From positions 2,728,001-2,792,000 of the forward strand of contig NZ_FMHW01000002.1 in assembly GCF_900090325.1 (NCBI RefSeq): a DNA stretch of 64,000 nucleotides. Reading direction: 5' to 3'. The DNA is from Micromonospora pallida. Lineage in GTDB: Bacteria > Actinomycetota > Actinomycetes > Mycobacteriales > Micromonosporaceae. The notes under the pieces are model-generated. The model worked only from the letters and a program-made list of their open reading frames with translations. It was not told the origin of the DNA and ran no database searches. Both the position numbers and the translations under genes were made by a program. Shown one piece after another: positions 1-64,000 of the stretch. The first letter of the stretch is position 1, and every line of letters begins with the position of its first letter.

Positions 1-60
1 GGGCGTCGATCTTGTACCGTCCAGGTCGCCCCGCAGCCTGCCCCAGACAGAAGGACTGTC

Positions 61-669
61 ATGAGCCGCTCCACACCACCAGCCACAACCGGACTGCTCG
101 ACGCCGGGAACGGCCGGCCGATACGCCGGCACCCGGAGACCGGCGCCTACTACGTCCGCAAGGCCGGCTGGCCGCACTTCTGGGGCCGGACCCTGGACGC
201 GCTCGTGGTGATGGCCCTGGCCGGAATCCTGATGGGCGTGGTCGACGTGGCGCGCCAGCACTCCGCGCTCGGCGGGTTGTCGACGGCGATGGCCGTCAAC
301 ACCGGTGTGCACGCCGGCGTCATGGCCGGCATCTGGTTCGGGGTGCTCTTCGCGTACGGCATGGTCTGGGGCTCGGTCGGCAGCCTCGGGGACGCCGCCG
401 CCGGCATGCGCTCGGTCAGGATCTCCAACGGAAGGCGCTCCGGTGCCTGGCGGGGCGGCTGGCGGGCCGTCTGCTGGTCCTTCGCCCCCCTGTACCTGGT
501 GCTGAGCATCGCCGCCGCCCTCAGCGGCAGCGGCGGGGACAGCGTCGACAGCAGTTACACCGCCATCGACCTCCGCTCCGGGCTCGCCCGGGGCAGGGCT
601 CCCGTCCCCGACCCGGCGGCGGCCGCACACCCCACCGGGGCCGCACCCGCGACGCCGTCGAGACGGTGA
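61..669 (+). CDS. RDD family membrane protein
   Basis: This 202-residue protein has a soluble N-terminus that includes the phrase 'YVRKAGWPHFWGRTLDALVV', where an Arg and Asp flank the start of the first membrane helix as in RDD proteins. Hydrophobic stretches lie at about residues 45-63, 83-105 and 140-157. The 'GDAAAGMRSVRIS' segment between helices is typical of the family (G-D-x-x-x-G-M-R-S-V-R-I). The C-terminal 40 residues are a disordered Pro/Ala tail. An AAGGA site sits just before the ATG. RDD proteins are generally of unknown role; some are linked to ion transport. The gene converges on the next one and shows no operon partner in view. Confidence 0.8.
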   Translation: MSRSTPPATTGLLDAGNGRPIRRHPETGAYYVRKAGWPHFWGRTLDALVVMALAGILMGVVDVARQHSALGGLSTAMAVNTGVHAGVMAGIWFGVLFAYGMVWGSVGSLGDAAAGMRSVRISNGRRSGAWRGGWRAVCWSFAPLYLVLSIAAALSGSGGDSVDSSYTAIDLRSGLARGRAPVPDPAAAAHPTGAAPATPSRR

Positions 670-732
670 GCGGGCCCGTCGTCGACCGGGCCGTGAGGCC
701 GGGCAGGCGGCCCGACCCCACGGTCTTCCTGG

Positions 733-1218
733 TCAGCAGACCTGATCGAGCGCCTGCCCGTTCTGGCCGATCACCTCGGTGCCGAGGGTGAGCACGGCAC
801 CGACCTCGACGCACACCCAGGAGGGGGCGTAGAACTGCAGCCCGTAGCTCCAGCCGTAGTAGACGTCGACGGTGCTGTCCATGGCGTACTCCAGCGACCC
901 GCCGTACGGGGCGTGCACCCGCGGCCGTACGATGATCTTGCGGGCGGCGGCCCCGCTGACGTAGTTGTTCACCCGTACCCAGTTGGTCTGGCAGACGGTG
1001 GAGTACCGCAGCTCCATGACACCGTTGACCACACCGGTCGCCGGGTGCCGTAGGTCCTTCGACCAGATGGTGATCGCGCTGGCCGAGCAGCCGGTCTGCG
1101 CCGGGTCGGTGTAGTCGTAGCCGGTGCCGGGCGGTGCCGCCTGGGCGGTCCCGGCGGGTGCCAGGGCCAGCCCGACAGCGAGCACCAGGGCTGCCACGAT
1201 CCTCGGTAGCCGCATCAT
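733..1218 (-). CDS. Secreted DUF2690-like small protein
   Basis: This 161-residue protein starts with a clear Sec signal peptide (MMRLPRIVAALVLAVGLAL, cleavage after about AQA). The mature part contains 'ELRYSTVCQTNWVRV', which matches the pattern of DUF2690 proteins common in actinomycetes, with Cys residues near both ends of the mature region that could form disulfides. The start is supported by a GGAGG-type site about 8 bases upstream. The function is unknown; it is an extracellular protein with no enzymatic motif that I recognise. It is transcribed away from the STAND/WD40 gene, with about 200 bases between the two starts. Confidence 0.72.
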   Translation of the reverse strand: MMRLPRIVAALVLAVGLALAPAGTAQAAPPGTGYDYTDPAQTGCSASAITIWSKDLRHPATGVVNGVMELRYSTVCQTNWVRVNNYVSGAAARKIIVRPRVHAPYGGSLEYAMDSTVDVYYGWSYGLQFYAPSWVCVEVGAVLTLGTEVIGQNGQALDQVC

Positions 1219-1423
1219 TCTTCTCCCTCCTGAGGTGTCCGGGTGTCCGGTTCCTGTCTGTCCGATGCGGACACCCGGTGGACGAGCACCAGAATTGGCT
1301 GCCGCGCCACGGCCGGGAAGTGTCGGACGGGACTCCGTACGAGCCCGTACGCCCTGGTCCCACCGTGGGTGGCGCCGACCGGCAGCCGCGTCGGTTCCGC
1401 GCTCCGATCAAGGAGGGCCCCGC

Positions 1424-4400
1424 GTGCTCGAACCGCCTCCACCCGGACCCGACTCGATCCGGACCCGTCAGGACTTCGCCCGGGAGCTGACCCGACTACG
1501 GGACCGGGCCGGACTGTCGGTACGCGACGTCGTCGCGGCCCTGCCGGAGCGGGAACGCCGGCACGGAACGATCGGCGACTGGTTCGCCGGGCGCGGCCTG
1601 CCCCAGCCGGCCTCCCGTCACCTGCTCGAACTGGTGGTCCGGGCCTGCGGGGCGACCGACGACGAGGTGTCCCGGTGGCTGGCGGCGTGGCAGCGGGTCC
1701 GCCGGACCCGGACGCCCCGCGCCGGGGTGGAGCCCTACCGGGGACTGAACTGGTTCGAGACCGACCATGCCGACTGGTTCTTCGGCCGGGAGGAACTGAC
1801 CGCCCGGCTCGTCACCCGGGTACGCGCCCTCCGGCGGGCCGGCGGCGGGATCCTTCTGGTCACCGGGGCGTCCGGCGCCGGGAAGTCGTCCCTGCTCCGC
1901 GCCGGCCTGGTCGCGGCGCTCCGGGAGCCCACCGACGGCGCGCCGGCTCCGGAGACCGTGGTGCTGGTCCCCGGAGCCGACCCGGCGCGGGCGTGGCGGG
2001 AACGGCCTGCCGGCCGGGACCCCGCGACCGGGCCGGTCATCGTGGTGGACCAGTTCGAGGAGGTGTTCGCCCAGGGAGTCGACCGGGCGGCGGCCGACGC
2101 CTTCGTCGCGGCGCTGGCCACGGCCGCCGGGCGACCCGGCCCCGGCGCGGTCGTCGTGCTGGGACTGCGGGCCGACTTCTACGCCGACCTGCTCCGCTTC
2201 CCGGTGCTGGCCCGGGCGGCCCAGGAGCATCAGGTCACCGTCGGTCCGATGACCGCCGCCGAACTCCGCCGGGCGATCACCGAGCCGGCCCGGCGAGCCG
2301 GCGTCGACGTCGAGGACGGCCTCGTCGACCTGCTGCTCCGGGAGGTCGCGCCGCGCTCCGGCGACCCGACGGCCGCCCACGACCCCGGTGTGCTGCCGCT
2401 GCTGTCGCACGCCCTGCTGGCGACCTGGGAGTCCGGCGGTGGCCGGCTCACCGCCGAACGGTACCGGGCCACCGGCGGCATCGACGGCGCGGTCGCCACC
2501 ACCGCCGACGCCGTCCACGCCGCCCTCGATCCGCGCCACCAGGCGCTCGCCCGGACGCTGTTCCTCCGTCTCGTGCACGTCGGCCAGGGCACCGCCGACA
2601 CCCGCCGCCGGCTCGCCCGCACCCACCTGCTGCCGGGCGCCCCCGCCGGCACCACGGCCGAGGACATCGACGAGGTGGTCGACCGGTTCGTCGAGCGTCG
2701 GCTGCTCACCGTCGACGACGACACCGTGGAGATCAGCCACGAGGCGCTGCTGACCGCCTGGCCGCACCTGCGGGACTGGCTCACCACCGACCGGGCCGGT
2801 CTGCTGGTCGGGCAGCAGGTGGCCGACGCCGCCGCCGGCTGGGACGCCGAGGGCCGTGATCCGGCCCTGCTGCTGCGTGGCAGCCGGTTGGTCGCGGCCT
2901 GGCAGTGGCTGGCCGGGCAGCCGACGCCACCGGCGCTGTCGGCGCAGTTCCTGCGGGCCAGCACCCGGCACGCCCGCCGCCGGACCCGCCGGCTCCACCA
3001 GACCATCGCGGCGCTGACCGTCCTCGCCGTGGTCAGCGCGTTCACCGGGGTGGCCGCCGTGCGCCGCACCGGGGAGGCGGTGGCGCTGCAACGGGAGGTC
3101 GCCCAGCAGCGCGACGAGGCCCGGTCCCGGCTGGTGGCGGCCCGTGCCGACCAGCTCCGTGACAAGGACGTCTCGCTGTCCCGGCAACTGGCGCTGGTCG
3201 CCTACCGGATCGCCCCGACCACCGAGGCCCGGTCGAGCCTGATCAGCTCGTCGGCGACGCTGCCGGCGGTCCGGCTGCTCACCGGCCGGAACCAGCTCAT
3301 GTACGCGGTGGCGTACCGCCCGGACGGCCGGGTGCTCGCCGCGGCCGTGGACAGCACGATCCGGCTCTGGGACGTGGCGAGCGGACCCCGCCCGGTGCCG
3401 CTCGGTGAGCCGCTCACCGGCCCCGCCGGCCCCGGCTACTCGATCGCCTTCAGCCCGGACGGCCGTACCCTCGCCGTCGGCAGCGGCGACCATCGGGTCC
3501 ACCGGTGGGATCTCGGCGCGGGATCCGGGCCGGTCCGCCTGCCGCCGCTGGCCGACGCCGGCAACACCGTCTACTCGGTGGCCTACCGTCCTGACGGACG
3601 CCTGCTCGCCGCAGCCAGCGCCGACGGATTGACCCGGTTGTACGACACCACCGACCGCACCCGACCCATCCCGGTCGGGGCGGGCCTGCCCGCCTCCGCC
3701 GGCGCGAAGTCCGTGGCCTTCCACCCGTCCGGCCGCGTCCTCGCCGTCGGTGGCGTCGACGGGACCGTCCGGCTCTGGGACGTCACCCGCCCCGAGCGGC
3801 CCCACCCGCTCAGCCAGCCCGCCGGACCGTCCCGGGAGGTCGGTCAGGTCGCCTTCAGCCCGGACGGCCGGACGCTCGCCGTGGGCAGCACCGACTTCAC
3901 CACCCATCTGTGGGACATCCGCCAGCCGGCCCGGCCGGTGCGCCTCGGTCCCGCGCTGACCGGGCCGAGGAGCTTCGTCAACGCGGTCGCGTTCAGCCCG
4001 GACAGCAGTCTCCTCGCCGTCGGCAGCTCCGACCCGGCGATCGGCGTGCAGGTGTACCACCTGGCCAGTCGACGGATCACCGCCACCCTGCCGCATCCGA
4101 CACCGGTCACCGCCGTCCGGTTCAGCCCGGACGGAGGCACCGTGGCCACCGGCTCCAACGACGGCACCGCCCGGCTCTGGCCGCTGCCGGGACCGGTGCT
4201 GACCACACCAGGCGTGGTCAGTGCGAACGTCTTCAGCCCCGACGGCCGGATCCTGGCCGTCGGGAGCACCTCCACCCAGTTGTGGAACCTCGACGATCCC
4301 GCCCGCCCCTCCCCCGTCGGCCCGCCGTTGACCAACCCGGACGGCTTCTCCGGGGCGCTGGCCTTCACCCCTGACAGCCGTACCCTGGCCGTCTCCGCCC

Positions 4401-5224
4401 GCGCCGGGCGGGTGCACCTGTGGGACGTCTCCGAGCCCGGCCGCCCGCTGCGCCACGGCGGTCCTCTCCAGGCGCACGACCAACTCGTGGAAACCGTCGC
4501 CATCAGCCCGGACGGGCAGACCCTGGCGACCGGGAGCCGCGACCACACCGTCCGACTCTGGGACATCACCCGCCCCGCGACGCCGGCGCCGCTGGCCGTA
4601 CTGCGCGGCTTCGACAACTACGTACAGACCCTCGCCTTCAACCACGACGGCTCCCTGCTCGCCGCCGGCAGCATCGACCGGTCCATCCGGCTCTGGGACA
4701 CCACCCGGCCCCGAGCGCCGGTGCCGCTCGGCGAGGCGCTCGTCGCCGGCCACTACGTGTACGCCGTCGCTTTCAGCCCGGACCGCCGGACACTCGCCGT
4801 CGGCAGCGCCGACAGCACCGTCAGGCTGTACGACGTCAGCCGACCCCACCGGCCGGTCCCGCTCGGCGCGCCGCTGACCGGCCCCACCAACTACGTGTAC
4901 GCCCTGGCGTTCACCTCGGACGGGACGGCGTTGGCCGCCGCCGTCACCAACGCCGGCACCTGGCTGTGGAACCTCGAGGACCGGGCCCGGCCCGCCGTAC
5001 GCGCGGTGCTGGCCACCCCCGGCGGTGGCGCGTACACCGTCGGCTTCCGCCGCGACGGTCACACCCTCGCCGCCGGTGGCACCGGCAACACCGTGTGGCT
5101 CTGGAACACCAGTCCGGAGCGGGTCGCCGCCGGGCTCTGCGGCGCGGTCGGCGACCCCCTCACCCCGGCCGAGTGGGCGACCTACGTCCCGGGACCTCGC
5201 TACCAACCACCCTGTCCGGGCTGA
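1424..5224 (+). CDS. HTH-STAND NTPase-WD40 repeat signalling protein
   Basis: I choose the GTG start at 1424 because AAGGAGG lies 7 bases upstream; the frame is open further back, but those codons are out of character. The 1266-residue protein has an XRE-like helix-turn-helix region (about residues 15-95) and an nSTAND1-type NTPase opening 'PYRGLNWF'. Walker A is GASGAGKS (148-155) and Walker B is VIVVDQFEE (204-212). A single membrane helix or hydrophobic connector lies at about 524-548. From about 630 to the end there are roughly a dozen WD40 repeats with recurrent 'FSPDGRTLAVGS' and 'VRLWD' phrases, enough for two propellers. Such STAND proteins are nucleotide-driven scaffolds that oligomerise when the propeller senses a ligand. 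The partner and output are unknown. It stands alone, so neighbours do not help. Confidence 0.88.
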   Translation: MLEPPPPGPDSIRTRQDFARELTRLRDRAGLSVRDVVAALPERERRHGTIGDWFAGRGLPQPASRHLLELVVRACGATDDEVSRWLAAWQRVRRTRTPRAGVEPYRGLNWFETDHADWFFGREELTARLVTRVRALRRAGGGILLVTGASGAGKSSLLRAGLVAALREPTDGAPAPETVVLVPGADPARAWRERPAGRDPATGPVIVVDQFEEVFAQGVDRAAADAFVAALATAAGRPGPGAVVVLGLRADFYADLLRFPVLARAAQEHQVTVGPMTAAELRRAITEPARRAGVDVEDGLVDLLLREVAPRSGDPTAAHDPGVLPLLSHALLATWESGGGRLTAERYRATGGIDGAVATTADAVHAALDPRHQALARTLFLRLVHVGQGTADTRRRLARTHLLPGAPAGTTAEDIDEVVDRFVERRLLTVDDDTVEISHEALLTAWPHLRDWLTTDRAGLLVGQQVADAAAGWDAEGRDPALLLRGSRLVAAWQWLAGQPTPPALSAQFLRASTRHARRRTRRLHQTIAALTVLAVVSAFTGVAAVRRTGEAVALQREVAQQRDEARSRLVAARADQLRDKDVSLSRQLALVAYRIAPTTEARSSLISSSATLPAVRLLTGRNQLMYAVAYRPDGRVLAAAVDSTIRLWDVASGPRPVPLGEPLTGPAGPGYSIAFSPDGRTLAVGSGDHRVHRWDLGAGSGPVRLPPLADAGNTVYSVAYRPDGRLLAAASADGLTRLYDTTDRTRPIPVGAGLPASAGAKSVAFHPSGRVLAVGGVDGTVRLWDVTRPERPHPLSQPAGPSREVGQVAFSPDGRTLAVGSTDFTTHLWDIRQPARPVRLGPALTGPRSFVNAVAFSPDSSLLAVGSSDPAIGVQVYHLASRRITATLPHPTPVTAVRFSPDGGTVATGSNDGTARLWPLPGPVLTTPGVVSANVFSPDGRILAVGSTSTQLWNLDDPARPSPVGPPLTNPDGFSGALAFTPDSRTLAVSARAGRVHLWDVSEPGRPLRHGGPLQAHDQLVETVAISPDGQTLATGSRDHTVRLWDITRPATPAPLAVLRGFDNYVQTLAFNHDGSLLAAGSIDRSIRLWDTTRPRAPVPLGEALVAGHYVYAVAFSPDRRTLAVGSADSTVRLYDVSRPHRPVPLGAPLTGPTNYVYALAFTSDGTALAAAVTNAGTWLWNLEDRARPAVRAVLATPGGGAYTVGFRRDGHTLAAGGTGNTVWLWNTSPERVAAGLCGAVGDPLTPAEWATYVPGPRYQPPCPG

Positions 5225-5254
5225 GTCGGCCTAGGCGTTTCCAGGTCTGGCGAA

Positions 5255-5983
5255 TCAGTCGCGGCCCTCGACGAGCTCGGCGATACGCAGGTCGCGTACG
5301 CGGGTGAGGTGTTCGGTGAGCCGTTCCCGGGCAGCCTGCGGGTCACGGCGGGCGACCGCGTCGAGGACCCGCTCGTGCTCCGCGCGCGTCAGGTCCAGGT
5401 TGGACCGGTCCCGGGTGGCCCGGTTGCCGTAGAGCGCCATCTGCGCGTCAAGGCGCTCCAGCAACTCCGCGGTGGTGACGTTGTGCGCCGCCTGCCGCAG
5501 TGCCCGATGGAACTCGCCGTCCAGCCGCCGGCTCTCCACCGGATCCTCGGCCCGCAGCGCCTGCTCCTGGATGTGTCGCAGCAGCGCCAGGTCCAGGGCG
5601 GTGTGCCGGATCGCGGCGGTGGCCGCGACGTGCGACTCCAGCGCGATCCGCGCCTCGTAGACGTCCAACACCTCCTCCGGAGACCTCGTCCGCACGCGGT
5701 ATCCCCGGACCGCCCGCTCCAGCAGGCCGTCCTGCTCCAACCGGGCCATGGCCTCGCGGACGGGTGTACGGGAGACGCCGTGGTCGGCGCTGACGGCGGT
5801 CTCCAGGAGCAGCGTCCCCGGCCGGTACCGTCCCTCGATCAGCTCTCGGCGCAGCCGTTGGTACTGCCCGGCGGTCGCGTCCCGGCCCACGGCGTCGGAC
5901 GCGACGCCGTCCGCCAGGTCGGCAGGGTCACCGGCCATCGGCTCGCCGGCGTCCGCCGGCCGGGTGCCTGTCCTGCGGGTCAT
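5255..5983 (-). CDS. GntR-family (FCD) transcriptional regulator
   Basis: This 242-residue regulator has an N-terminal winged helix (about residues 38-100: 'LIEGRYRPGTLL' through 'GVSRTPVREAMARLEQDGLL') followed by an FCD ligand domain. That domain contains the usual metal-site pattern of Asp/His residues ('EFHRALRQAAHN', 'EHERVLDAV', 'HLTRVRDLR'). I start at 5983, where GGGAGG precedes the ATG; an upstream in-frame start would run into the regulatory region. It is divergent from the organosulfur operon and is the obvious candidate for its control, probably responding to a small carboxylate or sulfur compound. That role is inferred only from position and the operator-like sequences in the gap. 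Confidence 0.88.
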   Translation of the reverse strand: MTRRTGTRPADAGEPMAGDPADLADGVASDAVGRDATAGQYQRLRRELIEGRYRPGTLLLETAVSADHGVSRTPVREAMARLEQDGLLERAVRGYRVRTRSPEEVLDVYEARIALESHVAATAAIRHTALDLALLRHIQEQALRAEDPVESRRLDGEFHRALRQAAHNVTTAELLERLDAQMALYGNRATRDRSNLDLTRAEHERVLDAVARRDPQAARERLTEHLTRVRDLRIAELVEGRD

Positions 5984-6096
5984 GCGCGGCCTCCCGGGGT
6001 GACGAGGCAGCGTCGGGTCACGCCACCGACTGCCATGAACGTAGCGACCACCGTAGTGCACCTGCCGCCCCTGGAACGTTCCGCCGTCGAGCGAAC

Positions 6097-6154
6097 GTAT
6101 CCATTGCCTGTGACTCTGTATACACGAGTAATCCTACCTATTGAGTATGGATAC
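6097..6154. promoter_or_regulatory. Probable GntR operator region
   Basis: The gap between the GntR gene and the sulfur operon carries a perfect 8-base palindrome TGTATACA (6117-6124), a form often bound by FCD-type GntR proteins. It is flanked by an inverted pair, GTATCCAT (6097-6104) and ATGGATAC (6147-6154). The region is clearly richer in A/T than its surroundings. Binding is inferred, not shown. Confidence 0.5.
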
Positions 6155-6170
6155 CTGCCGGTGCTAGCGT
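6141..6170 (+). promoter_or_regulatory. Candidate promoter of sulfur operon
   Basis: TTGAGT (6141-6146) and TAGCGT (6165-6170) are separated by 18 bases and lie about 35 bases before the leader peptide ATG. The -35 element overlaps the right arm of the candidate operator, which would suit repression by the divergent GntR protein. It is a weak consensus match, so confidence is modest. Confidence 0.4.
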
Positions 6171-6205
6171 GCTGACAACACCGAGACGCGAAGGTAGAGG
6201 CCAGC

Positions 6206-6355
6206 ATGATCGCCACCCCGCTCACCCCGGGCCGACGCGGGCGCATCGCCCCGCCGCGGCGCGGGTCGGCGGCGACACCGGCCACCTTCCAGGGCGTCTT
6301 CTACACCCGCCGGTCGATCGACCTCATGCGGGTGTGCAGCAGCGTCTGTCGCTGA
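6206..6355 (+). CDS. Leader peptide of sulfur operon
   Basis: This is a 49-codon frame whose C-terminus reads 'TRRSIDLMRVCSSVCR' followed at once by TGA. The pattern T/S-R-R-x-(I/V)-D-L-x-R-V-x-S-x-x-C-R at the very end is the hallmark of the short putative leader peptides that precede sulfur-assimilation genes in many actinomycetes. Cys codons here are TGC and TGT, three codons apart, right before the stop, so ribosome stalling under cysteine shortage would occur at the end of the frame. A strong GC hairpin follows 82 bases downstream. AGAGG lies 5 bases before the ATG. The functional part may be only the last 20 codons, as internal starts exist. Cysteine attenuation is known for Cys-rich leaders in mycobacteria; applying it here is inference. 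Confidence 0.75.
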   Translation: MIATPLTPGRRGRIAPPRRGSAATPATFQGVFYTRRSIDLMRVCSSVCR

Positions 6356-6436
6356 CGCCACCACGATCCCACCGGTTCGGCAGTCCCGACGTCGCGCCTG
6401 CCTGACCGCCCCCCTCACCCCAGGTTCGTTCCCGGC

Positions 6437-6464
6437 GGCGTGGGCGCACGCGTGCGCCCACGCC
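6437..6464 (+). terminator. GC hairpin, likely attenuator
   Basis: This is a perfect 28-base palindrome with 14-base arms (GGCGTGGGCGCACG and its complement) between the leader peptide and the first OsmC gene. It has no U-tract, like many actinomycete terminators. The sequence CGTGCGCCCA of its right arm occurs again at 6494-6503, so the left arm (6441-6450) could pair instead with the second copy. That arrangement would permit alternative folds. Confidence 0.55.
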
Positions 6465-6540
6465 CCGGATCGACCTGACGTGTCCCGCACCCTCGTGCGC
6501 CCAGCTGACGTGGCACCGCCACCGGAGGAGCCCTCCTGCC

Positions 6541-7074
6541 ATGAGTTCGCTACGCGAGTACCTGATCCAGAAACGCGCCGCCGTCCGAGCGAAGAAGTCG
6601 GCAGTGTCCGACGGCACCGCCACCGTGCACCACCAGCGGGCCGAGGTCACCGTCGAGGGCCGCAGCGGGGTACGACGGATCCGGATCCGTGACTTCCAGG
6701 TGGTCCTCGACAGTGGACCAGACTTCGCCGGGTACCACCTCGGCCCGTCGTCCCAGGAACTCTTCCTCGGCACCGTCGGCAGTTGCCTGGCGCACACCTT
6801 CCTCATCCACGCGGCCGACCTGGAGATCCCGCTCGACGGGGTCCGCGTCGAGGTCACCGCCGTGCAGGACCCCCGGGCGGGCAGTCCCGGGTTCGAGCAG
6901 GTGCCGTTCTACCCGCACGACATCGCGTACGTCGCGCACATCTCCTCCCCCGCCCCCCTCGCGGACGTCGAGCGGCTGCGCGCCGTCGTCGAGGCGGCGT
7001 GCCCGATCTTCAACCTCGTCAAGGACCCACAGCGCGTCTCCGGACGCCTCGTCCACACCGGCCCCACGAACTGA
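6541..7074 (+). CDS. OsmC-family protein, two-Cys form
   Basis: This 177-residue protein follows an AGGAG site and ends in a TGA overlapping the ribosome site of the next gene. OsmC-family features are the 'LGTVGSC' segment with Cys82 at the start of the central helix and a second Cys154 in 'AACPIF'. These two thiols are the peroxidatic/resolving pair of OsmC/Ohr peroxidases. Family members reduce organic hydroperoxides or act on thiol or sulfide intermediates. In this operon it may handle reactive sulfur species or peroxides released by the flavin monooxygenases; this is inference. A paralogue sits at 13564-14121. The two share near-identical N-termini (M-S-x-L-x-E-Y-L-x-Q-K-R) and GRSGVRRIR. 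Confidence 0.85.
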   Translation: MSSLREYLIQKRAAVRAKKSAVSDGTATVHHQRAEVTVEGRSGVRRIRIRDFQVVLDSGPDFAGYHLGPSSQELFLGTVGSCLAHTFLIHAADLEIPLDGVRVEVTAVQDPRAGSPGFEQVPFYPHDIAYVAHISSPAPLADVERLRAVVEAACPIFNLVKDPQRVSGRLVHTGPTN

Positions 7075-7086
7075 GGAGCAACAGTG

Positions 7087-8703
7087 ATGGCCCGCAGAAC
7101 ACCTGCCCGATCCCGGCACGCCGGGATCGCACTCGCGGTCACGGCGGCGCTGCTCGCCACCGGCTGCGGCTCGGGGGCGGCCACCACCAGTGGCGGCGGT
7201 GGGCAACCACGGCACGGCGGCGAGCTGACGTTCGCGCTGGGCAGCGACCCGATCTGCATCGATCCGCAACAGTCCGACCTCACCACCAGCCTGAACGTCA
7301 GCCGGCAGGTCGTCGACTCGCTGGTGGACCAGAACCCGGACACCGGCGAGTTCGTCCCGTGGCTGGCGTCGTCCTGGAAGGTCAACGACGACGCCACCAG
7401 TTACACCTTCACGCTGCGCGACGGGGTCACCTTCAGCGACGGCACACCGCTCGACGCCGCCGCCGTCAAGGCGAACTTCGACGGCGTCGACGCCCTCGGC
7501 GGAAAGGCCATCGTCGGCGCGACGTACCTGGCCGGCTACCGGGGCACCGAGGTGCTCGACCAGTCCACCGTGCGGGTGTCGTTCGGCGCGCCGAACGCCG
7601 GGTTCCTGCACGCGGTGTCGACCATGACCCTGGGCATCCTGAGCCCGAAGGCCGTGGCGGTGAGACCCGAGGCGAGGTGCCAGGGCACCGGCCTGGTCGG
7701 CACCGGGCCGTTCGTGCTGGACCACTACACCCCGAAGCAGGAGGCGGTCCTCACCCGCCGGACCGGCTACCAATGGGCGTCCACGGTGGCCGGACACCAG
7801 GGCGAAGCGTACCTGGAGAAGATCACCTTCAAGGTCGTACCGGAGGCCGGGGTGCGCACCGGCAGCCTCCGCTCCGGGCAGCTCGACGCGGTCGCCGACG
7901 TGCCCTCGCAGGACGAGCCGTCGCTCGAGTCGGCGGGCTACCCGATCCTGGCCCGCAACAACCCGGGCACGGTGTCGGAGTACCTGGTGAACAACTCGGG
8001 ACCGATCCTGAAGGAGGAGGCGGTCCGCCGGGCGATCCTCAAGGGCATCAACCGGCAGGAGATCGTCGACACCCTCCTGCTGCCCCGCAACAAGCCGGCG
8101 ACCAGCATTCTCTCCTCCACCACGCCCCTCTACTCCGACCTGTCGCCGCTGCTCGGCCACGACCCGGACGGCGCGCGGAAGCTGCTCGACGAGGCCGGCT
8201 GGACTCCCGGGCCGGACGGCATCCGGGTCCGGGACGGCAAGCGGTTGACCGTGGAGGTGGTGAACGGCCAGGCCGGCAAGCCGACCACGCACGAACTGGT
8301 CGCGCAGCAGCTCGCCAAGGTGGGCGTGGAGCTGAAGATCACCCAGGTGTCGCGGGCCGAGATGCTCGCCCGGCTCGACAACGGCACCGCCGACCTGGTG
8401 CCGTACGGGCTCACCCGGGGTGACCCGGACGCGCTGCGGATGCACTTCTCCACCAAGCGCAACAACCCGCTGCACCTGGCGGCGAGCCCGCTGGAGGCCC
8501 ATCTGGACGCCCAGGCGGCCAGCCCGGACAAGGCCCAGCGGCAGGCGGCGGTCGACCAGGCCGCGCGGTACATCGTCGAGCACGCCCTCGCGATTCCGCT
8601 GGTCGAGCAGAGCCAGGGACACGCGCTCGGCAAGCACGTGCACGGACTGCGGTTCGAGGCGAACGCCCGGCTCGTCTTCTACGACACCTGGACCGAGAAG
8701 TAG
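7087..8703 (+). CDS. ABC importer substrate-binding lipoprotein (peptide/nickel type)
   Basis: This 538-residue lipoprotein has a signal peptide ending in the lipobox LLATGC (Cys27). It shows the SBP family 5 pattern (DppA/OppA/NikA class), including 'YTFTLRDGVTFSDGTPLDA' near residue 115. I take ATG 7087 rather than GTG 7084 because it sits 8 bases from GAGGAG. It starts 12 bases after the first OsmC gene and leads a five-protein-domain importer. Family 5 binders carry peptides, opines, nickel, glutathione and related ligands. In this operon an organosulfur compound such as a sulfonate, S-containing peptide or glutathione derivative is the likely cargo, although dedicated sulfonate importers usually belong to the SsuA class. 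Substrate is not established. Confidence 0.88.
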   Translation: MARRTPARSRHAGIALAVTAALLATGCGSGAATTSGGGGQPRHGGELTFALGSDPICIDPQQSDLTTSLNVSRQVVDSLVDQNPDTGEFVPWLASSWKVNDDATSYTFTLRDGVTFSDGTPLDAAAVKANFDGVDALGGKAIVGATYLAGYRGTEVLDQSTVRVSFGAPNAGFLHAVSTMTLGILSPKAVAVRPEARCQGTGLVGTGPFVLDHYTPKQEAVLTRRTGYQWASTVAGHQGEAYLEKITFKVVPEAGVRTGSLRSGQLDAVADVPSQDEPSLESAGYPILARNNPGTVSEYLVNNSGPILKEEAVRRAILKGINRQEIVDTLLLPRNKPATSILSSTTPLYSDLSPLLGHDPDGARKLLDEAGWTPGPDGIRVRDGKRLTVEVVNGQAGKPTTHELVAQQLAKVGVELKITQVSRAEMLARLDNGTADLVPYGLTRGDPDALRMHFSTKRNNPLHLAASPLEAHLDAQAASPDKAQRQAAVDQAARYIVEHALAIPLVEQSQGHALGKHVHGLRFEANARLVFYDTWTEK

Positions 8704-8748
8704 CCGTGGACCGGACCGTACCGACCAACCAGCCGAGGAGGTGACACC

Positions 8749-9702
8749 GTGGCGCGTTACCTGGGCCTGCGCCTGCTACAGGGGGTGTTCGTCCTCTGGA
8801 CGGCGTTCACCGTCTCGTTCGTGGTCCTCTACCTCCTGCCCGGCGACCCGATCATGATCATGGCCGCCGGCGGTGGCGAGCTGGGCAGCCAGGACCCGGC
8901 ACAGCTCGCCGCCCTGCGGCAGCAGTACGGCTTCGACCAGCCGGTGCACGTGCAGTACCTCGAGGCGCTCGGCCGCGCCCTGCGGGGTGACTTCGGCACC
9001 TCCATCCAGACCGGCGCCGAGGTCAGCGACATGGTCGCCGCCGCGATCGGGCAGACCGTCCAGCTCGGGCTGTTGGCCCTGGCCATCGCCCTGCTGCTCG
9101 GCGTCGGCATCGCGCTGGGGAGCGTGTACGTCCGGTCCCGGGCGCTGCGACAGGTGCTGCTGTCGCTGCCGTCGGTCGGCGTGTCGATGCCGACCTTCTG
9201 GATCGGGTTGCTGCTCGTCCAGTTCGTGTCGTTCCGCTGGGGACTGCTGCCCGCGATCGGCAACGACGGCTTCGCCAGCCTGGTCATGCCCGCGGTCACC
9301 CTGGCCATCCCGACCGCGGCGGTGATCGCCCAACTGCTCGCCAAGAGCCTGCGCGGCACCCTCGCCGAGCCGTACGTCGGCGCGGTGCGGGCCCGTGGCC
9401 TCGGCCGGGGCCGGGTGTTGCTGACCCACGCGCTGCGCAACGCGACGATCCCCACGCTGACCATGGTCGGGATGATCGTCGGCAACCTGGTAGCCGGCAC
9501 CGCCGTGGTCGAGACGGTCTTCTCCCGCGAGGGCGTGGGCCGACTCACCTTCCAGGCCGTCGACGCGCAGGACATCCCCGTCGTCCAGGCGCTCGTGGTC
9601 CTCAGCGCGGTCCTGTTCGTCCTGGTGACCCTCACCGTGGACGTCGTCTACCCGCTGGTCGACCCGCGGATCGTCGCCGGCGTCGGAGGTCGGGATGACT
9701 GA
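8749..9702 (+). CDS. ABC importer permease, DppB type
   Basis: This 317-residue membrane protein starts at GTG 8749 after GAGGAGG. The N-terminus 'YLGLRLLQGVFVLWTAFTVSF' and the 'LPGDP' element after the first helix are typical DppB/OppB features. About six membrane helices follow, and the coupling-loop EAA motif appears as 'EPYVGAVRARGLGRGRVLLTHALRNA'. It pairs with the next permease, whose ATG lies 8 bases inside this gene, so translation is coupled. It imports the same unknown, probably sulfur-containing, substrate as the lipoprotein upstream. Confidence 0.9.
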   Translation: MARYLGLRLLQGVFVLWTAFTVSFVVLYLLPGDPIMIMAAGGGELGSQDPAQLAALRQQYGFDQPVHVQYLEALGRALRGDFGTSIQTGAEVSDMVAAAIGQTVQLGLLALAIALLLGVGIALGSVYVRSRALRQVLLSLPSVGVSMPTFWIGLLLVQFVSFRWGLLPAIGNDGFASLVMPAVTLAIPTAAVIAQLLAKSLRGTLAEPYVGAVRARGLGRGRVLLTHALRNATIPTLTMVGMIVGNLVAGTAVVETVFSREGVGRLTFQAVDAQDIPVVQALVVLSAVLFVLVTLTVDVVYPLVDPRIVAGVGGRDD

Positions 9703-10612
9703 GCTGCCCATCGCCCGCACCGACGCGGACCCCGACACACCCGGCCCGGCCGGGCCGGCCGCGGTGGGCGTTCCGCCCGTGCGACGGCGGGGCAGCGCAG
9801 CCCGGCACCTGCTGCGCCGTCCCGGGCTGACGCTGTCGGTACTCGCCGTCGCGCTGGTGCTGGCCTGGACGGTCGTCCCGGGGCTGTTCACCGGGCAGGA
9901 TCCGATCAACGGGGTACCGGCCGAGCGACTCCAGTCGCCCAGCGGAGCGCACTGGTTCGGCACCGACCACCTCGGCCGGGACGTCTACACCCGGGTCGTA
10001 CACGGCTCGTCGCTGACCCTGCGGGCGACCCTGATCGCGGTGCTGGTCGGGCTGGTGGTCGGCTCGTCGCTCGGACTGCTCGCCGGGTTCGTCGGCCGCT
10101 GGGTCGACGATGTGATCACCCGGATCGTCGACGTGATGCTGGCCATCCCCGGCCTGGTCCTGTCGCTCGCCATCGTCACCGCGCTCGGCTTCGGGACCAT
10201 CAACGTCGCCATCGCCATCGGCGTGGCGAACGTGGCCGGCTTCGCCCGGGTGATGCGCGCCGAGGTGCTGCGGGTCACCTCGTCGGTGTACGTCGAGGCA
10301 GGTCGGGCCGCCGGCTCCACCTGGTGGTCGGTGCTGCGCCGGCACGTCCTGCCCAACGCCGTCGGACCGGTGATCGCGCTGTCCGCGCTGGAGTTCGGCA
10401 CCGCCATCCTCGCCGTCTCGTCGCTGAGCTTCCTCGGCTTCGGCGCCCAACCCCCGGCCCCCGAGTGGGGTGCCCTGGTCGCCGACGGGCGGGACTACCT
10501 GGCCACCGCCTGGTGGCTGACCACGCTGCCCGGGCTGGTGGTGGCCACCGTCGTGCTCGCCGCCAACCGGATCGCCCGGGCCCTGGAACGCACCGGAGAC
10601 GATCGCCCATGA
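9695..10612 (+). CDS. ABC importer permease, DppC type
   Basis: This 305-residue permease begins inside the end of the DppB-type gene. It has a Pro-rich N-terminus, a first helix at about residues 45-65, and the DppC signature 'HWFGTDHLGRDVYTRVVHGSS' around residue 86. The EAA loop is 'SVYVEAGRAAGSTWWSVLRRHVLPN'. About six helices are visible. The stop TGA overlaps the next start ATG (ATGA), which shows tight translational coupling with the ATPase. It forms the transmembrane heterodimer with the previous product. Confidence 0.9.
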   Translation: MTELPIARTDADPDTPGPAGPAAVGVPPVRRRGSAARHLLRRPGLTLSVLAVALVLAWTVVPGLFTGQDPINGVPAERLQSPSGAHWFGTDHLGRDVYTRVVHGSSLTLRATLIAVLVGLVVGSSLGLLAGFVGRWVDDVITRIVDVMLAIPGLVLSLAIVTALGFGTINVAIAIGVANVAGFARVMRAEVLRVTSSVYVEAGRAAGSTWWSVLRRHVLPNAVGPVIALSALEFGTAILAVSSLSFLGFGAQPPAPEWGALVADGRDYLATAWWLTTLPGLVVATVVLAANRIARALERTGDDRP

Positions 10613-12381
10613 CTCCGTCCACGACCCCGCCCACCGACTCCCGGGAGCCGATCCTGCGGGTCCGTGACCTGCGGGTCAGCTACCGGGTGCCGGGCGGCAC
10701 CGTGCCCGCCCTGCGCGGCGTCGACCTGACCGTCCGGGCCGGGGAGGTGGTCGCGGTCGTCGGCGAGTCCGGCTCGGGCAAGAGCACGGCCGCGCAGGCG
10801 GTGATCGGGCTGCTGCCCGCCGGTGGCCGGGTCGAGGGCGGCACCATCGCCTTCGCCGGCCGCGAGGTCACCGCGCTGACCGAACGCGAGTGGCGGGACA
10901 TCCGGGGCCGGCACATCGGCTTCGTCCCGCAGGACCCGACCGTGTCGCTCAACCCCACCCGACGGGTCGGCGACCAGATCGCGGAGGTGCTGCGCGTACA
11001 CGGGCTGGCCGGACGGACGGCGGCCCGGCGGCGTGCCGTCGAGGTGCTGCGCACCGCCGGCATCCGCGACCCGGAGGCACGCGCCCGGCAGTACCCGCAC
11101 CAGTTCTCCGGCGGCATGCGCCAACGGGTGCTGATCGGCATCGGCACGGCCGGTGAACCCAAGCTGCTCATCGCCGACGAGCCGACCAGCGCGCTGGACG
11201 TCACCGTGCAACGGCAGATCCTCGACCACATCGAACGGCGCAGCGCCGCCAGCGGCTCGGCCCTGCTGCTGATCACCCACGACCTCGCCGTGGCAGCCGA
11301 CCGGGCCGACACGATCGTCGTGATGCGCCGGGGCGAGGTCGTCGAGGTCGGTGATCCCGAGCAGATCCTCACCCGGCCGGAGCACCCCTACACCCGCCGC
11401 CTCGTGGCCAGCGCACCCAGCATGGCCAGCGGTCGCCTCTCCCCCGGTCCCGAACCACGACAGTCGTCGTCGACCACCGCTGCGGCGACCGGCGGCAGCC
11501 CGGCCACCGAATCGGCCGGCGGCGAGCGCTCCGGCGTGATCCTGGCGGTACGGGACCTGGTCAAGGAGTTCCGCCTGCCGACCGTCGGCGGCGCCCGGTC
11601 GAGGTTCCGCGCGGTCGACGGGGTGAGCCTGGCGGTGGGCCGGGGCGAGACCCTCGGCCTGGTCGGGGAGTCCGGGTCGGGCAAGTCCACCGTGGCCCGG
11701 CTGGCCGTACGGCTGGAGCGGCCCGACGCCGGCCGGATCGAGTTCGACGGGGTGGACATCACCGGACACCGGGGCGAGCGGCTACGACAACTGCGCCGCC
11801 GGATCCAACTCGTCTACCAGAACCCGTACGCCTCCCTGGACCCCCGGTTCACCATCGCCGAGGTGCTCGACGAGCCGCTGCGCGCGTACCGGATCGGAGA
11901 CCGGGCGAGCCGCCGACGGCGCGCCGCCGAACTGCTCGACCTGGTGGCGCTCCCCCGTACCCTGCTGGACCGCCGGCCGGCGGAACTCTCCGGCGGGCAG
12001 CGCCAGCGGGTCGCGATCGGCCGGGCGCTGGCCGTCGAACCGGAGGTGGTCGTCTGCGACGAACCCGTCTCCGCCCTGGACGTCTCGGTCCAGGCCCAGA
12101 TCCTCGAGCTGCTGGTCCAGCTACAGGCCGAGCTCGGCCTGAGCTACCTGTTCATCTCGCACGACCTGGCGGTCGTGCGGCAGCTCTGCGACCGGGTCGC
12201 GGTGATGCGCGCCGGTCAGATCGTCGAGGCCGGCGAGACCACCGCCGTCTTCGCCAACCCCACCCACGAGTACACCCGGTCGTTGCTGGACGCGATCGCC
12301 GGTCGTCGCTACCGCGACCGGACCAGCCGGGTCGGCGCCGCACCGGCCGGCGCACCGAAGGAGAACACCCATGTCAGTTGA
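10609..12381 (+). CDS. Fused double ATPase of ABC importer (DppD-DppF)
   Basis: This 590-residue protein joins two complete ABC ATPase domains, whereas the usual peptide importer has two separate subunits. Each half has a Walker A 'GESGSGKST' (about residues 50 and 345). The signatures are 'FSGGMRQR' and 'LSGGQRQR', Walker B segments are '[12 protein letters not shown]' and '[12 protein letters not shown]', and both switch histidines are present ('LLLITHD', 'LFISHD'). The halves are linked by about 40 Ser/Thr/Ala-rich residues (around residue 280-310). Each half ends with the C-terminal region typical of oligopeptide ATPases. It overlaps the permease before it by ATGA and the monooxygenase after it by 11 bases. 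Confidence 0.92.
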
Positions 12382-13516
12382 GTTCATCGGCAGCCTCTTC
12401 ACCCACGACAACTCCGAGATCCACCCACACCGGACGCCGATCGTGGAGCGCGACTACCTGCGCCGTATCGCGCGGGCCCACGAGGACGGCGGCTTCGACG
12501 CGGCCCTGATCGGCTACGGCTCGGAACGCGCCGACGGGGTGGTCACCGCCGGCCACGCGGCGGCGCAGACCGACCGGCTGCGGTTCCTGGTCGCCTACCG
12601 GCCCGGCTTCGTCGCGCCGACCTACGCGGCGCGCACCTTCGCGTCGTTCGACCTCCTCACCGAGGGACGGCTGGCCGTCAACGTGGTCAGCGGCGGCAGC
12701 GAACCGGAGATGAACCGGGACGGCGACTACACCACCAAGGAGGAGCGGTACGCCCGCACCGACGAGCACCTCGACATCTTCCGGGCGATCTGGAGCGGCC
12801 AGGCGCCGCTGAGCCACCAGGGGCGGTTCTACCGCTTCGACGACCTGCGCGCACAGGTGCAGCCCCACCAGCCGGGCGGGATCCCGATCTACTTCGGCGG
12901 TTCCTCACCCGCGGCGATCCGGGTCGGCGCCAAGCACGCGGACAACTTCATGCTCTTCGGTGAGCCGCTGGCCGAGACGGCGCAGCGGATCGCCGAGATC
13001 CGCGCCGCCGCCACCGCCGCCGGACGATCGACCCCACCGGCGATCAGCGCCTCGTTCCGGCCCATCCTCGGCGCGACCGAGGAGCTGGCCTGGGAGCGGG
13101 CCCATTGGGTGGTCGACCGGATCAACCACAGCGGTTTCACCAAGCGCAACGGCGACCGGCGGGGTGGGACGCTCACCGTCGGCGGGCAGCGGCTGGTGGA
13201 CGCCGCCGCCCGGGGCGAGCGGCACGACCGGGCGTTGTTCACCGCCACCGCCACCGCCGCAGGCGCCTTCGGCAACACCACGGCCCTGGTCGGTACGCCC
13301 GAGACGGTGGCCGCCGCGATCCTCGACTACGTCGACATCGGCGTGACCAGCTTCCTGATCCGCGGCTACGAGCCGCTCAAGGACGCGATCGACTACGGCC
13401 GGCACCTCATCCCGCTGGTCCGCTCCGAACTGGCCCACCGCCAGCGGACCGGACAGTCCGCCGCCAACCCGCCGGACGCGCCGCTGCCGGTGGCGGCCGG
13501 CGCACTCGGCCGGTAG
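12371..13516 (+). CDS. LLM-class FMNH2-dependent monooxygenase, SsuD-like
   Basis: This 381-residue TIM-barrel luciferase-like enzyme resembles alkanesulfonate monooxygenases (SsuD/MsuD/SfnG group). The segments 'FLVAYRPGFVAPTYAARTFASFDLLTEGRLAVNVVSG' (core positions about 76-112) and 'YFGGSSPAAIRVGAKHAD' are characteristic, including the Arg and the GGS loop for the flavin phosphate. SsuD-type enzymes split the C-S bond of sulfonates, releasing sulfite and an aldehyde, with reduced FMN supplied by a partner reductase. Candidate reductases lie downstream at 15382 and 15959. It overlaps the fused ATPase gene. The exact substrate among alkanesulfonates, methanesulfonate or sulfones cannot be read from sequence alone. 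Confidence 0.88.
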   Translation: MSVEFIGSLFTHDNSEIHPHRTPIVERDYLRRIARAHEDGGFDAALIGYGSERADGVVTAGHAAAQTDRLRFLVAYRPGFVAPTYAARTFASFDLLTEGRLAVNVVSGGSEPEMNRDGDYTTKEERYARTDEHLDIFRAIWSGQAPLSHQGRFYRFDDLRAQVQPHQPGGIPIYFGGSSPAAIRVGAKHADNFMLFGEPLAETAQRIAEIRAAATAAGRSTPPAISASFRPILGATEELAWERAHWVVDRINHSGFTKRNGDRRGGTLTVGGQRLVDAAARGERHDRALFTATATAAGAFGNTTALVGTPETVAAAILDYVDIGVTSFLIRGYEPLKDAIDYGRHLIPLVRSELAHRQRTGQSAANPPDAPLPVAAGALGR

Positions 13517-13563
13517 AGCCTCGCCGACCCCGAACCTGACACCCCGAAAGGCGGAACCGACCG

Positions 13564-14121
13564 ATGAGTGGACTCTCCGAATACCTGGTACAGAAGCGAC
13601 AGGCGCTGCTCGCGCTGCGTGCCAACAGCAGGGCCAAGGGCTATCCGCGGAGTGCGGTGACCGCGCGGGTGACCGCCGAGGGCCGCAGCGGGGTACGCCG
13701 GATCCGGCTGGGCGACTTCCAGATCCTCTCCGACTCCGGCTACCACTACGCCGGCTACCACCTCGGCCCCTCCTCCGCGCAGCTGCAACTCGGCGTGCTC
13801 GGCAGTTGCCTCACCCACATCTTCCTGGTCAAGGCCGCCGAACTGGAGATCCCGCTGGACGCACTGGAGGTCCAGGTGCACGGCGAGATCGACCCCCGGG
13901 GCGGTGAACCGGAGTTCCCGGACGCCGTCGTCGAACCGCAGAACATCACCTACGAGGTGCTCCTCGCCGCGCCGTCGGCCAGCGACGCGGACCTGGAGCG
14001 GCTGCACAAGGAGGCGCAGCAGGCCAGCCTGATCCTCAACCTGCTCCGTAACCCGCAGGAGGTGACCGGTACGGTACGCAACACGGCCGAGCCGACGGGC
14101 ACCGTACCGGCCGATGCCTGA
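13564..14121 (+). CDS. OsmC-family protein, single-Cys paralogue
   Basis: This 185-residue paralogue of the operon's first OsmC protein retains 'GSCLTHIFL' with Cys82. The second catalytic cysteine is missing: where the paralogue has AACPIF, this one reads 'QQASLIL', with Ser155 at the aligned place. A one-cysteine OsmC cannot run the standard two-cysteine peroxidase cycle by itself. It might bind a thiol or sulfur intermediate, use an external thiol, or work with the two-Cys protein; all three are inference. An AAAGGCGGA region precedes the ATG. The end overlaps the next gene by 8 bases. Confidence 0.85.
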   Translation: MSGLSEYLVQKRQALLALRANSRAKGYPRSAVTARVTAEGRSGVRRIRLGDFQILSDSGYHYAGYHLGPSSAQLQLGVLGSCLTHIFLVKAAELEIPLDALEVQVHGEIDPRGGEPEFPDAVVEPQNITYEVLLAAPSASDADLERLHKEAQQASLILNLLRNPQEVTGTVRNTAEPTGTVPADA

Positions 14122-15385
14122 CCAGGTTCCGGTCGAGGGTCACCCCGGCCCGGTGTTTCCTCCGGTGCCCGCCGACCGGGCTCTCGCCGAACTGGTCGAC
14201 GACCTGGCGGGGCGAGCCGCGGAGTACGACCGCACGGCGACGTTCCCTGCCGAGAGCATCGCGGCGGTACACCGCGCCGGGGTGCTCACGGCGACGGTGG
14301 GCAGCCGGTACGGGGGCCCGGGTGCCGGGCTGGTGGAGACCGTCCGGCTGCTGCGGGCCCTCGGCCGGGGCGACCCGTCGGTGGCGCTGATCGCCTCGAT
14401 GACGCTGGCCACGCATGCCGGGCAGGCCCGGCGCGGCACCTGGCCGGCGGCGCTCTATCGGCGGGTGCTGGCCGACTCGCTGGCCGGGCCGGCGCTGGTC
14501 AACGCGTTGCAGGTCGAACCGGAGTTGGGCACGCCGTCCCGAGGCGGCGTGCCCGCCACTACCGCGACACCGGTGGCCGGCGGCGGCTGGCTGCTCAACG
14601 GACGCAAGACGTTCTCCACCGGCGCGCCCGGCCTGCGCTGGATGCTCGTGCTCGCCCGCACCCCGGACGAGCCGCCCCGGGTGGGCACCTTCGCGGTGCG
14701 CGCGGACGCGCCCGGGATCACCATCGAGCCGACCTGGGCGCACCTGGGCATGCGTGCCAGCGCAAGTCACGACGTCGTGCTGCGCGACGCGCCGGTCGCC
14801 ACCGACGCGGTGGTGGAACTTTCCGCCGGCGGCACCACCGTGGCCAGCCAGGACCCGGCGACGCGGGTCTGGGGCAATGCCGCCATCCCGGCGGTCTACC
14901 TCGGCGTGGCCGAGGCGGCCCGGGACTGGCTGGTCCGGTTCCTGCACGAACGGACCCCGGCCAACCTCGGCCGGCCGCTGGCCTCCCTGCCCCGCTTCGA
15001 GTCGGCGCTCGGCGAGATCCAGGTACGGCTGATCGAAGCCGCGGAACTGCTGCGTGGGCTGGCCGAACGGGTCGACGCCAGCGGCGGGGAGGCGTCCGCC
15101 ACCGCGCCGGAACCCACCGCACCGCACCCCGCGTCGGCCGATCTCGGGGCGACCGGTCGGGCCACCAAGCTGCTGGTCAACCGGGCCGTCATCTGGGCGG
15201 TCGAATACGCCGTCTCGCTGGTCGGCAATCCCGGGCTGAGCCAACACAACCCGCTGCAACGGCACCTGCGCGACGTGCTGTGCAGCCGGGTGCACTTCCC
15301 ACAGGAGGACACCGTCGTGACCGAGCTGGGCCGCGCGGCCCTCGCACGTTTCCCCGCACCGACACCAATCGGCAGGTCGGCATGA
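14114..15385 (+). CDS. Acyl-CoA-dehydrogenase-like flavin monooxygenase (DszC/MsuC/SfnB type)
   Basis: This 423-residue protein has the acyl-CoA dehydrogenase fold: an N-terminal helical part with 'GRGDPSVALIASMTLATHAGQ', a beta middle region with 'WLLNGRKTFSTGAPGLRWMLVLAR', and a C-terminal helical bundle. 'GMRASASHDVVL' replaces the usual GMR-x-T/S-x-T-G element. Relatives in sulfur operons are FMNH2-dependent monooxygenases such as DszC (dibenzothiophene), MsuC (methanesulfinate) and SfnC rather than true dehydrogenases. The context of an SsuD-like enzyme plus flavin reductases supports that reading. It overlaps both neighbours (8 bases before, ATGA after). Confidence 0.82.
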   Translation: MPDQVPVEGHPGPVFPPVPADRALAELVDDLAGRAAEYDRTATFPAESIAAVHRAGVLTATVGSRYGGPGAGLVETVRLLRALGRGDPSVALIASMTLATHAGQARRGTWPAALYRRVLADSLAGPALVNALQVEPELGTPSRGGVPATTATPVAGGGWLLNGRKTFSTGAPGLRWMLVLARTPDEPPRVGTFAVRADAPGITIEPTWAHLGMRASASHDVVLRDAPVATDAVVELSAGGTTVASQDPATRVWGNAAIPAVYLGVAEAARDWLVRFLHERTPANLGRPLASLPRFESALGEIQVRLIEAAELLRGLAERVDASGGEASATAPEPTAPHPASADLGATGRATKLLVNRAVIWAVEYAVSLVGNPGLSQHNPLQRHLRDVLCSRVHFPQEDTVVTELGRAALARFPAPTPIGRSA

Positions 15386-15972
15386 TCCGCCCCGCCATGA
15401 CAACGCCCGCCCCGTACCGCGCCGGACTCCCGGAGCCGGTGGCCGCCGTCCCCACCACCGACCCGACCGGCGTGGACTCGGGTACCTTCCGTCGGGCGTT
15501 CCGGAGACACGCGGCGGGCGTCGCCGTGCTCACCCTCGCCGGCCCCGGCGGTCCGGTGGGGGTCACCGTCACCTCACTGGCGTCGCTGTCGCTGACTCCA
15601 CCGCTGCTCTCCTTCGCCCTCGCCACCGCCTCGTCCTGCTGGCCGTCGTTCCAGGGGGCCGGTTCGTTCGTGGTGAACCTGCTGGCCGCTGGGCAGGAGG
15701 ACCTGGCCGGCCGGTTCGCCACCCGCGGGGTCGACCGGTTCGCCGCACCGACCCGGTGGACGCGGTTGCCGACCGGCGAGCCGGTGCTCGACGACGTGCC
15801 CGTCTCGCTGCGCTGCACCGTCGAGCACCGGATACCGGTCGGCGACCACCACCTGGTCGTCGGACGGGTCCTGGCGGTGACGACCCGAGCCGCCACGGCA
15901 CCCCTGCTCTACTGGGACGGCGCCTACACGACGGTGCCCGAGGAAAGGCGGCCCGACGTTGACCACGGATGA
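15382..15972 (+). CDS. Flavin reductase, FMN-binding split-barrel family
   Basis: This 196-residue protein starts at an ATG that overlaps the previous stop (ATGA). The split-barrel flavin reductase pattern is clear: 'FRRAFRRHAAGVAVLTL', then 'GVTVTSLASLSLTPPLLSFAL' and 'FVVNLLAAGQEDLAGRFA', and 'RCTVEHRIPVGDHHLVVGRV' near the C-terminus. Such enzymes reduce free FMN or FAD with NAD(P)H and hand it to two-component monooxygenases. Two possible clients are in the same operon. The reductase partner for each is not decidable from sequence. The end overlaps the next gene by 14 bases. Confidence 0.88.
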   Translation: MIRPAMTTPAPYRAGLPEPVAAVPTTDPTGVDSGTFRRAFRRHAAGVAVLTLAGPGGPVGVTVTSLASLSLTPPLLSFALATASSCWPSFQGAGSFVVNLLAAGQEDLAGRFATRGVDRFAAPTRWTRLPTGEPVLDDVPVSLRCTVEHRIPVGDHHLVVGRVLAVTTRAATAPLLYWDGAYTTVPEERRPDVDHG

Positions 15973-16528
15973 ACGGACGACGCGCGACGCCGGTCGGCCG
16001 GCGGGACCCGTGGTCGTGCTGTCCGGAAACCCTCGGCCGGGTTCCCGCACCCTGGACGCGGCGACCCGGCTGGCCCAGCGGGTGCCCGCCGACGTCCGGC
16101 AGGTGCTGGACCTCGCCCACCTGGCGGGTCACCTGCACGACCCGGGTCACGCCAGGATCGGGGAGGCACTGGCGACGGTGCGGTCGGCCGAGGTGCTCGT
16201 CGTGGCCACACCGGTGTACAAGGCCAGCTTCACCGGTCTACTGAAGTCGTTCCTGGACCTGCTCCCGACCGGCTCGCTGGCGGGCGCCCCGGTCGTCCCC
16301 GTCGTGGTCTCCGCGTCCGCCGGCCACCTGCTGCTCGCGGACCTGCACCTGCGGACCGTGCTGCGGGAACTCGGTGCCACCCTGCCCACCCCCGCCGTGC
16401 TTCTGGAGGAGGCGCACCTGCCCACCCTCGACCTGGTGCTCGACGAGTGGGGCGAGCGGCACCTGCCGGTGCTCCAGACGGCGCGGGCGGTCCGTCAGCC
16501 GGCGAGGGGTTCCCAGCGCCCGGGGTGA
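15959..16528 (+). CDS. NADPH-dependent FMN reductase, SsuE/MsuE-like
   Basis: This 189-residue flavodoxin-like reductase begins at a TTG (15959), 10 bases after GAGGAAAGG; a TTG start suits the tight overlap with the preceding gene. The FMN phosphate loop reads 'VLSGNPRPGSRT', and 'ATPVYKASFTGLLKSFLDLLP' is the flavin-contact segment typical of SsuE and MsuE. SsuE supplies FMNH2 to SsuD. Together with the split-barrel reductase this gives the operon two independent reduced-flavin sources. It is the last gene of the operon; a hairpin follows at 16583. Confidence 0.88.
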   Translation: MTTDERTTRDAGRPAGPVVVLSGNPRPGSRTLDAATRLAQRVPADVRQVLDLAHLAGHLHDPGHARIGEALATVRSAEVLVVATPVYKASFTGLLKSFLDLLPTGSLAGAPVVPVVVSASAGHLLLADLHLRTVLRELGATLPTPAVLLEEAHLPTLDLVLDEWGERHLPVLQTARAVRQPARGSQRPG

Positions 16529-16582
16529 TCACATACATTGAGGCGCACCGATCATCCGGGGCTCCGGGCGGCAGGGGGTGGC

Positions 16583-16612
16583 CGTGGATCGTGCCGCACC
16601 GGCACGTCCACG
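16583..16612 (+). terminator. Candidate terminator of sulfur operon
   Basis: Twelve-pair hairpin with one bulged T (left arm CGTGGA-T-CGTGCC, loop GCACC, right arm GGCACGTCCACG), about 55 bases after the last operon gene. No U-tract. The rest of the 196-base gap holds no gene I can support; it must contain the promoter of the peptidase gene. Confidence 0.45.
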
Positions 16613-16724
16613 ACCGCACGCTCAACGGCATGCTCTCCGCGGATCGGCTGTCCCTGCTCTGCTTCTCCGGGGTTCCGTTTCCTCCCGGCCTGGCGGCCGG
16701 AGTGTCCACGGAAGGAGTCTGTCG

Positions 16725-17486
16725 ATGGCAACGCCTGATCCAGGATTCGACGGTGCTTCACCAGCCTTAGGGCGTCGGGAGCTGCTGCTCGGCACGGCGG
16801 CGGCGGTGGCGGGCGGGGTGGCCCTCGGCGGCCTGCTCCAGCCAGGCGCCGCACGGGCGGCGCCGGTGATCTACAACCCGTTCGGCGGGTATCCGATCAG
16901 CGACGACTGGCAGGAGCACCTCGCTCGCGGCTCGGCCGGTGGCATCGACTTCGCGATGCCGGTCGGCACGAACCTGCCGGCCTGCGGCGCCGGGACGATC
17001 CAGAACATCCCGTACAACGGGACGGGCGGCCACACGGTCACCATCAACCACGCCGACGGGTACCGCAGCCAGTACATGCACCTGTCCCAGTTCCTGCTGG
17101 CGAACGGAACCACCGTGACGTCCGGGGCCATCGTCGGCCGGTCCGGCGGCGCGGCCGGCGCGCCCGGCTCCGGCTCATCGACCGGGCCGCACCTGCACTG
17201 GCACATGATCGATCCCGCCGGTCGCCGGATCAACCCGCTGACGTACGTCAACCCGACGAACCCCACGAACCCGCCGTTCGACATCTGGAGGGACACCATG
17301 AAGCTGATCCAGTCCACCAACCGGGGCATCGCCCTGGTCGGCCCCGGCTACTTCCGGCAGCTGAACAGCGACGAGGAGGTGCACGCCGCCGTCGCCCTAG
17401 CCGGCAACCCCCTCGTCGGCAACGACCGCCAGTTCGACCTCTGGCGCAGTATCGCCTTCGAAGGCCAGGTCAAGGCCCCGTCCTGA
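16725..17486 (+). CDS. Secreted M23 family metallopeptidase (Tat signal)
   Basis: This 253-residue protein starts at ATG 16725 after GAAGGAG. The N-terminus has a twin-Arg motif (GRRELLLGT, Arg17-Arg18), a hydrophobic stretch and an ARA-AP cleavage zone near residue 46, so Tat export is likely. The M23 (LytM/LasA) domain shows 'GGIDFAMPVG' with Asp75 and the C-terminal 'GPHLHWHM' with the HxH pair. The first zinc ligand is unusual: the residue four before Asp75 is Ala, and His65, ten before, is the likely substitute, a spacing closer to LasA-type enzymes. The family cuts peptide cross-links in peptidoglycan. The last 70 residues, after an Asn/Pro-Thr linker, form a short tail domain that I do not recognise. 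Confidence 0.85.
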   Translation: MATPDPGFDGASPALGRRELLLGTAAAVAGGVALGGLLQPGAARAAPVIYNPFGGYPISDDWQEHLARGSAGGIDFAMPVGTNLPACGAGTIQNIPYNGTGGHTVTINHADGYRSQYMHLSQFLLANGTTVTSGAIVGRSGGAAGAPGSGSSTGPHLHWHMIDPAGRRINPLTYVNPTNPTNPPFDIWRDTMKLIQSTNRGIALVGPGYFRQLNSDEEVHAAVALAGNPLVGNDRQFDLWRSIAFEGQVKAPS

Positions 17487-17489
17487 CGG

Positions 17490-17529
17490 ACCCCGTAGCG
17501 CCGACCGTCGGTGTCCGCCGACACGGGGT
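17490..17529 (+). terminator. Candidate terminator after M23 gene
   Basis: ACCCCGT (17490-17496) pairs with ACGGGGT (17523-17529), with a further GC-rich pairing possible inside (GTCGG/CCGAC). It begins three bases after the peptidase stop and is followed by TTGGGG. Confidence 0.4.
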
Positions 17530-17664
17530 TTGGGGATCCGGGACGGGGGAAGACACCGGCCCGCCGAGGTGGGCCGGTCCGGCCTGACTCGGCTGACCAA
17601 CGCCCGGCCCGGTCGGCGGCACCACCGCCCCGGGTCGGCGCAGATCCGGCGGGGAGGAGCGACC

Positions 17665-18096
17665 ATGGCGGACGCGGCACGGGGCAGCACCCGGGCCACC
17701 GGCGCACGGAAGGCGACCGGGGCCCGTAAGGCGCCGCCGAAGCGGGCGACGGCGGCGAAGAAGGTCGCGACCGCCACGAAACGGGCCACCGGCGCCAGCC
17801 TGGCCAAGACGCCGGGCGGCAAGCCCACCCCGACGACGACCCGGACGGCCCGCAAGAAGGACACCACCGCGACGGCGGTGCCCACCCGGAAGCCGACCGC
17901 CAAGGCGACCGCCGCAAAGAAGGCACCCGCAAAGAGGGCACCGGCCACGAAGGCTCCCGCCAAGAAGACGCAGGCGGAGAAGGCCACCGGGGCCCGCGCG
18001 CGGAAGACCACCACCGCGACGCGGGCCCCGGCGAGGAAGGCGACCACCATGGAGTCGTTCGGCAATCGCCGCACGGCGCGGAAGACGACCGGCTGA
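17665..18096 (+). CDS. Histone H1-like Lys/Ala-rich DNA-binding protein
   Basis: This 143-residue protein is almost wholly Ala, Lys, Thr, Arg and Pro, with many 'AKKAPAKR', 'ATKAPAKK' and 'GARKATGARK' units. It has no predicted folded core and resembles the C-terminal tails of eukaryotic H1 and of actinobacterial HupB/Lsr2-region basic proteins. GGGAGGAG precedes the ATG. Such tails bind DNA non-specifically and compact the chromosome; this is known for related actinobacterial proteins and inferred here. There is no N-terminal HU domain, so it is a tail-only version. It converges with the LacI gene. Confidence 0.75.
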   Translation: MADAARGSTRATGARKATGARKAPPKRATAAKKVATATKRATGASLAKTPGGKPTPTTTRTARKKDTTATAVPTRKPTAKATAAKKAPAKRAPATKAPAKKTQAEKATGARARKTTTATRAPARKATTMESFGNRRTARKTTG

Positions 18097-18188
18097 CCTT
18101 CCCGTCAGGACCCCGGCAGGCCGTTGACGCGGCGGTACCGAACGCGCCGTTCAGCAACGAGGACATGACCGGCCGCGGATGCTCGCCG

Positions 18189-19244
18189 TCAGCCCTGATG
18201 CGGTCCGGTGATCTCTCCGGAGCCGCGCGGGATCAACCGGCTCGCGACCAGGTGAATGGTCGGCGGCCACTGTTCGCCGTCCAGCCGCCGGAAGATCAGT
18301 GACGCGGCGACGCGGCCCATCTCCGACGGGTTCTGCGCGACGACGGTGACCGCAGGCTGGAGCAGGTCGGCCAGTGGGAAGTCGTCGAAGCCGACCAGGG
18401 CGACGTCGTGCTGGCGACCCAGCTCCTGCAGGGCCCGGATCGCGCCGATCGTGACGAGGTTCTGGGAGGTGAAGAGCGCGGTGGGGCGGGGCTCTGCGGA
18501 CATCAGCCGCCGTACGGCGTCCTCGGCCTCCTGTTCGGTGTGCAGGTCGTGGACCGCGAGGGAAGGCGTCGGCGCGATGCCGTGGTCGCTGAGCGCTTCC
18601 TTGAAGCCCTGGAACCGCTGTCGGGCCGTCGGGATGGTCCGCAGGTCGCCGAGGTACGCGATGGCGCGGTGGCCGTGTTGGACAAGATGCCGGACGGCCC
18701 TGGCGGCGCCCTCGTGGTTGTCGGTGAGAACGGCGTCGACAGCCAGCCCGACCGGCGGGCGGTCGACGAACACCACCGGGGTGCCGGCGTCGACCTCACC
18801 GGCCAGGTAGCTCTGGTTGTCGCTGGCCGGCACGACGACCAGGGCGTCGGCCTGCCGCATCGTGAAGGCGCGGATCAGGTCCCGTTCCCGCGCCGGATCC
18901 TCGTCGACGCTGCCGGCGAAGATCAACACTTCGCGTTCCCGCGCGGCGTCCTCCAAGGCCCGGTGCAGGGCGGCGGAGAACGGGTTGGCCACGTCCTCCA
19001 GAACCGCCGCGATCGCGGCGCTGCGGCCGTTGGTGCGGCGGAGGCTGCTCGCGGTGAAGTTCGGCCGGTAGTCCAGTTGCGCGATCGCCCGCTGCACGGC
19101 CGCGGTCTTCGGGGCGGAGACGCCCGCCTCGCCGTTGACGACCCGGGAGACGGTTTTCGGACTCACGCCCGCCAGCAGCGCGACGTCCCGCAGGGTGGGC
19201 CGGGCCTTGGCGGCGGTCGACGTAGCGGAGGCGGCACCGTGCAT
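18189..19244 (-). CDS. LacI-family regulator of levan/fructose genes
   Basis: This 351-residue regulator carries an N-terminal HTH ('TLRDVALLAGVSPKTVSRVVNG', about residues 17-38) and the hinge helix 'YRPNFTASSLRR'. A periplasmic-binding-protein-like sugar domain follows, with 'FVDRPPVGLAVDAVLTDNHEGA' and 'ALVGFDDFPLADLL'. It lies directly downstream of the GH32 gene on the same strand, separated by a strong hairpin. Operator-like GACATCGTTGTC elements stand between the GH32 and ABC importer promoters about 2.7 kb away. Local repressor function, released by a fructose-derived ligand, is inferred. Confidence 0.9.
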   Translation of the reverse strand: MHGAASATSTAAKARPTLRDVALLAGVSPKTVSRVVNGEAGVSAPKTAAVQRAIAQLDYRPNFTASSLRRTNGRSAAIAAVLEDVANPFSAALHRALEDAAREREVLIFAGSVDEDPARERDLIRAFTMRQADALVVVPASDNQSYLAGEVDAGTPVVFVDRPPVGLAVDAVLTDNHEGAARAVRHLVQHGHRAIAYLGDLRTIPTARQRFQGFKEALSDHGIAPTPSLAVHDLHTEQEAEDAVRRLMSAEPRPTALFTSQNLVTIGAIRALQELGRQHDVALVGFDDFPLADLLQPAVTVVAQNPSEMGRVAASLIFRRLDGEQWPPTIHLVASRLIPRGSGEITGPHQG

Positions 19245-19269
19245 GAGCGCTCCTACCGGGCTGGTGCTG

Positions 19270-19306
19270 CGGCGGCCGGGGGCAGTGACCCTGCCCCCGG
19301 CCGCCG
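19270..19306 (-). terminator. Strong terminator between GH32 and LacI genes
   Basis: Perfect 16-base stem (CGGCGGCCGGGGGCAG and its complement) with a 5-base loop, 16 bases after the GH32 stop and 25 bases before the LacI start. It probably ends the GH32 transcript and gives the regulator its own level of expression. Confidence 0.75.
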
Positions 19307-19322
19307 ATGATCGGCTTTCAGG

Positions 19323-21875
19323 TTATCGCCACACCGGGCGCAACGGTCGGACGGTGAGCGAGCGCACCATCACCTGCCCGCCCTCGGCGAACAGACGGGT
19401 CTGGTCACTGGACGTGGCCGGGAAGATCTGGTCGGTGATGGCGGTTTCACCCGCCCCGCCGAAGACCTCGACAGAGGAGCGGTCCACGTAGACCGTCATC
19501 CGCACCCGGTTCCCGTCCACCGCCAGCGGGCCGCTGTGCACGCCGGGGAAGTGCGGGCTGAACTCGGTTTGGCCGGACCGGGTCCGGTCGACGAAGAGGC
19601 GTCGTGCCGCCGCGTCGTACCCGATCACCGTTCGTTCGTCGTCGCCGCCGCGCACGTGCAGGCCGAAGCGGTGGGCGTCGCGCAGCTCGAACTCCGCCTC
19701 GATCTCCAGCACGTCGCCGGCGGCGGCGGGCGGCAGGTTCCGCACCCCGGCTCCGAGGATGGCGTCGCGCAGGGTGAACGCGGTGCCCCCGCCGCGCAGG
19801 CCGCGGATCTGTGCCGCGGGCCGCTGGACCAGCCGGATCTTCCCGTCGACGGTGGTCAGCCCGAACTCCCGGGGCAGGGCCATGGCGCCGCGCCAGGGAG
19901 AGGTCGGGACGTCGCCGGCGTACTGCCAGTTGTTCATCCAGCCGATCAGGATCCGCTTGCCGCCCGGGGCGTCGTTGTAGGAGACGGCGGCGTAGTAGTC
20001 CTTGCCGTGGTCCACCCAGTCGTAGCGCTCCAGCGCGCTGGTCGCCGGTCGGTCGCCGAACATCACGTGGTCGACGAGGACGTGTCCCCAGCCCCCCGAG
20101 TTGAAGTCGTTGATCTCCAGGCGGGCCCGCCGGCCGGCCAGCTCGCGTACGTCCCAGGCCACCCAGTCGAGGCGTTCGCTGTCCCGGCCCGTGGCGGTAC
20201 GCACGACCTCGCCGTCCACGACGAGGTTGACCGCGGTCTCCACCGACCTGGGCAGCACCGGTTCGTCGGTGGCGATGAGGTGGTCGACCAGCAGGTGACC
20301 CCAGCCGCCGGTGTGCTCGTCGACGACGCGCAACTGGGCGTCGCGGCCCCGGAACTCGGCGACGTCCCAGCCGCGCCAGTTCATGAAGCCCGAGAAACCG
20401 CCGGTGGCGGTGCGGACGACCTGCCCGTCGACGAGCAGCTCGACCACGGTCGGCGGGCCGTCGGAGCCGGTGTGACCGCCAGCGCCGACGAGGACGCCCA
20501 GGTGGTCGTGGCCGATGGTGAACGTGGGCGAGGTCAGGGTGCCCGTGGCCGTGTCGGCCTCGACGAACGTGGTCAGCAGTTTCTCGCCCACGTGTCCCCG
20601 CTCCGACCGCGCCGGGCCGGCCACCGGCGTCCGGTCGCGCAGACCGCCGGTCGCCGTCCAGCCCGCCTCCTCGTACGTCCGGCCGGCGGGGAACTCGAAG
20701 TCGAACACCGTCTCGGCTCCCGCGGGCACGAACGCGGTGGTCGTGCCGGGCACGTGCGGATGCGCGCCGCCACCGACGAGGAGGTTCACGTAGTCCTGTT
20801 TGAGGGTGAACTCGGGAGAGAGCATGCGTCCCGTCGGCGCGTCGAGGCCGAGGAAGCTGTTGACCAGGGACCGGCCTTGGAAGCTGCTGACCTGTTGCTG
20901 GCCGGGGACCGTGCCCGGGTACGGGGCAGTGCCGAAGGGGCCCGGTCCCAGTTCCGGGTCGTTCTCGACCGTCCAGCCCGCGTAGCCGTCCTCGAAGTCG
21001 GCGAAGAGGGTTCCGGCCGGCGGGGCCGGGTCGCCGGTCACCACGTTGTCGGCGGTGAAGGTGGTGCCGTCCCAGTCGCCGACGAAGTACTGCGCGCCCG
21101 ATCCGCCGGCCACAGCCCCCGGGTTGAGGTTGACCACCAGCACCCACTTCGTGCGGGTCGGGTCGCCGTCGACCGGCAGCTCGAACAGGTCCGGCACCTC
21201 CCACACGCCACCGACGGCGTTGGCCGGCCCGAAGTCGCTCAGATGGTGCCAGGACCTGAGGTCGGCGGAGCGGTAGAAGCGCACCTTGTGCTCGGTGGCC
21301 AGCACGATCGCCATGACCCACTGGCCGGCGTCGGCGTCCCAGAAGACCTTGGGGTCGCGGAACTCCCGCGAGCCGAGGTCGAGCACCGGGTTTCCGGCGT
21401 ACTTCGTCCAGGTGCGTCCCCGGTCGGTGCTGTAGGCCAGCGACTGCGCCTGGATGCCGGTCGCCGGGTACGCGCTGGTGTAGACGGCGACCATCGCGGG
21501 GGCGCCGGGGCGACCGAAGCCCGAGGTGTTGCGTTCGTCGACGACCACCGAACCGGAGAAGATGTGCTCGTCGGCCGACCAGGGGATGGCAACGGGTAGT
21601 TCCTGCCAGTGGAACAGGTCGCGGCTGACCGCATGCCCCCAGGACATGTTGCCCCACCGGCTGCCCTCGGGATTGTGCTGGTAGAAGAGGTGCCACTCGC
21701 CCTCGTGCCACACCAGCCCGTTGGGGTCGTTCATCCAGTTCCGCTCGGGACTGTAGTGGATCTGCGGTCGGTGGGGCTCCTCTCTGGTGGCGGGCGGCGC
21801 GCCACTGGCGCTGCCGGGCAGTGTCGCCATCACGGCCGCGGTCGTGATGGCGGCCGGCCATCGGCGGACCCTCAT
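19323..21875 (-). CDS. Secreted GH32 fructanase (levanase/inulinase type)
   Basis: This 850-residue enzyme starts at ATG 21875, where GGAGGAG lies 5 bases upstream. After a signal peptide (cleavage near ASG-AP) the GH32 nucleophile motif NWMNDPNG appears with Asp50. The transition-state motif FRDP follows near residue 172 and the acid/base region 'EVPDLF' near 225. A beta-sandwich closes the protein ('RMTVYVDRSSVEVFGG'). The blade domain is split by an insert of about 320 residues (about 290-610). The insert holds two copies of a 'GWT...SPxFT...LVGxGxH' module and two copies of a 'VDGxVVRTATG...GGWGHxLVDH' module. Family members release fructose from levan, inulin or sucrose. Divergence from a fructose-type importer fits that. 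Confidence 0.9.
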   Translation of the reverse strand: MRVRRWPAAITTAAVMATLPGSASGAPPATREEPHRPQIHYSPERNWMNDPNGLVWHEGEWHLFYQHNPEGSRWGNMSWGHAVSRDLFHWQELPVAIPWSADEHIFSGSVVVDERNTSGFGRPGAPAMVAVYTSAYPATGIQAQSLAYSTDRGRTWTKYAGNPVLDLGSREFRDPKVFWDADAGQWVMAIVLATEHKVRFYRSADLRSWHHLSDFGPANAVGGVWEVPDLFELPVDGDPTRTKWVLVVNLNPGAVAGGSGAQYFVGDWDGTTFTADNVVTGDPAPPAGTLFADFEDGYAGWTVENDPELGPGPFGTAPYPGTVPGQQQVSSFQGRSLVNSFLGLDAPTGRMLSPEFTLKQDYVNLLVGGGAHPHVPGTTTAFVPAGAETVFDFEFPAGRTYEEAGWTATGGLRDRTPVAGPARSERGHVGEKLLTTFVEADTATGTLTSPTFTIGHDHLGVLVGAGGHTGSDGPPTVVELLVDGQVVRTATGGFSGFMNWRGWDVAEFRGRDAQLRVVDEHTGGWGHLLVDHLIATDEPVLPRSVETAVNLVVDGEVVRTATGRDSERLDWVAWDVRELAGRRARLEINDFNSGGWGHVLVDHVMFGDRPATSALERYDWVDHGKDYYAAVSYNDAPGGKRILIGWMNNWQYAGDVPTSPWRGAMALPREFGLTTVDGKIRLVQRPAAQIRGLRGGGTAFTLRDAILGAGVRNLPPAAAGDVLEIEAEFELRDAHRFGLHVRGGDDERTVIGYDAAARRLFVDRTRSGQTEFSPHFPGVHSGPLAVDGNRVRMTVYVDRSSVEVFGGAGETAITDQIFPATSSDQTRLFAEGGQVMVRSLTVRPLRPVWR

Positions 21876-21960
21876 CCGCACTCCTCCGTCCGTCAGGGGC
21901 CGCCCACCTGTCGAACCGAGGCCGGGCGGCCGAACGTGGAGCGAATGCTGCGCGGCCGCC

Positions 21961-21972
21961 GACATCGTTGTC
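21961..21972. promoter_or_regulatory. LacI-type operator 1
   Basis: GACATCGTTGTC is a near-palindrome with central CG, the form bound by LacI-family sugar repressors. It lies 86 bases before the GH32 start and is repeated exactly at 22060. Confidence 0.6.
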
Positions 21973-22024
21973 AAGGGTTGCTGGCGGATTACCGCGCGAT
22001 TACGAGATGGTTTGAAGTGGGGTA

Positions 22025-22054
22025 TTGACATCGTGGTGCGGGTCACTGGAAACT
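22025..22054 (+). promoter_or_regulatory. Candidate promoter of fructose importer operon
   Basis: A consensus -35 TTGACA (22025-22030) is followed after 18 bases by GAAACT (22049-22054), a weak -10. The -35 overlaps a degenerate operator copy GACATCGTGGTG (22027-22038), and an exact operator copy follows just downstream. Repression by blocking RNA polymerase is therefore plausible. Confidence 0.5.
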
Positions 22055-22059
22055 CCGCT

Positions 22060-22071
22060 GACATCGTTGTC
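22060..22071. promoter_or_regulatory. LacI-type operator 2
   Basis: Second exact copy of GACATCGTTGTC, 99 bases from the first copy, sitting about at the expected transcription start of the importer operon. The spacing would allow looping between both promoters. Confidence 0.6.
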
Positions 22072-22116
22072 GAGCGGACCGGCGATCCTGGCCGGATGTT
22101 TTTCGGAGGAGAGAAC

Positions 22117-23202
22117 ATGACCCAGCGCACGGGCCGGCACCGCGCCGCCCTGCTGCTCGCCGTCGCCGCGGCCACCAGCATGGTCGCCAGCGGCTGCGGG
22201 GACAGTTCCGGCGGCACGGGCTCCGGAGGCGGCGACGGTGTCGCCGTCTCCCTGATCACCAAGAACTCCACAAACCCCTTCTTCGTCGCCATGCAGCAGG
22301 GTGCGAAGAAGGCCGCCGAAGCGGAGGGCGTGAAGCTGACTCTGGCCGCGGGCAAGGAGGACGGCGACGAGGCCGGCCAGGTGCAGGCCATCGAGGACGC
22401 CATCGCCCGCGGCGACGAGGGCATCCTGATCACCCCGAACGGCCCCGGCGTCAATCCGGCCATCAAGAAGGCCCGGGACGCCGGCCTCTACGTGATCGCG
22501 CTGGACACCCCGCCCGACCCGGCCGACACCGTCGACATCACCTTCGCCACCGACAACTTCAAGGCCGGCGAGCTGATCGGCAAGTGGACCGCGGGCCGGC
22601 TCGGCGGCAAGCCGGCGATCATCGCGATGCTGGACCTGTTCAACGACAAGGTCGTCTCGGTCGACTACAACCGGGACCAGGGCTTCCTGACCGGCATGGG
22701 CATCGACACCGCCGACAAGAGGAAGAACGGCGACGAGGTGAAGACGGGCAGTTACTCCGGCGGCACCTACACCATCGTCTGCAACGAGCCGACCAACGGC
22801 GCCGAGGACGGCGGGCGCACGGCGATGGAGAACTGCCTGACCAGAAACCCGGACATCAACGTGGTCTACACGATCAACGAGCCGGCCGCGGTCGGCGCCC
22901 ACAAGGCGCTACAGGCGGCGGGCAGGACCCAGGACGTCCTGGTCGTCTCCATCGACGGCGGCTGCGACGGCGTACAACAGGTCAAGGACGGCGTCATCGG
23001 CGCGACCTCCCAGCAGTACCCGCTGAAGATGGCCGAGATGGGCGTGCAGGCGATCAAGTCGATCGCGAACGGCGGGGAGAAGCCGAAGGTCACCGACGGC
23101 CTGGACTTCTTCGACACCGGCGTCACCCTGGTCACCGACAAGGCGGCGACCGGGGTCGAGAACATCACCAGCGCCGACGCCGCCCAGCGCTGCTGGGGCT
23201 GA
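22117..23202 (+). CDS. Sugar ABC importer binding lipoprotein (FrcB-like)
   Basis: This 361-residue lipoprotein starts after GGAGGAGAG; its lipobox is MVASGC with Cys27. The mature protein is a type-1 periplasmic-binding fold of the ribose/fructose class: 'VSLITKNSTNPFFVAMQQGAK' at the start and 'GDEGILITPNGPGVNPAIKKA', 'VIALDTPPDPADTVDITFATDN' and 'VVSIDGGCDGVQQVKDG' later. The 'PNGPGVNP' loop and overall pattern resemble FrcB of the fructose importer. It is first in an operon with a permease, ATPase and sugar kinase and is divergent from the GH32 enzyme, so fructose from levan is the likely cargo. Confidence 0.9.
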   Translation: MTQRTGRHRAALLLAVAAATSMVASGCGDSSGGTGSGGGDGVAVSLITKNSTNPFFVAMQQGAKKAAEAEGVKLTLAAGKEDGDEAGQVQAIEDAIARGDEGILITPNGPGVNPAIKKARDAGLYVIALDTPPDPADTVDITFATDNFKAGELIGKWTAGRLGGKPAIIAMLDLFNDKVVSVDYNRDQGFLTGMGIDTADKRKNGDEVKTGSYSGGTYTIVCNEPTNGAEDGGRTAMENCLTRNPDINVVYTINEPAAVGAHKALQAAGRTQDVLVVSIDGGCDGVQQVKDGVIGATSQQYPLKMAEMGVQAIKSIANGGEKPKVTDGLDFFDTGVTLVTDKAATGVENITSADAAQRCWG

Positions 23203-23289
23203 GCAACCGCCGCCACGGCCGGGGCGCCCGGAAGCACCCGGGCCCCCGCCGGGCAGGCCGTCCGCAACGACAACGGCAGGAGTGACGCC

Positions 23290-24318
23290 GTGACCACCAC
23301 GACCCGACCGACCACCGCCGCGCAGCAGTTCGCCCTGCGCCGGCACTCACCGCTGCGACGCGTCCAGCACGTGCTGCACGCGCACCCCGCGATCAGCCCC
23401 TTCCTCGTGCTGATCGTCTCGTTCGTCGTCTTTGCCACCGTCAACCCACGGTTCGCCTCGCCCAACTCCCTGTCGCTCGTCCTGCAGCAGGTGGCGGTCA
23501 TCGGCGCGCTCGCCGTGGGCCAGACGCTGATCATCATCACCGCGGGCATCGACCTGTCGGTCGGCGCGATCGCCATCCTGGCCATGATGCTCTCGGCCAG
23601 GCTGGCCGAGGGGCAGGGCCTCCCCGGCGTGCTCGCGATCCTCCTCGCCATCGCCGTCGGCGCGGTGGCCGGAGCGCTCAACGGGGCCCTGGTGACGCGA
23701 CTGAAGCTGCCACCCTTCATCGTCACGCTCGGTACGCTCAGCGTCTTCACCGCTGTCGGCCTGCTCTACTCCGGCGGCCAGAGCGTGCAGGCGACCGACC
23801 TTCCGCCGGTACTCAGCTGGACTGGGGAGTCCTTCCCGGTGGGGCCGTTCCGGATCACCGCCGGTGTCGTCGCGGTGGTGCTCCTCTATCTCGTGGTGGG
23901 CTACGCGCTGGCCAGAACGGCCTGGGGCCGGCACGTCTACGCGGTGGGCGACGACAAGGAAGCCGCACGACTCGCCGGCATCCGGGTCGACCGGGTCCTG
24001 CTGAGCGTGTACCTCGTCGCCGGCGCGATCTACGGCCTCACCGCCTGGATCCTCATCGGCCGTGCCGGCGCGGCCAGCCCGAACGCGGTCACCGACGCGA
24101 ATCTGGAGAGCATCACCGCCGTGGTCATCGGCGGCACCAGCCTGTTCGGCGGACGCGGTGCGGTGCTGGGGACCCTGCTCGGCGCGTTGATCGTCGGCTT
24201 CTTCCGCAGCGGGCTGTCGCTGGCCGGGGTCGACGACCACTACCGCGTACTCGCCGTGGGCCTACTGGTGATCCTCGCCGTGGCCGTCGACCAGTGGATC
24301 AGGAAGGTGAAGGCATGA
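23290..24318 (+). CDS. Sugar ABC importer permease (FrcC/RbsC-like)
   Basis: This 342-residue membrane protein starts at GTG 23290 after AGGAGTGA. About nine or ten helices span residues 37-335. RbsC-class landmarks are 'GQTLIIITAGIDLSVGAI' and 'LPPFIVTLGTLSVFTAVGLLYSGGQ'. The coupling region is 'VYAVGDDKEAARLAGIRVDRVLLSVYLVAG', followed by 'ITAVVIGGTSLFGGRGAVLGTLLGAL'. It overlaps the ATPase start by ATGA. It forms the channel of the fructose-type importer. Confidence 0.92.
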   Translation: MTTTTRPTTAAQQFALRRHSPLRRVQHVLHAHPAISPFLVLIVSFVVFATVNPRFASPNSLSLVLQQVAVIGALAVGQTLIIITAGIDLSVGAIAILAMMLSARLAEGQGLPGVLAILLAIAVGAVAGALNGALVTRLKLPPFIVTLGTLSVFTAVGLLYSGGQSVQATDLPPVLSWTGESFPVGPFRITAGVVAVVLLYLVVGYALARTAWGRHVYAVGDDKEAARLAGIRVDRVLLSVYLVAGAIYGLTAWILIGRAGAASPNAVTDANLESITAVVIGGTSLFGGRGAVLGTLLGALIVGFFRSGLSLAGVDDHYRVLAVGLLVILAVAVDQWIRKVKA

Positions 24319-25154
24319 CCGCCACCACGCACACCCCCGACGGACGGACCGGCGCGGCCGACACCCGACGGCGCTCACCGGTGCTGGCGGCGCGAGGTCT
24401 GGTCAAGACGTTCGGCAGGGTCGTCGGTCTCGACGGGGTGGATCTCGACCTCTATCCCGGCGAGGTACTGGCCGTCATCGGCGACAACGGCGCGGGCAAG
24501 TCGACGCTGATCAAGTGCCTGACCGGCGCGCTGACCCCGGACGCCGGCGAGCTGTTCCTCGAGGGAAAGCCCGCGCAGTTCAGGCGACCGCAGGACGCCC
24601 GTGACGCCGGCATCGAGACGGTCTACCAGACACTCGCCGTCGCACCGGCGCTGGACATCGCGACCAACCTCTTCCTCGGCCGGGAAAAGCGGCGGCGGGG
24701 CCTCCTCGGCTCGGTCTTCCGGATGCTCGACCAGAAGGGCATGCGGCGCGAGGCCGCCCAGGCCCTCGCCGAACTCGGCATCGGCACCCTGCAGAACGTG
24801 GGGCAGGCAGTCGAGACGCTCTCCGGTGGGCAGCGCCAGGCGGTCTCGGTGGCCCGCGCCGCAGCCTTCGGCAGCAAGGTGATAGTGCTTGACGAGCCGA
24901 CCGCCGCCCTCGGCGTCAAGGAGTCCAACCAGGTGCTCCGGATGATCGAGGAGGTCCGGTCGCGAGGGCTGCCGGTCATCCTCATCAGCCACAACATGCC
25001 GCACGTGTTCGAGGTCGCCGACCGCATCCACATTCAGCGACTGGGTCGCTGCGCGGGCGTGGTGACGCCGACGTCGCACACGATGCCGGAGGCAGTGGCG
25101 ATCATGACGGGCGCGACCACCCTCGACGAGAGTCCGGGCCGGTCAGCGGCCTGA
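24315..25154 (+). CDS. Sugar ABC importer ATPase, single domain (FrcA-like)
   Basis: This 279-residue ATPase has Walker A GDNGAGKST (about residue 58), signature 'LSGGQRQAV', Walker B 'VIVLDEPTAALG' and switch His in 'LISHNM'. It is a single nucleotide-binding domain, about half the length of RbsA, as in FrcA-type importers, so it must homodimerise. The C-terminus contains 'MPEAVAIMTG', typical of this subclass. It is coupled to the permease by ATGA and followed 54 bases later by the kinase. Confidence 0.92.
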   Translation: MTATTHTPDGRTGAADTRRRSPVLAARGLVKTFGRVVGLDGVDLDLYPGEVLAVIGDNGAGKSTLIKCLTGALTPDAGELFLEGKPAQFRRPQDARDAGIETVYQTLAVAPALDIATNLFLGREKRRRGLLGSVFRMLDQKGMRREAAQALAELGIGTLQNVGQAVETLSGGQRQAVSVARAAAFGSKVIVLDEPTAALGVKESNQVLRMIEEVRSRGLPVILISHNMPHVFEVADRIHIQRLGRCAGVVTPTSHTMPEAVAIMTGATTLDESPGRSAA

Positions 25155-25208
25155 TGGGCCGCTCCGGACGTGGCCGGGGCTCGGTGCAGCCTCGGGAAAG
25201 GAAAGACC

Positions 25209-26162
25209 GTGATCACTGTTGTCGGCGAGGCCCTGGTGGATCTGATCGAGGATCCACCGGGGGAGGCCGTCGCTCACCCCGGAGGCAGCCCGGCGAACGT
25301 GGCCGTGGCCCTCGCCCGCCTCGGCCTGCCCACGACCCTGCTGACCCAGCTCGCTGACGACGCGTACGGGCGGATGCTCCGCACTCATCTGGCCGACAAC
25401 AGCGTGCGGCTCGACCCCGGCTCGGTGCCGGACCTGCCGAGCACCAGCGTGGCCCGGACAAAGGTGGACGCCGACGGTCAGGCGGGCTACGACTTCCGTA
25501 TCAGGTGGGGGTCCTTTCCGGGCGTGGCCCTGACGGGCGCGGGTGTCGGTGACGAGTGCCTGCATACCGGGTCGTTGGGCGCGATCCTGTCGCCCGGCGC
25601 CGACGACGTGCGGGCGCTGGTGCACGCCCGGCGGGCCAGCACGATGATCAGTTACGACCCGAACTGCCGGCCGTCGCTGATGGGAGACCGGTCGCTGACT
25701 CGGAGCCGGGTCGAAGACCTGGTGGCTGCCAGCGACATCGTCAAGGTCAGCGAAGAGGACCTGGCCTGGCTCCATCCGGGACGCCGGCACGAGCAGGTCG
25801 GGCGGGAGTGGCTGGACCTGGGCGCGCGCCTGGTGGTGGTCACCCGGGGGCGTGGCGGGGCCTGGGGTGTCACCCGGCGCGGCGAGGTGCAGGTGGACGC
25901 CCGGCCGGTGGAGGTGGTGGACACGGTCGGAGCCGGTGACGCGTTCACGGCGGGCCTGCTGGCCGCACTGAGCGACCTCGGCCTGCTCGGCGCGGCGCGG
26001 CGGGAGGCGCTCGCCGTGGCCGGCGATGGTGACATCGCCATCGTGCTCCGCCGGGCTGCCGACGTCGCCACCTGGACCTGCCGTCGGCGTGGGGCTGACC
26101 CGCCCACGCGGGCCGAGCTGGCTGCCGGGGAATCCGCCGGCGGACCGCTGCGGGTCGGCTGA
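25209..26162 (+). CDS. PfkB-family sugar kinase, probable fructokinase
   Basis: This 317-residue kinase begins at GTG 25209 after GGAAAGGAAAG. PfkB motif 1 appears as 'GGSPANVAVALARLGLP' (about residues 23-39). Motif 2 is 'DTVGAGDAFTAGLLAAL', with the catalytic Asp near residue 243 in the GAGD loop. 'SYDPNCRPSLM' is a typical ribokinase-fold strand with the NxRP element found in fructokinases. The importer upstream suggests it phosphorylates incoming fructose. The neighbour, not the sequence alone, decides between fructose and other ketoses. Confidence 0.88.
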   Translation: MITVVGEALVDLIEDPPGEAVAHPGGSPANVAVALARLGLPTTLLTQLADDAYGRMLRTHLADNSVRLDPGSVPDLPSTSVARTKVDADGQAGYDFRIRWGSFPGVALTGAGVGDECLHTGSLGAILSPGADDVRALVHARRASTMISYDPNCRPSLMGDRSLTRSRVEDLVAASDIVKVSEEDLAWLHPGRRHEQVGREWLDLGARLVVVTRGRGGAWGVTRRGEVQVDARPVEVVDTVGAGDAFTAGLLAALSDLGLLGAARREALAVAGDGDIAIVLRRAADVATWTCRRRGADPPTRAELAAGESAGGPLRVG

Positions 26163-26174
26163 GCGCTGCATGAC

Positions 26175-26214
26175 CTGCCCCGCCGAACCCGGCTCGCGCC
26201 CGCCGTCGGGGCAG
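26175..26214 (+). terminator. Candidate terminator of fructose operon
   Basis: CTGCCCCG (26175-26182) pairs with CGGGGCAG (26207-26214) 13 bases after the kinase stop, with a GC-rich 24-base loop that can pair further. The remaining convergent gap to 26354 holds no gene that I can support. Confidence 0.45.
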
Positions 26215-26354
26215 ACCGGATTCGGCGTCGCGGCGGCGTAGGCAGGAGCGGCCTGCCCGCGCTGCTGCAGAGCGGTGCGCGAGCTGCCGATCTGACCCGC
26301 GACAAACGCCACGGAACCTCACAAGGCACTACCCGAGACGGAACAGGATCCCCG

Positions 26355-27302
26355 TCACCAGGAGTAGTACAGCGTGGCCCGCTGCTGGGTGTCGTCGACC
26401 ACCCAGCGCAGGTAGTCACTGCGACCGGTGGAGTTGTTGTAGAACTGGTAGTACACCGTCACCTCGGCACCGCCGGTGCCGTTCTTCTGGCTCACCTCGT
26501 ACCGGTACGAGGCGAGGCTCCACAGCGACGTCCAGTACGACGCCTGCGGCAGGGTCGAGTAGCTACGGACGACACCGGACCGGGCGTCGAGGATCTTGAC
26601 GAAGCCACCGTGGTAGTAGCTGTTGCTGATGTAGGGGTACTGGATGAAGACCGCCTCCGTGCCTGCCACGCCGTTGGTGTCGCCGAACGCCCGCTGGTCG
26701 AAGCGGGGATCGATGATCTGGGTCTGCAACGAGTAGCTGCGCAGTTGGCCGGTCTGGGTGCTGTAGACCTTGACGAGCCCGTAGTCGGGCTGGCTCTGGT
26801 AGAGAGTCTGATAGGTGAACAGCAGGTCGTTGCCGGCCAGGCTGTCGAGGTCGTACTGCCAGTCCCAGGACAGGTTCCCACCGGAGGCGACCTCGGACAT
26901 CGTCCGGGTGCGGTGCTTGACGATCCAGGTCTTGCGTTGGTTCAGGACCGTGCCCGGCGTGGTCTTCCAGGAGACGGCGAGCTCGGCGCCGGCGATGCCG
27001 TCGAGGTCCGACGGCGGGCTGAACAGCACCCAGTCGTAGCTCGACGCGCCGGGGATCTCGTACCCGTAGCAGACGCCGCTGTCGAGCAGGTAGACGAAAC
27101 CGATCTCGGTGAACGTGCCGGTGTGCCGGTCGTAGACGGTCTCCAGAGCGCTGTCGCCGTCGACGTCCCAGCTGCCGAGCACGGTGGACACGTTCGTGTT
27201 GCATCCCGTCGCCCCGACCACCACGGCCTGCGCCGGAGCGGCGGCGAGGCCCAGGACCAGGGCGACGGTGGTGGACGTGACGGTGAGCAGACGCCTGATC
27301 AT
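26355..27302 (-). CDS. Secreted protein of unknown function, beta-propeller-like
   Basis: This 315-residue protein starts at ATG 27302 after GAGGAGA. The signal peptide (MIRRLLTVTSTTVALVLGL) cleaves near AQA-VV. The mature part is rich in Tyr, Ser and Gly and shows repeated short blocks of the type 'D.DGDSALETVYDRHTG', 'DLDGIAGAELAVSW', 'DLDSLAGNDLLFTY' and 'DTNGVAGTEAVFIQ'. Each carries Asp-rich turns that recall FG-GAP/VCBS calcium-binding propeller blades. No catalytic motif is visible. On the minus strand TATACT (27398-27403) is a good -10 for its promoter. I do not recognise a named family with certainty. Confidence 0.75.
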   Translation of the reverse strand: MIRRLLTVTSTTVALVLGLAAAPAQAVVVGATGCNTNVSTVLGSWDVDGDSALETVYDRHTGTFTEIGFVYLLDSGVCYGYEIPGASSYDWVLFSPPSDLDGIAGAELAVSWKTTPGTVLNQRKTWIVKHRTRTMSEVASGGNLSWDWQYDLDSLAGNDLLFTYQTLYQSQPDYGLVKVYSTQTGQLRSYSLQTQIIDPRFDQRAFGDTNGVAGTEAVFIQYPYISNSYYHGGFVKILDARSGVVRSYSTLPQASYWTSLWSLASYRYEVSQKNGTGGAEVTVYYQFYNNSTGRSDYLRWVVDDTQQRATLYYSW

Positions 27303-27444
27303 GAGATCTCCTCGATGCTCGCCGAACCTTTTCCGGGGCCGGAGCGGGTTGCCGCGCCGGCCACGCTGCCCGCCCGCGGCTCCGACCGACACCCGAAAGT
27401 ATAGATGTCAGTCGAATTATCGGGCAGTCGCGGAGGCAACAGAG

Positions 27445-27478
27445 AGCCGCCGGGGCGAGTACCTCCGCCCCGGCGGCT
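27445..27478 (-). terminator. Terminator after GPLG-repeat gene
   Basis: Perfect 13-base stem (AGCCGCCGGGGCG and its complement) with an 8-base loop, 45 bases past the end of the leftward gene. On the minus strand it is followed by CTCTCTGTTG, mildly T-rich. Confidence 0.65.
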
Positions 27479-27522
27479 TCGTGTTGCCGGCGTCTCCCGG
27501 CAGCAGCGTGATCCCGGTGGCG

Positions 27523-28713
27523 TCACACCGTCCCGACAGGGCGCTGGTGCGCCCCGGTGATGTCGGTGCCGACGATGTGCGGCGTCGAGCCGGTCACGAA
27601 CAACCGGTAGCCGTCGTGGTAGCCGACGTAGGAGCCACGCTGGTAGTGGGTGACCTGCAACTTCAGCCGCTGACCGGCGGTCACCGGGATCTGGATGGTG
27701 TCGGCCAGCTCGACGGAGTCCGAGGTGGCGAGCACCTGCCCGGTGTCGTTGGTCAGACGCAGGTCGAAGTCGTCCACCAGCGCGGTCCCGCGAGCCGCGC
27801 CGACCGGGTAGTTCAGGTGGTTGCCCGCCGCGCTGTTCACGTACGCCGACAGCGTCGCGAGGTCGTAGCGCATCCAGTTCGGCACCACGTTGACCGTGAG
27901 CCACTGGGTGTGGCGGGAGGTGAACGTGTACTCGACGGTGGTGCCGGGCGCCAGGGTGCTGCGTTCCACCATGAACGAGGTGTCGTTGTCGTAGCCGAGG
28001 TTGCGGGCGTACGTGTCGCCGTAGACCTCGTACAGCTCGTACCGGCGGGTGGTGGAGCCGTACGGCACGTCCACGTTGCGCTGGACCGCGCCGCCACCGT
28101 TGACGTACGCGCCGTCGGCGGTGCTACCGAATCCGTGCGCGCCGACCGGGCCCAGTGGACCCAGCGGGCCGAGCGCGCCGAGTGGTCCCACCGGTCCCAG
28201 GACGCCCCACACCCCGCCCGCCTGCAACTGCTTGCTGAAGTCGCCGAGGCCGGGCAGCGTCTGCTGGTACGCCTGCGGGGAGAGCGGGCCGGTGGGACCG
28301 AGCGGTCCCCACCCGCTCATCGGGCCGCCGGACCAGCCGAGCATGCTGGCCCAGTCGTCCCAGGCCGTACCGGTGATCCAGGCCGAGGGGTGCCAGACCG
28401 TCTCGCCGACCGGACCGGCGACGCCGAGCGGCCCCCAGGGGCCGATCAGTCCGTAGTGGCCCAGCGGGCCCATCGGCTTGAGGTAGTCGGCGGCGACCAG
28501 CGGGTCGCCGGAGTAGGTGGTGACCACCGCCGGGCTGACCGTGGACAGGCTGCCACCGAGTGCCTCCACCGAAGACGCCGAGACGTACCCGGACGTGACG
28601 GCCTGGGCGGGGGTCGCCGTCGTCACGACACAGGCCGCCGCCACGACCGCCGCGGCCAGGTGCCGCCATCGGGTGGCTGTCGCCCGACGACGTGGTGCGC
28701 TGGTCAAGTGCAT
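27523..28713 (-). CDS. Secreted protein with collagen-like GPLG repeats
   Basis: This 396-residue protein starts at ATG 28713 with an Arg-rich signal peptide ending near AQA (residue 38). Three blocks of Gly-Pro-rich triplet-like repeats lie in the first half of the mature protein: about 80-103, 129-144 and 169-191 (units such as GPLG, GPWGPLG, GPVGPLGALG). The second half, about 205-395, looks like a folded beta domain with 'PGTTVEYTFTSRHTQWLTVNVVP' and 'VELADTIQIPVTAGQRLKLQV', similar to pre-peptidase C-terminal or CBM-like sandwich domains that bind polymers. Function is unknown. It lies just past the terminator of the exopolysaccharide operon on the same strand, with a 220-base gap. Confidence 0.72.
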   Translation of the reverse strand: MHLTSAPRRRATATRWRHLAAAVVAAACVVTTATPAQAVTSGYVSASSVEALGGSLSTVSPAVVTTYSGDPLVAADYLKPMGPLGHYGLIGPWGPLGVAGPVGETVWHPSAWITGTAWDDWASMLGWSGGPMSGWGPLGPTGPLSPQAYQQTLPGLGDFSKQLQAGGVWGVLGPVGPLGALGPLGPLGPVGAHGFGSTADGAYVNGGGAVQRNVDVPYGSTTRRYELYEVYGDTYARNLGYDNDTSFMVERSTLAPGTTVEYTFTSRHTQWLTVNVVPNWMRYDLATLSAYVNSAAGNHLNYPVGAARGTALVDDFDLRLTNDTGQVLATSDSVELADTIQIPVTAGQRLKLQVTHYQRGSYVGYHDGYRLFVTGSTPHIVGTDITGAHQRPVGTV

Positions 28714-28860
28714 GAGAGGTCCGCCTTCCCCCGTCACCGACCGTGGGCCTGGCCGACGCCGGCACTCGGCTCGACCGTCCACAGCGGCTGGCTGTCAACG
28801 CCGGAAGGTTACGTCGCCCGGCCGGCCAACGACCGGTCCAGCGGCCATCGTCACACCACG

Positions 28861-28908
28861 GCTGGGGCCGGTCGCGTGATCGGCAGCGACCACGCGACCG
28901 GCCCCAGC
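28861..28908 (-). terminator. Terminator of exopolysaccharide operon
   Basis: Perfect 18-base stem (GCTGGGGCCGGTCGCGTG and its complement) with a 12-base loop, 25 bases after the last gene of the leftward operon. It is among the strongest hairpins in the window. Confidence 0.8.
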
Positions 28909-28933
28909 TCGGGAACGGAACGAACGAAAATGG

Positions 28934-29626
28934 TCAGGCGCGGGACAGGGCCCGGTCGCTGACGAAGGACTGGAGACCGAACTGGCGGGCCCGACGCTCG
29001 GCGAAGTCGGCGAGCCCCTGGCTGTCGGCGTAGTCCAGGCTGTACAGGTCCAGCTCCAACTGGAGCAGTTGCTCGGCGATCTGGGCGTGGAACTCGAGCA
29101 CGTCGGCCGGCCACGGGGCGTAGCTCTGCTCGGTCCACCGGGCCGAGAACGACTCGAAGACGATCCCGTCGACGATCTCGGCCAGCCGGGGCAGCATGCC
29201 GAACCCCCGGTTGGCCAGCAGGTACGCCGGCTCGGCCTCCTCCCGTACCGCGGCGACCAGGGTGAGCAGGTGCGGTACGTCCTCGGGATAGGTCAGCTCG
29301 ACGTTGAGCGTGTCCAGGAAGAGCCCGGCGAAGCCCCGGGCGACCGCCTGCTTCGCCGCGCCGACGACATGCGCCACCCAGAGTGGGTGGTCGACGTGGA
29401 CGAACGCGCCGCCCCAGTCCGGGTTGCGTTCCCGGCGCTGCCAGGGCGCGGGCGGGCCCTGGTCCTCGGACAGGGACAGGTAGGCGAGGGTCTGGACGTC
29501 CTGCTCGGCGAGGTACCGCAGTTCGGCCGGCTGGTAGGCGTCCGGCTGGAGGACCACGCGCACGTACCCGGCGAGGTCGTCCAGACGTCCCTGACCGTAG
29601 TAGAAGCAGATGGGTCGTCGGGTCAT
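28934..29626 (-). CDS. GH114/TM1410-like barrel protein without signal peptide
   Basis: This 230-residue protein starts at the ATG overlapping the preceding stop (ATGA). Sequence blocks typical of the GH114 endo-alpha-1,4-polygalactosaminidase / TM1410 superfamily are visible: 'TLAYLSLSED', 'KQAVARGFAGLFLDTLN' with the Asp of the LD-pair, and 'YLLANRGFGMLPRLAEIVDGIVFESFSARW' split over strands. GH114 enzymes cut alpha-1,4-linked galactosamine polymers. Unlike the sister protein at 32020-32973, it has no signal peptide or anchor, so it would act in the cytoplasm or leave by an unusual route. It is the last gene of the exopolysaccharide operon. Confidence 0.75.
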   Translation of the reverse strand: MTRRPICFYYGQGRLDDLAGYVRVVLQPDAYQPAELRYLAEQDVQTLAYLSLSEDQGPPAPWQRRERNPDWGGAFVHVDHPLWVAHVVGAAKQAVARGFAGLFLDTLNVELTYPEDVPHLLTLVAAVREEAEPAYLLANRGFGMLPRLAEIVDGIVFESFSARWTEQSYAPWPADVLEFHAQIAEQLLQLELDLYSLDYADSQGLADFAERRARQFGLQSFVSDRALSRA

Positions 29627-30591
29627 CACGGCCACCCGTGCTCTCGGTACCAGGCGAAGGTGCTGCGCACGCCCTCCTCCAGGCTGACGGTCGGCTCGTA
29701 GCCGGTCAGCTCGCGCAGCCGGGACAGGTCCGGGCAGCGGCGGGTGACCGAGCCGGGGGGCGCCGGCTCCGCCGCGATGGCGGGACTCACCCCGGCCACC
29801 CGCAGCACCAGCTTGGCGAGGTCACCGATGTTGGTCTCCTCGCGGTCGTTGCCGATGTGCACGATCTGCCCCGCCGCGGCCGGGGCGGCCATCAGCCGCA
29901 GCATGGCCTCGACCGCGTCGTCCACGTGGCAGAAGGCCCGGTACTGGTCGGCGCCGGGGACCGGGAACGGGTCGGCGCCGCGCAGGGCGCGCAGGGACAT
30001 CTCCGGGACGACGTGGTCGGCGCCCATCCGTGGTCCGTAGACGTTGTGGAAGCGGCCGACCACGGTCTCGAAGCCCCGGGCCCGGGCGGTGTGCAGGAAC
30101 GCGGCCTCACCGAGGAGTTTGCTGGCCGCGTACGCGAACCGGGGGGCGGTGATGTCGGAGATCATCGTCGGCACGGTCTCGGGCGTCGGCACCGGCACCA
30201 CCCCGGCCGTCACGCCACCGGCGTAGACCTCGCTGGTGGAGGCGAAGAAGACCCGCTCCCCCGGGGCCACCCAGTCGAGCATGTGCAGCGCGGCCAGGGT
30301 GTTGACCCGGACCACCCGGGCCGGGTCCTGCTCCACGTTGCGGACGCCGACGACGGCGGCGAGCAGGTAGATCTGGTCCCAGCCGGACGGCAGGGCGGCC
30401 CAGGTGTCCGGGTCGGTCAGGTCTCCGGAGACCACCCGCACCGCTGGGTAGCTGCGGAGGCGGTCGAGGTCGGCGTCGTCGCGACCACGGGAGAAGTCGT
30501 CCACGATGGTCACCTGGTGTCCGTCGGCGACCAGGCGTCGGGCGAGGTGCAGGCCGATGAAGCCGGCCCCGCCGAGCAGGAGCGTCCTCAT
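29626..30591 (-). CDS. NAD-dependent nucleotide-sugar epimerase/dehydratase
   Basis: This 321-residue extended SDR starts at ATG 30591, which overlaps the upstream stop. It opens with the Rossmann loop 'GGAGFIGLHLARRL'; the catalytic pair is 'YAASKLLGEAAF' with Tyr and Lys four apart, and Ser/Thr sits in 'FFASTSEVYAGG'. 'FHNVYGPRM' and 'HVDDAVEAMLRLM' are typical of UDP-glucose/GlcNAc 4-epimerases and UDP-glucuronate decarboxylases. The adjacent nucleotide-sugar dehydrogenase makes a uronate-handling reaction possible. It shares ATGA overlaps on both sides. Confidence 0.87.
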   Translation of the reverse strand: MRTLLLGGAGFIGLHLARRLVADGHQVTIVDDFSRGRDDADLDRLRSYPAVRVVSGDLTDPDTWAALPSGWDQIYLLAAVVGVRNVEQDPARVVRVNTLAALHMLDWVAPGERVFFASTSEVYAGGVTAGVVPVPTPETVPTMISDITAPRFAYAASKLLGEAAFLHTARARGFETVVGRFHNVYGPRMGADHVVPEMSLRALRGADPFPVPGADQYRAFCHVDDAVEAMLRLMAAPAAAGQIVHIGNDREETNIGDLAKLVLRVAGVSPAIAAEPAPPGSVTRRCPDLSRLRELTGYEPTVSLEEGVRSTFAWYREHGWP

Positions 30592-31934
30592 GCCGTCGCC
30601 ACCTCCGTCGCGGGCGCGACCGACCCGGCGGCGGCCGGTGCGGCGGGCAGGTAGCCGAGGCCCGCGTAGCGGATCCCGGCGGCGGTGACCGCGTCGGCGT
30701 CGAGCACCCGCCAGGAGTCGTAGATGAACGCGGGCCGGGCCGTGCCGAGCACCTCCGGGATCCGGATCGCCCGGTAGTCCGGGTGGTCGTTGATGACCAG
30801 GACGGCGTCCGCGTCGGTGAACGCCTTGTCCAGGCTGACCGGCTCGCCCCCGTACTGCTGGATCACCTCGTCGGTGACCATCGGGTCGTGGCCGAGGACG
30901 GTGACGCCGGCGGCGGAGAAGACCGGCATCATCGCGGCGATCGGGGTGCCGCGCATGTCGTCGGTGGGCGGCCACCCCTTGTACGCCCAACCGAGCACGG
31001 CCAGCCGGGTGCCGCGGCTGCTACCGCGCGCCTCGGTCAGCATCCGGACCACGGTCTCAGCGACGTGGACCGGCAGGTACTCGTTGAGTTCGCGGGCCTT
31101 GCCGACGAGGAACGGCGCCCGCTCCCCCGCGCTGTCGATCATGATGTACGGGTCCTTGGAGAGGCAGCCTCCCCCGACGTACCCGGGCTTGGCGAGGTCC
31201 GGGCGTGGGTAGTCGACGTTCGCCGCCCTGATCACCTCGAGGGGGTCGAGGCCGTGCCGCTCGGCGATCAGCGCGATCTCGTTGCCGAAGGAGTAGATCA
31301 GGTCGGTGTGGCAGTTGTTGGAGAGCTTCACCAGCTCGGCGGTCTCCAGGTCGGACACCGGGACGATGGCCTGCGCCAGTCCGCCGAAGAACTCGACCCC
31401 GGCGGCGAGGCTCTCGTCGTCCAGACCACCGACCACCTGCGGCAGTTCGACGAGTTCGCGTAGGGCCTGGCCCTGGATGGTCCGCTCCGGTGCCATCACC
31501 AGCCGGACCTGGTCACCCCAGGCGGCCCGCAGCTCTGGCAGCACGATCCGGCGGCTCGCGCCGACCGGCACCGTGCTGCGGACCACGACCAGGGTGCCGG
31601 GGCGGCAACTGGCGGCGACGGCCCGGGCGGCGGCGGCCAGGTTCGCCAGGTTCGGCCGGCGGGTGACGTCGTCGACCGGGGTCGACACGCTGATCACCGC
31701 CACGTCGACGGTGTCCTTGGGCAGTTCGGTGGCCACGTGGATGTCCCGGCCGATGCGCTCGGCGAAGACGTCCTCGACGCCGGGCTCGAAGATGTGCGGG
31801 CGGCCCCGGGACAACGACGCCAGAACCGCCGGTGACACGTCCGCGCCGTACACGGTGAAGCCCTTGTCGGCGAGCGCGGCGGTGAGTGTGAGACCCACGT
31901 AGCCCAGGCCGACGACTCCGATTTTGGTGCGCAC
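30588..31934 (-). CDS. Nucleotide-sugar dehydrogenase (UDP-ManNAc/UDP-Glc DH family)
   Basis: This 448-residue enzyme starts at GTG 31934 after AAAGGACGAG. The NAD site is 'GVVGLGYVGLTLTAALADKG'. The middle domain has 'SNNCHTDLIYSFGNEIALI' and the catalytic Cys257 lies in 'GYVGGGCLSKDPY'. The C-terminal domain has 'AVLGWAYKGWPPTDDMRGTP', which differs slightly from the common GLAFK-x-x-T-D-D-x-R. The reaction is a two-step NAD oxidation of a UDP-hexose or UDP-HexNAc to its uronic acid. It is more like WecC-type (ManNAc) than Ugd-type by the 'YPRPDLAKPGYVGGGC' spacing. It suggests that the exopolysaccharide contains an acidic sugar. Confidence 0.87.
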   Translation of the reverse strand: MRTKIGVVGLGYVGLTLTAALADKGFTVYGADVSPAVLASLSRGRPHIFEPGVEDVFAERIGRDIHVATELPKDTVDVAVISVSTPVDDVTRRPNLANLAAAARAVAASCRPGTLVVVRSTVPVGASRRIVLPELRAAWGDQVRLVMAPERTIQGQALRELVELPQVVGGLDDESLAAGVEFFGGLAQAIVPVSDLETAELVKLSNNCHTDLIYSFGNEIALIAERHGLDPLEVIRAANVDYPRPDLAKPGYVGGGCLSKDPYIMIDSAGERAPFLVGKARELNEYLPVHVAETVVRMLTEARGSSRGTRLAVLGWAYKGWPPTDDMRGTPIAAMMPVFSAAGVTVLGHDPMVTDEVIQQYGGEPVSLDKAFTDADAVLVINDHPDYRAIRIPEVLGTARPAFIYDSWRVLDADAVTAAGIRYAGLGYLPAAPAAAGSVAPATEVATA

Positions 31935-32019
31935 TTGTCTCGTCCTTTCGGTGTTGAGGGGAGGTCCGCCTGCGCGGACCGGCCGTCGCGACGCATGCGT
32001 GCGGCCGCGACGGGGCGAC

Positions 32020-32973
32020 TCAGCCGCAGGGGGCGGTGAGCCGGTCGAGGTCCCGGACGGTGACCGTGCCGGCGAACCGTTCCGCGCGGTACCGGCCGCA
32101 GGCCGTCCGCACGTGGTCGGCCCGCACGGCGTAGTCGACGGCGAGCACGAACTTGCCCGCGTCGCGCAGCGCCCGGGTGTGGGTCAGGTTCTCCGCGCAC
32201 CAGTCGCGTGTGCACGGCTCGTCGGTGGCCTGGTAGAAGAGTTCCTCCATCGCGATGCCGTCGACGGCGGCGGGGTAACCCGACTGCTCGCGCAGCTCGG
32301 GTGAGTTCTGCGGGACGATCAGGAAGCCGGGCCGCCGGGCCTTGGCGTACTCGCTGATCCGGACGATCAGCGCGGCCATCTCGGCGGCGAGCCGCGCCCG
32401 GTCACGGCCCTGGGCGGCGTCGAGGGAGATCTCCTCGTACGCCAGCGGCGTGTCCAGGTAGACCCCGTCGAAGCCGGCGCGCAGCGCCTGGTCCACCCGG
32501 GGCCGCACGACCCGGTCCCACCAGCGGGGATCCCAGTAGTGGACGAAGTACTCGCCGGGCCAGTCCGGCCACTCGTTGGCCAGCAGGTCCGGGGCGTCCC
32601 GGCGGAGCACCGGGTACTCCGGGCGGAAGTCCTCGATGCTGCCGATCTCGAAGTACGCCAGTGTCCGCTTGCCGCTGCGGCGCAGCGCGCCGATCTCGGC
32701 GGCGGTGAAGTAGTCGGTGTGTCCGTCCCGGGTCAGGTCGACGACGGCGAGTTGGTAGCGGCCCCGGGCCAACGTGTCGAGCCGGCCGTCGGCGTACCCC
32801 TGTAGCTGGTACGCCCAGTTGGTGATCCGCCCCGGCGGCGGCGCCGACCGCGGGCTGGCCGCCGGGCGGCGGGCGACGAACCCCCATCCCGCGGCGAGCA
32901 CCAGCACGGTCATGCTGGCGAGGGCGGCCAGGAGGTGTCGGCGCCGGTTGCCGCCGGTGGCCCGGTGGCTCAC
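32020..32973 (-). CDS. GH114-like endo-alpha-1,4-polygalactosaminidase, anchored
   Basis: This 317-residue protein has an N-terminal anchor or signal helix (about residues 13-31), then a TIM-barrel with GH114 marks. The mature part begins 'NWAYQLQGYA'; 'AYFEIGSIEDFRPEY' holds the Glu of strand 3, and 'GFDGVYLDTPLAYEE' holds the catalytic-type Asp. 'FLIVPQNSPELRE' and 'GIAMEELFYQ' with Glu follow. Ega3 of the fungal galactosaminogalactan locus and the hydrolase part of bacterial PelA are functional parallels; they trim or process galactosamine-rich polymer outside the membrane. It overlaps the upstream epimerase gene by 4 bases. The distal Cys pairs near the C-terminus may form disulfides. Confidence 0.82.
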   Translation of the reverse strand: MSHRATGGNRRRHLLAALASMTVLVLAAGWGFVARRPAASPRSAPPPGRITNWAYQLQGYADGRLDTLARGRYQLAVVDLTRDGHTDYFTAAEIGALRRSGKRTLAYFEIGSIEDFRPEYPVLRRDAPDLLANEWPDWPGEYFVHYWDPRWWDRVVRPRVDQALRAGFDGVYLDTPLAYEEISLDAAQGRDRARLAAEMAALIVRISEYAKARRPGFLIVPQNSPELREQSGYPAAVDGIAMEELFYQATDEPCTRDWCAENLTHTRALRDAGKFVLAVDYAVRADHVRTACGRYRAERFAGTVTVRDLDRLTAPCG

Positions 32974-33866
32974 CGGGCCTCCCCGGCGGCCCAGACGTCC
33001 TTGATCGACGTCGCCAGGTCACGCACCGGCGACCAGCCCAGCTCGCGGCCGGCCCGGCCGACGTCGGCCCGGATCCAGTCGACCGCGGTCGAGCGCTGCG
33101 GTCCGGTGCCGGCCTCGCGGATCCGGCCGGGGTAGCCGGCGGTGGTGGCCAACAGCTCGACCGCCTCCCGCGCGGTGACCGCCCGCCCGCTGCCCGCGTT
33201 GAAGACGCGGTGCCGCAGTTCGGGCGCGAGCACCACGGCGACGATCAGCGCGGCGAGGTCCCGCACGTCCACGAAGTCCCGGTACGCCGACAGCGGCCCC
33301 AGGGTGACCTCCGGCGCGCCGCCGGCCAGCGCGTGCCGGATGCGGGCCGCCGCCCGGCCGAGCAGGTTCTCCTCCGACATGCCGGGGCCGATCGGGTTGA
33401 AGACCCGCAGCGACACCGCGTCGACCTGCCCGGTCTCGCCGGCGAGTTGGAACAGCCGGGTCCCGGCCAGATGGCTGACGCCGTACGCGCTGAGTGGCCG
33501 CGCGGGGTCCTCCTCGGTGACCGACACGCCGTCCGGCACCAGGCCGTACTCGCCGGCCGAGCCGAGCCGGACCAGTCGGGCCCCGGGTGCCACCGCCCTG
33601 GTCGCCTCGAGCAGCTTCGCCGCGACCAGCGTGTTCGCCGTGACCAGGTGGGCGGCGGAGCCGGTGAGCGCGCCCACGCAGGTGACGACCGCGTCCGGGG
33701 CCGTGCGGCGCAGGACCGCCGCGAGCCCGTCCGGGTCGCCGTCAAGCAGGTCGTAGGTCGCCCGGCCGGGGCAGACCACCTCGGCTATCCGTGGGTCGGA
33801 CTCCAGCGCGGCGCGCGCGTGCCCGCCGATGAAGCCCGACGCGCCGAAGAGCAGCACCCGCGTCAC
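32970..33866 (-). CDS. NAD(P)-dependent sugar epimerase/reductase (SDR)
   Basis: This 298-residue extended SDR has the N-terminal loop '[16 protein letters not shown]'. '[11 protein letters not shown]' supplies the catalytic Ser, '[12 protein letters not shown]' has Tyr but the usual Lys four residues on is His, and '[19 protein letters not shown]' is epimerase-like. It resembles GDP-6-deoxy-lyxo-hexulose or dTDP-sugar reductases as well as UDP-sugar epimerases. The YxxxH in place of YxxxK is a notable deviation that may alter or weaken activity. It overlaps both the nucleotidyltransferase (4 bases) and the GH114 gene. Confidence 0.82.
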
Positions 33867-34651
33867 CGGCCCTCCCCGGAGCGCGCGATGCCGGCCGCGA
33901 CACCGGCGACCGAGCCGACCGCCGGGTCCGCCGGCCCCGGACCCGCCGGCAACAGGATCGGCTTGAGCTGGAGGAACGTCCGGTTCGCCTCGTCGTAGTC
34001 CTCCGGGCGGCCGATGTCCAGCCAGAACCCGTCGAACGGGTAGGTGGCCGGGTGCTCCCCCGCCGCGAGCAGGTCCAGCACCAACTGGTCGAAACCGAGG
34101 GGAACCCCAGGCGGGTACGGCGTGAGCGTCTTGCGCGACATGCCGTACACACCCATGCTGACCGGATAGCGCAGCGCCGGCTTCTCCCGGAACCCGACGA
34201 TCCGCCCGGCGTCCACGTCCAGCACCCCGAAGTCGATCCGGTGCACCCGCTCGGAGGTCGCCAGGGTCAGCGCCGCGCCGGAGACCGTGTGGGTACGCAG
34301 CAGGTCGGCGTAGTCCAGGTCGGTGAGGATGTCCCCGTTCATGACCAGGAACTCGTCGGGCAGCCGGTCCTTGAGTCCGAACAGCGGGCCGACCGTGGAC
34401 AGTGGGCGGTCCTCCTCGACGTAGTCGATGGTGAGGCCCCAGCGACGGCCGTCCCCGACGAACGCCCGGATCAGCGGGCCGAGGTAGTTGATCGCCAGGG
34501 TCACCGAAGTGAACCCGTGCGAGGCGAGCTGATCGAGCACGATCTGCAGGATCGAGTGACTGTCACCGATCGGCATCAGGGGCTTGGGCAGCGTCGTCGT
34601 GTACGGCCGCAACCGCACTCCCTTGCCGCCGGCAAGGATCACCGCGTGCAT
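33863..34651 (-). CDS. Sugar-1-phosphate nucleotidyltransferase
   Basis: This 262-residue protein has the nucleotidyltransferase signature '[25 protein letters not shown]' (split here at residues 5-29), with Lys in TLPKPL. The metal-binding Asp is in '[14 protein letters not shown]', and '[19 protein letters not shown]' follows. It makes an NDP-sugar from a hexose-1-phosphate and NTP; the length and the 'VSMGVYGM' region resemble mannose-1-phosphate guanylyltransferases and glucose-1-phosphate transferases. The C-terminal 30 residues are a low-complexity tail. It probably supplies an activated sugar for the polymer. It follows the membrane protein gene after 16 bases. Confidence 0.87.
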
Positions 34652-34667
34652 CCTGACCTCCCCAGTC

Positions 34668-36197
34668 TCATCGGTAGTGCCGGACCTGCCCGATCACCGG
34701 GAGGAGACCGAGCGCGAACAACGCCTGGAGCAGCAGCACGCTGCCCAGGTGGAGCGAGGTGTCGACGAGCGCGGAGCCGTCCTGCCCGAGCAGGGGCGCG
34801 ACGCCGAGCAGCCCACCGACCCCGACGTGCACGGCGATCACGACCACCATGGACAGGCACAGCCAGCCGTACCGGCCCCGGCCGGCCAGCAGGAACGCCA
34901 GGTAGTAGGTGCCGGCGAGCGCGACGTGCGCGGCCGTCATCACCACGCCGGCGGGCGAGAGCAGGCCCGCCTGGGCGAAGACGGCCAGCAGCACCAGCCC
35001 CAGCACCGCCGCGACCGCGAGGCAGGCGGCCACGTCCCGGCCGATCGCCCGCCAGATCCGGGCGGCGAACTCCTCCGGCCGGCGGGCCTGCCGGGTCAAC
35101 GCCACCGCGTTAACCCGGAACCGGCTGGTCCGCCACTCCACGAAGCCCATGGAGAGCAGCAGCGGGGCGGCCGCCGCCGCGATGTCCAACCGGTCCAGCA
35201 GGTACGCGGTCTGGGCGTGGAAGAGCAGCGCCGCCGAGCAGAGCCCGTAGCCGGCCACCCCGACCAACGCGGACGCCGCCGGCAGCAGCGGATCCCGGGG
35301 GGCCGGTTCGTCGGCCCGCGCGGGGGCGCGGGTGGCGTACAGGGCCACGGCGAACGCCGCCAGCACGCAGACCACCGCGGCGGCCACCGCCCACCGTCGG
35401 GACGTCGGATCGCCGAGGAGCAGGTGAGCCGCGCCGAACAGGAAGGCCGGGAGCTGCGTCACGGCCAGCCAGGTCTCCCGCCGGTAGAAGATCAGCAGCG
35501 TGCTGGCCATCTGGTACGCCAGTTGGCAGACCATCATCGCGGCCAGGGGCAGGCCACCCTGCGACAGCACGGCGACGCCGAGCAGCACGCCGAGCGACGG
35601 GCCGATCAGCGCGGCGGCCCGCAGGAGCCGGGCCGCCGAGCGGGGCCGCCCCAGTCCGAGCAGCCGGTACGCCGCGTAGGCGGTGACACCCGAGAAAACC
35701 CAGCCGACCGTCCCGGCGAGGACCAGCCCGAGCACCAGACCCGGCCGGCCGACCACCGTCAGCACCGCCGGGAACGTCGCACTCGGCAGCAGGTAGAGCG
35801 GTCCGTGCCAGATCGGTCGCAGCCCTTCCCACCGGCGGCGGCCGGAGTCGACCGAGGTGGCGGCCTCGGCGACCGGGGAACGCGGGCCCAGTCGCTGGTA
35901 GACCTCGGAGGCGAGGGTGAAGACGTCGGCGTAGCCGTACTCGACCTGGGCGCCCCGGTCGGTGTGCCCGGCGGCCTCCAGGGCGGCGGCGACCTGGAGG
36001 GCGTCGACCGCCTGGCCGAGCTGGGGGCGGACCCGTTCGACCAGTTCGTCGACGGGATCGGTGGAGATCCTGGGCAGCAGGATGGTGCGTTCCGGCTCGC
36101 CCGCGCGATCATCCCGGGACGGTGCCGGGTGGGCGGTCATCGTGCCGACCGGCCGCCGCAGCTGAATGGTGGCGTCGGGGTCGGAGTAGGCGCTCAT
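34668..36197 (-). CDS. Multi-spanning membrane protein of exopolysaccharide operon (PelG-like?)
   Basis: This 509-residue protein starts at the ATG (36197) that overlaps the glycosyltransferase stop. A cytosolic N-terminal part of about 110 residues precedes roughly 11-12 hydrophobic helices between 115 and 505, as in MOP-superfamily polysaccharide transporters. Coupling by ATGA to a PelF-like glycosyltransferase mirrors pelF-pelG. I therefore suggest a PelG-like or flippase role in moving the growing chain across the membrane. I see no diagnostic motif proving PelG, and the long hydrophilic N-terminus is unusual, so an alternative is a distinct membrane subunit particular to actinomycetes. 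Confidence 0.7.
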
Positions 36198-37918
36198 CGC
36201 GGCCCGCCGGCCAGTCGCAGCGTCCCGCCCGCCGGGTCGCCGTCCGGGTGTTCCGGCCTGGCCGCACGCGGCGGCCACGCGGCCGGGTCCGGGGCGTGGC
36301 GCGGGACGTACGCCCCGTTGACCCGACCCTGCTCCTGCGGCCCGCGCTGGCGGGGCACCCGGGGGACGGTGGCCACCCCGGGCCGGATCTTGCGGTTCGG
36401 CACGACGACCCGGCCCTGCGCCTGGCCCCGCAACGGCTTCGACGGTGCCGACCCGGTCCGGGGCACGGCGAGCCCCTCGTAGATGTCGCGGTACGCCTGT
36501 AGCGACCGTTGCAGCGTGAACTTCTCCAGGACGCGGGCCCGGGCGACCGCGCCGAGCTGAAGCCGCAGCTCCCGGTCGCGCAGCAGCCGCACGCAGGCGT
36601 CGGCGACGGCGGACACGTCCCGGGGGGCGACCACGAAGCCGGTGTCGCCGACCGCCTCGGCGACGCCGCCGACGTTGGTGCAGACGGTCGGCCGACCGCA
36701 CGCCATCGCCTCCACCACGGTGTACGGGAAGCCCTCGGAGATGCTGGTCAGCGCGACCAGGTTGCCGGCGTGGTACGCCTCGACCGCGCTGCCGACCCGG
36801 CCCTCCAGGACGGCGTGGCCGGTCAGTCCGAGTTCGTCGATCAGCGCCTCGCAACTGGCGTGGTAGACCTTGTTCGCGGCCGGCGTACCGCCGAAGATGC
36901 GCAGTCGGGCGGTCGGGATCTCGGCGCGGACCAGCGCGAACGCCCGGATCAAAGTGTGCAGGTCCTTGAGCGGGTCGATGCGGCCCATGAACGAGATGGT
37001 CGGCACGTCCGGTTCGCCGGCCGCCGGCGGGAACTCGTCCGGGTCGACACCGTTGTACATGGTCCACATCCGCTCGGGGTCGCCGCCGTTGTGCAGCTGC
37101 CAGCGCCGGTTGTACTGGGAGTGCGGCGCCAGCGCGCTGCTGATCAGGTAGGCCGCGCCGGCGAGGGAGCGGAAGAAGCTCAGCACCAGCACCCGTACCG
37201 CGTGCGGCGCGTTGTCGTGCAGGTAGGAGATGTACCGTTCCCGCAGGTAGATGCCGTGTTCGGAGAGGACCAGCGGGGTGCCGTAGGCCCAGTTCGCGGC
37301 CATGCCGACGAGCATGGCGAGGCCGTTCATCGACGAGTGCACGATGTCCGCCCGGACCGGTGGCGCGCTCAGCGGCCGCAGCATGTGCGCGATGAGCCAG
37401 GCCGCCTCGAGCGCGTCGGCAACGGTGAGCGCGGGTCCGGTCTCGTCGACCCGGAGGGTGTGCCAGGCATCCAGCATCATCCCGAGGGCCTGGTTGGAGA
37501 GCAGGCCCTCGCTCAGGTCACCGCCGTCGGCGGCGTACTCGAACATGCCGCGCAACGCGAGCAGGAAGGTGCTCCGGTTGACCGCACCCGCCTGGGAGCG
37601 GGTCGACTCCAGCGGGGTGACCAACGCCCGCAGGAACACCTCGTAGGACTCGACGAAGCCCGCGCCGGGCCGGCCGGTGGGCACGAGCGACCCCCGCTGG
37701 GGGCGGCGGCCCAGCGGCCGTCCGCCCCACAACGGGATCGAGTGCACCCGGTCCAGGTTCGCCGGCCGGTCGAACACCGGTTGCTCGGTGCCGTCCACGG
37801 TGAGCGCCACGACCTCCCACCGGTAGTCGGGCATCCCCTTGATGAGCTGTTCGCACCAGATGCTCACGCCGCCCATCGCGTAGGGGTAGGTCCCTTCCGA
37901 GACCAGAGCGATCCTCAC
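36194..37918 (-). CDS. pelF: PelF-like GT4 glycosyltransferase
   Basis: This 574-residue GT-B enzyme begins 'MRIALVSEGTYPYAMGGVSI', the well-known PelF opening (E-G-T-Y-P-Y-x-x-G-G-V-S). The C-terminal GT4 half has 'FMGRIDPLKDLHTLIRAFALV' and 'RIFGGTPAANKVYHASCEALI'. The donor motif is 'LTSISEGFPYTVVEAMACGRPTVCT', with the EGFPYTVVEA variant of E-x7-E. PelF polymerises UDP-GalNAc (and GlcNAc) into Pel. The final 90 residues are a Pro/Arg/Gly-rich tail absent from standard PelF. It lies between the deacetylase gene (50-base gap) and the membrane protein gene (overlap). The specificity for GalNAc is inferred from family and neighbours. Confidence 0.82.
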   Translation of the reverse strand: MRIALVSEGTYPYAMGGVSIWCEQLIKGMPDYRWEVVALTVDGTEQPVFDRPANLDRVHSIPLWGGRPLGRRPQRGSLVPTGRPGAGFVESYEVFLRALVTPLESTRSQAGAVNRSTFLLALRGMFEYAADGGDLSEGLLSNQALGMMLDAWHTLRVDETGPALTVADALEAAWLIAHMLRPLSAPPVRADIVHSSMNGLAMLVGMAANWAYGTPLVLSEHGIYLRERYISYLHDNAPHAVRVLVLSFFRSLAGAAYLISSALAPHSQYNRRWQLHNGGDPERMWTMYNGVDPDEFPPAAGEPDVPTISFMGRIDPLKDLHTLIRAFALVRAEIPTARLRIFGGTPAANKVYHASCEALIDELGLTGHAVLEGRVGSAVEAYHAGNLVALTSISEGFPYTVVEAMACGRPTVCTNVGGVAEAVGDTGFVVAPRDVSAVADACVRLLRDRELRLQLGAVARARVLEKFTLQRSLQAYRDIYEGLAVPRTGSAPSKPLRGQAQGRVVVPNRKIRPGVATVPRVPRQRGPQEQGRVNGAYVPRHAPDPAAWPPRAARPEHPDGDPAGGTLRLAGGPR

Positions 37919-37968
37919 CGAGTGCTCCCGTTCACTTCTGCTTCACTGGTTTGTCGTCCGCCCCGGTG

Positions 37969-40104
37969 TCAGGGACGGGGGGCGGCGGTGAACGTCACGG
38001 GCGTGCTCGCCACGAGCGTCACCGGCACGGTGACGTCGGTGCCGTACGTGGTGGCACCCGTGGTCGTCGAGGTCACACCCGCCAGCCGGAGGCTGCCGGC
38101 GGCCGGCGAGGTCACCGTGATCTCACCGGTGGTCCGGTTGTAGATCGCCTCGGCCCCGGCGCCGAGCGCGGCGAAGTGGCTGTTGCGCGACTTGGTGTAC
38201 GCGGCGATGTCGGTCCACGCCGAGTTCAGCAGCGGCACCGAGTAGAGCGCGTCGTACTTGCCCACCACGGCCTCGACCCAGTCGCTGACCAGGCTGTCGC
38301 CCGAGCCGTAGTCGCGCACGTTCGCGATGTGGAAGGTGTGCGCGTAGATCGAGCCGGACGCCACGTGCTGCAACGCCACCCCGGCCTCGTAGTCGAGCAG
38401 CTGGGCGTAGGTGCGGTCGGTGGGCCAGTACGGGAAGAGCCCGTTCGGGCCGTAGAAGGAGTTGTAGAAGACCGTCTGCTCAGCCGGGGTGGTGGTGTGG
38501 TACGCGATGTTCGTCGGCCAGCACGGCACCACCTGGATGGTCGAGTTCAGCGGGTGCGCGGTGCCCCCGTTGAAGTGCGCCGGGCGGTGGCTGGCGAACG
38601 ACATGTTGCCGGCCATGGTGGTCACGCCGAGGTCCTCGGCGGCGTCCAGCAGGTCGGAGTTGGACCCCGTCAGCCCGTGGTCGGTGGGCGGGCCGGTGTC
38701 GTTGTCCGGGTCGTCGTTGTAGACCCCGAGGCCGGAGTACTCGGGGGTCTTCAGCACGCTGTTCGGGGAGGTCAGCCCGATCGCCGCGCCGGCGGTCCGG
38801 TTGTCGCTGATCTCGTTGTACGAGGTGGTGTAGTCCGTCGAGTTCAGCTCGGGGTGGTTGAACGTGTGGTTGATCCACCGGAAGTTGTTCTTCAGGCACT
38901 TCGTGGTGGCGGTCAACGTGGTGGCGTCGCCGTTCGGGCTGCACTGGTCACCGGCGAACGGGTCGATGTCGGAGCCGTTGAACGCGATGTTGTAGGTGAA
39001 CCCGGCCGCCTTGGGGTAGGCGGTGCGCAGGGCGGTCTGCCGCGCGTCGAGGTTGACCGTGTCGTGGCCGCTGACCTGGAAGCCGGGGCTGTACTCGACG
39101 GTGCCGTCCTCGAGGTAGTGGTCCGAGGTGTTGAACCAGTCGTCGATGTCGACGTTCAGGTGGTGCTTCTGCTCACCGAAGTGCAGACCCTTGGTCGCCC
39201 ACCGGTACAGGCCGTAGACCAGCAGGTCGGAGTGGAGCAGGGCGTGGTTCGAGGTGAACGTCAGCGCGATGCGCTCCCGGCCGTCGGTGGAGGTGGTGCG
39301 CACGCCCAGCACGTCCGAGCCGTTGGTCATCAGGGCGTCGGCGGCGCAGCCGGACCGAATCGAGGTCCGGTAGACGTACGAGTGGGTGACCGGGATCTGG
39401 GCGGCGCTGTTGAGGTAGTCGAAGACCGCGGCGCCGTTGGTGGTCAGCGAGACGGGCAGCGGCGTCTCGCCGACCCCACCCTCACCGTTGGAGGTGAGGC
39501 AGTAGTCCTCCGGCCAGGTGCCGTAGCTGGTGTAGAGGGCGGCCTGCCGGACCTGGAAGTTGCGCTCGTACGCCCAGAGGGTGTTCCACTCCGTGCTGGT
39601 CAGACCGCTCAGGTAGTTACCGTTGTGCTCGTACATCTGCATGCTGTTGGTCAGCAGGATCGCGTTGTACTTGCCGACGCCGTCGGAGCGGACGAGCGTG
39701 CTGGCGCTGAGCGTCTGGGTGGCGGTGTAGATGATGTCGTAGGGCGCACCGACCCGGTCGAGCGTGGTGGTGAGCGTCGGCACCCCGAAGTCGGCCGTGT
39801 TGGTGGCCACGATCAGCGCCTTGAGCGCGACCTGGTCGTTGAGGGCCTGGGTGCCGACGCCGCCGCGCTGGGCGGTCGTGGACTCGGCGACCCGGACGGT
39901 GCCGGACTTCTTGGGCAGCGGGGCGGGGCGGGCCTGCTTCGGGCTCGCGACCTGGCCGAGACCAGGGACGGTGGGCGGCTGGGCCGGTGCGGTCGACGGC
40001 CGGGCGAGGCCGGGGGTCTGGGCGCCGAGCACGACCGTGAGCACGGTCAGCCCGGCGAGGGCGAGTCGGGTGGCGCGACGGCGCGCAGGTCCGGTGTGGA
40101 CCAT
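37969..40104 (-). CDS. Secreted CE18/Agd3-like polysaccharide deacetylase
   Basis: This 711-residue protein starts at ATG 40104 after CGGAGGT. A signal peptide (about residues 8-35) is followed by a Pro-rich linker, an N-terminal domain (about 85-305) with 'ALIVATNTADFGVPTLTTTLD', and the catalytic domain. The catalytic domain shows 'LNVDIDDWF' (319-324 region, Asp pair) and 'WINHTFNHPELN' with His413 and His417. That Asp/HxxxH metal site and the domain order resemble Agd3, the N-acetylgalactosamine deacetylase (CE18) of the Aspergillus galactosaminogalactan locus. The C-terminal 90 residues are beta-rich. As first gene of the operon it would make the polymer cationic by removing acetyl groups. 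Activity is inferred. Confidence 0.8.
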   Translation of the reverse strand: MVHTGPARRRATRLALAGLTVLTVVLGAQTPGLARPSTAPAQPPTVPGLGQVASPKQARPAPLPKKSGTVRVAESTTAQRGGVGTQALNDQVALKALIVATNTADFGVPTLTTTLDRVGAPYDIIYTATQTLSASTLVRSDGVGKYNAILLTNSMQMYEHNGNYLSGLTSTEWNTLWAYERNFQVRQAALYTSYGTWPEDYCLTSNGEGGVGETPLPVSLTTNGAAVFDYLNSAAQIPVTHSYVYRTSIRSGCAADALMTNGSDVLGVRTTSTDGRERIALTFTSNHALLHSDLLVYGLYRWATKGLHFGEQKHHLNVDIDDWFNTSDHYLEDGTVEYSPGFQVSGHDTVNLDARQTALRTAYPKAAGFTYNIAFNGSDIDPFAGDQCSPNGDATTLTATTKCLKNNFRWINHTFNHPELNSTDYTTSYNEISDNRTAGAAIGLTSPNSVLKTPEYSGLGVYNDDPDNDTGPPTDHGLTGSNSDLLDAAEDLGVTTMAGNMSFASHRPAHFNGGTAHPLNSTIQVVPCWPTNIAYHTTTPAEQTVFYNSFYGPNGLFPYWPTDRTYAQLLDYEAGVALQHVASGSIYAHTFHIANVRDYGSGDSLVSDWVEAVVGKYDALYSVPLLNSAWTDIAAYTKSRNSHFAALGAGAEAIYNRTTGEITVTSPAAGSLRLAGVTSTTTGATTYGTDVTVPVTLVASTPVTFTAAPRP

Positions 40105-41022
40105 GTACTGACCTCCGATGAGGAGACGACCGGGGAGAGAGAGTCCGATGTGGACAGTGACAGTCCACCGTGGACCGGTGAGGTGCCGAGGAAGGCTATC
40201 AATCGGCCTTTCGATTGCCACGTTTTCAGCTGTCGGCTGCCGCATTGACGCAAATTCGATCGCCTGCTAGTGCGGCATTTTCGCCGCCGCTTCCAGTGAC
40301 CCCTTTTCGTGGGTCTTGAATACGAGCCCCGGTAGCCTGACGTGCAGTTTTCCAAGAAATGCCGCAACGGCCACCCATGGCCGCTTTCGCCACGATTGGG
40401 GCGGACAGGGCGCAGGCCGACACCGATCGAACCAGCGCCTGCGACGTTCGACCGCCACGGCCCAGCCGAATTGGGCGGCGACACGGCCGTACCGGCGACA
40501 GAAATCGTACGTTCGACCGATGGGCGGCCGGGTCCGCGCGGTTGGCCGGCGACGGCACGATCCGCCACCGGCCCGCCCGATGTCGAGGCTTTGAAGTTTG
40601 CGCAGGCAGCCACCCTTTTGGTGGGAAAACCCGGCGGGTGTCGCGTACGTCGGGGATTTTTCTCTGCCCGCTTTGATGGCGCACGGCGACCCGAGCGGCA
40701 ATGTCGTCGATTTTCGAGGATTGCGCCAGGCCAGTCGCGGTGTAACGGGGCACGAATGCGCAACCGGTGGAACGGTGCAGCGATAATCGGTGGAACGTTG
40801 CATACGAGAAAGTGCCGTCAACGTCGTTACTCGGCAGTGGCCCTGATGTCGCCGTTGGCGGGTCCGCCCCGCCGACCAGGACGACGTAGGCGGCGTGCCC
40901 CGTACCGTGGTCACCACGATCATCGCCGCGCACGCCACCGCGCAGCACCGGAGGCTGCGCCGGCGGCGCCAGCCTGCTTGACGAGCCGCGCACACCGACG
41001 CGCAGCACCGGAGGGAGCCAGC
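40105..41022. other. Long intergenic region, regulatory
   Basis: No credible gene is visible in these 918 bases; open frames here lack family features and actinomycete third-position bias. The first 500 bases are noticeably less GC-rich than the coding DNA, with runs such as TTTTCGTGGG and AAGAAATGCCGC. The region must hold the leftward promoter of the exopolysaccharide operon and the rightward promoter of the MFS gene. I could not identify a riboswitch or a clear operator in it. Confidence 0.5.
40925..41014 (+). repeat. Direct repeat, two 30-base copies
   Basis: Copies at 40925-40954 and 40985-41014 match at 27 of 30 positions and are exactly 60 bases apart; both end CGCAGCACCGGAGG. The second copy provides the ribosome site of the MFS gene. 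The first may be a duplicated leader, or both may be protein-binding sites. Confidence 0.6.
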
Positions 41023-42356
41023 ATGTCGCAGGTGTCGACCGACCCGGTCGATCCCGCCACGCCGGGGTTGTCGGCCCGACCGGCCCCCGCCTGGTCCGCC
41101 TGGCGGGCCGTGGTCGGATTCGGGATGGTCAGCCTGGCCGCCGACATGGTCTACGAGGGCGCGCGGTCGGTCACCGGACCGCTGCTGGGCGCCCTGGGCG
41201 CCTCGGCGCTGGTCGTCGGCCTGGTCACCGGTGCCGGAGAGGGCATGTCGCTGCTGCTGCGGCTGGCCTTCGGGCCACTGGCCGACCGCACCGGCCGTTA
41301 CTGGTCGCTGACCCTGAGCGGATACGCGTTGACCGCCGTCTGCGTTCCCCTCCTCGCCGTGGCACCCTTCCTGGGCGGCGCCGGCCTGGCCGTCGCCGCC
41401 GCGTTGATCCTGGCCGAACGGGCCGGCAAGGCGGTCCGCAGCCCGGCCAAGTCGGCGTTGCTGGCCCAGGCCGCCGGCGCCGTCGGTCGCGGTCGTGGCT
41501 TCGCGGTCCACAAGGCTCTGGACCAGCTCGGCGCGTTCGCCGGGCCGCTGCTGGTCGCGGCCGTCATCGCGGCCACCGGCCTGGTCTGGCCGGCCCTGGC
41601 CGGCCTGGCCATCCCCGGCGCGGCGGCCATCGGCCTGCTGCTGTGGATCCGCCGACGCGTGCCCGACCCGGCCGTCTTCGACACTGGTACGCCACCAGCC
41701 GCACCCGCCCTGGCCGGCTCCGACACCGGTACACCGCCGGCCGCACCCGCCCCGGCCACCACCGCGCCGCCGACCCCCCGCAGCGGTTGGTTCGGGGCCG
41801 ACCTGCCCCGGCGCTTCTTCCTGTTCGCCGCAGCGGCCGGGGCCGCCACCGCCGGGCTGGTGACCTTCGGGATCATCTCCTTCCACGCCAGCCAGACCGG
41901 TGTGCTCGCCGCCGCGGCGATCCCGCTGCTGTACGCCGCCGCGATGGTCGCCGCCGCGATGGCCGCGCTGGCCAGCGGCTACCTGTACGACAGGTGGCAC
42001 GCCCGGGTGTTGTTCGCCCTGCCCGTTCTCGGCGCCGCCGTGCCGGCACTGGCCCTGTCCACCACGGCCGGCGCCATCGTGGCCGGAACCCTGCTGTGGG
42101 GGCCGCCGTCGGAGTGCAGGACTCGACCGTCAAGGCGCTCGTGGCCGACCTGGTTCCCGCCGCCCGCCGGGCCACCGCCTACGGCGTCTTCGCCGCCGTC
42201 CAGGGCGCTGCGGCACTGGCCGGCGGAGGCGTGGCCGGGGCCCTGTACACCCGCTCGCTGCCCGTCCTGATCGCCGTCCTCGGTGCCAGCCAGGTCCTCG
42301 CGCTGGGCCTGCTCGCCGCCAGCCTCCGCACCCCCCGGACACCGCCGGCGCGCTGA
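41023..42356 (+). pseudogene. MFS transporter, frameshifted near the C-terminus
   Basis: The first 360 codons encode an MFS protein with 'GFGMVSLAADMVYEGARSVTGPLL' at helix 1 and 'GPLADRTGRYWSLTLSG' as the loop 2-3 motif; about 10 helices are seen. At a run of five G (42098-42102) the frame is lost. In the intended frame the protein would read on as 'VGVQDSTVKALVADLVPA' to 'RTPPAR' ending at 42356, completing the last helices. One extra G restores the frame. As read, translation ends at 42270 with a nonsense tail. GGAGGGAG precedes the ATG. It may be a true disruption, a slippery phase-variable run or a sequencing error. The loop near residue 225 contains an internal duplication (DTGTPPAAPA twice). 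Substrate unknown. Confidence 0.78.
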
Positions 42357-42573
42357 GTACCCGACCGGCCGGGAGTCAGGTGAGTAGCCGTGCCGGCACT
42401 TTCCTAACTTCGTGCCATCAATTCGGATCTGGGTGACGTTTCAGCCGCCCGCCGCTTTGCAGAAAGTGCCGCTTGTTGCGTCATGCACGTCGGGGCATCC
42501 CGGCTGCTGGCGCTGACCACGAGCGGGGAAATACTGGTGGCATCCAATCTTTTCCACTCCATCAGGAGGCGCG

Positions 42574-43023
42574 ATGTCCCCGTGGCGTAGAACCATCTTC
42601 AGTCTCGCCGCCGCCCTGACCATGGTGCTCCTCGCACCCGCCGCCCAGGCGGCCGCCGCCGCCGGTTCCTACAGTGTCTCGCCGAACGGTGGCACCGTTT
42701 ACCGCACCAACACGGTCTATTCCAGCTCGTTCGCCAACAGCCCGATCACCGTGCCGGCCGGCGCCACGGTCACCGGCGTCAACTGGCAGTTCACCCTGTC
42801 GAGCTATCCCTCCAACCTGACCCGGCAGCTCTGCAACAACCAGCGCTGCGAGACGCTGTGGACGTTCGGTGGCAATTCCGGAACCTCCACCTATTTCAAC
42901 GGGGACCCGGCCACCAACAGCTGGTACTTCAGATTCGTGCTGGTTTTCGGGTCGGGTTCCAGTCTGATCAACCCACCGGTGTACGCCTACACCCACAACG
43001 TGACCGTCAACTACCAGTACTGA
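42574..43023 (+). CDS. Secreted FlhE-like domain protein
   Basis: This 149-residue protein follows AGGAGG by 6 bases and has a signal peptide cleaved near AQA-AA (residue 28). The mature part resembles FlhE: 'TGVNWQFTLSSYP' and 'RQLCNNQRCETLWTFGG' with two cysteines six residues apart. It then has 'WYFRFVLVFGSGS' and a final 'HNVTVNYQY', matching the family's ending strand. In enterobacteria FlhE is a periplasmic protein guarding the flagellar export gate. No flagellar gene is near here, so this is probably a fold relative with another extracellular role. Identification rests on the pattern, without a search. Confidence 0.68.
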   Translation: MSPWRRTIFSLAAALTMVLLAPAAQAAAAAGSYSVSPNGGTVYRTNTVYSSSFANSPITVPAGATVTGVNWQFTLSSYPSNLTRQLCNNQRCETLWTFGGNSGTSTYFNGDPATNSWYFRFVLVFGSGSSLINPPVYAYTHNVTVNYQY

Positions 43024-43626
43024 ACCCCCGGGGCGGCCGGTGCGGGCCGCCCCACTCCGATCCGCCCGGTCCGCGATGTGACGGATCTTTCACCGGCTAC
43101 CAACCGGAGCCATGCGGACACCAGGAGTGAGCGGCATTCGGTGTGGCGCATCCAGCCCCACCGCGTCAGCGAACACCCGACGACGGGCCGGCCCCGGCCC
43201 GGCCGAGCGGGCCTGTTCGGGATCCTCGCTCATTCCTCGAGGCACCTCACCCATCGTCAGAACATGCACGGACACCCCCCGGTGGCGGAACCTCCGCCGG
43301 CGCGCTCGCCCGCTCCGGCGGCGCGTCGAGCGGGTGTCTCCGGCGGGATACCACCACGGCAACCGTGGGGTGCGCGGGGTGTGGTGGCCGGTCGATCATG
43401 CCCCTCGCCAGTGCGACTGGACGGTAGCCGGCAGACGGTGGAGACTCCTCACCGCACCGGGCCACGTCCGCCGTTCGTCGGGTCAGGCCCCGGGACGGAG
43501 CGCGCCCCCACGGCGGTACCGCGCCGGAACCCGACAAGGGCTGGGGCGACCGCCAGACGACAGGCAGGAGCACCCCCGATGTCTAAGCTGGTGGTGTTTC
43601 GACCCGGGCGCAGGGAGCGACAGGAG
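43024..43626. other. Intergenic region without supported genes
   Basis: About 600 bases between the FlhE-like gene and the carboxylase promoter. Several frames stay open in both directions because of high GC, but none has family motifs or a proper ribosome site. I see no RNA gene. Confidence 0.45.
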
Positions 43627-43627
43627 G

Positions 43628-43658
43628 TTGCTGCGTAGGGTTGGTGAGCCAATACTAT
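43628..43658 (+). promoter_or_regulatory. Candidate promoter of carboxylase gene
   Basis: TTGCTG (43628-43633) and TACTAT (43653-43658) are 19 bases apart, about 70 bases before the carboxylase ATG. The spacing is slightly long. A palindrome follows at once and a small GCCCC-AAAA-GGGGC hairpin (43692-43705) lies in the leader. Confidence 0.4.
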
Positions 43659-43661
43659 GAG

Positions 43662-43673
43662 CGACGTACGTCG
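43662..43673. promoter_or_regulatory. Perfect palindrome, likely operator
   Basis: CGACGTACGTCG is a perfect 12-base palindrome just downstream of the candidate -10 of the carboxylase promoter, a position suited to a repressor. No regulator gene is adjacent. Confidence 0.45.
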
Positions 43674-43726
43674 ATGTAAGGGTGCGGATTCGCCCCAAAA
43701 GGGGCACCGAGAAGGGGTTCGGTCGG

Positions 43727-46700
43727 ATGTTCAGTCGTGTCGCCATCGTCAACCGCGGCGAGGCCGCTATGCGGCTCATCCATGCCGTAAGGGATCTCGC
43801 CGCGGAGACCGGAACCCGGATCGAGACCGTCGCCCTGTACACCGACGTCGATCGTACCGCCACCTTCGTCCGTGAGGCGGACCTTTCGTACGACCTCGGT
43901 CCCGCCGCCGCCCGGCCGTACCTCAACCTGGCCGTGCTGGAGCGCGCGCTGCGGGAGACCGGGGCGGACGCCGCGTGGGTCGGCTGGGGCTTCGTCGCCG
44001 AGGACCCGGCGTTCGCGGAGCTGTGCGCGAAGATCGGCGTCACCTTCGTCGGACCGAGCCCGGACGCTATGCGCAAGCTCGGCGACAAGATCGGCGCGAA
44101 GCTGATCGCCGAGGAGGTCGGCGTACCGGTCGCGCCGTGGAGCCGCGGCGCGGTCGAGACCCTGGACGCCGCCCTGGCCGCCGCGGCCGAGATCGGCTAC
44201 CCGCTGATGCTGAAGGCGACCGCCGGCGGCGGCGGACGCGGGATCCGCGTGGTCACCAACGAGGCCGAGCTCGCTGACGCGTACGAGCGCACCAGCCAGG
44301 AGGCCGCGCGGGCGTTCGGCAGCGGCATCGTGTTCCTGGAGCGCCTGGTCACCGGCGCCCGGCACGTCGAGGTCCAGGTGATCGCCGACGGCGAGGGCAC
44401 CGCGTGGGCGCTCGGTGTCCGGGACTGCTCGGTGCAGCGACGTAACCAGAAGATCATCGAGGAGTCGGCGTCGCCGGTGCTCAGCCCGGCGCAGGCGGCC
44501 GAGCTGAAGGCGTCGGCCGAGCGGCTGGCCGTGGCGGTCGGCTACCGGGGCGCGGCGACCGTCGAGTTCCTCTACCACCCCGGCGACCAGATGTTCGCGT
44601 TCCTCGAGGTCAACACCCGACTCCAGGTCGAGCACCCGATCACCGAGTCGACGACCGGGTTTGACCTGGTCAAGGCGCAGCTGCACGTGGCCTCGGGCGG
44701 GCGGCTCGAGGGCACGCCGCCGGTGGAGCGCGGGCACGCCATCGAGGCCCGGCTGAACGCCGAGGACCCCGACCGCGACTTCGCGCCCTCCCCCGGCCGC
44801 ATCGCGCGGCTGGACCTGCCCGCCGGGCCAGGCATCCGGGTGGACACCGGCGTCAGCGAGGGGGACACCATCCCCGCCGACTTCGACTCGATGATCGCGA
44901 AGATCATCGCCTACGGCCGCGACCGGGACGAGGCGCTCGGCCGGCTGCGCCGGGCGATGGCGCAGACCACGGTGATCATCCAGGGCGGCGCAACGAACAA
45001 GAGCTTCGTGCTCGACCTGCTCGACCAGCCCGAGGTGATCGACGCCAGCGCGGACACCGGCTGGATCGACCGGGTCCGTGGCGAGGGCCGGCTCGTCACG
45101 CACCGACACTCCGCCGTCGCGCTGGCCGCCGCCGCCATCGAGGCGTATGAGGAGGAGGAGCGCGCCGAGCGGGAGCGCCTGCTCTCCACGGCGTTCGGCG
45201 GACGCCCGCAGGTGCAGCACGAGAGTGGCCGACCGTTGGACCTCAAGCTGCGCGGCGTCGGCTACCGGGTGCGGGTCGCCCGGGTCGGCGCGCACCGGTT
45301 CCGCGTCGGCATCGAGGCGGGCGACGACGTCCGCACCGCCGACGTCGAGCTGGACCGCTTCGACCGGCACACCGGGCAGGTCGTCGTCAACGGCACCCGG
45401 TACCGCCTGCTCACCGGCACGCACGGCCCGATCCACCTGATCGAGGTCGACGGCGTGACGCACCGGGTCAGCCGCGACGAGGGCGGCGTCGTCCGGTCGC
45501 CCTCGCCCGCGCTGGTCGTCGCCACGCCGCTCAAGGTCGGCGCCGAGGTCGAGGCCGGCGCGCCGGTGCTGGTGCTGGAGAGCATGAAGATGGAGACGGT
45601 GCTGCGGGCGCCGTTCAAGGCGCGGCTGAAGGAGTGCGTCGTCTCCGTCGGCAGCCAGGTGGAGGCCGGTGCGCCGCTGGTGCGGCTGGAGCCGATCGCC
45701 GACGCCGAGGCCGAGGACACCTCGACCACCGAGTCCGTCGAACTGGACCTCCCCGCGCCCGCGGTGTTCCCGGCCCGGACGCGCACCACGCGCGGCCAGG
45801 AGGACCTGCGCAGCCTGCTGCTGGGCTACGACGTCGACCCGCACGACGAACGCCGGGTGCTCGACGACTACCTGGCCGCGCGCCAGGCGGCCGTGGTGGA
45901 CGGCTACCGGCCGCTGGCCGAGGAACTCGAACTCGTCGACGTCTTCGCCGACCTGGCCGAGCTGAGCCGTAACCGGCTGACCGGCGAGGACGGCAGCGGG
46001 CACCTGCACAGCGCCCGCGAGTACTTCCACACCTACCTACAGTGCCTCGACGTCGAGCGGGCCGGGCTGCCGCCGACGTTCCAGGCCAAGCTCGGCAAGG
46101 CCCTCGGGCACTACGGGGTCACCGACCTGGAGCGCTCCCCCGAGCTCGAAGCGGCGGTCTTCCGGATCTTCCTCGCCCAGCAGCGCGCGGCCACCGACGC
46201 CGCGGTCGTCACGGCGTTGCTCCGGGCGTGGTTGCAGGAGTCCCCGCCGGACGAGGCGCTGCGCGAGCCCGCCGGTCTCGTGCTGGAGCGGCTGGTGGCC
46301 GCGACGCAGGTCCGGTTCCCGGTGATCTCCGACCTGGCGCGTGGGGTGGTGTTCGCCTGGTTCGCCCAGCCGCTGCTGCGCCGCAACCGGGCCCGGGTCT
46401 ACGCCAACGTCCGCAAGCACCTGCACCACCTGGACGAGCAGCCGGACGCGCCGGACCGCACCGAGCGCATCGCCGACATGGTGCGCAGCACCGAGCCGCT
46501 GGTGCGGCTGCTCGGCCAGCGGCTGGTCCGCGCCGACCTGGACAACGCGGTCATGCTGGAGGTGCTGACCCGGCGGTACTACGGCAACAAGGGTCTGCTC
46601 AGCGTCCGTACCACCGAGGTCGCGGGCTGCACGTTCGTGGTCGCCAAGCGGGCGGACTCGTGCGTGGCCTCCGCCGCGGTGAGCTTCGACGCGCTGGGCA

Positions 46701-49180
46701 ACGTGCTGCGCGGGCTCGCGGAACTGGCCGGCGGCGAGGGCAGTCCCATCGACGCCGACATCTACCTCGCCTGGGAGAACCAGCCGGAGGACTCCGCCGC
46801 GATGGCGGCCGAGTTGCACGAGGTCGTCAGCGCGCACCCGCTGCCGAACGAGGTCCGCCGGCTCACCGCCACCGTCGCGGGTCGCAGCGGCGCGGTGATG
46901 CACCACCACTTCACGTTCCGCCCGTCGACGACCGGGATGACCGAGGAGCGGCTCGTCCGCGGCCTGCACCCGTACATCGCGCAGCGGATGCAGTTGGAGC
47001 GGCTGAGCAAGTTCGACCTCACCCGGCTGCCGTCCTCGGACGAGGAGGTCTACCTCTTCCGGTGCGTGGCCCGGGAGAACCCGTCGGACGACCGGCTCGT
47101 CGCGTTCGCCCAGGTGCGCGACCTGACCGCGCTGCGGGAGCACGACGGCCGGCTGATCGCGCTGCCGACGGCCGAGGACACCCTCGCCGCCTGCCTCGAC
47201 TCGGTCCGCCGCGAACGGTCCCGGCGGCCGTCGACGAAGCGCGTCAACACCAACCGGATCGTGGTCTACGTCTGGCCGCCGAGCGACCTCACCATCGCGG
47301 AGCTGGAGATGATCGCCGGGCGGGTGCTGCCGACGACGGCGGACGCCGGCCTGGAGGAGATCCTGCTCATCGGCCGGCAGCGCGACCGGGAGACCGGCGA
47401 GCTGACCAAGGTCGCGGTACGCGTCTCCTTCGACGCCACCGGGGGCACCACGCTGACCGTCGGCGAGCCGTCGGACGAGCCGGTCGAGCCGCTCGACAGC
47501 TACCGGCAGAAGGTGCTCCGGGCGAGCAGCCGCAACACGGTCTACCCGTACGAGCTGACCGGCCTGCTCGGCGACTTCGTCGAGCACGACCTCGACGACC
47601 AGCACGCGCTGGTGCCGGTCGAGCGGCCGAAGGGGCGCAACACCGCGGGGATCGTCGCGGGTGTGGTCACCACGCCCACCCTGCGGCACCCGCAGGGCGT
47701 CACCCGGGTGGTGCTGCTCGGCGACCCGACGAAGGCGCTCGGCGCGCTGGCCGAGCCGGAGTGCCGTCGCGTGATCGCCGCGCTGGACCTGGCCGAGCGG
47801 TTGCGGGTGCCGGTGGAGTGGTACGCGCTCTCCGCCGGGGCCCGGATCTCGATGGAGTCCGGCACGGAGAACATGGACTGGGTCGCCGCGGCGCTCAAGC
47901 GGATCGTCGAGTTCACCCAGGACGGCGGCGAGATCAACATCGTGGTCGCGGGCATCACCGTCGGCGCGCAGCCGTACTGGAACGCCGAGGCGACGATGCT
48001 CATGCACACCAAGGGCATCCTGGTGATGACGCCGGACTCGGCGATGGTGCTCACCGGCAAGCAGTCGCTCGACTTCTCCGGTGGCGTGTCGGCCGAGGAC
48101 AACTTCGGCATCGGCGGCTACGACCGGGTGATGGGCCCGAACGGGCAGGCCCAGTACTGGGCGCCGAACCTGGCCGCCGCGCGGGACGTGCTGATGCTGC
48201 ACTACGACCACACCTACGTCGCACCCGGCGAGGAGGCACCCCGGCGGGCGGTCAGCACCGACCCCGTCGACCGGGACGTCTCCGACTTCCCGCACACCCT
48301 GGAAGGCAGCGACTTCACCACGGTCGGCGATATCTTCTCCGCTGCGGCCAACCCGGACCGCAAGAAGCCGTTCGACATCCGGACCGTGATGCGGGCGCTC
48401 TCCGACCAGGACCACCCGGTGCTGGAACGCTGGGCGGGCATGGCCGACGCGGAGACCGCGGTGGTGCAGGACGTGCACCTCGGTGGCATTCCGGTGTGCC
48501 TGCTCGGCATCGAGTCCCGGTCGGTGCCGCGGCGTGGCTTCCCGCCCACCGACGGCCCGGACACCTACACCGCGGGCACGCTGTTCCCGCGGTCGTCGAA
48601 GAAGGCCGCGCGGGCGATCAACGCGGCCAGCGGCAACCGGCCGCTGGTGGTGCTGGCGAACCTGTCGGGCTTCGACGGCTCGCCGGAGTCGATGCGGAAG
48701 CTGCAACTGGAGTACGGCGCCGAGATCGGCCGCGCGATCGTGAACTTCCGTGGGCCCATCGTGTTCTGCGTGATCTCGCGGTACCACGGTGGCGCGTTCG
48801 TGGTGTTCTCGAAGGCGCTGAACCCGAACATGACCGTGCTGGCGCTGGAGGGCTCGTTCGCCTCGGTGCTCGGTGGCGCCCCCGCCGCCGCGGTGGTGTT
48901 CTCCAGCGAGGTCAACGCGCGCACCGCAGCGGACCTGCGGGTGCGGGACCAGGAGGCGCGCGTCGCGGCCGCCTCCGGCACCGAGCGCGCCGCGTTGACC
49001 GCCGAGCTCGACGAGCTCCGCTCCTCGGTCCGGGCGGAGAAGCTCAGCGAGGTGGCCACGGAGTTCGACCGGGTGCACAACATCCAGCGCGCGGTCGAGG
49101 TCGGCTCGGTCGACGCCGTCATCCGGGCCGCCGAACTGCGCCCGCGCATCATCGAGGCCATCGAGTCCCGGATGGGCTAG
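43727..49180 (+). CDS. Single-chain biotin-dependent acyl-CoA carboxylase
   Basis: This 1817-residue protein starts at ATG 43727, 9 bases after GAAGGGG. Domain order: biotin carboxylase (1-450) with 'RVAIVNRGEAAMRLI', the ATP-grasp loop 'KATAGGGGRGIRVV' and 'EVNTRLQVEHPITE'. The biotin carrier has 'ESMKMETV' with biotinyl Lys near residue 621. A helical central region of about 550 residues follows, then the carboxyltransferase (about 1240-1817) with 'ISMESGTENMDWVAAAL' and 'YHGGAFVVFSKALN'. This all-in-one layout is like eukaryotic acetyl-CoA carboxylase and differs from the split AccA/AccD subunits usual in actinomycetes, although large single-chain versions occur in some. Which acyl-CoA it carboxylates cannot be read here. 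It is transcribed alone. Confidence 0.88.
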   Translation: MFSRVAIVNRGEAAMRLIHAVRDLAAETGTRIETVALYTDVDRTATFVREADLSYDLGPAAARPYLNLAVLERALRETGADAAWVGWGFVAEDPAFAELCAKIGVTFVGPSPDAMRKLGDKIGAKLIAEEVGVPVAPWSRGAVETLDAALAAAAEIGYPLMLKATAGGGGRGIRVVTNEAELADAYERTSQEAARAFGSGIVFLERLVTGARHVEVQVIADGEGTAWALGVRDCSVQRRNQKIIEESASPVLSPAQAAELKASAERLAVAVGYRGAATVEFLYHPGDQMFAFLEVNTRLQVEHPITESTTGFDLVKAQLHVASGGRLEGTPPVERGHAIEARLNAEDPDRDFAPSPGRIARLDLPAGPGIRVDTGVSEGDTIPADFDSMIAKIIAYGRDRDEALGRLRRAMAQTTVIIQGGATNKSFVLDLLDQPEVIDASADTGWIDRVRGEGRLVTHRHSAVALAAAAIEAYEEEERAERERLLSTAFGGRPQVQHESGRPLDLKLRGVGYRVRVARVGAHRFRVGIEAGDDVRTADVELDRFDRHTGQVVVNGTRYRLLTGTHGPIHLIEVDGVTHRVSRDEGGVVRSPSPALVVATPLKVGAEVEAGAPVLVLESMKMETVLRAPFKARLKECVVSVGSQVEAGAPLVRLEPIADAEAEDTSTTESVELDLPAPAVFPARTRTTRGQEDLRSLLLGYDVDPHDERRVLDDYLAARQAAVVDGYRPLAEELELVDVFADLAELSRNRLTGEDGSGHLHSAREYFHTYLQCLDVERAGLPPTFQAKLGKALGHYGVTDLERSPELEAAVFRIFLAQQRAATDAAVVTALLRAWLQESPPDEALREPAGLVLERLVAATQVRFPVISDLARGVVFAWFAQPLLRRNRARVYANVRKHLHHLDEQPDAPDRTERIADMVRSTEPLVRLLGQRLVRADLDNAVMLEVLTRRYYGNKGLLSVRTTEVAGCTFVVAKRADSCVASAAVSFDALGNVLRGLAELAGGEGSPIDADIYLAWENQPEDSAAMAAELHEVVSAHPLPNEVRRLTATVAGRSGAVMHHHFTFRPSTTGMTEERLVRGLHPYIAQRMQLERLSKFDLTRLPSSDEEVYLFRCVARENPSDDRLVAFAQVRDLTALREHDGRLIALPTAEDTLAACLDSVRRERSRRPSTKRVNTNRIVVYVWPPSDLTIAELEMIAGRVLPTTADAGLEEILLIGRQRDRETGELTKVAVRVSFDATGGTTLTVGEPSDEPVEPLDSYRQKVLRASSRNTVYPYELTGLLGDFVEHDLDDQHALVPVERPKGRNTAGIVAGVVTTPTLRHPQGVTRVVLLGDPTKALGALAEPECRRVIAALDLAERLRVPVEWYALSAGARISMESGTENMDWVAAALKRIVEFTQDGGEINIVVAGITVGAQPYWNAEATMLMHTKGILVMTPDSAMVLTGKQSLDFSGGVSAEDNFGIGGYDRVMGPNGQAQYWAPNLAAARDVLMLHYDHTYVAPGEEAPRRAVSTDPVDRDVSDFPHTLEGSDFTTVGDIFSAAANPDRKKPFDIRTVMRALSDQDHPVLERWAGMADAETAVVQDVHLGGIPVCLLGIESRSVPRRGFPPTDGPDTYTAGTLFPRSSKKAARAINAASGNRPLVVLANLSGFDGSPESMRKLQLEYGAEIGRAIVNFRGPIVFCVISRYHGGAFVVFSKALNPNMTVLALEGSFASVLGGAPAAAVVFSSEVNARTAADLRVRDQEARVAAASGTERAALTAELDELRSSVRAEKLSEVATEFDRVHNIQRAVEVGSVDAVIRAAELRPRIIEAIESRMG

Positions 49181-49192
49181 TCGGAGTCGTGA

Positions 49193-49225
49193 CGCTCAGG
49201 GCCTGCCCACGGCAGGCCCTGAGCG
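49193..49225. terminator. Bidirectional terminator
   Basis: Perfect 15-base stem (CGCTCAGGGCCTGCC and its complement) with a 3-base loop, 12 bases after the carboxylase and 28 bases from the end of the leftward importer operon. It can serve both convergent transcripts. Confidence 0.8.
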
Positions 49226-49253
49226 CCGGACGTCAGCAGAGCCCGGACGGCGG

Positions 49254-50021
49254 TCAGGCGGGCAACCCGAGGTAGGCCCGTCGGACGTCGGGATCGTCGA
49301 GCATGGCCGAACCGGTCCCCGACTTCGCGACCCGGCCCCACTCGACCACCAGGCCCCGGTCGGCGACCTTCAGCGCCTGCACGGCGTTCTGCTCGACCAG
49401 CAGGACGCCCACCTGGTGCGCGGCCAGCGCGCGGAGCGCGGCGAAGACGCGCTGCTGCATCGCGGGCGAGAGTCCCAGCGACGGCTCGTCGATGAGCACC
49501 ACCTTCGGGTCGAGCATCAACGCCATGGCCATCTCCAGGAGCTGCTGCTCCCCGCCGGAGAGGTTGCCGGCCGCCTGGCCGCGCCGCTCGCCGAGCACGG
49601 GAAAGGTCCGGTACGCCCGCTCGATGCCGGCCGCGACCGCCCCTCGGGGCAGCGTGTAGCCGCCCATCCGCAGGTTCTCCTCGACGCTCATCCGGGGGAA
49701 GTTGCACCGGCCCTGCGGCACGAGGACCACCCCCCGGCCGAGCCGGGCCCGGGTCGAGTCCCGGCTCACCTCGACCCCGTCGACGCGGATCGACCCGCGC
49801 CGCGTGGCCACCATGCCGAACACGGTCTTGAGCAGGGTGGACTTGCCGGCACCGTTGGCCCCGATCACGCACACCGTCTCACCCCGGTGCAGGTCCAGGT
49901 CGATACCGCGGAGGATCTCGACGTCCTGGTAGCCGGCGTGCACGTCCCGCAGGGTCAACACCGGCTGCTGGTGGTGACCGGCGGTGGCCCCGGTACGCGT
50001 CGAGGAAGGGTCAGCGGCCAA
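49254..50021 (-). CDS. livF: Liv-type ABC importer ATPase LivF
   Basis: I start this 255-residue protein at TTG 50021, 6 bases after AGGAGG, which overlaps the end of livG; the frame is open further upstream but without a better site. Walker A is GANGAGKST, the LivF-specific 'LVPQGRCNFPRMSVEENLRMGG' (split over residues 95-116) follows, the signature is LSGGEQQ and Walker B is 'VVLIDEPSLGLSP'. It is the last gene of the five-gene importer operon for branched-chain amino acids, amides or urea-like solutes. Confidence 0.88.
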   Translation of the reverse strand: MAADPSSTRTGATAGHHQQPVLTLRDVHAGYQDVEILRGIDLDLHRGETVCVIGANGAGKSTLLKTVFGMVATRRGSIRVDGVEVSRDSTRARLGRGVVLVPQGRCNFPRMSVEENLRMGGYTLPRGAVAAGIERAYRTFPVLGERRGQAAGNLSGGEQQLLEMAMALMLDPKVVLIDEPSLGLSPAMQQRVFAALRALAAHQVGVLLVEQNAVQALKVADRGLVVEWGRVAKSGTGSAMLDDPDVRRAYLGLPA

Positions 50022-50766
50022 AGTACGCCTCCTGGACGTCGTCGCGGGCGATGACCTCACCGGGCTTCCCCTGGGCCAGCGTGTGGCCCTGGTGCAGCAC
50101 GACCACCCGGTGGCAGAGGCCGACGACCAGTTCGATGTTGTGCTCGACCAGGAGCACCGTGGTGCCGGCGGCGTTCAGGTCCCGGATCCGGTCCCGGATC
50201 ACGTTGCCGACGGTGGGGTTGACCGCCGCCACCGGCTCGTCGAGCAGCAGCACCCGGGGCGGCACCACGCAGGCGGCGGCGAACTCGATCAGCTTGCGCT
50301 GCCCGTACGAGACCTCACCGGCGAGCCGGTGGGCGACCGGACCGAGCGCGAAGCTGTCGACGAGTTCGTCGAGCCGGGCGCGCAACGCGGGGTCCTCCCG
50401 GTCCGGCCGGACCAGGTCGGCCAGGCGCCGGGAGCGCGACCGGCGGCCGAGGGCGGCCACCCGGAGGTTGTGCCGGACGGTCAGCGACTCGAACGTGCGG
50501 ACCTGCTGGAACGTCCGGACCAGCCCGTGGTGGGCCAGCCGGTCGGGACGCCACGAGGTGACGTCCCGACCGTCGAGGTGGACCGTGCCGGCGTCCAGCC
50601 GCTGAAGACCGGTGACGCAGTCGATCGCGGTGGTCTTGCCCGACCCGTTGGGTCCGATGAGCCCGACGATCTCACCGGCGGGGACGGTGATCGACACGCC
50701 GTCCAGGGCCCGCACCCCGGCGTACGCCTTGCGCAGCCCGCGTACCGCCAGTTCCCCGCCGGTCAC
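50011..50766 (-). CDS. livG: Liv-type ABC importer ATPase LivG
   Basis: This 251-residue ATPase begins at GTG 50766, overlapping the LivM stop (GTGA). Walker A is GPNGSGKTT, 'LVRTFQQVRTFESLTVRHNL' is the LivG-type Q-loop region, the signature appears as 'VSYGQRKLIEFA' and Walker B as 'VLLLDEPVAAVNP', and 'VLLVEHNIELVVGLCHRVVVLHQG' precedes the end. The family C-terminus is 'VQEAYFG'. It forms a heterodimer with LivF. Confidence 0.9.
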   Translation of the reverse strand: MTGGELAVRGLRKAYAGVRALDGVSITVPAGEIVGLIGPNGSGKTTAIDCVTGLQRLDAGTVHLDGRDVTSWRPDRLAHHGLVRTFQQVRTFESLTVRHNLRVAALGRRSRSRRLADLVRPDREDPALRARLDELVDSFALGPVAHRLAGEVSYGQRKLIEFAAACVVPPRVLLLDEPVAAVNPTVGNVIRDRIRDLNAAGTTVLLVEHNIELVVGLCHRVVVLHQGHTLAQGKPGEVIARDDVQEAYFGR

Positions 50767-51791
50767 CGGTTCGCCTCCTCGGCGCGCACGGGTGGGGCGG
50801 TCGGTGGCGGTCCCGGCGGCGCCGGTCGGCCGAGTCGACCGGTCGTCCGGAACAACCGTTCCAGTCCGTCCGGGACGGCGATGACCACCGCGAGCAGGAT
50901 CAGGCCGTAGATGACCAGCCGCCACTCCTCGGCGAGGTGCAGCAGTTGCGGGAGCACGGTGAACAGCAGCGCCGCCGAGACCACGCCACGCAGGCTGCCC
51001 CGCCCGCCGATGAACACCATGATCAGCAGTGCGGTCATGTAGGACATGTCCAGGTTCTCCGGGCACACCACCGACTGGAAGTACGCGTTGAAGACCCCGA
51101 CCGTGGCCGACAGCGCGGCCGAGAGGCCGAAGGCGGCGAGCCGGAACGCGGTGGGCGACAGGCCCCGGGCGGCGGCCAGCACCGGATCGTCGCGGACCGC
51201 GGTGAGGGCGAGGCCGAGCCGGCTGCGGGAGACACCGAAGACGACCCCGACGGCGAGCGCCGCCAGGCCCAGCACCACGTAGTACTGCGCCGTCAGCGAC
51301 GTCAGCTCGGCGCCGAACAGGGTCATCGCCGGTACGCCCGTCGTGCACAACGGGCCGCCGGTGAGGCCGACCCAGTTCTTGGCCAGCAGCACCGCGATGG
51401 TCGCGAAACCGAGGGTGGCGATCGCGAAGGCGTGCAGCGACAGGCGGAACGACGGGACGCCGATGGCCAGCGCCACCACGACGGCGGCCAGCGCGGACAC
51501 GACCAGGGTCGCCCCGAACGACCAGCCGTACCGGGTGCTCAGGATCGCCGCCGCGTACGAGCCGAAGCCGAAGAACACCGGCTGGCACAGGCTGAGCGCG
51601 CCGATCCGGCCGACCACCAGGTCGAAGGCGACCGCCAGGGCGACGAACATGAGCGCGGTGATCGCGGTGGACAGGTAGTACGGCACCGGGAGGAGCAGCG
51701 GCAGCACGACCGCGAAGACCGTCCCGAGCAGCCAGACCACCGGTTCGATGCGGAGCCGGCCGGGCCGCCCGGGCAGGCCGGTCGCGGTCAC
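50763..51791 (-). CDS. livM: Liv-type ABC importer permease LivM
   Basis: This 342-residue permease overlaps LivH by 4 bases and LivG by 4. About nine helices are visible. LivM marks are 'FDLVVGRIGALSLCQPVFFGFGSYAAAI' (around residues 55-83), 'LTGGPLCTTGVP' and 'RSRLGLALTAVRDDPVLAAARGL', the cytosolic coupling loop. 'LIMVFIGGRGSLRGVVSAA' lies near the end. The C-terminal 40 residues are a Pro-rich tail. Confidence 0.9.
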   Translation of the reverse strand: MTATGLPGRPGRLRIEPVVWLLGTVFAVVLPLLLPVPYYLSTAITALMFVALAVAFDLVVGRIGALSLCQPVFFGFGSYAAAILSTRYGWSFGATLVVSALAAVVVALAIGVPSFRLSLHAFAIATLGFATIAVLLAKNWVGLTGGPLCTTGVPAMTLFGAELTSLTAQYYVVLGLAALAVGVVFGVSRSRLGLALTAVRDDPVLAAARGLSPTAFRLAAFGLSAALSATVGVFNAYFQSVVCPENLDMSYMTALLIMVFIGGRGSLRGVVSAALLFTVLPQLLHLAEEWRLVIYGLILLAVVIAVPDGLERLFRTTGRLGRPAPPGPPPTAPPVRAEEANR

Positions 51792-52657
51792 GCGCGCACC
51801 GCCCGGCCGAACAGCCCGTGCGGGCGGACCAGCAGCACCGCGATCATGACGGAGAAGACGATCACGTCGGCGTACGCGCTGGAGAGGTAGCCGATCGCCA
51901 GCGCCTCGCTGATCCCGAGGACGAAGCCGCTGAGGACCGCGCCGCTGACATTGCCGAAGCCGCCCATGATCACGGCGGCGAACGCCTTGACCGACAGCAG
52001 CGTCCCCATCGTCGGCGACGCGCTGTACAGCGGCGTGATGGTGGCCGCGGCGACGCCCGCCATCGCGGCGGCGGTCGCCACCGTCACCAGCCCGATCCGG
52101 GTGGCCGGCAGTCCCACCACGACGGCCGCCTCGCGGTTCTGGGCGAGCGCCCGCATCGCCCGGCCGGTACGGGTACGGTGCAGGAACACCACCAGCGCGC
52201 CGAAGGTGAGCGCGGTGACGCCGAGGACGACCAGGCGCTGCACCGCAATGGGGGTCCCGGCCAGCTGCACGGTACGCAGGCTCTGCTCGCTGTACACGGT
52301 CTTGGGCAGCGAGCCCTCGACCACGGTCGCCAGGTTGACCAGGACGATCGACACGGCGAGCGTGGCGACGAGCTGGACCTGCCAGCCCCGGTGCAGGATC
52401 CGGTGCACCACGGCCAGGTAGAACCCAACCCCGACCACCACCATCCCGGCGACCGTGGCGAGCGCGGCGACCGGATACGGCAACCCCAGGTACGCGGATC
52501 CGGCGTACAGCAGGTAGGCGCCGACCATCACCAGTTCGCCGTGCGCGAAGTTAACGATCTCCAGGACGCCGAAGATGAGGGCCAACCCGGCCGCCACAAG
52601 GGCGTACTGGGAGCCGAGCGTCAGGCCGTTGACGAGTTGGTCGACGAGTCCGCTCAC
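51788..52657 (-). CDS. livH: Liv-type ABC importer permease LivH
   Basis: This 289-residue permease has about eight helices and LivH landmarks: 'LVNGLTLGSQYALVAAGLALIFGVLEIVNFAHGEL' at the N-terminus (residues 8-42), 'TRTGRAMRALAQNREAAVVVGL' as coupling loop, and 'SVKAFAAVIMGGFGNVSGAVLSGFVLG'. It starts 3 bases after the binding-protein stop and overlaps livM. Confidence 0.9.
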   Translation of the reverse strand: MSGLVDQLVNGLTLGSQYALVAAGLALIFGVLEIVNFAHGELVMVGAYLLYAGSAYLGLPYPVAALATVAGMVVVGVGFYLAVVHRILHRGWQVQLVATLAVSIVLVNLATVVEGSLPKTVYSEQSLRTVQLAGTPIAVQRLVVLGVTALTFGALVVFLHRTRTGRAMRALAQNREAAVVVGLPATRIGLVTVATAAAMAGVAAATITPLYSASPTMGTLLSVKAFAAVIMGGFGNVSGAVLSGFVLGISEALAIGYLSSAYADVIVFSVMIAVLLVRPHGLFGRAVRA

Positions 52658-52660
52658 CGG

Positions 52661-53818
52661 TCACTTGCCCGTGTCGACGACGTCGAGGACTTTGATCTTC
52701 CCGCCCTCGATCCGGAGGATGAACATGTTCGGGTGGGCCTGGTGGTGGTCGTCGAACCGGATCGGCCCGATGCCGGTGGTGAAGTCGACCTTCTTCAGCC
52801 CGGCCAGGATGCCCGCCCGGTCGGTGCCGCCGTGCCGGACCGCCTCGGCGAGGGTGAGCATCCCGTAGTAGGCCAGCGCGGCGTTGTACGGCGGCACGTC
52901 CTCGCCGTACCGGGCCCGGTAGCCGTCGAGCAGCGGGCGTTGCGCGTCGGTGGCCGTCCAGTAGGTGGCCTCCTGGACGCCCTCGGCCAGGGCGGGGTCA
53001 CCGGTGAGCCGGATGCCCTCTGCGGTGGCGCAGCCGCCGCGCCCGTACAGCGCGACGGTCATGCCCAGCTCACGCATCTGCCGCAGCATCTGGGCGCAGT
53101 CGGGTGGCTCGGCGAAGGTGATGAACGCGTCCGCGTCGGCGTCGCGGACCTTCGACAGCTGGGGGCGCAGGTCGCTGGCGCCGAGGTCGTAGAACTCGGT
53201 GGTGACGAGTTCCACCCCCGCCGCGGGCAGCAGCTTCGCGTAGAGGTCGGCCGCCCCGCGACCGAAGTCGTTGTTGGCGGCCAGGATCGCGGCGCGTTTG
53301 CGGCCGGCGTCGGCGATGTACCGGGTCCAGTACTCCCCCATGATCGAGTCGTCGATGTTCATCCGCCACATGTACGGGTTGCCGCCCACCCCGGACTGCT
53401 GGCTGATCTTGGCGTTGGTGGAGCCGAAGGTCATCGCCGGGGTCTTGCTCCGGGCGAGCGTCGGCATGCCGCCGAGGGTGCCGGAGGAGCAGGGTGAGCC
53501 CAGGATGGCGGCCACCCGGTCGACGTCCGCCAGTTTGCGGAACGCGGAGGCGCCGCCCTGGGGCGAGCACTCGTCGTCGGCGGTGACCAGCTCGAAGGTG
53601 ACCTCGGGCATGCTCGTGCCGAGGTGCTCGATGGCGAGTTCGATGCCCTTCTTGGCGTCCTGCCCGTAGTAGGCGGACTTTCCGCTGAAGGCGGCGGCCA
53701 GGCCGACCTTGACGGTCCTGCCGTCGTCTGCCGTGCCGGCCTGCCCGCAGGCGCCGGCCGCGCCGGTCAGTGTCAGGAGCACCGCGAGCGACGCCATGCG
53801 GACGATCGGGGATCTCAT
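52661..53818 (-). CDS. Liv-type ABC importer binding lipoprotein
   Basis: This 385-residue lipoprotein has a signal peptide ending AGAC (Cys24) and a leucine-binding-protein fold: 'VKVGLAAAFSGKSAYYGQDAKKGIELAIEHL' at the start, 'VDRVAAILGSPCSSGTL' and 'AAILAANNDFGRGAADLYAKLL'. It leads the five-gene operon livK-H-M-G-F. Family ligands include branched-chain amino acids, amides, urea and aromatic acids; two internal Cys pairs and the SPCSSG loop do not resolve this. Its neighbours (carboxylase, decayed oxidase) give no firm clue to the substrate. Confidence 0.88.
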   Translation of the reverse strand: MRSPIVRMASLAVLLTLTGAAGACGQAGTADDGRTVKVGLAAAFSGKSAYYGQDAKKGIELAIEHLGTSMPEVTFELVTADDECSPQGGASAFRKLADVDRVAAILGSPCSSGTLGGMPTLARSKTPAMTFGSTNAKISQQSGVGGNPYMWRMNIDDSIMGEYWTRYIADAGRKRAAILAANNDFGRGAADLYAKLLPAAGVELVTTEFYDLGASDLRPQLSKVRDADADAFITFAEPPDCAQMLRQMRELGMTVALYGRGGCATAEGIRLTGDPALAEGVQEATYWTATDAQRPLLDGYRARYGEDVPPYNAALAYYGMLTLAEAVRHGGTDRAGILAGLKKVDFTTGIGPIRFDDHHQAHPNMFILRIEGGKIKVLDVVDTGK

Positions 53819-54009
53819 ACTCGTCTTCTCCCTCGCGGTACGGCGGACGGTGCCGGGTCGACCGCGTCGGCCACCGACGCCGGCGGCTCCGACAATCGAC
53901 AGCGATCAACTCCTGCGCATTGACCGTATGCAATGGATCAATGTGGGGCAAGGATTGCGGTGGCGACCATGCCGGCCGGCCCGCGGCGACCGGTGGCCGG
54001 TCCGAGCCA

Positions 54010-54132
54010 GGTAACGCCGAGGAGTACGACGTGCGGCAGCGCCAGTTGCGCGGCAACCTGCCGCAGGGGTTCGTACACGCGCTGATGCTGGAGACCGCGG
54101 TGACGCTCGGGCAGGTGGGCCCCTGCCACTGA
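54010..54132 (+). pseudogene. C-terminal remnant of a GH15-like glycosidase
   Basis: The last 40 codons of a frame ending in TGA at 54130 read 'AEEYDVRQRQLRGNLPQGF' then 'VHALMLETAVTLG'. This is the closing pattern of GH15 glucoamylase/trehalase-type proteins (EEYD, G-N-x-P-Q-x-x-x-H-A). No matching upstream part exists between the leftward binding-protein gene and this fragment, so the rest of the gene has been lost. It would have been rightward, opposite to both neighbours. Confidence 0.55.
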
Positions 54133-54145
54133 CCGGCGGGTCGAC

Positions 54146-56313
54146 TCAGGCGACCCGGTACTGCTGTGCGCGGTCGGCCCGGAACTCCAGGCCGTTGCCG
54201 GGCCGGTCCACCGGCACCTGGGCGGCCCCGCCGGTGGCCGGCTCGGCGCCGTCGAAGAACATCGGCTCGATACGGACGTGGTCGTGGAACCACTCCAGGT
54301 GCCGCAGGTTGGGGACGGCGGCGGCGACCGGGAGGTGCTGGTGCGGCGCGCAGTGGCCGGACACCTCCAGCCCGGCGGCGTCGGCCACGGTGGCCGCGCG
54401 GAGGAACCCACTGATGCCGCCGCAGCGGGTGACGTCGACCTGGAGGCAGTCCACGTACGGGGCCATCCGGAAGTAGACCAGGTCGTACCCGTACTCTCCG
54501 GCCGCCACGTCCGGTCGGACGTGGTCGCGGACCAGGCCGAGGCCGGGCAGGTCGTCGGAGCTGACCGGTTCCTCGTACCAGCGCACGTCCAGGTCCGCCA
54601 CGGCGTGCGCCACCCGGATCGCCTGCTTGCGCTGGTACGCGCCGTTGGCGTCGACGTACAGCTCCGCGCCGTCGCCGATGCTGCGCCGGGCCGCCGCCAT
54701 CCGGGCCAGGTACCGCCCCACCTCCGTGCCGCACGACCCGCCGATCTTGATCTTCACCCGGGGAATGCCCTGCTCGTGCACCCCGTCGGCGAGCTGCCGG
54801 TGCTGGCGCTTGGGCAGCAGCTCGCCCCGGGCCTGCCCGTCGCCGTGCTCGCCGGAGAACGAGCCGCCGTAGGAGACGACCAGATCGGCGGCCCGTTCGA
54901 CGAAGGACCGGAAGTCCCGCACCCCGTCGGCGTCACGCAGCCGGAACGGGATCCGGCTGTGCACGCAGCCCTGCCCGAAGTGCCCGTACACGGAGGCCTG
55001 CTGGAGGCCGTGCTCGCGGTAGAGCCGTTGCAGGTCGCGCAGGTAGTCGCCGAGCCGCTCCGGGGCGACCGCCGAGTCCTCCCACCCCGGCCAGGTGTCG
55101 TCCGCGCCGGGCACGTGGGCGGTGGCGCCCAGCCCGGAGTCGCGGACCGCCCACATCCGCTGCTCGTCGGCGGGGTCGGCGAACTCGTGCACCCGTGGCC
55201 CGCCGTCGCGACGGACGGCAGCGATCAGCCCGTCGGCGGCGGACCGGGCCTGCTCGGGCGTGTCGCCGCCGAGCTGCACCATCAGCCAGGCGCCGCCCTC
55301 GGGCAGTTCGTGCAGCGCGTGCGGGTGCAGGCGCTTGAGCCGTTCGAACCTGACCAGCTTGTCGTCGATCCCCTCCAGGACGATCGGCTGGTGCGCCAGG
55401 ACTCTGGGCACGTCGTCGCCGGCGGCGGCGATGTCCGGGTAGCTGAGGAAGACCATCACGTTGGCCTTGACCCGGGGGATCAGCTTCAGCCGGGCCCGCA
55501 GGATGGTGACCAGGGTCCCCTCGGAGCCGACCAGGGCCTGGGCGACGTGGAAGTTCTTCTCCGGCAGCAGGCTGTCCAGGTTGTAGCCGGAGACCCGGCG
55601 CGGGATGTCCGGGTAGCGGGTCCGGATGTCGGCCAGGTACTCGTCGCGCAGCGCGCGCAACTGCCGGTAGAGCCGGGCCTTGTCGCCGCCGTCGCGCTGG
55701 ATGCGGGCGTACTCGTCGTCGCTGGTCTCCCCCACCCACATCCGGGTGCCGTCGTAGAGCAGCACCTCCAGCTCGACGACGTTGTCGACCACCGTCCCGG
55801 CGCGCTGCGTGGTGGCGCCGCAGGAGTTGTTGCCGAGCATGCCGCCGAGGGTGCAGTGGTCGTGGGTGGCCAGCCGGGGCCCGTACTCCAGCCCGGTCGA
55901 GCTGAGCTGGGCGTTCAGTTCGTCCAGCACGATCCCGGGTTCGACCAGGCAGGTGCGGGCCCGCTCGTCGACCTCCAGCAGCCGGTGGCAGTACTTCGAC
56001 CAGTCCACCACACGGCGGTGTTGGTGCACTCGCCGGCCAGGCTGGTGCCGCCACCCCGGGAGGTCAGCGGCGCGCCGTGGCGTCGGCACACCGCGACCGC
56101 AGCCACCGCCGCGTCGACCGTACGCGGCACGACCACCCCGAGCGGCACCTGCCGGTAGTTGGACGCGTCGGTGGAGTACGCGGCGCGGGAGCCGGTGTCG
56201 AAGCGGACCTCGCCGTCCACCTCGGCGCGCAGGTCGGCGGCGAGACCGGCCAGGTCGATCCGGTGGGCCGGTTCGGATGGCCGCCGGACCGGATCGGGCA
56301 GTACCCCGGTCAC
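54146..56313 (-). pseudogene. Chimeric remnant: FAD-linked oxidase joined to enolase-superfamily protein
   Basis: The 5' part begins at GTG 56313, overlapping the TPP-enzyme stop, and encodes the FAD-binding half of a large D-2-hydroxyacid dehydrogenase (GlcD type): 'LTSRGGGTSLAGECTNTAV'. Near 56010 the frame shifts by one base; downstream 'VVDWSKYCHRLLEVDERAR' continues in the next frame. The oxidase stops being homologous right after 'GEHGDGQARGELLPK' (around 54808), where about 450 residues including the Fe-S part should follow. There it joins in frame the C-terminal half of a mandelate-racemase/enolase protein: 'IPRVKIKIGGSCGTEVGR', 'ELYVDANGAY', 'VRWYEEPVSSDDL', ending at 54146. This looks like a deletion scar between two neighbouring genes plus a frameshift, so function is doubtful. 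Confidence 0.8.
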
Positions 56314-58076
56314 GACCGCAGCTCGTTGATCTTGTCGCGGGCAATGGTGGCCAGGGTCGCCGCCTTGTGCGGCTGGCCGCGCAGGAACGCCTCGGTGAAG
56401 TGCTTCGCCTGGTCGTACTTGACCTTGCCGGGCATCGGCGGCTCGTTCGGGTTGACGTCGCAGTCGACCAGCGCCGGGCCGGGGTGCGCGAGGGCCTCCC
56501 GGATCGCGCCGGGCACCGACTTCGCGTCGGTGACCTTGACGCCGAAGCTGCCGCAGGCCCGCGCCCAGGCCCCGAAGTCGGCCTCCGGCTGCCGGTGCCG
56601 CACCGCGTACTCGGGGTAGCCGAGGACGATCTGCTCCCAGAGGATCTGCCCGTACGAGTTGTTGTTGTTGACCACGACCTTGATCGGCAGTTCGTGTCGT
56701 ACGGCGGTGAGGAACTCGGCCATCAGCATGGCGAACCCGCCGTCACCGACGTACGCGATCACCTGCCGGCCCGGATACGCGTGCTGCATCGCGATCGCGT
56801 ACGGCAGGCCGGGCGCCATCGTCGCCAGGTTGCCGGAGAGGAAGAACTCACGGTCGCCGCGGATCGTCCAGTGCCGGGCCGACCAGGTGGCGATGGTGCC
56901 CGAGTCACAGGTCAGGATGGCGTCGTCGGCCGCGGCGTCGTCGATGCAGCTCATCAGGTACTGCGGAGCGATCGGCGCCCGCTCCGGGTCCGCCAAGCTG
57001 GCCATCTCCGACCGCCAGGCGGCCATCCTGCGCTGGCACGTCTCGAGGAACGACCGGTCCGGGCGACGCGGGAGCAGCGGCAGCAGTTGGCGCAACGCCT
57101 GGCGGGCGTCCGCGCAGACCGGTGCGTCGACCGGCAGCCGCATCCCGATCAGGCTGGGATCGACGTCGATCTGCACCACCTTCGCCTGCCCCGGCGCGGG
57201 CAGGTACTTCCCGTACGGGAAGGAGGTGCCCACCATCAGCAGGGTGTCGCACTCCTCCATCAGCTCCTCGCTCGGCGCGGTGCCGAGCAGGCCGAGCCCG
57301 CCGGTGGTCAGCGGGTGGTCGTCGGGCACCACCTGCTTGCCCGGCAGGGTCTTCACGATCGGGCTGGCCAGGGCCTCGGCCACCGCGAGTACCTCCGCGC
57401 GGGCGCCCCGGGCCCCCACCCCGACCAGCATGGCCACCTTCCGGCCCGCCTGGAGCACCTCGGCCGCCTTCGCCAACTCCCGGGGGTCCGGCGGCAGTTG
57501 CGGGTACGACAGCACCGCCAGGCTCGTCGGCGGTCGCCCCGGGCTGACGTGCCGGTACGGGTCCTCGGAGGCGAGCGCGACCTGCACGTCGTTGGGGAAG
57601 GTCAGGTGGGCCACGGTCCGCCTGCTCAACGCGGTACGGATGGCCAGGTCCACCACCGCCGGCATCTGCTGCGGGTTGGTGACCATCAGGTTGTACGCGG
57701 CCACGTCCTGGTAGAGCTGCGTGGTGTGCACCTCCTGCTGGTAGTGCGAGCCGAGCACCGAGGTCTCCTGCATGCCGGTGATCGCCAGCACCGGCACATG
57801 GTCGAGTTTGGCGTCGTAGAGCCCGTTGAGCAGGTGGATCGCCCCCGGGCCGGAGGTGGCCACGCAGACGCCGAGGCGGCCGGTGGCCTTGGCGTACCCG
57901 GTGGCCATGAAGGCGGCGGCCTCCTCGTGGTGCACCAGCACGAACCGCAACTTCTCCTGTTGTCGACGGAAGCCCTCCATCAGCCCGTTGATGCCGTCCC
58001 CGGGCAGACCGAAGACGGTGTCCACACCCCACTCCACCAGCCGTCGGGCCAGGCTCTCGCCCACGATCTCCTGCAC
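56310..58076 (-). CDS. Thiamine-diphosphate enzyme, pyruvate oxidase (PoxB)-like
   Basis: This 588-residue protein has the three-domain TPP fold. 'VFGLPGDGINGLMEGF' and 'LVHHEEAAAFMATGYAKATG' contain the activating Glu near residue 51. A central FAD/nucleotide-like domain has 'VGVGARGARAEVLAVAEAL'. The TPP motif is 'VIAYVGDGGFAMLMAEFLTA' running to 'VVNNNNSYG' (about residues 417-452). Overall pattern and C-terminal tail fit pyruvate:quinone oxidoreductase or a related oxidase more than acetolactate synthase. If so it would pass electrons to menaquinone beside the cytochrome bc/oxidase genes on the same strand, 21 bases upstream. Substrate is inferred. Confidence 0.82.
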   Translation of the reverse strand: MQEIVGESLARRLVEWGVDTVFGLPGDGINGLMEGFRRQQEKLRFVLVHHEEAAAFMATGYAKATGRLGVCVATSGPGAIHLLNGLYDAKLDHVPVLAITGMQETSVLGSHYQQEVHTTQLYQDVAAYNLMVTNPQQMPAVVDLAIRTALSRRTVAHLTFPNDVQVALASEDPYRHVSPGRPPTSLAVLSYPQLPPDPRELAKAAEVLQAGRKVAMLVGVGARGARAEVLAVAEALASPIVKTLPGKQVVPDDHPLTTGGLGLLGTAPSEELMEECDTLLMVGTSFPYGKYLPAPGQAKVVQIDVDPSLIGMRLPVDAPVCADARQALRQLLPLLPRRPDRSFLETCQRRMAAWRSEMASLADPERAPIAPQYLMSCIDDAAADDAILTCDSGTIATWSARHWTIRGDREFFLSGNLATMAPGLPYAIAMQHAYPGRQVIAYVGDGGFAMLMAEFLTAVRHELPIKVVVNNNNSYGQILWEQIVLGYPEYAVRHRQPEADFGAWARACGSFGVKVTDAKSVPGAIREALAHPGPALVDCDVNPNEPPMPGKVKYDQAKHFTEAFLRGQPHKAATLATIARDKINELRS

Positions 58077-58097
58077 GTCGTCCTCCTCGTTTCCTGG

Positions 58098-59804
58098 TCA
58101 GTCCTTCGTCCGTGGGTCCCCACGACGGGATGCGCGCCGTTGCCGGAGGGCCGCCGCGAACAGCGAGACACCCAGTGCGGTGTTGCCCCAGCGGCGCAAC
58201 GCGGCGCGGACCCGGCCGGGCGGCGGAGATGGCGGCGGGCCGGGCACCCGCGTCTGGTCCACATCGGGGTACGCGAGCCGCGCCGCGTCCACCGCCTCCT
58301 GCTCGGTCAGCACGGCCCGGTTACCGAGGACCGCGACACCGGCCTGGTCGTCGCGGTAGCGCCAACGCCACACCTGACCGTCGGGCCAGCGTTCGATCCG
58401 CTCTCCCGGCCGGTCCGGCGCCGGCAGTTCCGGCTCGCTCTCCGGGGCACTGTCGTCCGGTTGCCGGGCGGCCCGCAGGTCGGCGCCGGTCAGGTCGCCG
58501 AGGCGCGCGGCGTCGCCCCGGCGCAGCGCCCGGGCCAGCAGGAAGGCCAGCGCCCCGGCGAGCACCGGCAGCACCAGCGCCAGCACGCGGAACACATCGA
58601 GCACGTCGTACAGCGGCACGCGCAGCAGCCGGGCGATGACGTCGTCGCCGGCCGCGACGACCAGCACTCCGAAGAAGGTCAGGGCCATCACCCCGACCCC
58701 CATCCGGACCGGGTGGTCGCGGGGCCGGTCGAGCAGGTGGTGTGCCCGGCGGTCCCCGCCGCACCAGCGTTCCAGGAACGGCCAGGCGTAGAGGGCGAGA
58801 AAGGTGACGCCGCCGAGCACCACGCCCGGGAAGAACGGCGCGGGCACCAGGTGACCGGCGACGTGGATCTCCCACGGCGGGAACAGCCGCAACGCCCCGT
58901 CGCCCCAGGCGACGTACCAGTCCGGTTGGGCGGGCGAGGTGGCCTGGTCGGGGGCGAACGGCCCGTAGAGCCAGACCGGGTTGATCTGCACCAGACCGCC
59001 GAGCGCGAACAGCACCGCCAGCACCCAGGCGAACAGCGCCAGGGAGCGCAGCGTGTAGCTGGGGTAGAGCCGGGAGCCGACCACGTTGTGCTCGGTCCGG
59101 CCGGGGCCGGGGAACTGGCTGTGCTTCTGCCGGACGATCATCGCGAGATGCGCGGAGACCAGCGCGACCAGCAGCGCGGGCACCAGCAGCACGTGCGTGA
59201 CGAACAGCCGCGGGATCATCTCGGCGGAGGGGAACTCGCCGCCGAGGCCGAGGAAGGCCAGCCACGAGCCGACCAGCGGGATCGACTCCACCACCGAGAC
59301 GATGATCCGCAGGCCGAGGCCGGAGAGCAGGTCGTCGGGCAGGGAGTAGCCGGTGAAGCCGTTCGCCAGGGCCAGCGTCAGCATGGTCACGCCGACCAGC
59401 CAGTTCAGCTCCCGAGGCTTGCGGAACGCGCCGGTGAAGAAGATCCGGACTAGGTGCACCAGGATCGCCGCGACGAAGACCAGGGCCGCCCAGTGGTGGG
59501 TCTGCCGGATCAGCAGCCCCGCCCGTACGTCCCAACTCAGCCGCACAGTGGAGGCGTACGCGGCGGAGGTCGTGCTGCCGTCCAGCGGGGCGTACGCGCC
59601 GTGGTAGACCCGGTCGGCGGAGCTAGGTTCGAAGAACAGGGTCAGGTAGACGCCGGTGAGGATGAGCGCGACGAGGGAGTAGAGGGCGATCTCGCCGAGC
59701 ATGAACGACCAGTGGTCCGGGAACACCTTCGCCAGTGCCCGGCGGGTCAGCGGGGAGAGTCGCAGCCGGTCGTCGACCGCGCGGGCCAGTCGGTCGACGA
59801 TCAC
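58098..59804 (-). CDS. qcrB: Cytochrome b subunit of bc complex
   Basis: This 568-residue protein starts at GTG 59804, overlapping the Rieske stop (GTGA). The cytochrome b core shows 'SWDVRAGLLIRQTHHWAALVFVAAILVHLVRIFF' (heme ligands in helix B), 'GAFRKPRELNWLVG' and 'FTGYSLPDDLLSG'. Helix D has 'RLFVTHVLLVPALLVALVSAHLAMI', and 'RQKHSQFPGPGRTEHNVVGSRLYP' is an actinobacterial QcrB mark. The Qo-site segment appears as 'SPAQPDWYVAWGDGALRL', with PDWY in place of PEWY. About eight helices are followed by a long soluble tail of 150 residues. It oxidises menaquinol in the bc-aa3 chain. PDWY is a notable variant. Confidence 0.9.
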   Translation of the reverse strand: MIVDRLARAVDDRLRLSPLTRRALAKVFPDHWSFMLGEIALYSLVALILTGVYLTLFFEPSSADRVYHGAYAPLDGSTTSAAYASTVRLSWDVRAGLLIRQTHHWAALVFVAAILVHLVRIFFTGAFRKPRELNWLVGVTMLTLALANGFTGYSLPDDLLSGLGLRIIVSVVESIPLVGSWLAFLGLGGEFPSAEMIPRLFVTHVLLVPALLVALVSAHLAMIVRQKHSQFPGPGRTEHNVVGSRLYPSYTLRSLALFAWVLAVLFALGGLVQINPVWLYGPFAPDQATSPAQPDWYVAWGDGALRLFPPWEIHVAGHLVPAPFFPGVVLGGVTFLALYAWPFLERWCGGDRRAHHLLDRPRDHPVRMGVGVMALTFFGVLVVAAGDDVIARLLRVPLYDVLDVFRVLALVLPVLAGALAFLLARALRRGDAARLGDLTGADLRAARQPDDSAPESEPELPAPDRPGERIERWPDGQVWRWRYRDDQAGVAVLGNRAVLTEQEAVDAARLAYPDVDQTRVPGPPPSPPPGRVRAALRRWGNTALGVSLFAAALRQRRASRRGDPRTKD

Positions 59805-60667
59805 GGCCGGCTCCAGAAGCCGGCGCCGGGCGGCGCGGTGAAGTCGCCCGTGGCCCGCAGGTGACCGTCCGGGTCGACCTCGACCGGCAGGCCGGGCAGC
59901 GAACGGGCGGCGGGTCCGGCTACCGGGGCGGCGTCGGCCAGGAGGTCGAACGACGACTGGTGGCAGGGGCACAGCAGCCGGCCGGTGCCCTTGAGGTAGA
60001 GCCGCACCGGGCAGCCGGCGTGGGTGCAGAGCAGCGAGTAGACGACCAGTCCGGCCAGGTGGCCGGCGGCCGGCGGCCGGGTGAACCGCTCCGGTGCCAG
60101 CCGGACGGCGAAGGCCGGGGCGTCACCGGCGTCGACGCCGCCCTCGGGGAACACCCCGACCAGCGTCCCGGCCGGCACGTCCTCGGGTCGCAGCGGCTGC
60201 CCGCCGCTGGTCAGCAGCCGTACGCCCGGCCCCCACGGGGTGTCCCGGCGGGCCCGCACCGGGTGGCCACGGTCCCAGGGGAGCAGTGACCGGAGCGGGA
60301 ACAGCGCCGCGACGCCGAGCGCGGTCAGCGCCAGACCCAGCGGGGCGACGAGGCCGCGTCGGCGGATCGGGCTGTCCGGTGCGCTGAGCTCGGCGGCGGT
60401 CAACGCCTGCTCGACCGGCGGCGGGGTGAAGCCCTCGTGCTCCTCGACGTACCCGCCGACCGGCGCCAGCCGGCGTCCCCAGATCGCCAGGCCGGTAGCC
60501 AGCCCGGCGAACGCCACCGCCAGGCACACCCCCTCCCAGCGGGTCTGCCCACCGAGACCGTAGACGACCGCGAAGCCGATCGCGCCGGCCGCGCTGACCA
60601 GGAAGGACAGCGTGATCCGTCGGGTCACTCCGGGCGGCGCCGGCGCCACCGGTGGACGTCGGCTCAC
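59801..60667 (-). CDS. qcrA: Rieske iron-sulfur subunit of bc complex
   Basis: This 288-residue protein begins at GTG 60667, overlapping the diheme cytochrome stop. Three N-terminal helices (about residues 17-38, 43-63 and 100-120) are the actinobacterial arrangement. The 2Fe-2S ligands are 'CTHAGC' and 'CPCHQSSFD'. Between them 'PVRLYLKGTGRLL' is short. The C-terminal 'LPGLPVEVDPDGHLRATGDF' closes the fold. It moves electrons from menaquinol to the diheme cytochrome. Confidence 0.9.
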   Translation of the reverse strand: MSRRPPVAPAPPGVTRRITLSFLVSAAGAIGFAVVYGLGGQTRWEGVCLAVAFAGLATGLAIWGRRLAPVGGYVEEHEGFTPPPVEQALTAAELSAPDSPIRRRGLVAPLGLALTALGVAALFPLRSLLPWDRGHPVRARRDTPWGPGVRLLTSGGQPLRPEDVPAGTLVGVFPEGGVDAGDAPAFAVRLAPERFTRPPAAGHLAGLVVYSLLCTHAGCPVRLYLKGTGRLLCPCHQSSFDLLADAAPVAGPAARSLPGLPVEVDPDGHLRATGDFTAPPGAGFWSRP

Positions 60668-61476
60668 TCCCCGGCCCTCCGGCCGAGCCAGCGGGCCGCG
60701 GCGACGAGCAGCCCCAGCGTGACGATCCAGGCGACGAGGCCCTCGGCCAGCGGGCCGATCCGGCCGAGCGGGTTCCCGCCCCGGTCCGACCGCTGGCCGC
60801 GCAACTGCTGGACGTAGCCGACCAGGTCGTCCACCTGCTGGTCGGTGAAGACCTGGCTGGGGAAGACCGGCATCAGGCCGGGGCCGACGCGGATCGCCTC
60901 GGCGACCTGGACCGGCGTCGCGTCGTACAGCGGTGGGGCGATCCAGCCGCTGGTCAGCGGCGCCCCGGCGCCGGCTGCGCCGTGACAGGGGGCGCAGTTC
61001 GTGGCGAAGAGTTCCCGCCCGGAGGTGAGGCGGCCCGGGGCGACCCGGGGAATCCCCGGGCCGCCACCGCCGAAGCTGGTCACGTGGTCGACCAGCGCGG
61101 CGATCTCGCCGGCCGAGAAGACCGGCTCGCCACGGCGCGGTTGCCGCTGCTCGGACGGGAGGGGCATCCGTCCGGTGGCGACCTGGAAGTCCACCGACGC
61201 GGCCCCGACCCCGACGAGCGAGGGGCCGCGCTGGCTGCCCTGACCCTGATCGCCGTGGCAGCTCGCGCAGTTCTGCCGGTACAACGCCTCGCCCCGGTTC
61301 CCCCCGCCGGGCGTCACCATGGTCGGACTGCCGCTCGGCGTCACCATGGTCGGGCTGCCGCCCGGCCCGGCGGGGCCGGGTGGCGTGGGCGCCGCGAGGG
61401 CTGCCGGTCCGGCGACCAACGCCAGTGCCGCGCCCGCCGCGCCGGCCCGCCACCGCTGGTACGTCCGCTTCCGCAT
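60664..61476 (-). CDS. Diheme cytochrome c subunit (QcrC-like)
   Basis: This 270-residue protein has a signal sequence, then two class-I cytochrome c domains with CASCH (Cys70) and CAPCH (Cys161). Met ligands are likely in 'GRMPLP' and 'GLMPVFP'. A C-terminal helix at about 243-262 anchors it. A 9-residue duplication (SPTMVTPSG/SPTMVTPGG, residues 41-58) sits before the first domain. The diheme cytochrome links the bc complex to the oxidase in actinobacteria, replacing soluble cytochrome c. It overlaps qcrA by 4 bases. Confidence 0.88.
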   Translation of the reverse strand: MRKRTYQRWRAGAAGAALALVAGPAALAAPTPPGPAGPGGSPTMVTPSGSPTMVTPGGGNRGEALYRQNCASCHGDQGQGSQRGPSLVGVGAASVDFQVATGRMPLPSEQRQPRRGEPVFSAGEIAALVDHVTSFGGGGPGIPRVAPGRLTSGRELFATNCAPCHGAAGAGAPLTSGWIAPPLYDATPVQVAEAIRVGPGLMPVFPSQVFTDQQVDDLVGYVQQLRGQRSDRGGNPLGRIGPLAEGLVAWIVTLGLLVAAARWLGRRAGE

Positions 61477-61479
61477 CGC

Positions 61480-61869
61480 TCACTCCAGGGTGTGCAGGTA
61501 GGCGGCGATGTCCCGGGCGTCGATCGCGCTGACCCCCAGGTCCGGCATGGCCGTGCCGGGCTCGACCGCCTGCGGATCGGCGATCCAGTGCTGCAGGTTG
61601 TCCGCGTTGTTCACCAGGTTCCCGGCGATGTAGGAGCGGGACCCGAAGTGGGTCAGCGGCGGGCCCACCAGACCGTTGGCCCGGTCGATGCCGGGGATGG
61701 TGTGGCAGGAGCCGCAGCCGTACCGGGCGATGAGCGTCGCCCCCCGGTCCGGCTGTCCGCCACGGACCTCGGGCGGCGGAGGCGGGTCGGTGCGCGCGCA
61801 CCCGGGCACGACCAGCAGCCACGGCAGCGCCACCAGCAGGGTCAGCGGCCCCCGGATCCGGCGGTTCAC
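61480..61869 (-). CDS. Lipoprotein monoheme cytochrome c
   Basis: This 129-residue protein begins at GTG 61869 (GTGA overlap with ctaG). Lipobox VVPGC places the lipid Cys at 24. One CGSCH heme motif follows in 'IARYGCGSCHTIPGID', with a Met ligand in 'GTAMPDLGV'. It is like the cytochrome c fused to caa3 oxidase subunit II, here as a separate lipoprotein. It may shuttle electrons from the bc complex or serve as the c-domain of the oxidase. It is only 3 bases from the diheme cytochrome gene. Confidence 0.85.
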   Translation of the reverse strand: MNRRIRGPLTLLVALPWLLVVPGCARTDPPPPPEVRGGQPDRGATLIARYGCGSCHTIPGIDRANGLVGPPLTHFGSRSYIAGNLVNNADNLQHWIADPQAVEPGTAMPDLGVSAIDARDIAAYLHTLE

Positions 61870-62756
61870 GACGCCACTCCCTCGGTGGCCGCCCGCCGGC
61901 CCCCGCTCTCCGGCGAGGTCACCCGCTCCGGGCGTCGCCGTTGCAGGGCCGACAGCCAGCGCAGGAACGTCGCCAGGGCGGCGATCAGCGCCACGACGTC
62001 CATCGGCGCCCACATCAGCAGCCCGGCCAACTGCTGGTCGGCCAGTGGGTCGGCACCGAGCACCGCCACCGGGTAGACCGGCCGGGGCGCGAAGGTGAGC
62101 ACGGCGCCCAGCGCGGACGCCGGCAGCATGGTGCCGATCAGCAGCAGCATGCCGGTCGGCGCGGGCAGCCGGTGCCGGGGAGCGCCGAGCAGCGGCGCCC
62201 AGAGCAGCCAGGCCGACCCGACGAAGCAGGCGTGCTGCACCACGTGCACGACCGGGTGCCGCTCGGCGGCGAGATAGGGCACGGGCAGGTGCCAGAACCA
62301 GAGCACGACCGTCTGGAGACCGCCCGCGACCAGCGCCACGACCACCGGGCGACGCAGCCACCGGCCCGGTCCGGTGACCCGCAGCCGGGCCAGCCGACGA
62401 CGTAGCGCCGCCGGGCAGGCCAGGGTCAGCGGCAGTCCGGCGGCCCCGGCCGCGAGCAGCGGTCCCGCGACGAGCAGCAGCAACATGTGCTGCGTCATGT
62501 GCACGGCGAGGCCCCGGGCTGCCAGCGCGGCGATCGGACCGTTCTGGGCGGCGAGCAGGACGAGCAGGCCGGCTCCGAAGGCGACCACCCGCCAGCCCGG
62601 CAGGACGTCGCCGACACCTCGCCGGGCCCACAGCTCGTGGACGCCCCGCCCGTAGCCGGCGGCGAGCAGGGCCAGCACGGTCACCAGCAGCATGGCGAGA
62701 ATGCCGCCGGCCACCTCGTCCGCGCCCGCAGGCCCGGGGGCGGTCAGCGCTGGCAT
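61866..62756 (-). CDS. ctaG: Cytochrome c oxidase assembly protein CtaG (caa3 type)
   Basis: This 296-residue protein starts at ATG 62756 and has about seven membrane helices. Family marks are 'RGLAVHMTQHMLLLLVAGPLL' with conserved His residues, 'VLWFWHLPVPYLAAE', 'HVVQHACFVGSAWLLWAPLLG' and 'ADQQLAGLLMWAPMDVV'. The caa3_CtaG family assists copper delivery to the oxidase; it is unrelated to the Cox11-type CtaG. Overlaps the small membrane protein gene by 13 bases and the cytochrome gene by 4. Confidence 0.88.
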   Translation of the reverse strand: MPALTAPGPAGADEVAGGILAMLLVTVLALLAAGYGRGVHELWARRGVGDVLPGWRVVAFGAGLLVLLAAQNGPIAALAARGLAVHMTQHMLLLLVAGPLLAAGAAGLPLTLACPAALRRRLARLRVTGPGRWLRRPVVVALVAGGLQTVVLWFWHLPVPYLAAERHPVVHVVQHACFVGSAWLLWAPLLGAPRHRLPAPTGMLLLIGTMLPASALGAVLTFAPRPVYPVAVLGADPLADQQLAGLLMWAPMDVVALIAALATFLRWLSALQRRRPERVTSPESGGRRAATEGVAS

Positions 62757-63148
62757 GGCGGTAGCACCAGCAGGGCGACGCCGCCCAGCATGATGATGGT
62801 CAGGAAGAGCAGGTTGGACCAGATGCCAACCACGGCGAGCAGCCGGCTGCGCCCCACCGACCGGTCCGCGCCGTCCGGTGGCGGCGGCGAGTCTGCGGTA
62901 CGCCGCCAGAGCAACGTGGACGCCAGCAGCGCGCCCACCGTGGCCAGCGCCGGCAGCACCACGGCGGCCCCGAGGACGGTACGCAGCGGGACCGCGCCGA
63001 TCCGCTCGGACCCGCTGGCACAGGTCAACTCGTCGACTCCCCAGCCGGCCAGCAGGTGCACCGCCCAGGCGACCGCGCCGCCGAGCACGGCGTACCAGAG
63101 CAGCAGCCCGCCGGCGAGGCGGACCCGGGGTCCGGGATGGGTGCTCAT
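62744..63148 (-). CDS. Small membrane protein of oxidase operon
   Basis: This 134-residue protein starts at ATG 63148 (ATGA overlap with oxidase subunit III). Three helices are seen at about 10-35, 50-75 and 100-128, with Arg/Pro-rich loops between them. I do not recognise the family. Its position between subunit III and ctaG, with overlaps on both sides, points to a role in assembly or as a small subunit (the site where a subunit IV gene often lies). It has one Cys in the first loop and one near the C-terminus. Confidence 0.75.
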   Translation of the reverse strand: MSTHPGPRVRLAGGLLLWYAVLGGAVAWAVHLLAGWGVDELTCASGSERIGAVPLRTVLGAAVVLPALATVGALLASTLLWRRTADSPPPPDGADRSVGRSRLLAVVGIWSNLLFLTIIMLGGVALLVLPPCQR

Positions 63149-63768
63149 CACAGCCTCGGGGAGAGGTAGATGACGAACAGGATGGCGACCCAGACCACGT
63201 CGACGAAGTGCCAGTAGATGGCGGCGTTGCGGACCCGGTCGTGGCGGTGCGCGCCGAAGCTGCCGCCACGTAGGGAGGCGGCCAGCAGCCAGGCGATCAT
63301 GGTCAGCCCGACCGCCACGTGCAGCCCGTGGAATCCGGTGATGACGTAGAAGAGCGACCCGTAGGCGTCGGTGGTGATGGTGAAGTGGCGCAGCTTGTCC
63401 GTGTACTCGGTGGCCTGCATGGCCAGGAACGTCACCCCGAGCAGGAGGGTGGCGGCCAGGCCGGACCGCAGCCGCCAGCGCTGCCCCTTGCGGATGCCGC
63501 GCTCGGCCCAGACCATCGGCAGGCTGCTGGGCACCAGCACGGCGGTCATCACCAGCGGGAGCAGCAGCTCCGGCGGCTCGATCCCCGGTGGGGGCCACGG
63601 CGCGCCGTACTGGAAGCGCAGGTAGAAGTAGCTGCCGAGCAGGCAGGCGAAGAGGGTGGCCTCGGTGACGACGAACATCACCATCCCCCACCAGCCGGTG
63701 GACCGGCCGACCGGCAGTTCGGTGGTCAGCGCCTCGGTGCCGGTGACCGCCGCGATGGTCCTGGTCAT
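63148..63768 (-). CDS. Cytochrome c oxidase subunit III
   Basis: This 206-residue protein has five helices of the heme-copper oxidase subunit III type: 'GWWGMVMFVVTEATLFACLLGSYFYLRF' at the N-terminus (residues 24-51), 'AMQATEYTD', and 'TGFHGLHVAVGLTMIAW'. 'IYWHFVDVVWVAILFVIYL' closes the protein. The Glu in 'TEATLF' and 'ATEYTD' and the His of GFHGLHV are conserved in the family. It overlaps the oxidase I gene end and the next gene. Length is that of short actinobacterial CtaE. Confidence 0.92.
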   Translation of the reverse strand: MTRTIAAVTGTEALTTELPVGRSTGWWGMVMFVVTEATLFACLLGSYFYLRFQYGAPWPPPGIEPPELLLPLVMTAVLVPSSLPMVWAERGIRKGQRWRLRSGLAATLLLGVTFLAMQATEYTDKLRHFTITTDAYGSLFYVITGFHGLHVAVGLTMIAWLLAASLRGGSFGAHRHDRVRNAAIYWHFVDVVWVAILFVIYLSPRL

Positions 63769-64000
63769 CGGCTCGCCCCGACTTCCTGGTCCGGCCGGCG
63801 CGGCGGCCAGAGCCAGACCGCGATGGTGCCGGCCACCGCCACGGCGGCCACGGCAGCCAGTGGGTACCAGGCGAACAGCAGCGCGGTGAAGAAGACCAGC
63901 ATCGCCACGGCGAGCAGCAACGGTTGCAGGGACGCCTCCGGCATCTCCACCGCCCGCTCCCGACGCCCGTCGAGTTCGCTGGTGAGCAGGGTCGTCCGCC
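63765..64000 (-). CDS. ctaD: Cytochrome c oxidase subunit I, C-terminal fragment (cut by window edge)
   Basis: The frame is open to the right edge of the window and encodes the last 78 residues of a protein: 'TTLLTSELDGRRERAVEMP' then 'EASLQPLLLAVAMLVFFTAL', two helices and 'PRRPDQEVGASR'. The 'LLTSxLDxxxxxxxxMPxxSLxPL' pattern followed by helices is the C-terminal extension of long caa3/aa3-type subunit I. No start is needed within the window. Its stop overlaps the subunit III start. The catalytic core with heme and copper ligands lies outside the window, so the assignment rests on this tail and the operon. Confidence 0.7.
   Translation of the reverse strand, partial: RTTLLTSELDGRRERAVEMPEASLQPLLLAVAMLVFFTALLFAWYPLAAVAAVAVAGTIAVWLWPPRRPDQEVGASR

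What the first reader, a model, noticed from the sequence alone, without database searches (positions are those of the whole stretch)
28934..40104. Pel/galactosaminogalactan-like exopolysaccharide operon in an actinomycete
Nine leftward genes, mostly overlapping, include a PelF-like glycosyltransferase coupled to a multi-spanning membrane protein. They also include two GH114-like (polygalactosaminidase) proteins, an Agd3-like deacetylase, two SDR epimerases, a nucleotidyltransferase and a nucleotide-sugar dehydrogenase. Bacterial Pel loci join hydrolase and deacetylase in PelA, while the fungal GAG locus has separate Ega3 and Agd3; this operon follows the fungal division of labour with a bacterial PelF. 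No PelD, PelE, PelB or PelC is present. The dehydrogenase predicts an acidic sugar as well. This may be a distinct, little-studied polymer system.
Basis: partly seen in the sequence, partly recalled or inferred. Interest (0 to 1): 0.85.

Follow-up and report, generated by a model that had tools for sequence, protein, structure and literature searches.

The report
Pel-like sugar-polymer operon in Micromonospora
A block of nine genes in a soil bacterium looks like a kit for making, exporting and trimming a positively charged sugar polymer related to the biofilm glues Pel and galactosaminogalactan; the same kit recurs in many related soil bacteria, and what it makes has yet to be tested.

Summary
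The nine leftward genes are real, at the stated coordinates, and occur in the same order in 39 of 75 Agd3-seeded loci. The host is a Micromonospora. Most likely they make, export and partly deacetylate a galactosamine-type exopolysaccharide. The general idea is in print: Bamford et al. 2020 (PMC7229062, passages) reported bacterial Agd3 operons, some in Actinobacteria, with a glycosyltransferase, a membrane protein and GH114 genes. The membrane protein has the MOP flippase/exporter fold assigned to PelG, but no detected PelG sequence similarity. The dehydrogenase is adjacent in 68 of 75 loci to a UDP-glucuronate-decarboxylase-like SDR, so an acidic sugar is not the simplest reading. The Agd3-like enzyme keeps metal site, base and acid, but its clade replaces two residues reported as essential in fungal Agd3 (R613 mostly by Asp, Cys here; M666 by Thr). 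Four CE18 proteins from other loci, two beside pelF-pelG, keep the arginine. So this is a distinct branch rather than a fungal-like arrangement. Polymer, linkage and regulation are untested.

The parts
37969..40104 (-). Secreted Agd3-like CE18 deacetylase with CBM87 (711 aa); base D321, metal ligands D322/H413/H417, acid H592; CM3 arginine replaced by C528, M666 equivalent by T590
36194..37918 (-). PelF-like GT4 glycosyltransferase (574 aa, DUF3492 + GT domain)
   Evidence: NCBIfam NF038011 160.8 bits, cut-off 100; PF11997 E 8.8e-45; 30% identity, E 2.7e-61 to the PelF of L081, which lies beside a Pfam PelG
34668..36197 (-). MOP-superfamily-fold membrane protein (509 aa) with a small helical N-terminal domain; PelG-like by fold, not by sequence; overlaps the PelF gene by 4 nt
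33863..34651 (-). Sugar-1-phosphate nucleotidyltransferase
   Evidence: PF00483 E 2.1e-33; nearest solved chains mannose-1-phosphate guanylyltransferases
32970..33866 (-). SDR NDP-sugar epimerase/reductase-like protein; Lys of YxxxK replaced by His132
   Evidence: PF01370 E 4.8e-33; nearest solved GDP-6-deoxy-D-mannose reductase; residue 132 is H in 49, K in 18, R in 4 of 71 rows
32020..32973 (-). GH191-type endo-galactosaminidase with one N-terminal hydrophobic segment (15-33), so probably secreted or anchored; D174/E243
   Evidence: PDB 9ep5 = Env-GH191 E 2e-78, TM1410 about 3e-31, Ega3 only about 5e-7; D and E in 56 of 56 rows; hydropathy
30588..31934 (-). Nucleotide-sugar 6-dehydrogenase with Cys257
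   Evidence: TIGR03026 292.6 bits, cut-off 189.8; nearest solved UDP-ManNAcA dehydrogenase 4r16, Cap5O, CalS8; Cys in 69 of 69 rows
29626..30591 (-). SDR, UDP-glucuronate-decarboxylase (UXS)-like: TSE, YxxxK and RxPD motifs
   Evidence: PDB UXS1 4lk3 E 2.1e-36 with motifs aligned; motif residues in 69 of 69 rows
28934..29635 (-). Stand-alone PelA-hydrolase (GH166)-like TIM barrel, no signal peptide seen, catalytic pair D108/E161
   Evidence: PDB 5tcb PelA E 4.6e-15, profile E 1.1e-22 against 2e-4 for TM1410; D and E in 55 of 55 rows; its N-terminal motif lies within 60 nt of the SDR stop in 42 of 44 loci

Best explanation
The operon makes, exports and matures a partly de-N-acetylated galactosamine-type exopolysaccharide. 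Inferred steps: the nucleotidyltransferase, dehydrogenase and two SDRs supply dedicated nucleotide sugars; the PelF-like retaining GT4 polymerises a HexNAc chain, probably alpha-1,4-GalNAc, at the cytosolic face; the overlapping MOP-fold protein carries the chain through the membrane; the secreted CBM87-CE18 enzyme removes acetyl groups, making it cationic; the secreted or anchored GH191 enzyme cuts or trims deacetylated stretches outside; the cytosolic PelA-hydrolase-like protein clears or edits acetylated chains inside. Shown here: gene content and order, conservation, predicted folds of the deacetylase and exporter, and intact catalytic residues apart from the CM3 and CM4 changes in the deacetylase and the Lys-to-His change in SDR1. 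Not shown: any activity, the polymer's composition, or its regulation.
For: PelF equivalog above cut-off and full-length similarity to PelFs beside PelG. Exporter fold MOP, the superfamily to which PelG is assigned (PMC13254593, passages). Deacetylase model equals 6nwz over all three domains, with metal ligands and acid/base each kept in 91 of 92 rows. The nearest solved relative of the big hydrolase is Env-GH191, which cleaves alpha-1,4-poly(N-acetyl)galactosamine (PMC12054363, passages). The nearest solved relative of the small hydrolase is the PelA hydrolase. PELF-MEM adjacent in 72 of 75 loci, nine genes in order in 39 of 75. In genome G837 an Agd3-like CE18 gene follows a GAF-GGDEF gene, an unmatched gene, pelF and pelG; G809 has PelF, PelG and CE18 hits likewise.
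Against: No gene is a clear UDP-GalNAc 4-epimerase. The nucleotidyltransferase and first SDR are nearest to GDP-sugar enzymes and the second SDR to a UDP-GlcA decarboxylase, so the monomer may not be GalNAc. Two residues reported as needed in Agd3 (R613, M666) are replaced in this clade. The exporter shows no PelG sequence signal. GH191 is missing from 20 of 75 loci, the PelA-like hydrolase from 21 and both from 8, contig-truncated loci included. The other characterised GH191, from Thermotoga, showed no activity or binding on GAG oligomers (PMC12054363, passages).
Confidence: 0.7

Rival explanations
1. A related but chemically different polymer: a non-GalNAc hexosamine chain or heteropolymer containing a pentose (UDP-Xyl from dehydrogenase plus decarboxylase) and/or a GDP-sugar, with a CE18 enzyme re-tuned to it.
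For: Dehydrogenase-SDR2 pair adjacent in 68 of 75 loci; SDR2 aligns to UXS1 with TSE and RxPD motifs and these are invariant in 69 of 69 rows; nucleotidyltransferase and SDR1 nearest to GDP-mannose-pathway enzymes; CE18 active-site replacements are clade-wide.
Against: Both hydrolases are nearest to solved galactosaminidases. Nearest-structure annotation does not fix substrate. NCBIfam ranks LegB and RmlB (100.8 bits each) above the UXS model (80.6), with GalE close behind (76.6), all below cut-off.
Confidence: 0.3
2. An acidic (zwitterionic) GalNAcA/GalN polymer, the first reader's acidic-sugar idea: UDP-HexNAc 6-dehydrogenase followed by a 4-epimerase SDR2.
For: The dehydrogenase scores higher with UDP-ManNAc dehydrogenase models than with UDP-Glc dehydrogenase models and its best solved chain is a UDP-ManNAcA dehydrogenase. 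The GalE epimerase model scores SDR2 at 76.6 bits, near the UXS model's 80.6.
Against: In the PDB, SDR2 is nearest to UXS1 (129 bits) and further from GalE 4zrm (103 bits); it has the UXS motifs. The TviC epimerase model scores only 30.8 bits.
Confidence: 0.15
3. A catabolic or defensive locus: the hydrolases and deacetylase degrade fungal GAG or other bacteria's Pel, and the GT is incidental.
For: Soil-type host; GH191 and CE18 could act on foreign polymer (inference, no call).
Against: A PelF-like GT overlapping an exporter-fold gene, with nucleotide-sugar genes, is kept together; one hydrolase has no visible signal peptide.
Confidence: 0.05

Closest known systems
Bacterial Agd3-containing operons of Bamford et al. 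2020 (PMC7229062; section 8 and passages read, Fig. 8c and supplements not seen)
   Same: Agd3 homologue with cytoplasmic GT, multi-spanning membrane protein and GH114 gene(s), including Actinobacteria; hydrolase and deacetylase as separate genes
   Different: The text that I read does not name the exporter fold, a PelA-type hydrolase, the four nucleotide-sugar genes or the CM3 replacement of this clade. It says CM3 is conserved in most of their bacterial homologues.
Gram-positive Pel operon pelDEADAFG (PMC7112168, PMC13254593; passages read)
   Same: PelF-type GT4, MOP-superfamily exporter, stand-alone deacetylase with a binding domain, separate PelA-type hydrolase gene
   Different: No PelG-type sequence and no PelD or PelE match among the nine genes; deacetylase is CE18 instead of PelADA; extra GH191 and nucleotide-sugar genes
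Fungal galactosaminogalactan cluster uge3-gtb3-agd3-ega3-sph3 (PMC4817252, PMC11356417; passages read)
   Same: Separate CE18 deacetylase and galactosaminidases, epimerase, membrane-linked GT
   Different: Hydrolases are GH191- and GH166-like rather than GH114 and GH135; CE18 lacks the R613 equivalent; Gtb3 itself was not compared
pelF/pelG/CE18 operons of two Actinomycetota genomes (L089, L090)
   Same: PelF and Agd3-like CE18 in one gene row
   Different: Has Pfam-confirmed PelG and (L089) a GAF-GGDEF protein; its CE18 keeps the CM3 arginine

Membership tests
CE18 (Agd3) | Three-domain CBM87-CE-beta architecture | tested here: met
CE18 (Agd3) | CM1 Asp base and metal Asp, CM2 HxxxH, CM4 catalytic His | tested here: met
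   D321, D322, H413, H417, H592 each in 91 of 92 rows
CE18 (Agd3) | CM3 arginine (R613) and M666, both needed for Agd3 activity (PMC7229062) | tested here: not met
   CM3 is D in 82, C in 8, G in 1, gap in 1 of 92 rows, and the M666 position is T in 91 of 92. No Arg in 120 protein-search relatives: D 87, C 13, A 2, G 2, 16 not matched by the pattern. L089, L090, L002, L004 have Arg at CM3; at the M666 position three have Met and L004 has Tyr. The paper itself says CM3 is kept in most, not all, bacterial homologues.
Pel system | PelF glycosyltransferase | tested here: met
   NF038011 160.8 bits above cut-off 100; 25-31% identity to four PelFs of other Actinomycetota over 509-524 alignment columns
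Pel system | PelG exporter by sequence | tested here: not met
   No Pfam hit for the 799-aa frame that holds the protein; PF16933 without match in own genome, positive control T. maritima rings; hhalign probability 0.0 and 0.2% against a 3-sequence PelG profile, a shallow one
Pel system | Exporter of the MOP superfamily fold | tested here: met
   Foldseek and VIA matches to WzxE, MATE, MurJ. PelG's own structure was not among the rows.
Pel system | PelD c-di-GMP receptor | tested here: inconclusive
   No such gene among the nine; PF16963 gave no match in the genome but rang in no control either
Pel system | PelA hydrolase domain (GH166) | tested here: met
   5tcb E 4.6e-15 single sequence, 1.1e-22 profile, catalytic D and E aligned
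Pel system | Polymer is partly deacetylated alpha-1,4-GalNAc | not testable with these tools
   needs chemistry
GH191 | Closer to Env-GH191/TmGH191 than to GH114 (Ega3), with Asp/Glu pair | tested here: met
   E 2e-78 and 3e-31 against 5e-7 (9ep5 is Env-GH191); D174/E243 in 56 of 56
Fungal GAG cluster | GH114 (Ega3) and GH135 (Sph3) hydrolases | tested here: not met
   the two hydrolases match GH191 and PelA best; other genes of the genome were not searched for GH114 or GH135
UDP-glucuronate decarboxylase (UXS) for SDR2 | TSE, YxxxK and RxPD motifs (RxPD as decarboxylase mark is recalled) | tested here: inconclusive
   Motifs align with UXS1 and are invariant, but NCBIfam matches are all below cut-off and LegB, RmlB rank first

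The most novel reading that the evidence does not exclude
A third lineage of the Pel/GAG-type machinery: a PelF-like polymerase coupled to an exporter that has the MOP fold but a separate sequence ancestry from PelG, with an extra N-terminal domain and no c-di-GMP receptor, a CE18 subclass with a rebuilt active site (Asp or Cys at CM3), and a cytosolic PelA-type hydrolase, making an amino-sugar heteropolymer that also carries a pentose or other extra sugar, spread among filamentous actinomycetes and shared with Thermaceae.
Probability: 0.3. Interest if true: 0.65.

Novelty: new variant of a known kind. Interest (0 to 1): 0.45.

Why it matters
If right, a group of filamentous soil actinomycetes makes an unrecognised cationic matrix polymer with its own synthesis, export and trimming set, so hyphal adhesion and matrix in these organisms become testable by single-gene deletion. 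It also gives natural variants of a deacetylase family (CE18) in which a residue found essential in the fungal enzyme is absent, and a PelA-type hydrolase apparently placed inside the cell, which bears on the open question of why exopolysaccharide operons carry a hydrolase.

Tried and rejected
Two GH114/Ega3-like hydrolases: rejected, because one is GH191-type and one PelA-type.

Exporter as PelG by sequence: no support. A weak chain of links exists: a protein in L086 scores 18.3 bits with the PelG model (below cut-off) and 27.5 bits with a profile of the window's exporter family. Composition could explain this, so I do not count it. Foldseek also lists an MFS transporter at probability about 0.7 among the exporter's matches.

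Arg409 as replacement for the lost CM3 arginine: rejected, since three of the four R-type CE18 proteins also have Arg there and the fourth has Lys. CM3 counts are partly biased, because the DNA scan used a pattern with D/C at that place; the protein-search relatives are free of that pattern but are close kin.

Sporangium matrix of Actinoplanes missouriensis: its known locus uses GH5 enzymes and a proposed Wzx/Wzy-type cluster (PMC12691653, passages), a different system.

Comparison with fungal Gtb3 was wanted and not achieved: two protein searches ended in errors. Promoter and terminator scan: no promoter-like site, and one terminator-like site inside a gene, below the shuffled mean. Gene permutations that appeared came from stop-to-stop frames; ordering by stop codon removed them. 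The PelF tree is the quick tree, the careful one not being finished.


Full report
What is there. The window lies in a 7.76 Mb, 4-contig genome. Closest named relatives of its proteins are from Micromonospora (M. echinospora 81% for the membrane protein; Micromonospora sp. 85% for the deacetylase). Nine minus-strand genes fill 28934-40104 with five overlapping junctions and gaps of 50, 16 and 85 nt.

Conservation. A scan of GTDB contigs seeded with an alignment of the Agd3-like protein gave 75 loci. All hold the Agd3-like gene by construction. Other genes present above my score thresholds: PelF-like 72, membrane protein 72, nucleotidyltransferase 72, SDR1 70, dehydrogenase 68, SDR2 68, GH191-type 55, PelA-like hydrolase 54, of 75. 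12 of the 75 loci are shorter than 20.5 kb, so some absences are contig ends; 8 loci show neither hydrolase. The exact nine-gene order is found in 39 of 75, PelF-membrane adjacency in 72, dehydrogenase-SDR2 adjacency in 68, and two Agd3-like frames in a row in 16, one of which (L078) looks like a single gene split in two frames. The loci include Micromonosporaceae, Streptosporangiaceae, Pseudonocardiaceae, Intrasporangiaceae and, outside the phylum, two Thermaceae, plus records titled Dermatophilaceae, Nocardia and Rhodococcus. The dehydrogenase and SDR2 sit on the strand opposite to the core in 17 loci, mostly those with two Agd3-like genes and both Thermaceae. In a sample of 300 Micromonosporaceae genomes, 68 match the membrane protein and 58 match CBM87. 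57 match both, within 8 kb on one contig in 56 and on different contigs in one; 11 match only the membrane protein, more weakly (E 1.6e-32 to 8e-4), and one only CBM87, below its cut-off. Agd3_CE itself is rare in the class at large: 4 of 394 genomes, own genome included.

Hydrolases. The 317-aa protein is nearest to PDB 9ep5 (E 2e-78), which is Env-GH191; Ega3 is far weaker. The paper shows Env-GH191 cutting alpha-1,4-poly(N-acetyl)galactosamine and likens its specificity to the GH166 leaning towards partly deacetylated stretches, while the Thermotoga GH191 showed no activity or binding (PMC12054363, passages). Its Asp/Glu pair is in 55 of 55 rows. In the window it has no hydrophobic segment, and its first conserved motif lies within 60 nt of the preceding stop codon in 42 of 44 loci with both genes on the plus strand, which leaves little room for a signal peptide. 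A conserved cytosolic PelA-type hydrolase is unexpected, and its role is inference only.

Sugar supply. SDR2 is nearest in the PDB to UDP-glucuronate decarboxylase UXS1, with the TSE, YxxxK and RxPD residues aligned and invariant in 69 of 69 rows. NCBIfam is less clear: LegB and RmlB 100.8 bits each, UXS 80.6, GalE 76.6, all below cut-off. The dehydrogenase is nearest to a UDP-ManNAcA dehydrogenase, Cap5O and CalS8. The nucleotidyltransferase and SDR1 are nearest to GDP-mannose-pathway enzymes. SDR1 has His in place of the Lys of YxxxK in 49 of 71 rows (mainly Micromonosporaceae and Streptosporangiaceae), Lys in 18 (mainly Pseudonocardiaceae) and Arg in 4, both Thermaceae among them. Gram-positive PelD proteins are reported to carry SDR domains that in streptococci, clostridia and actinobacteria are altered and probably inactive (PMC7112168, passages), which may be a parallel. 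These data make an acidic sugar possible but not the simplest reading.

A bridging architecture. In G837 (L089) the order is a GAF-GGDEF protein, an unmatched 335-aa protein, PelF, Pfam-confirmed PelG and Agd3-like CE18. The related genome G809 has PelG (L083) and PelF and CE18 matches (L090). Reading the first two genes as PelD and PelE is inference. So CE18 is used beside PelF-PelG too, and the Micromonospora operon is a second solution in which PelG was not found.

What is known. Bamford et al. 2020 reported Agd3 homologues in 45 bacterial species; the operons they identified all hold a cytoplasmic GT and a multi-spanning membrane protein, GH114 is highly consistent, and they favour a bacterial origin of the fungal cluster (PMC7229062, passages). 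I did not see their figure or supplements. Among the papers listed by the searches (30 of 32 listed; 9 of 9; 15 of 31; 7 of 7; 5 of 5) I saw no title or abstract of an experimental study of such an operon in an actinomycete; only open-licence PMC papers are held.

Verdict. I file the system as a variant of the Pel/GAG kind that fails the PelG sequence test and the CM3 test, and not as a member of Pel proper.

Noticed in passing
window 41000-42360, + strand: The divergent MFS transporter gene upstream of the operon may be frameshifted: the MFS-matching frame (40342-42270) seems to end in unlike-transporter residues while another frame (41643-42356) reads as a plausible continuation (judged by eye).
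   Followed up: no
L062, L072: Contigs titled Rhodococcus rhodnii NRRL B-16535 are 93-94% identical over 11.6-12.5 kb to Kibdelosporangium aridum contigs (L070, L073), so the record may be mislabelled.
   Followed up: partly
L043, L053, L055, L057-L060, L062, L064-L067, L069, L070, L078; also L027: Two Agd3-like frames in a row in 16 loci, 13 of them titled as genera that I recall as Pseudonocardiaceae; 15 pairs keep the CM1, CM2 and CM4 residues in both copies, and L078 looks like one gene split in two frames.
   Followed up: partly
L089, L090: Actinomycetota gene rows with PelF, PelG and CE18 Agd3-like (in L089 behind a GAF-GGDEF gene): CE18 in a pelDEFG-like operon.
   Followed up: partly
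L086:1492-3261 (-): A distant relative of the exporter shares its N-terminal motif (DELV...DVF.LA, by eye) and is weakly hit by the PelG model.
   Followed up: partly
window 32970-33866: SDR1 has His instead of the Lys of YxxxK in 49 of 71 rows, so it may be inactive or altered.
   Followed up: partly
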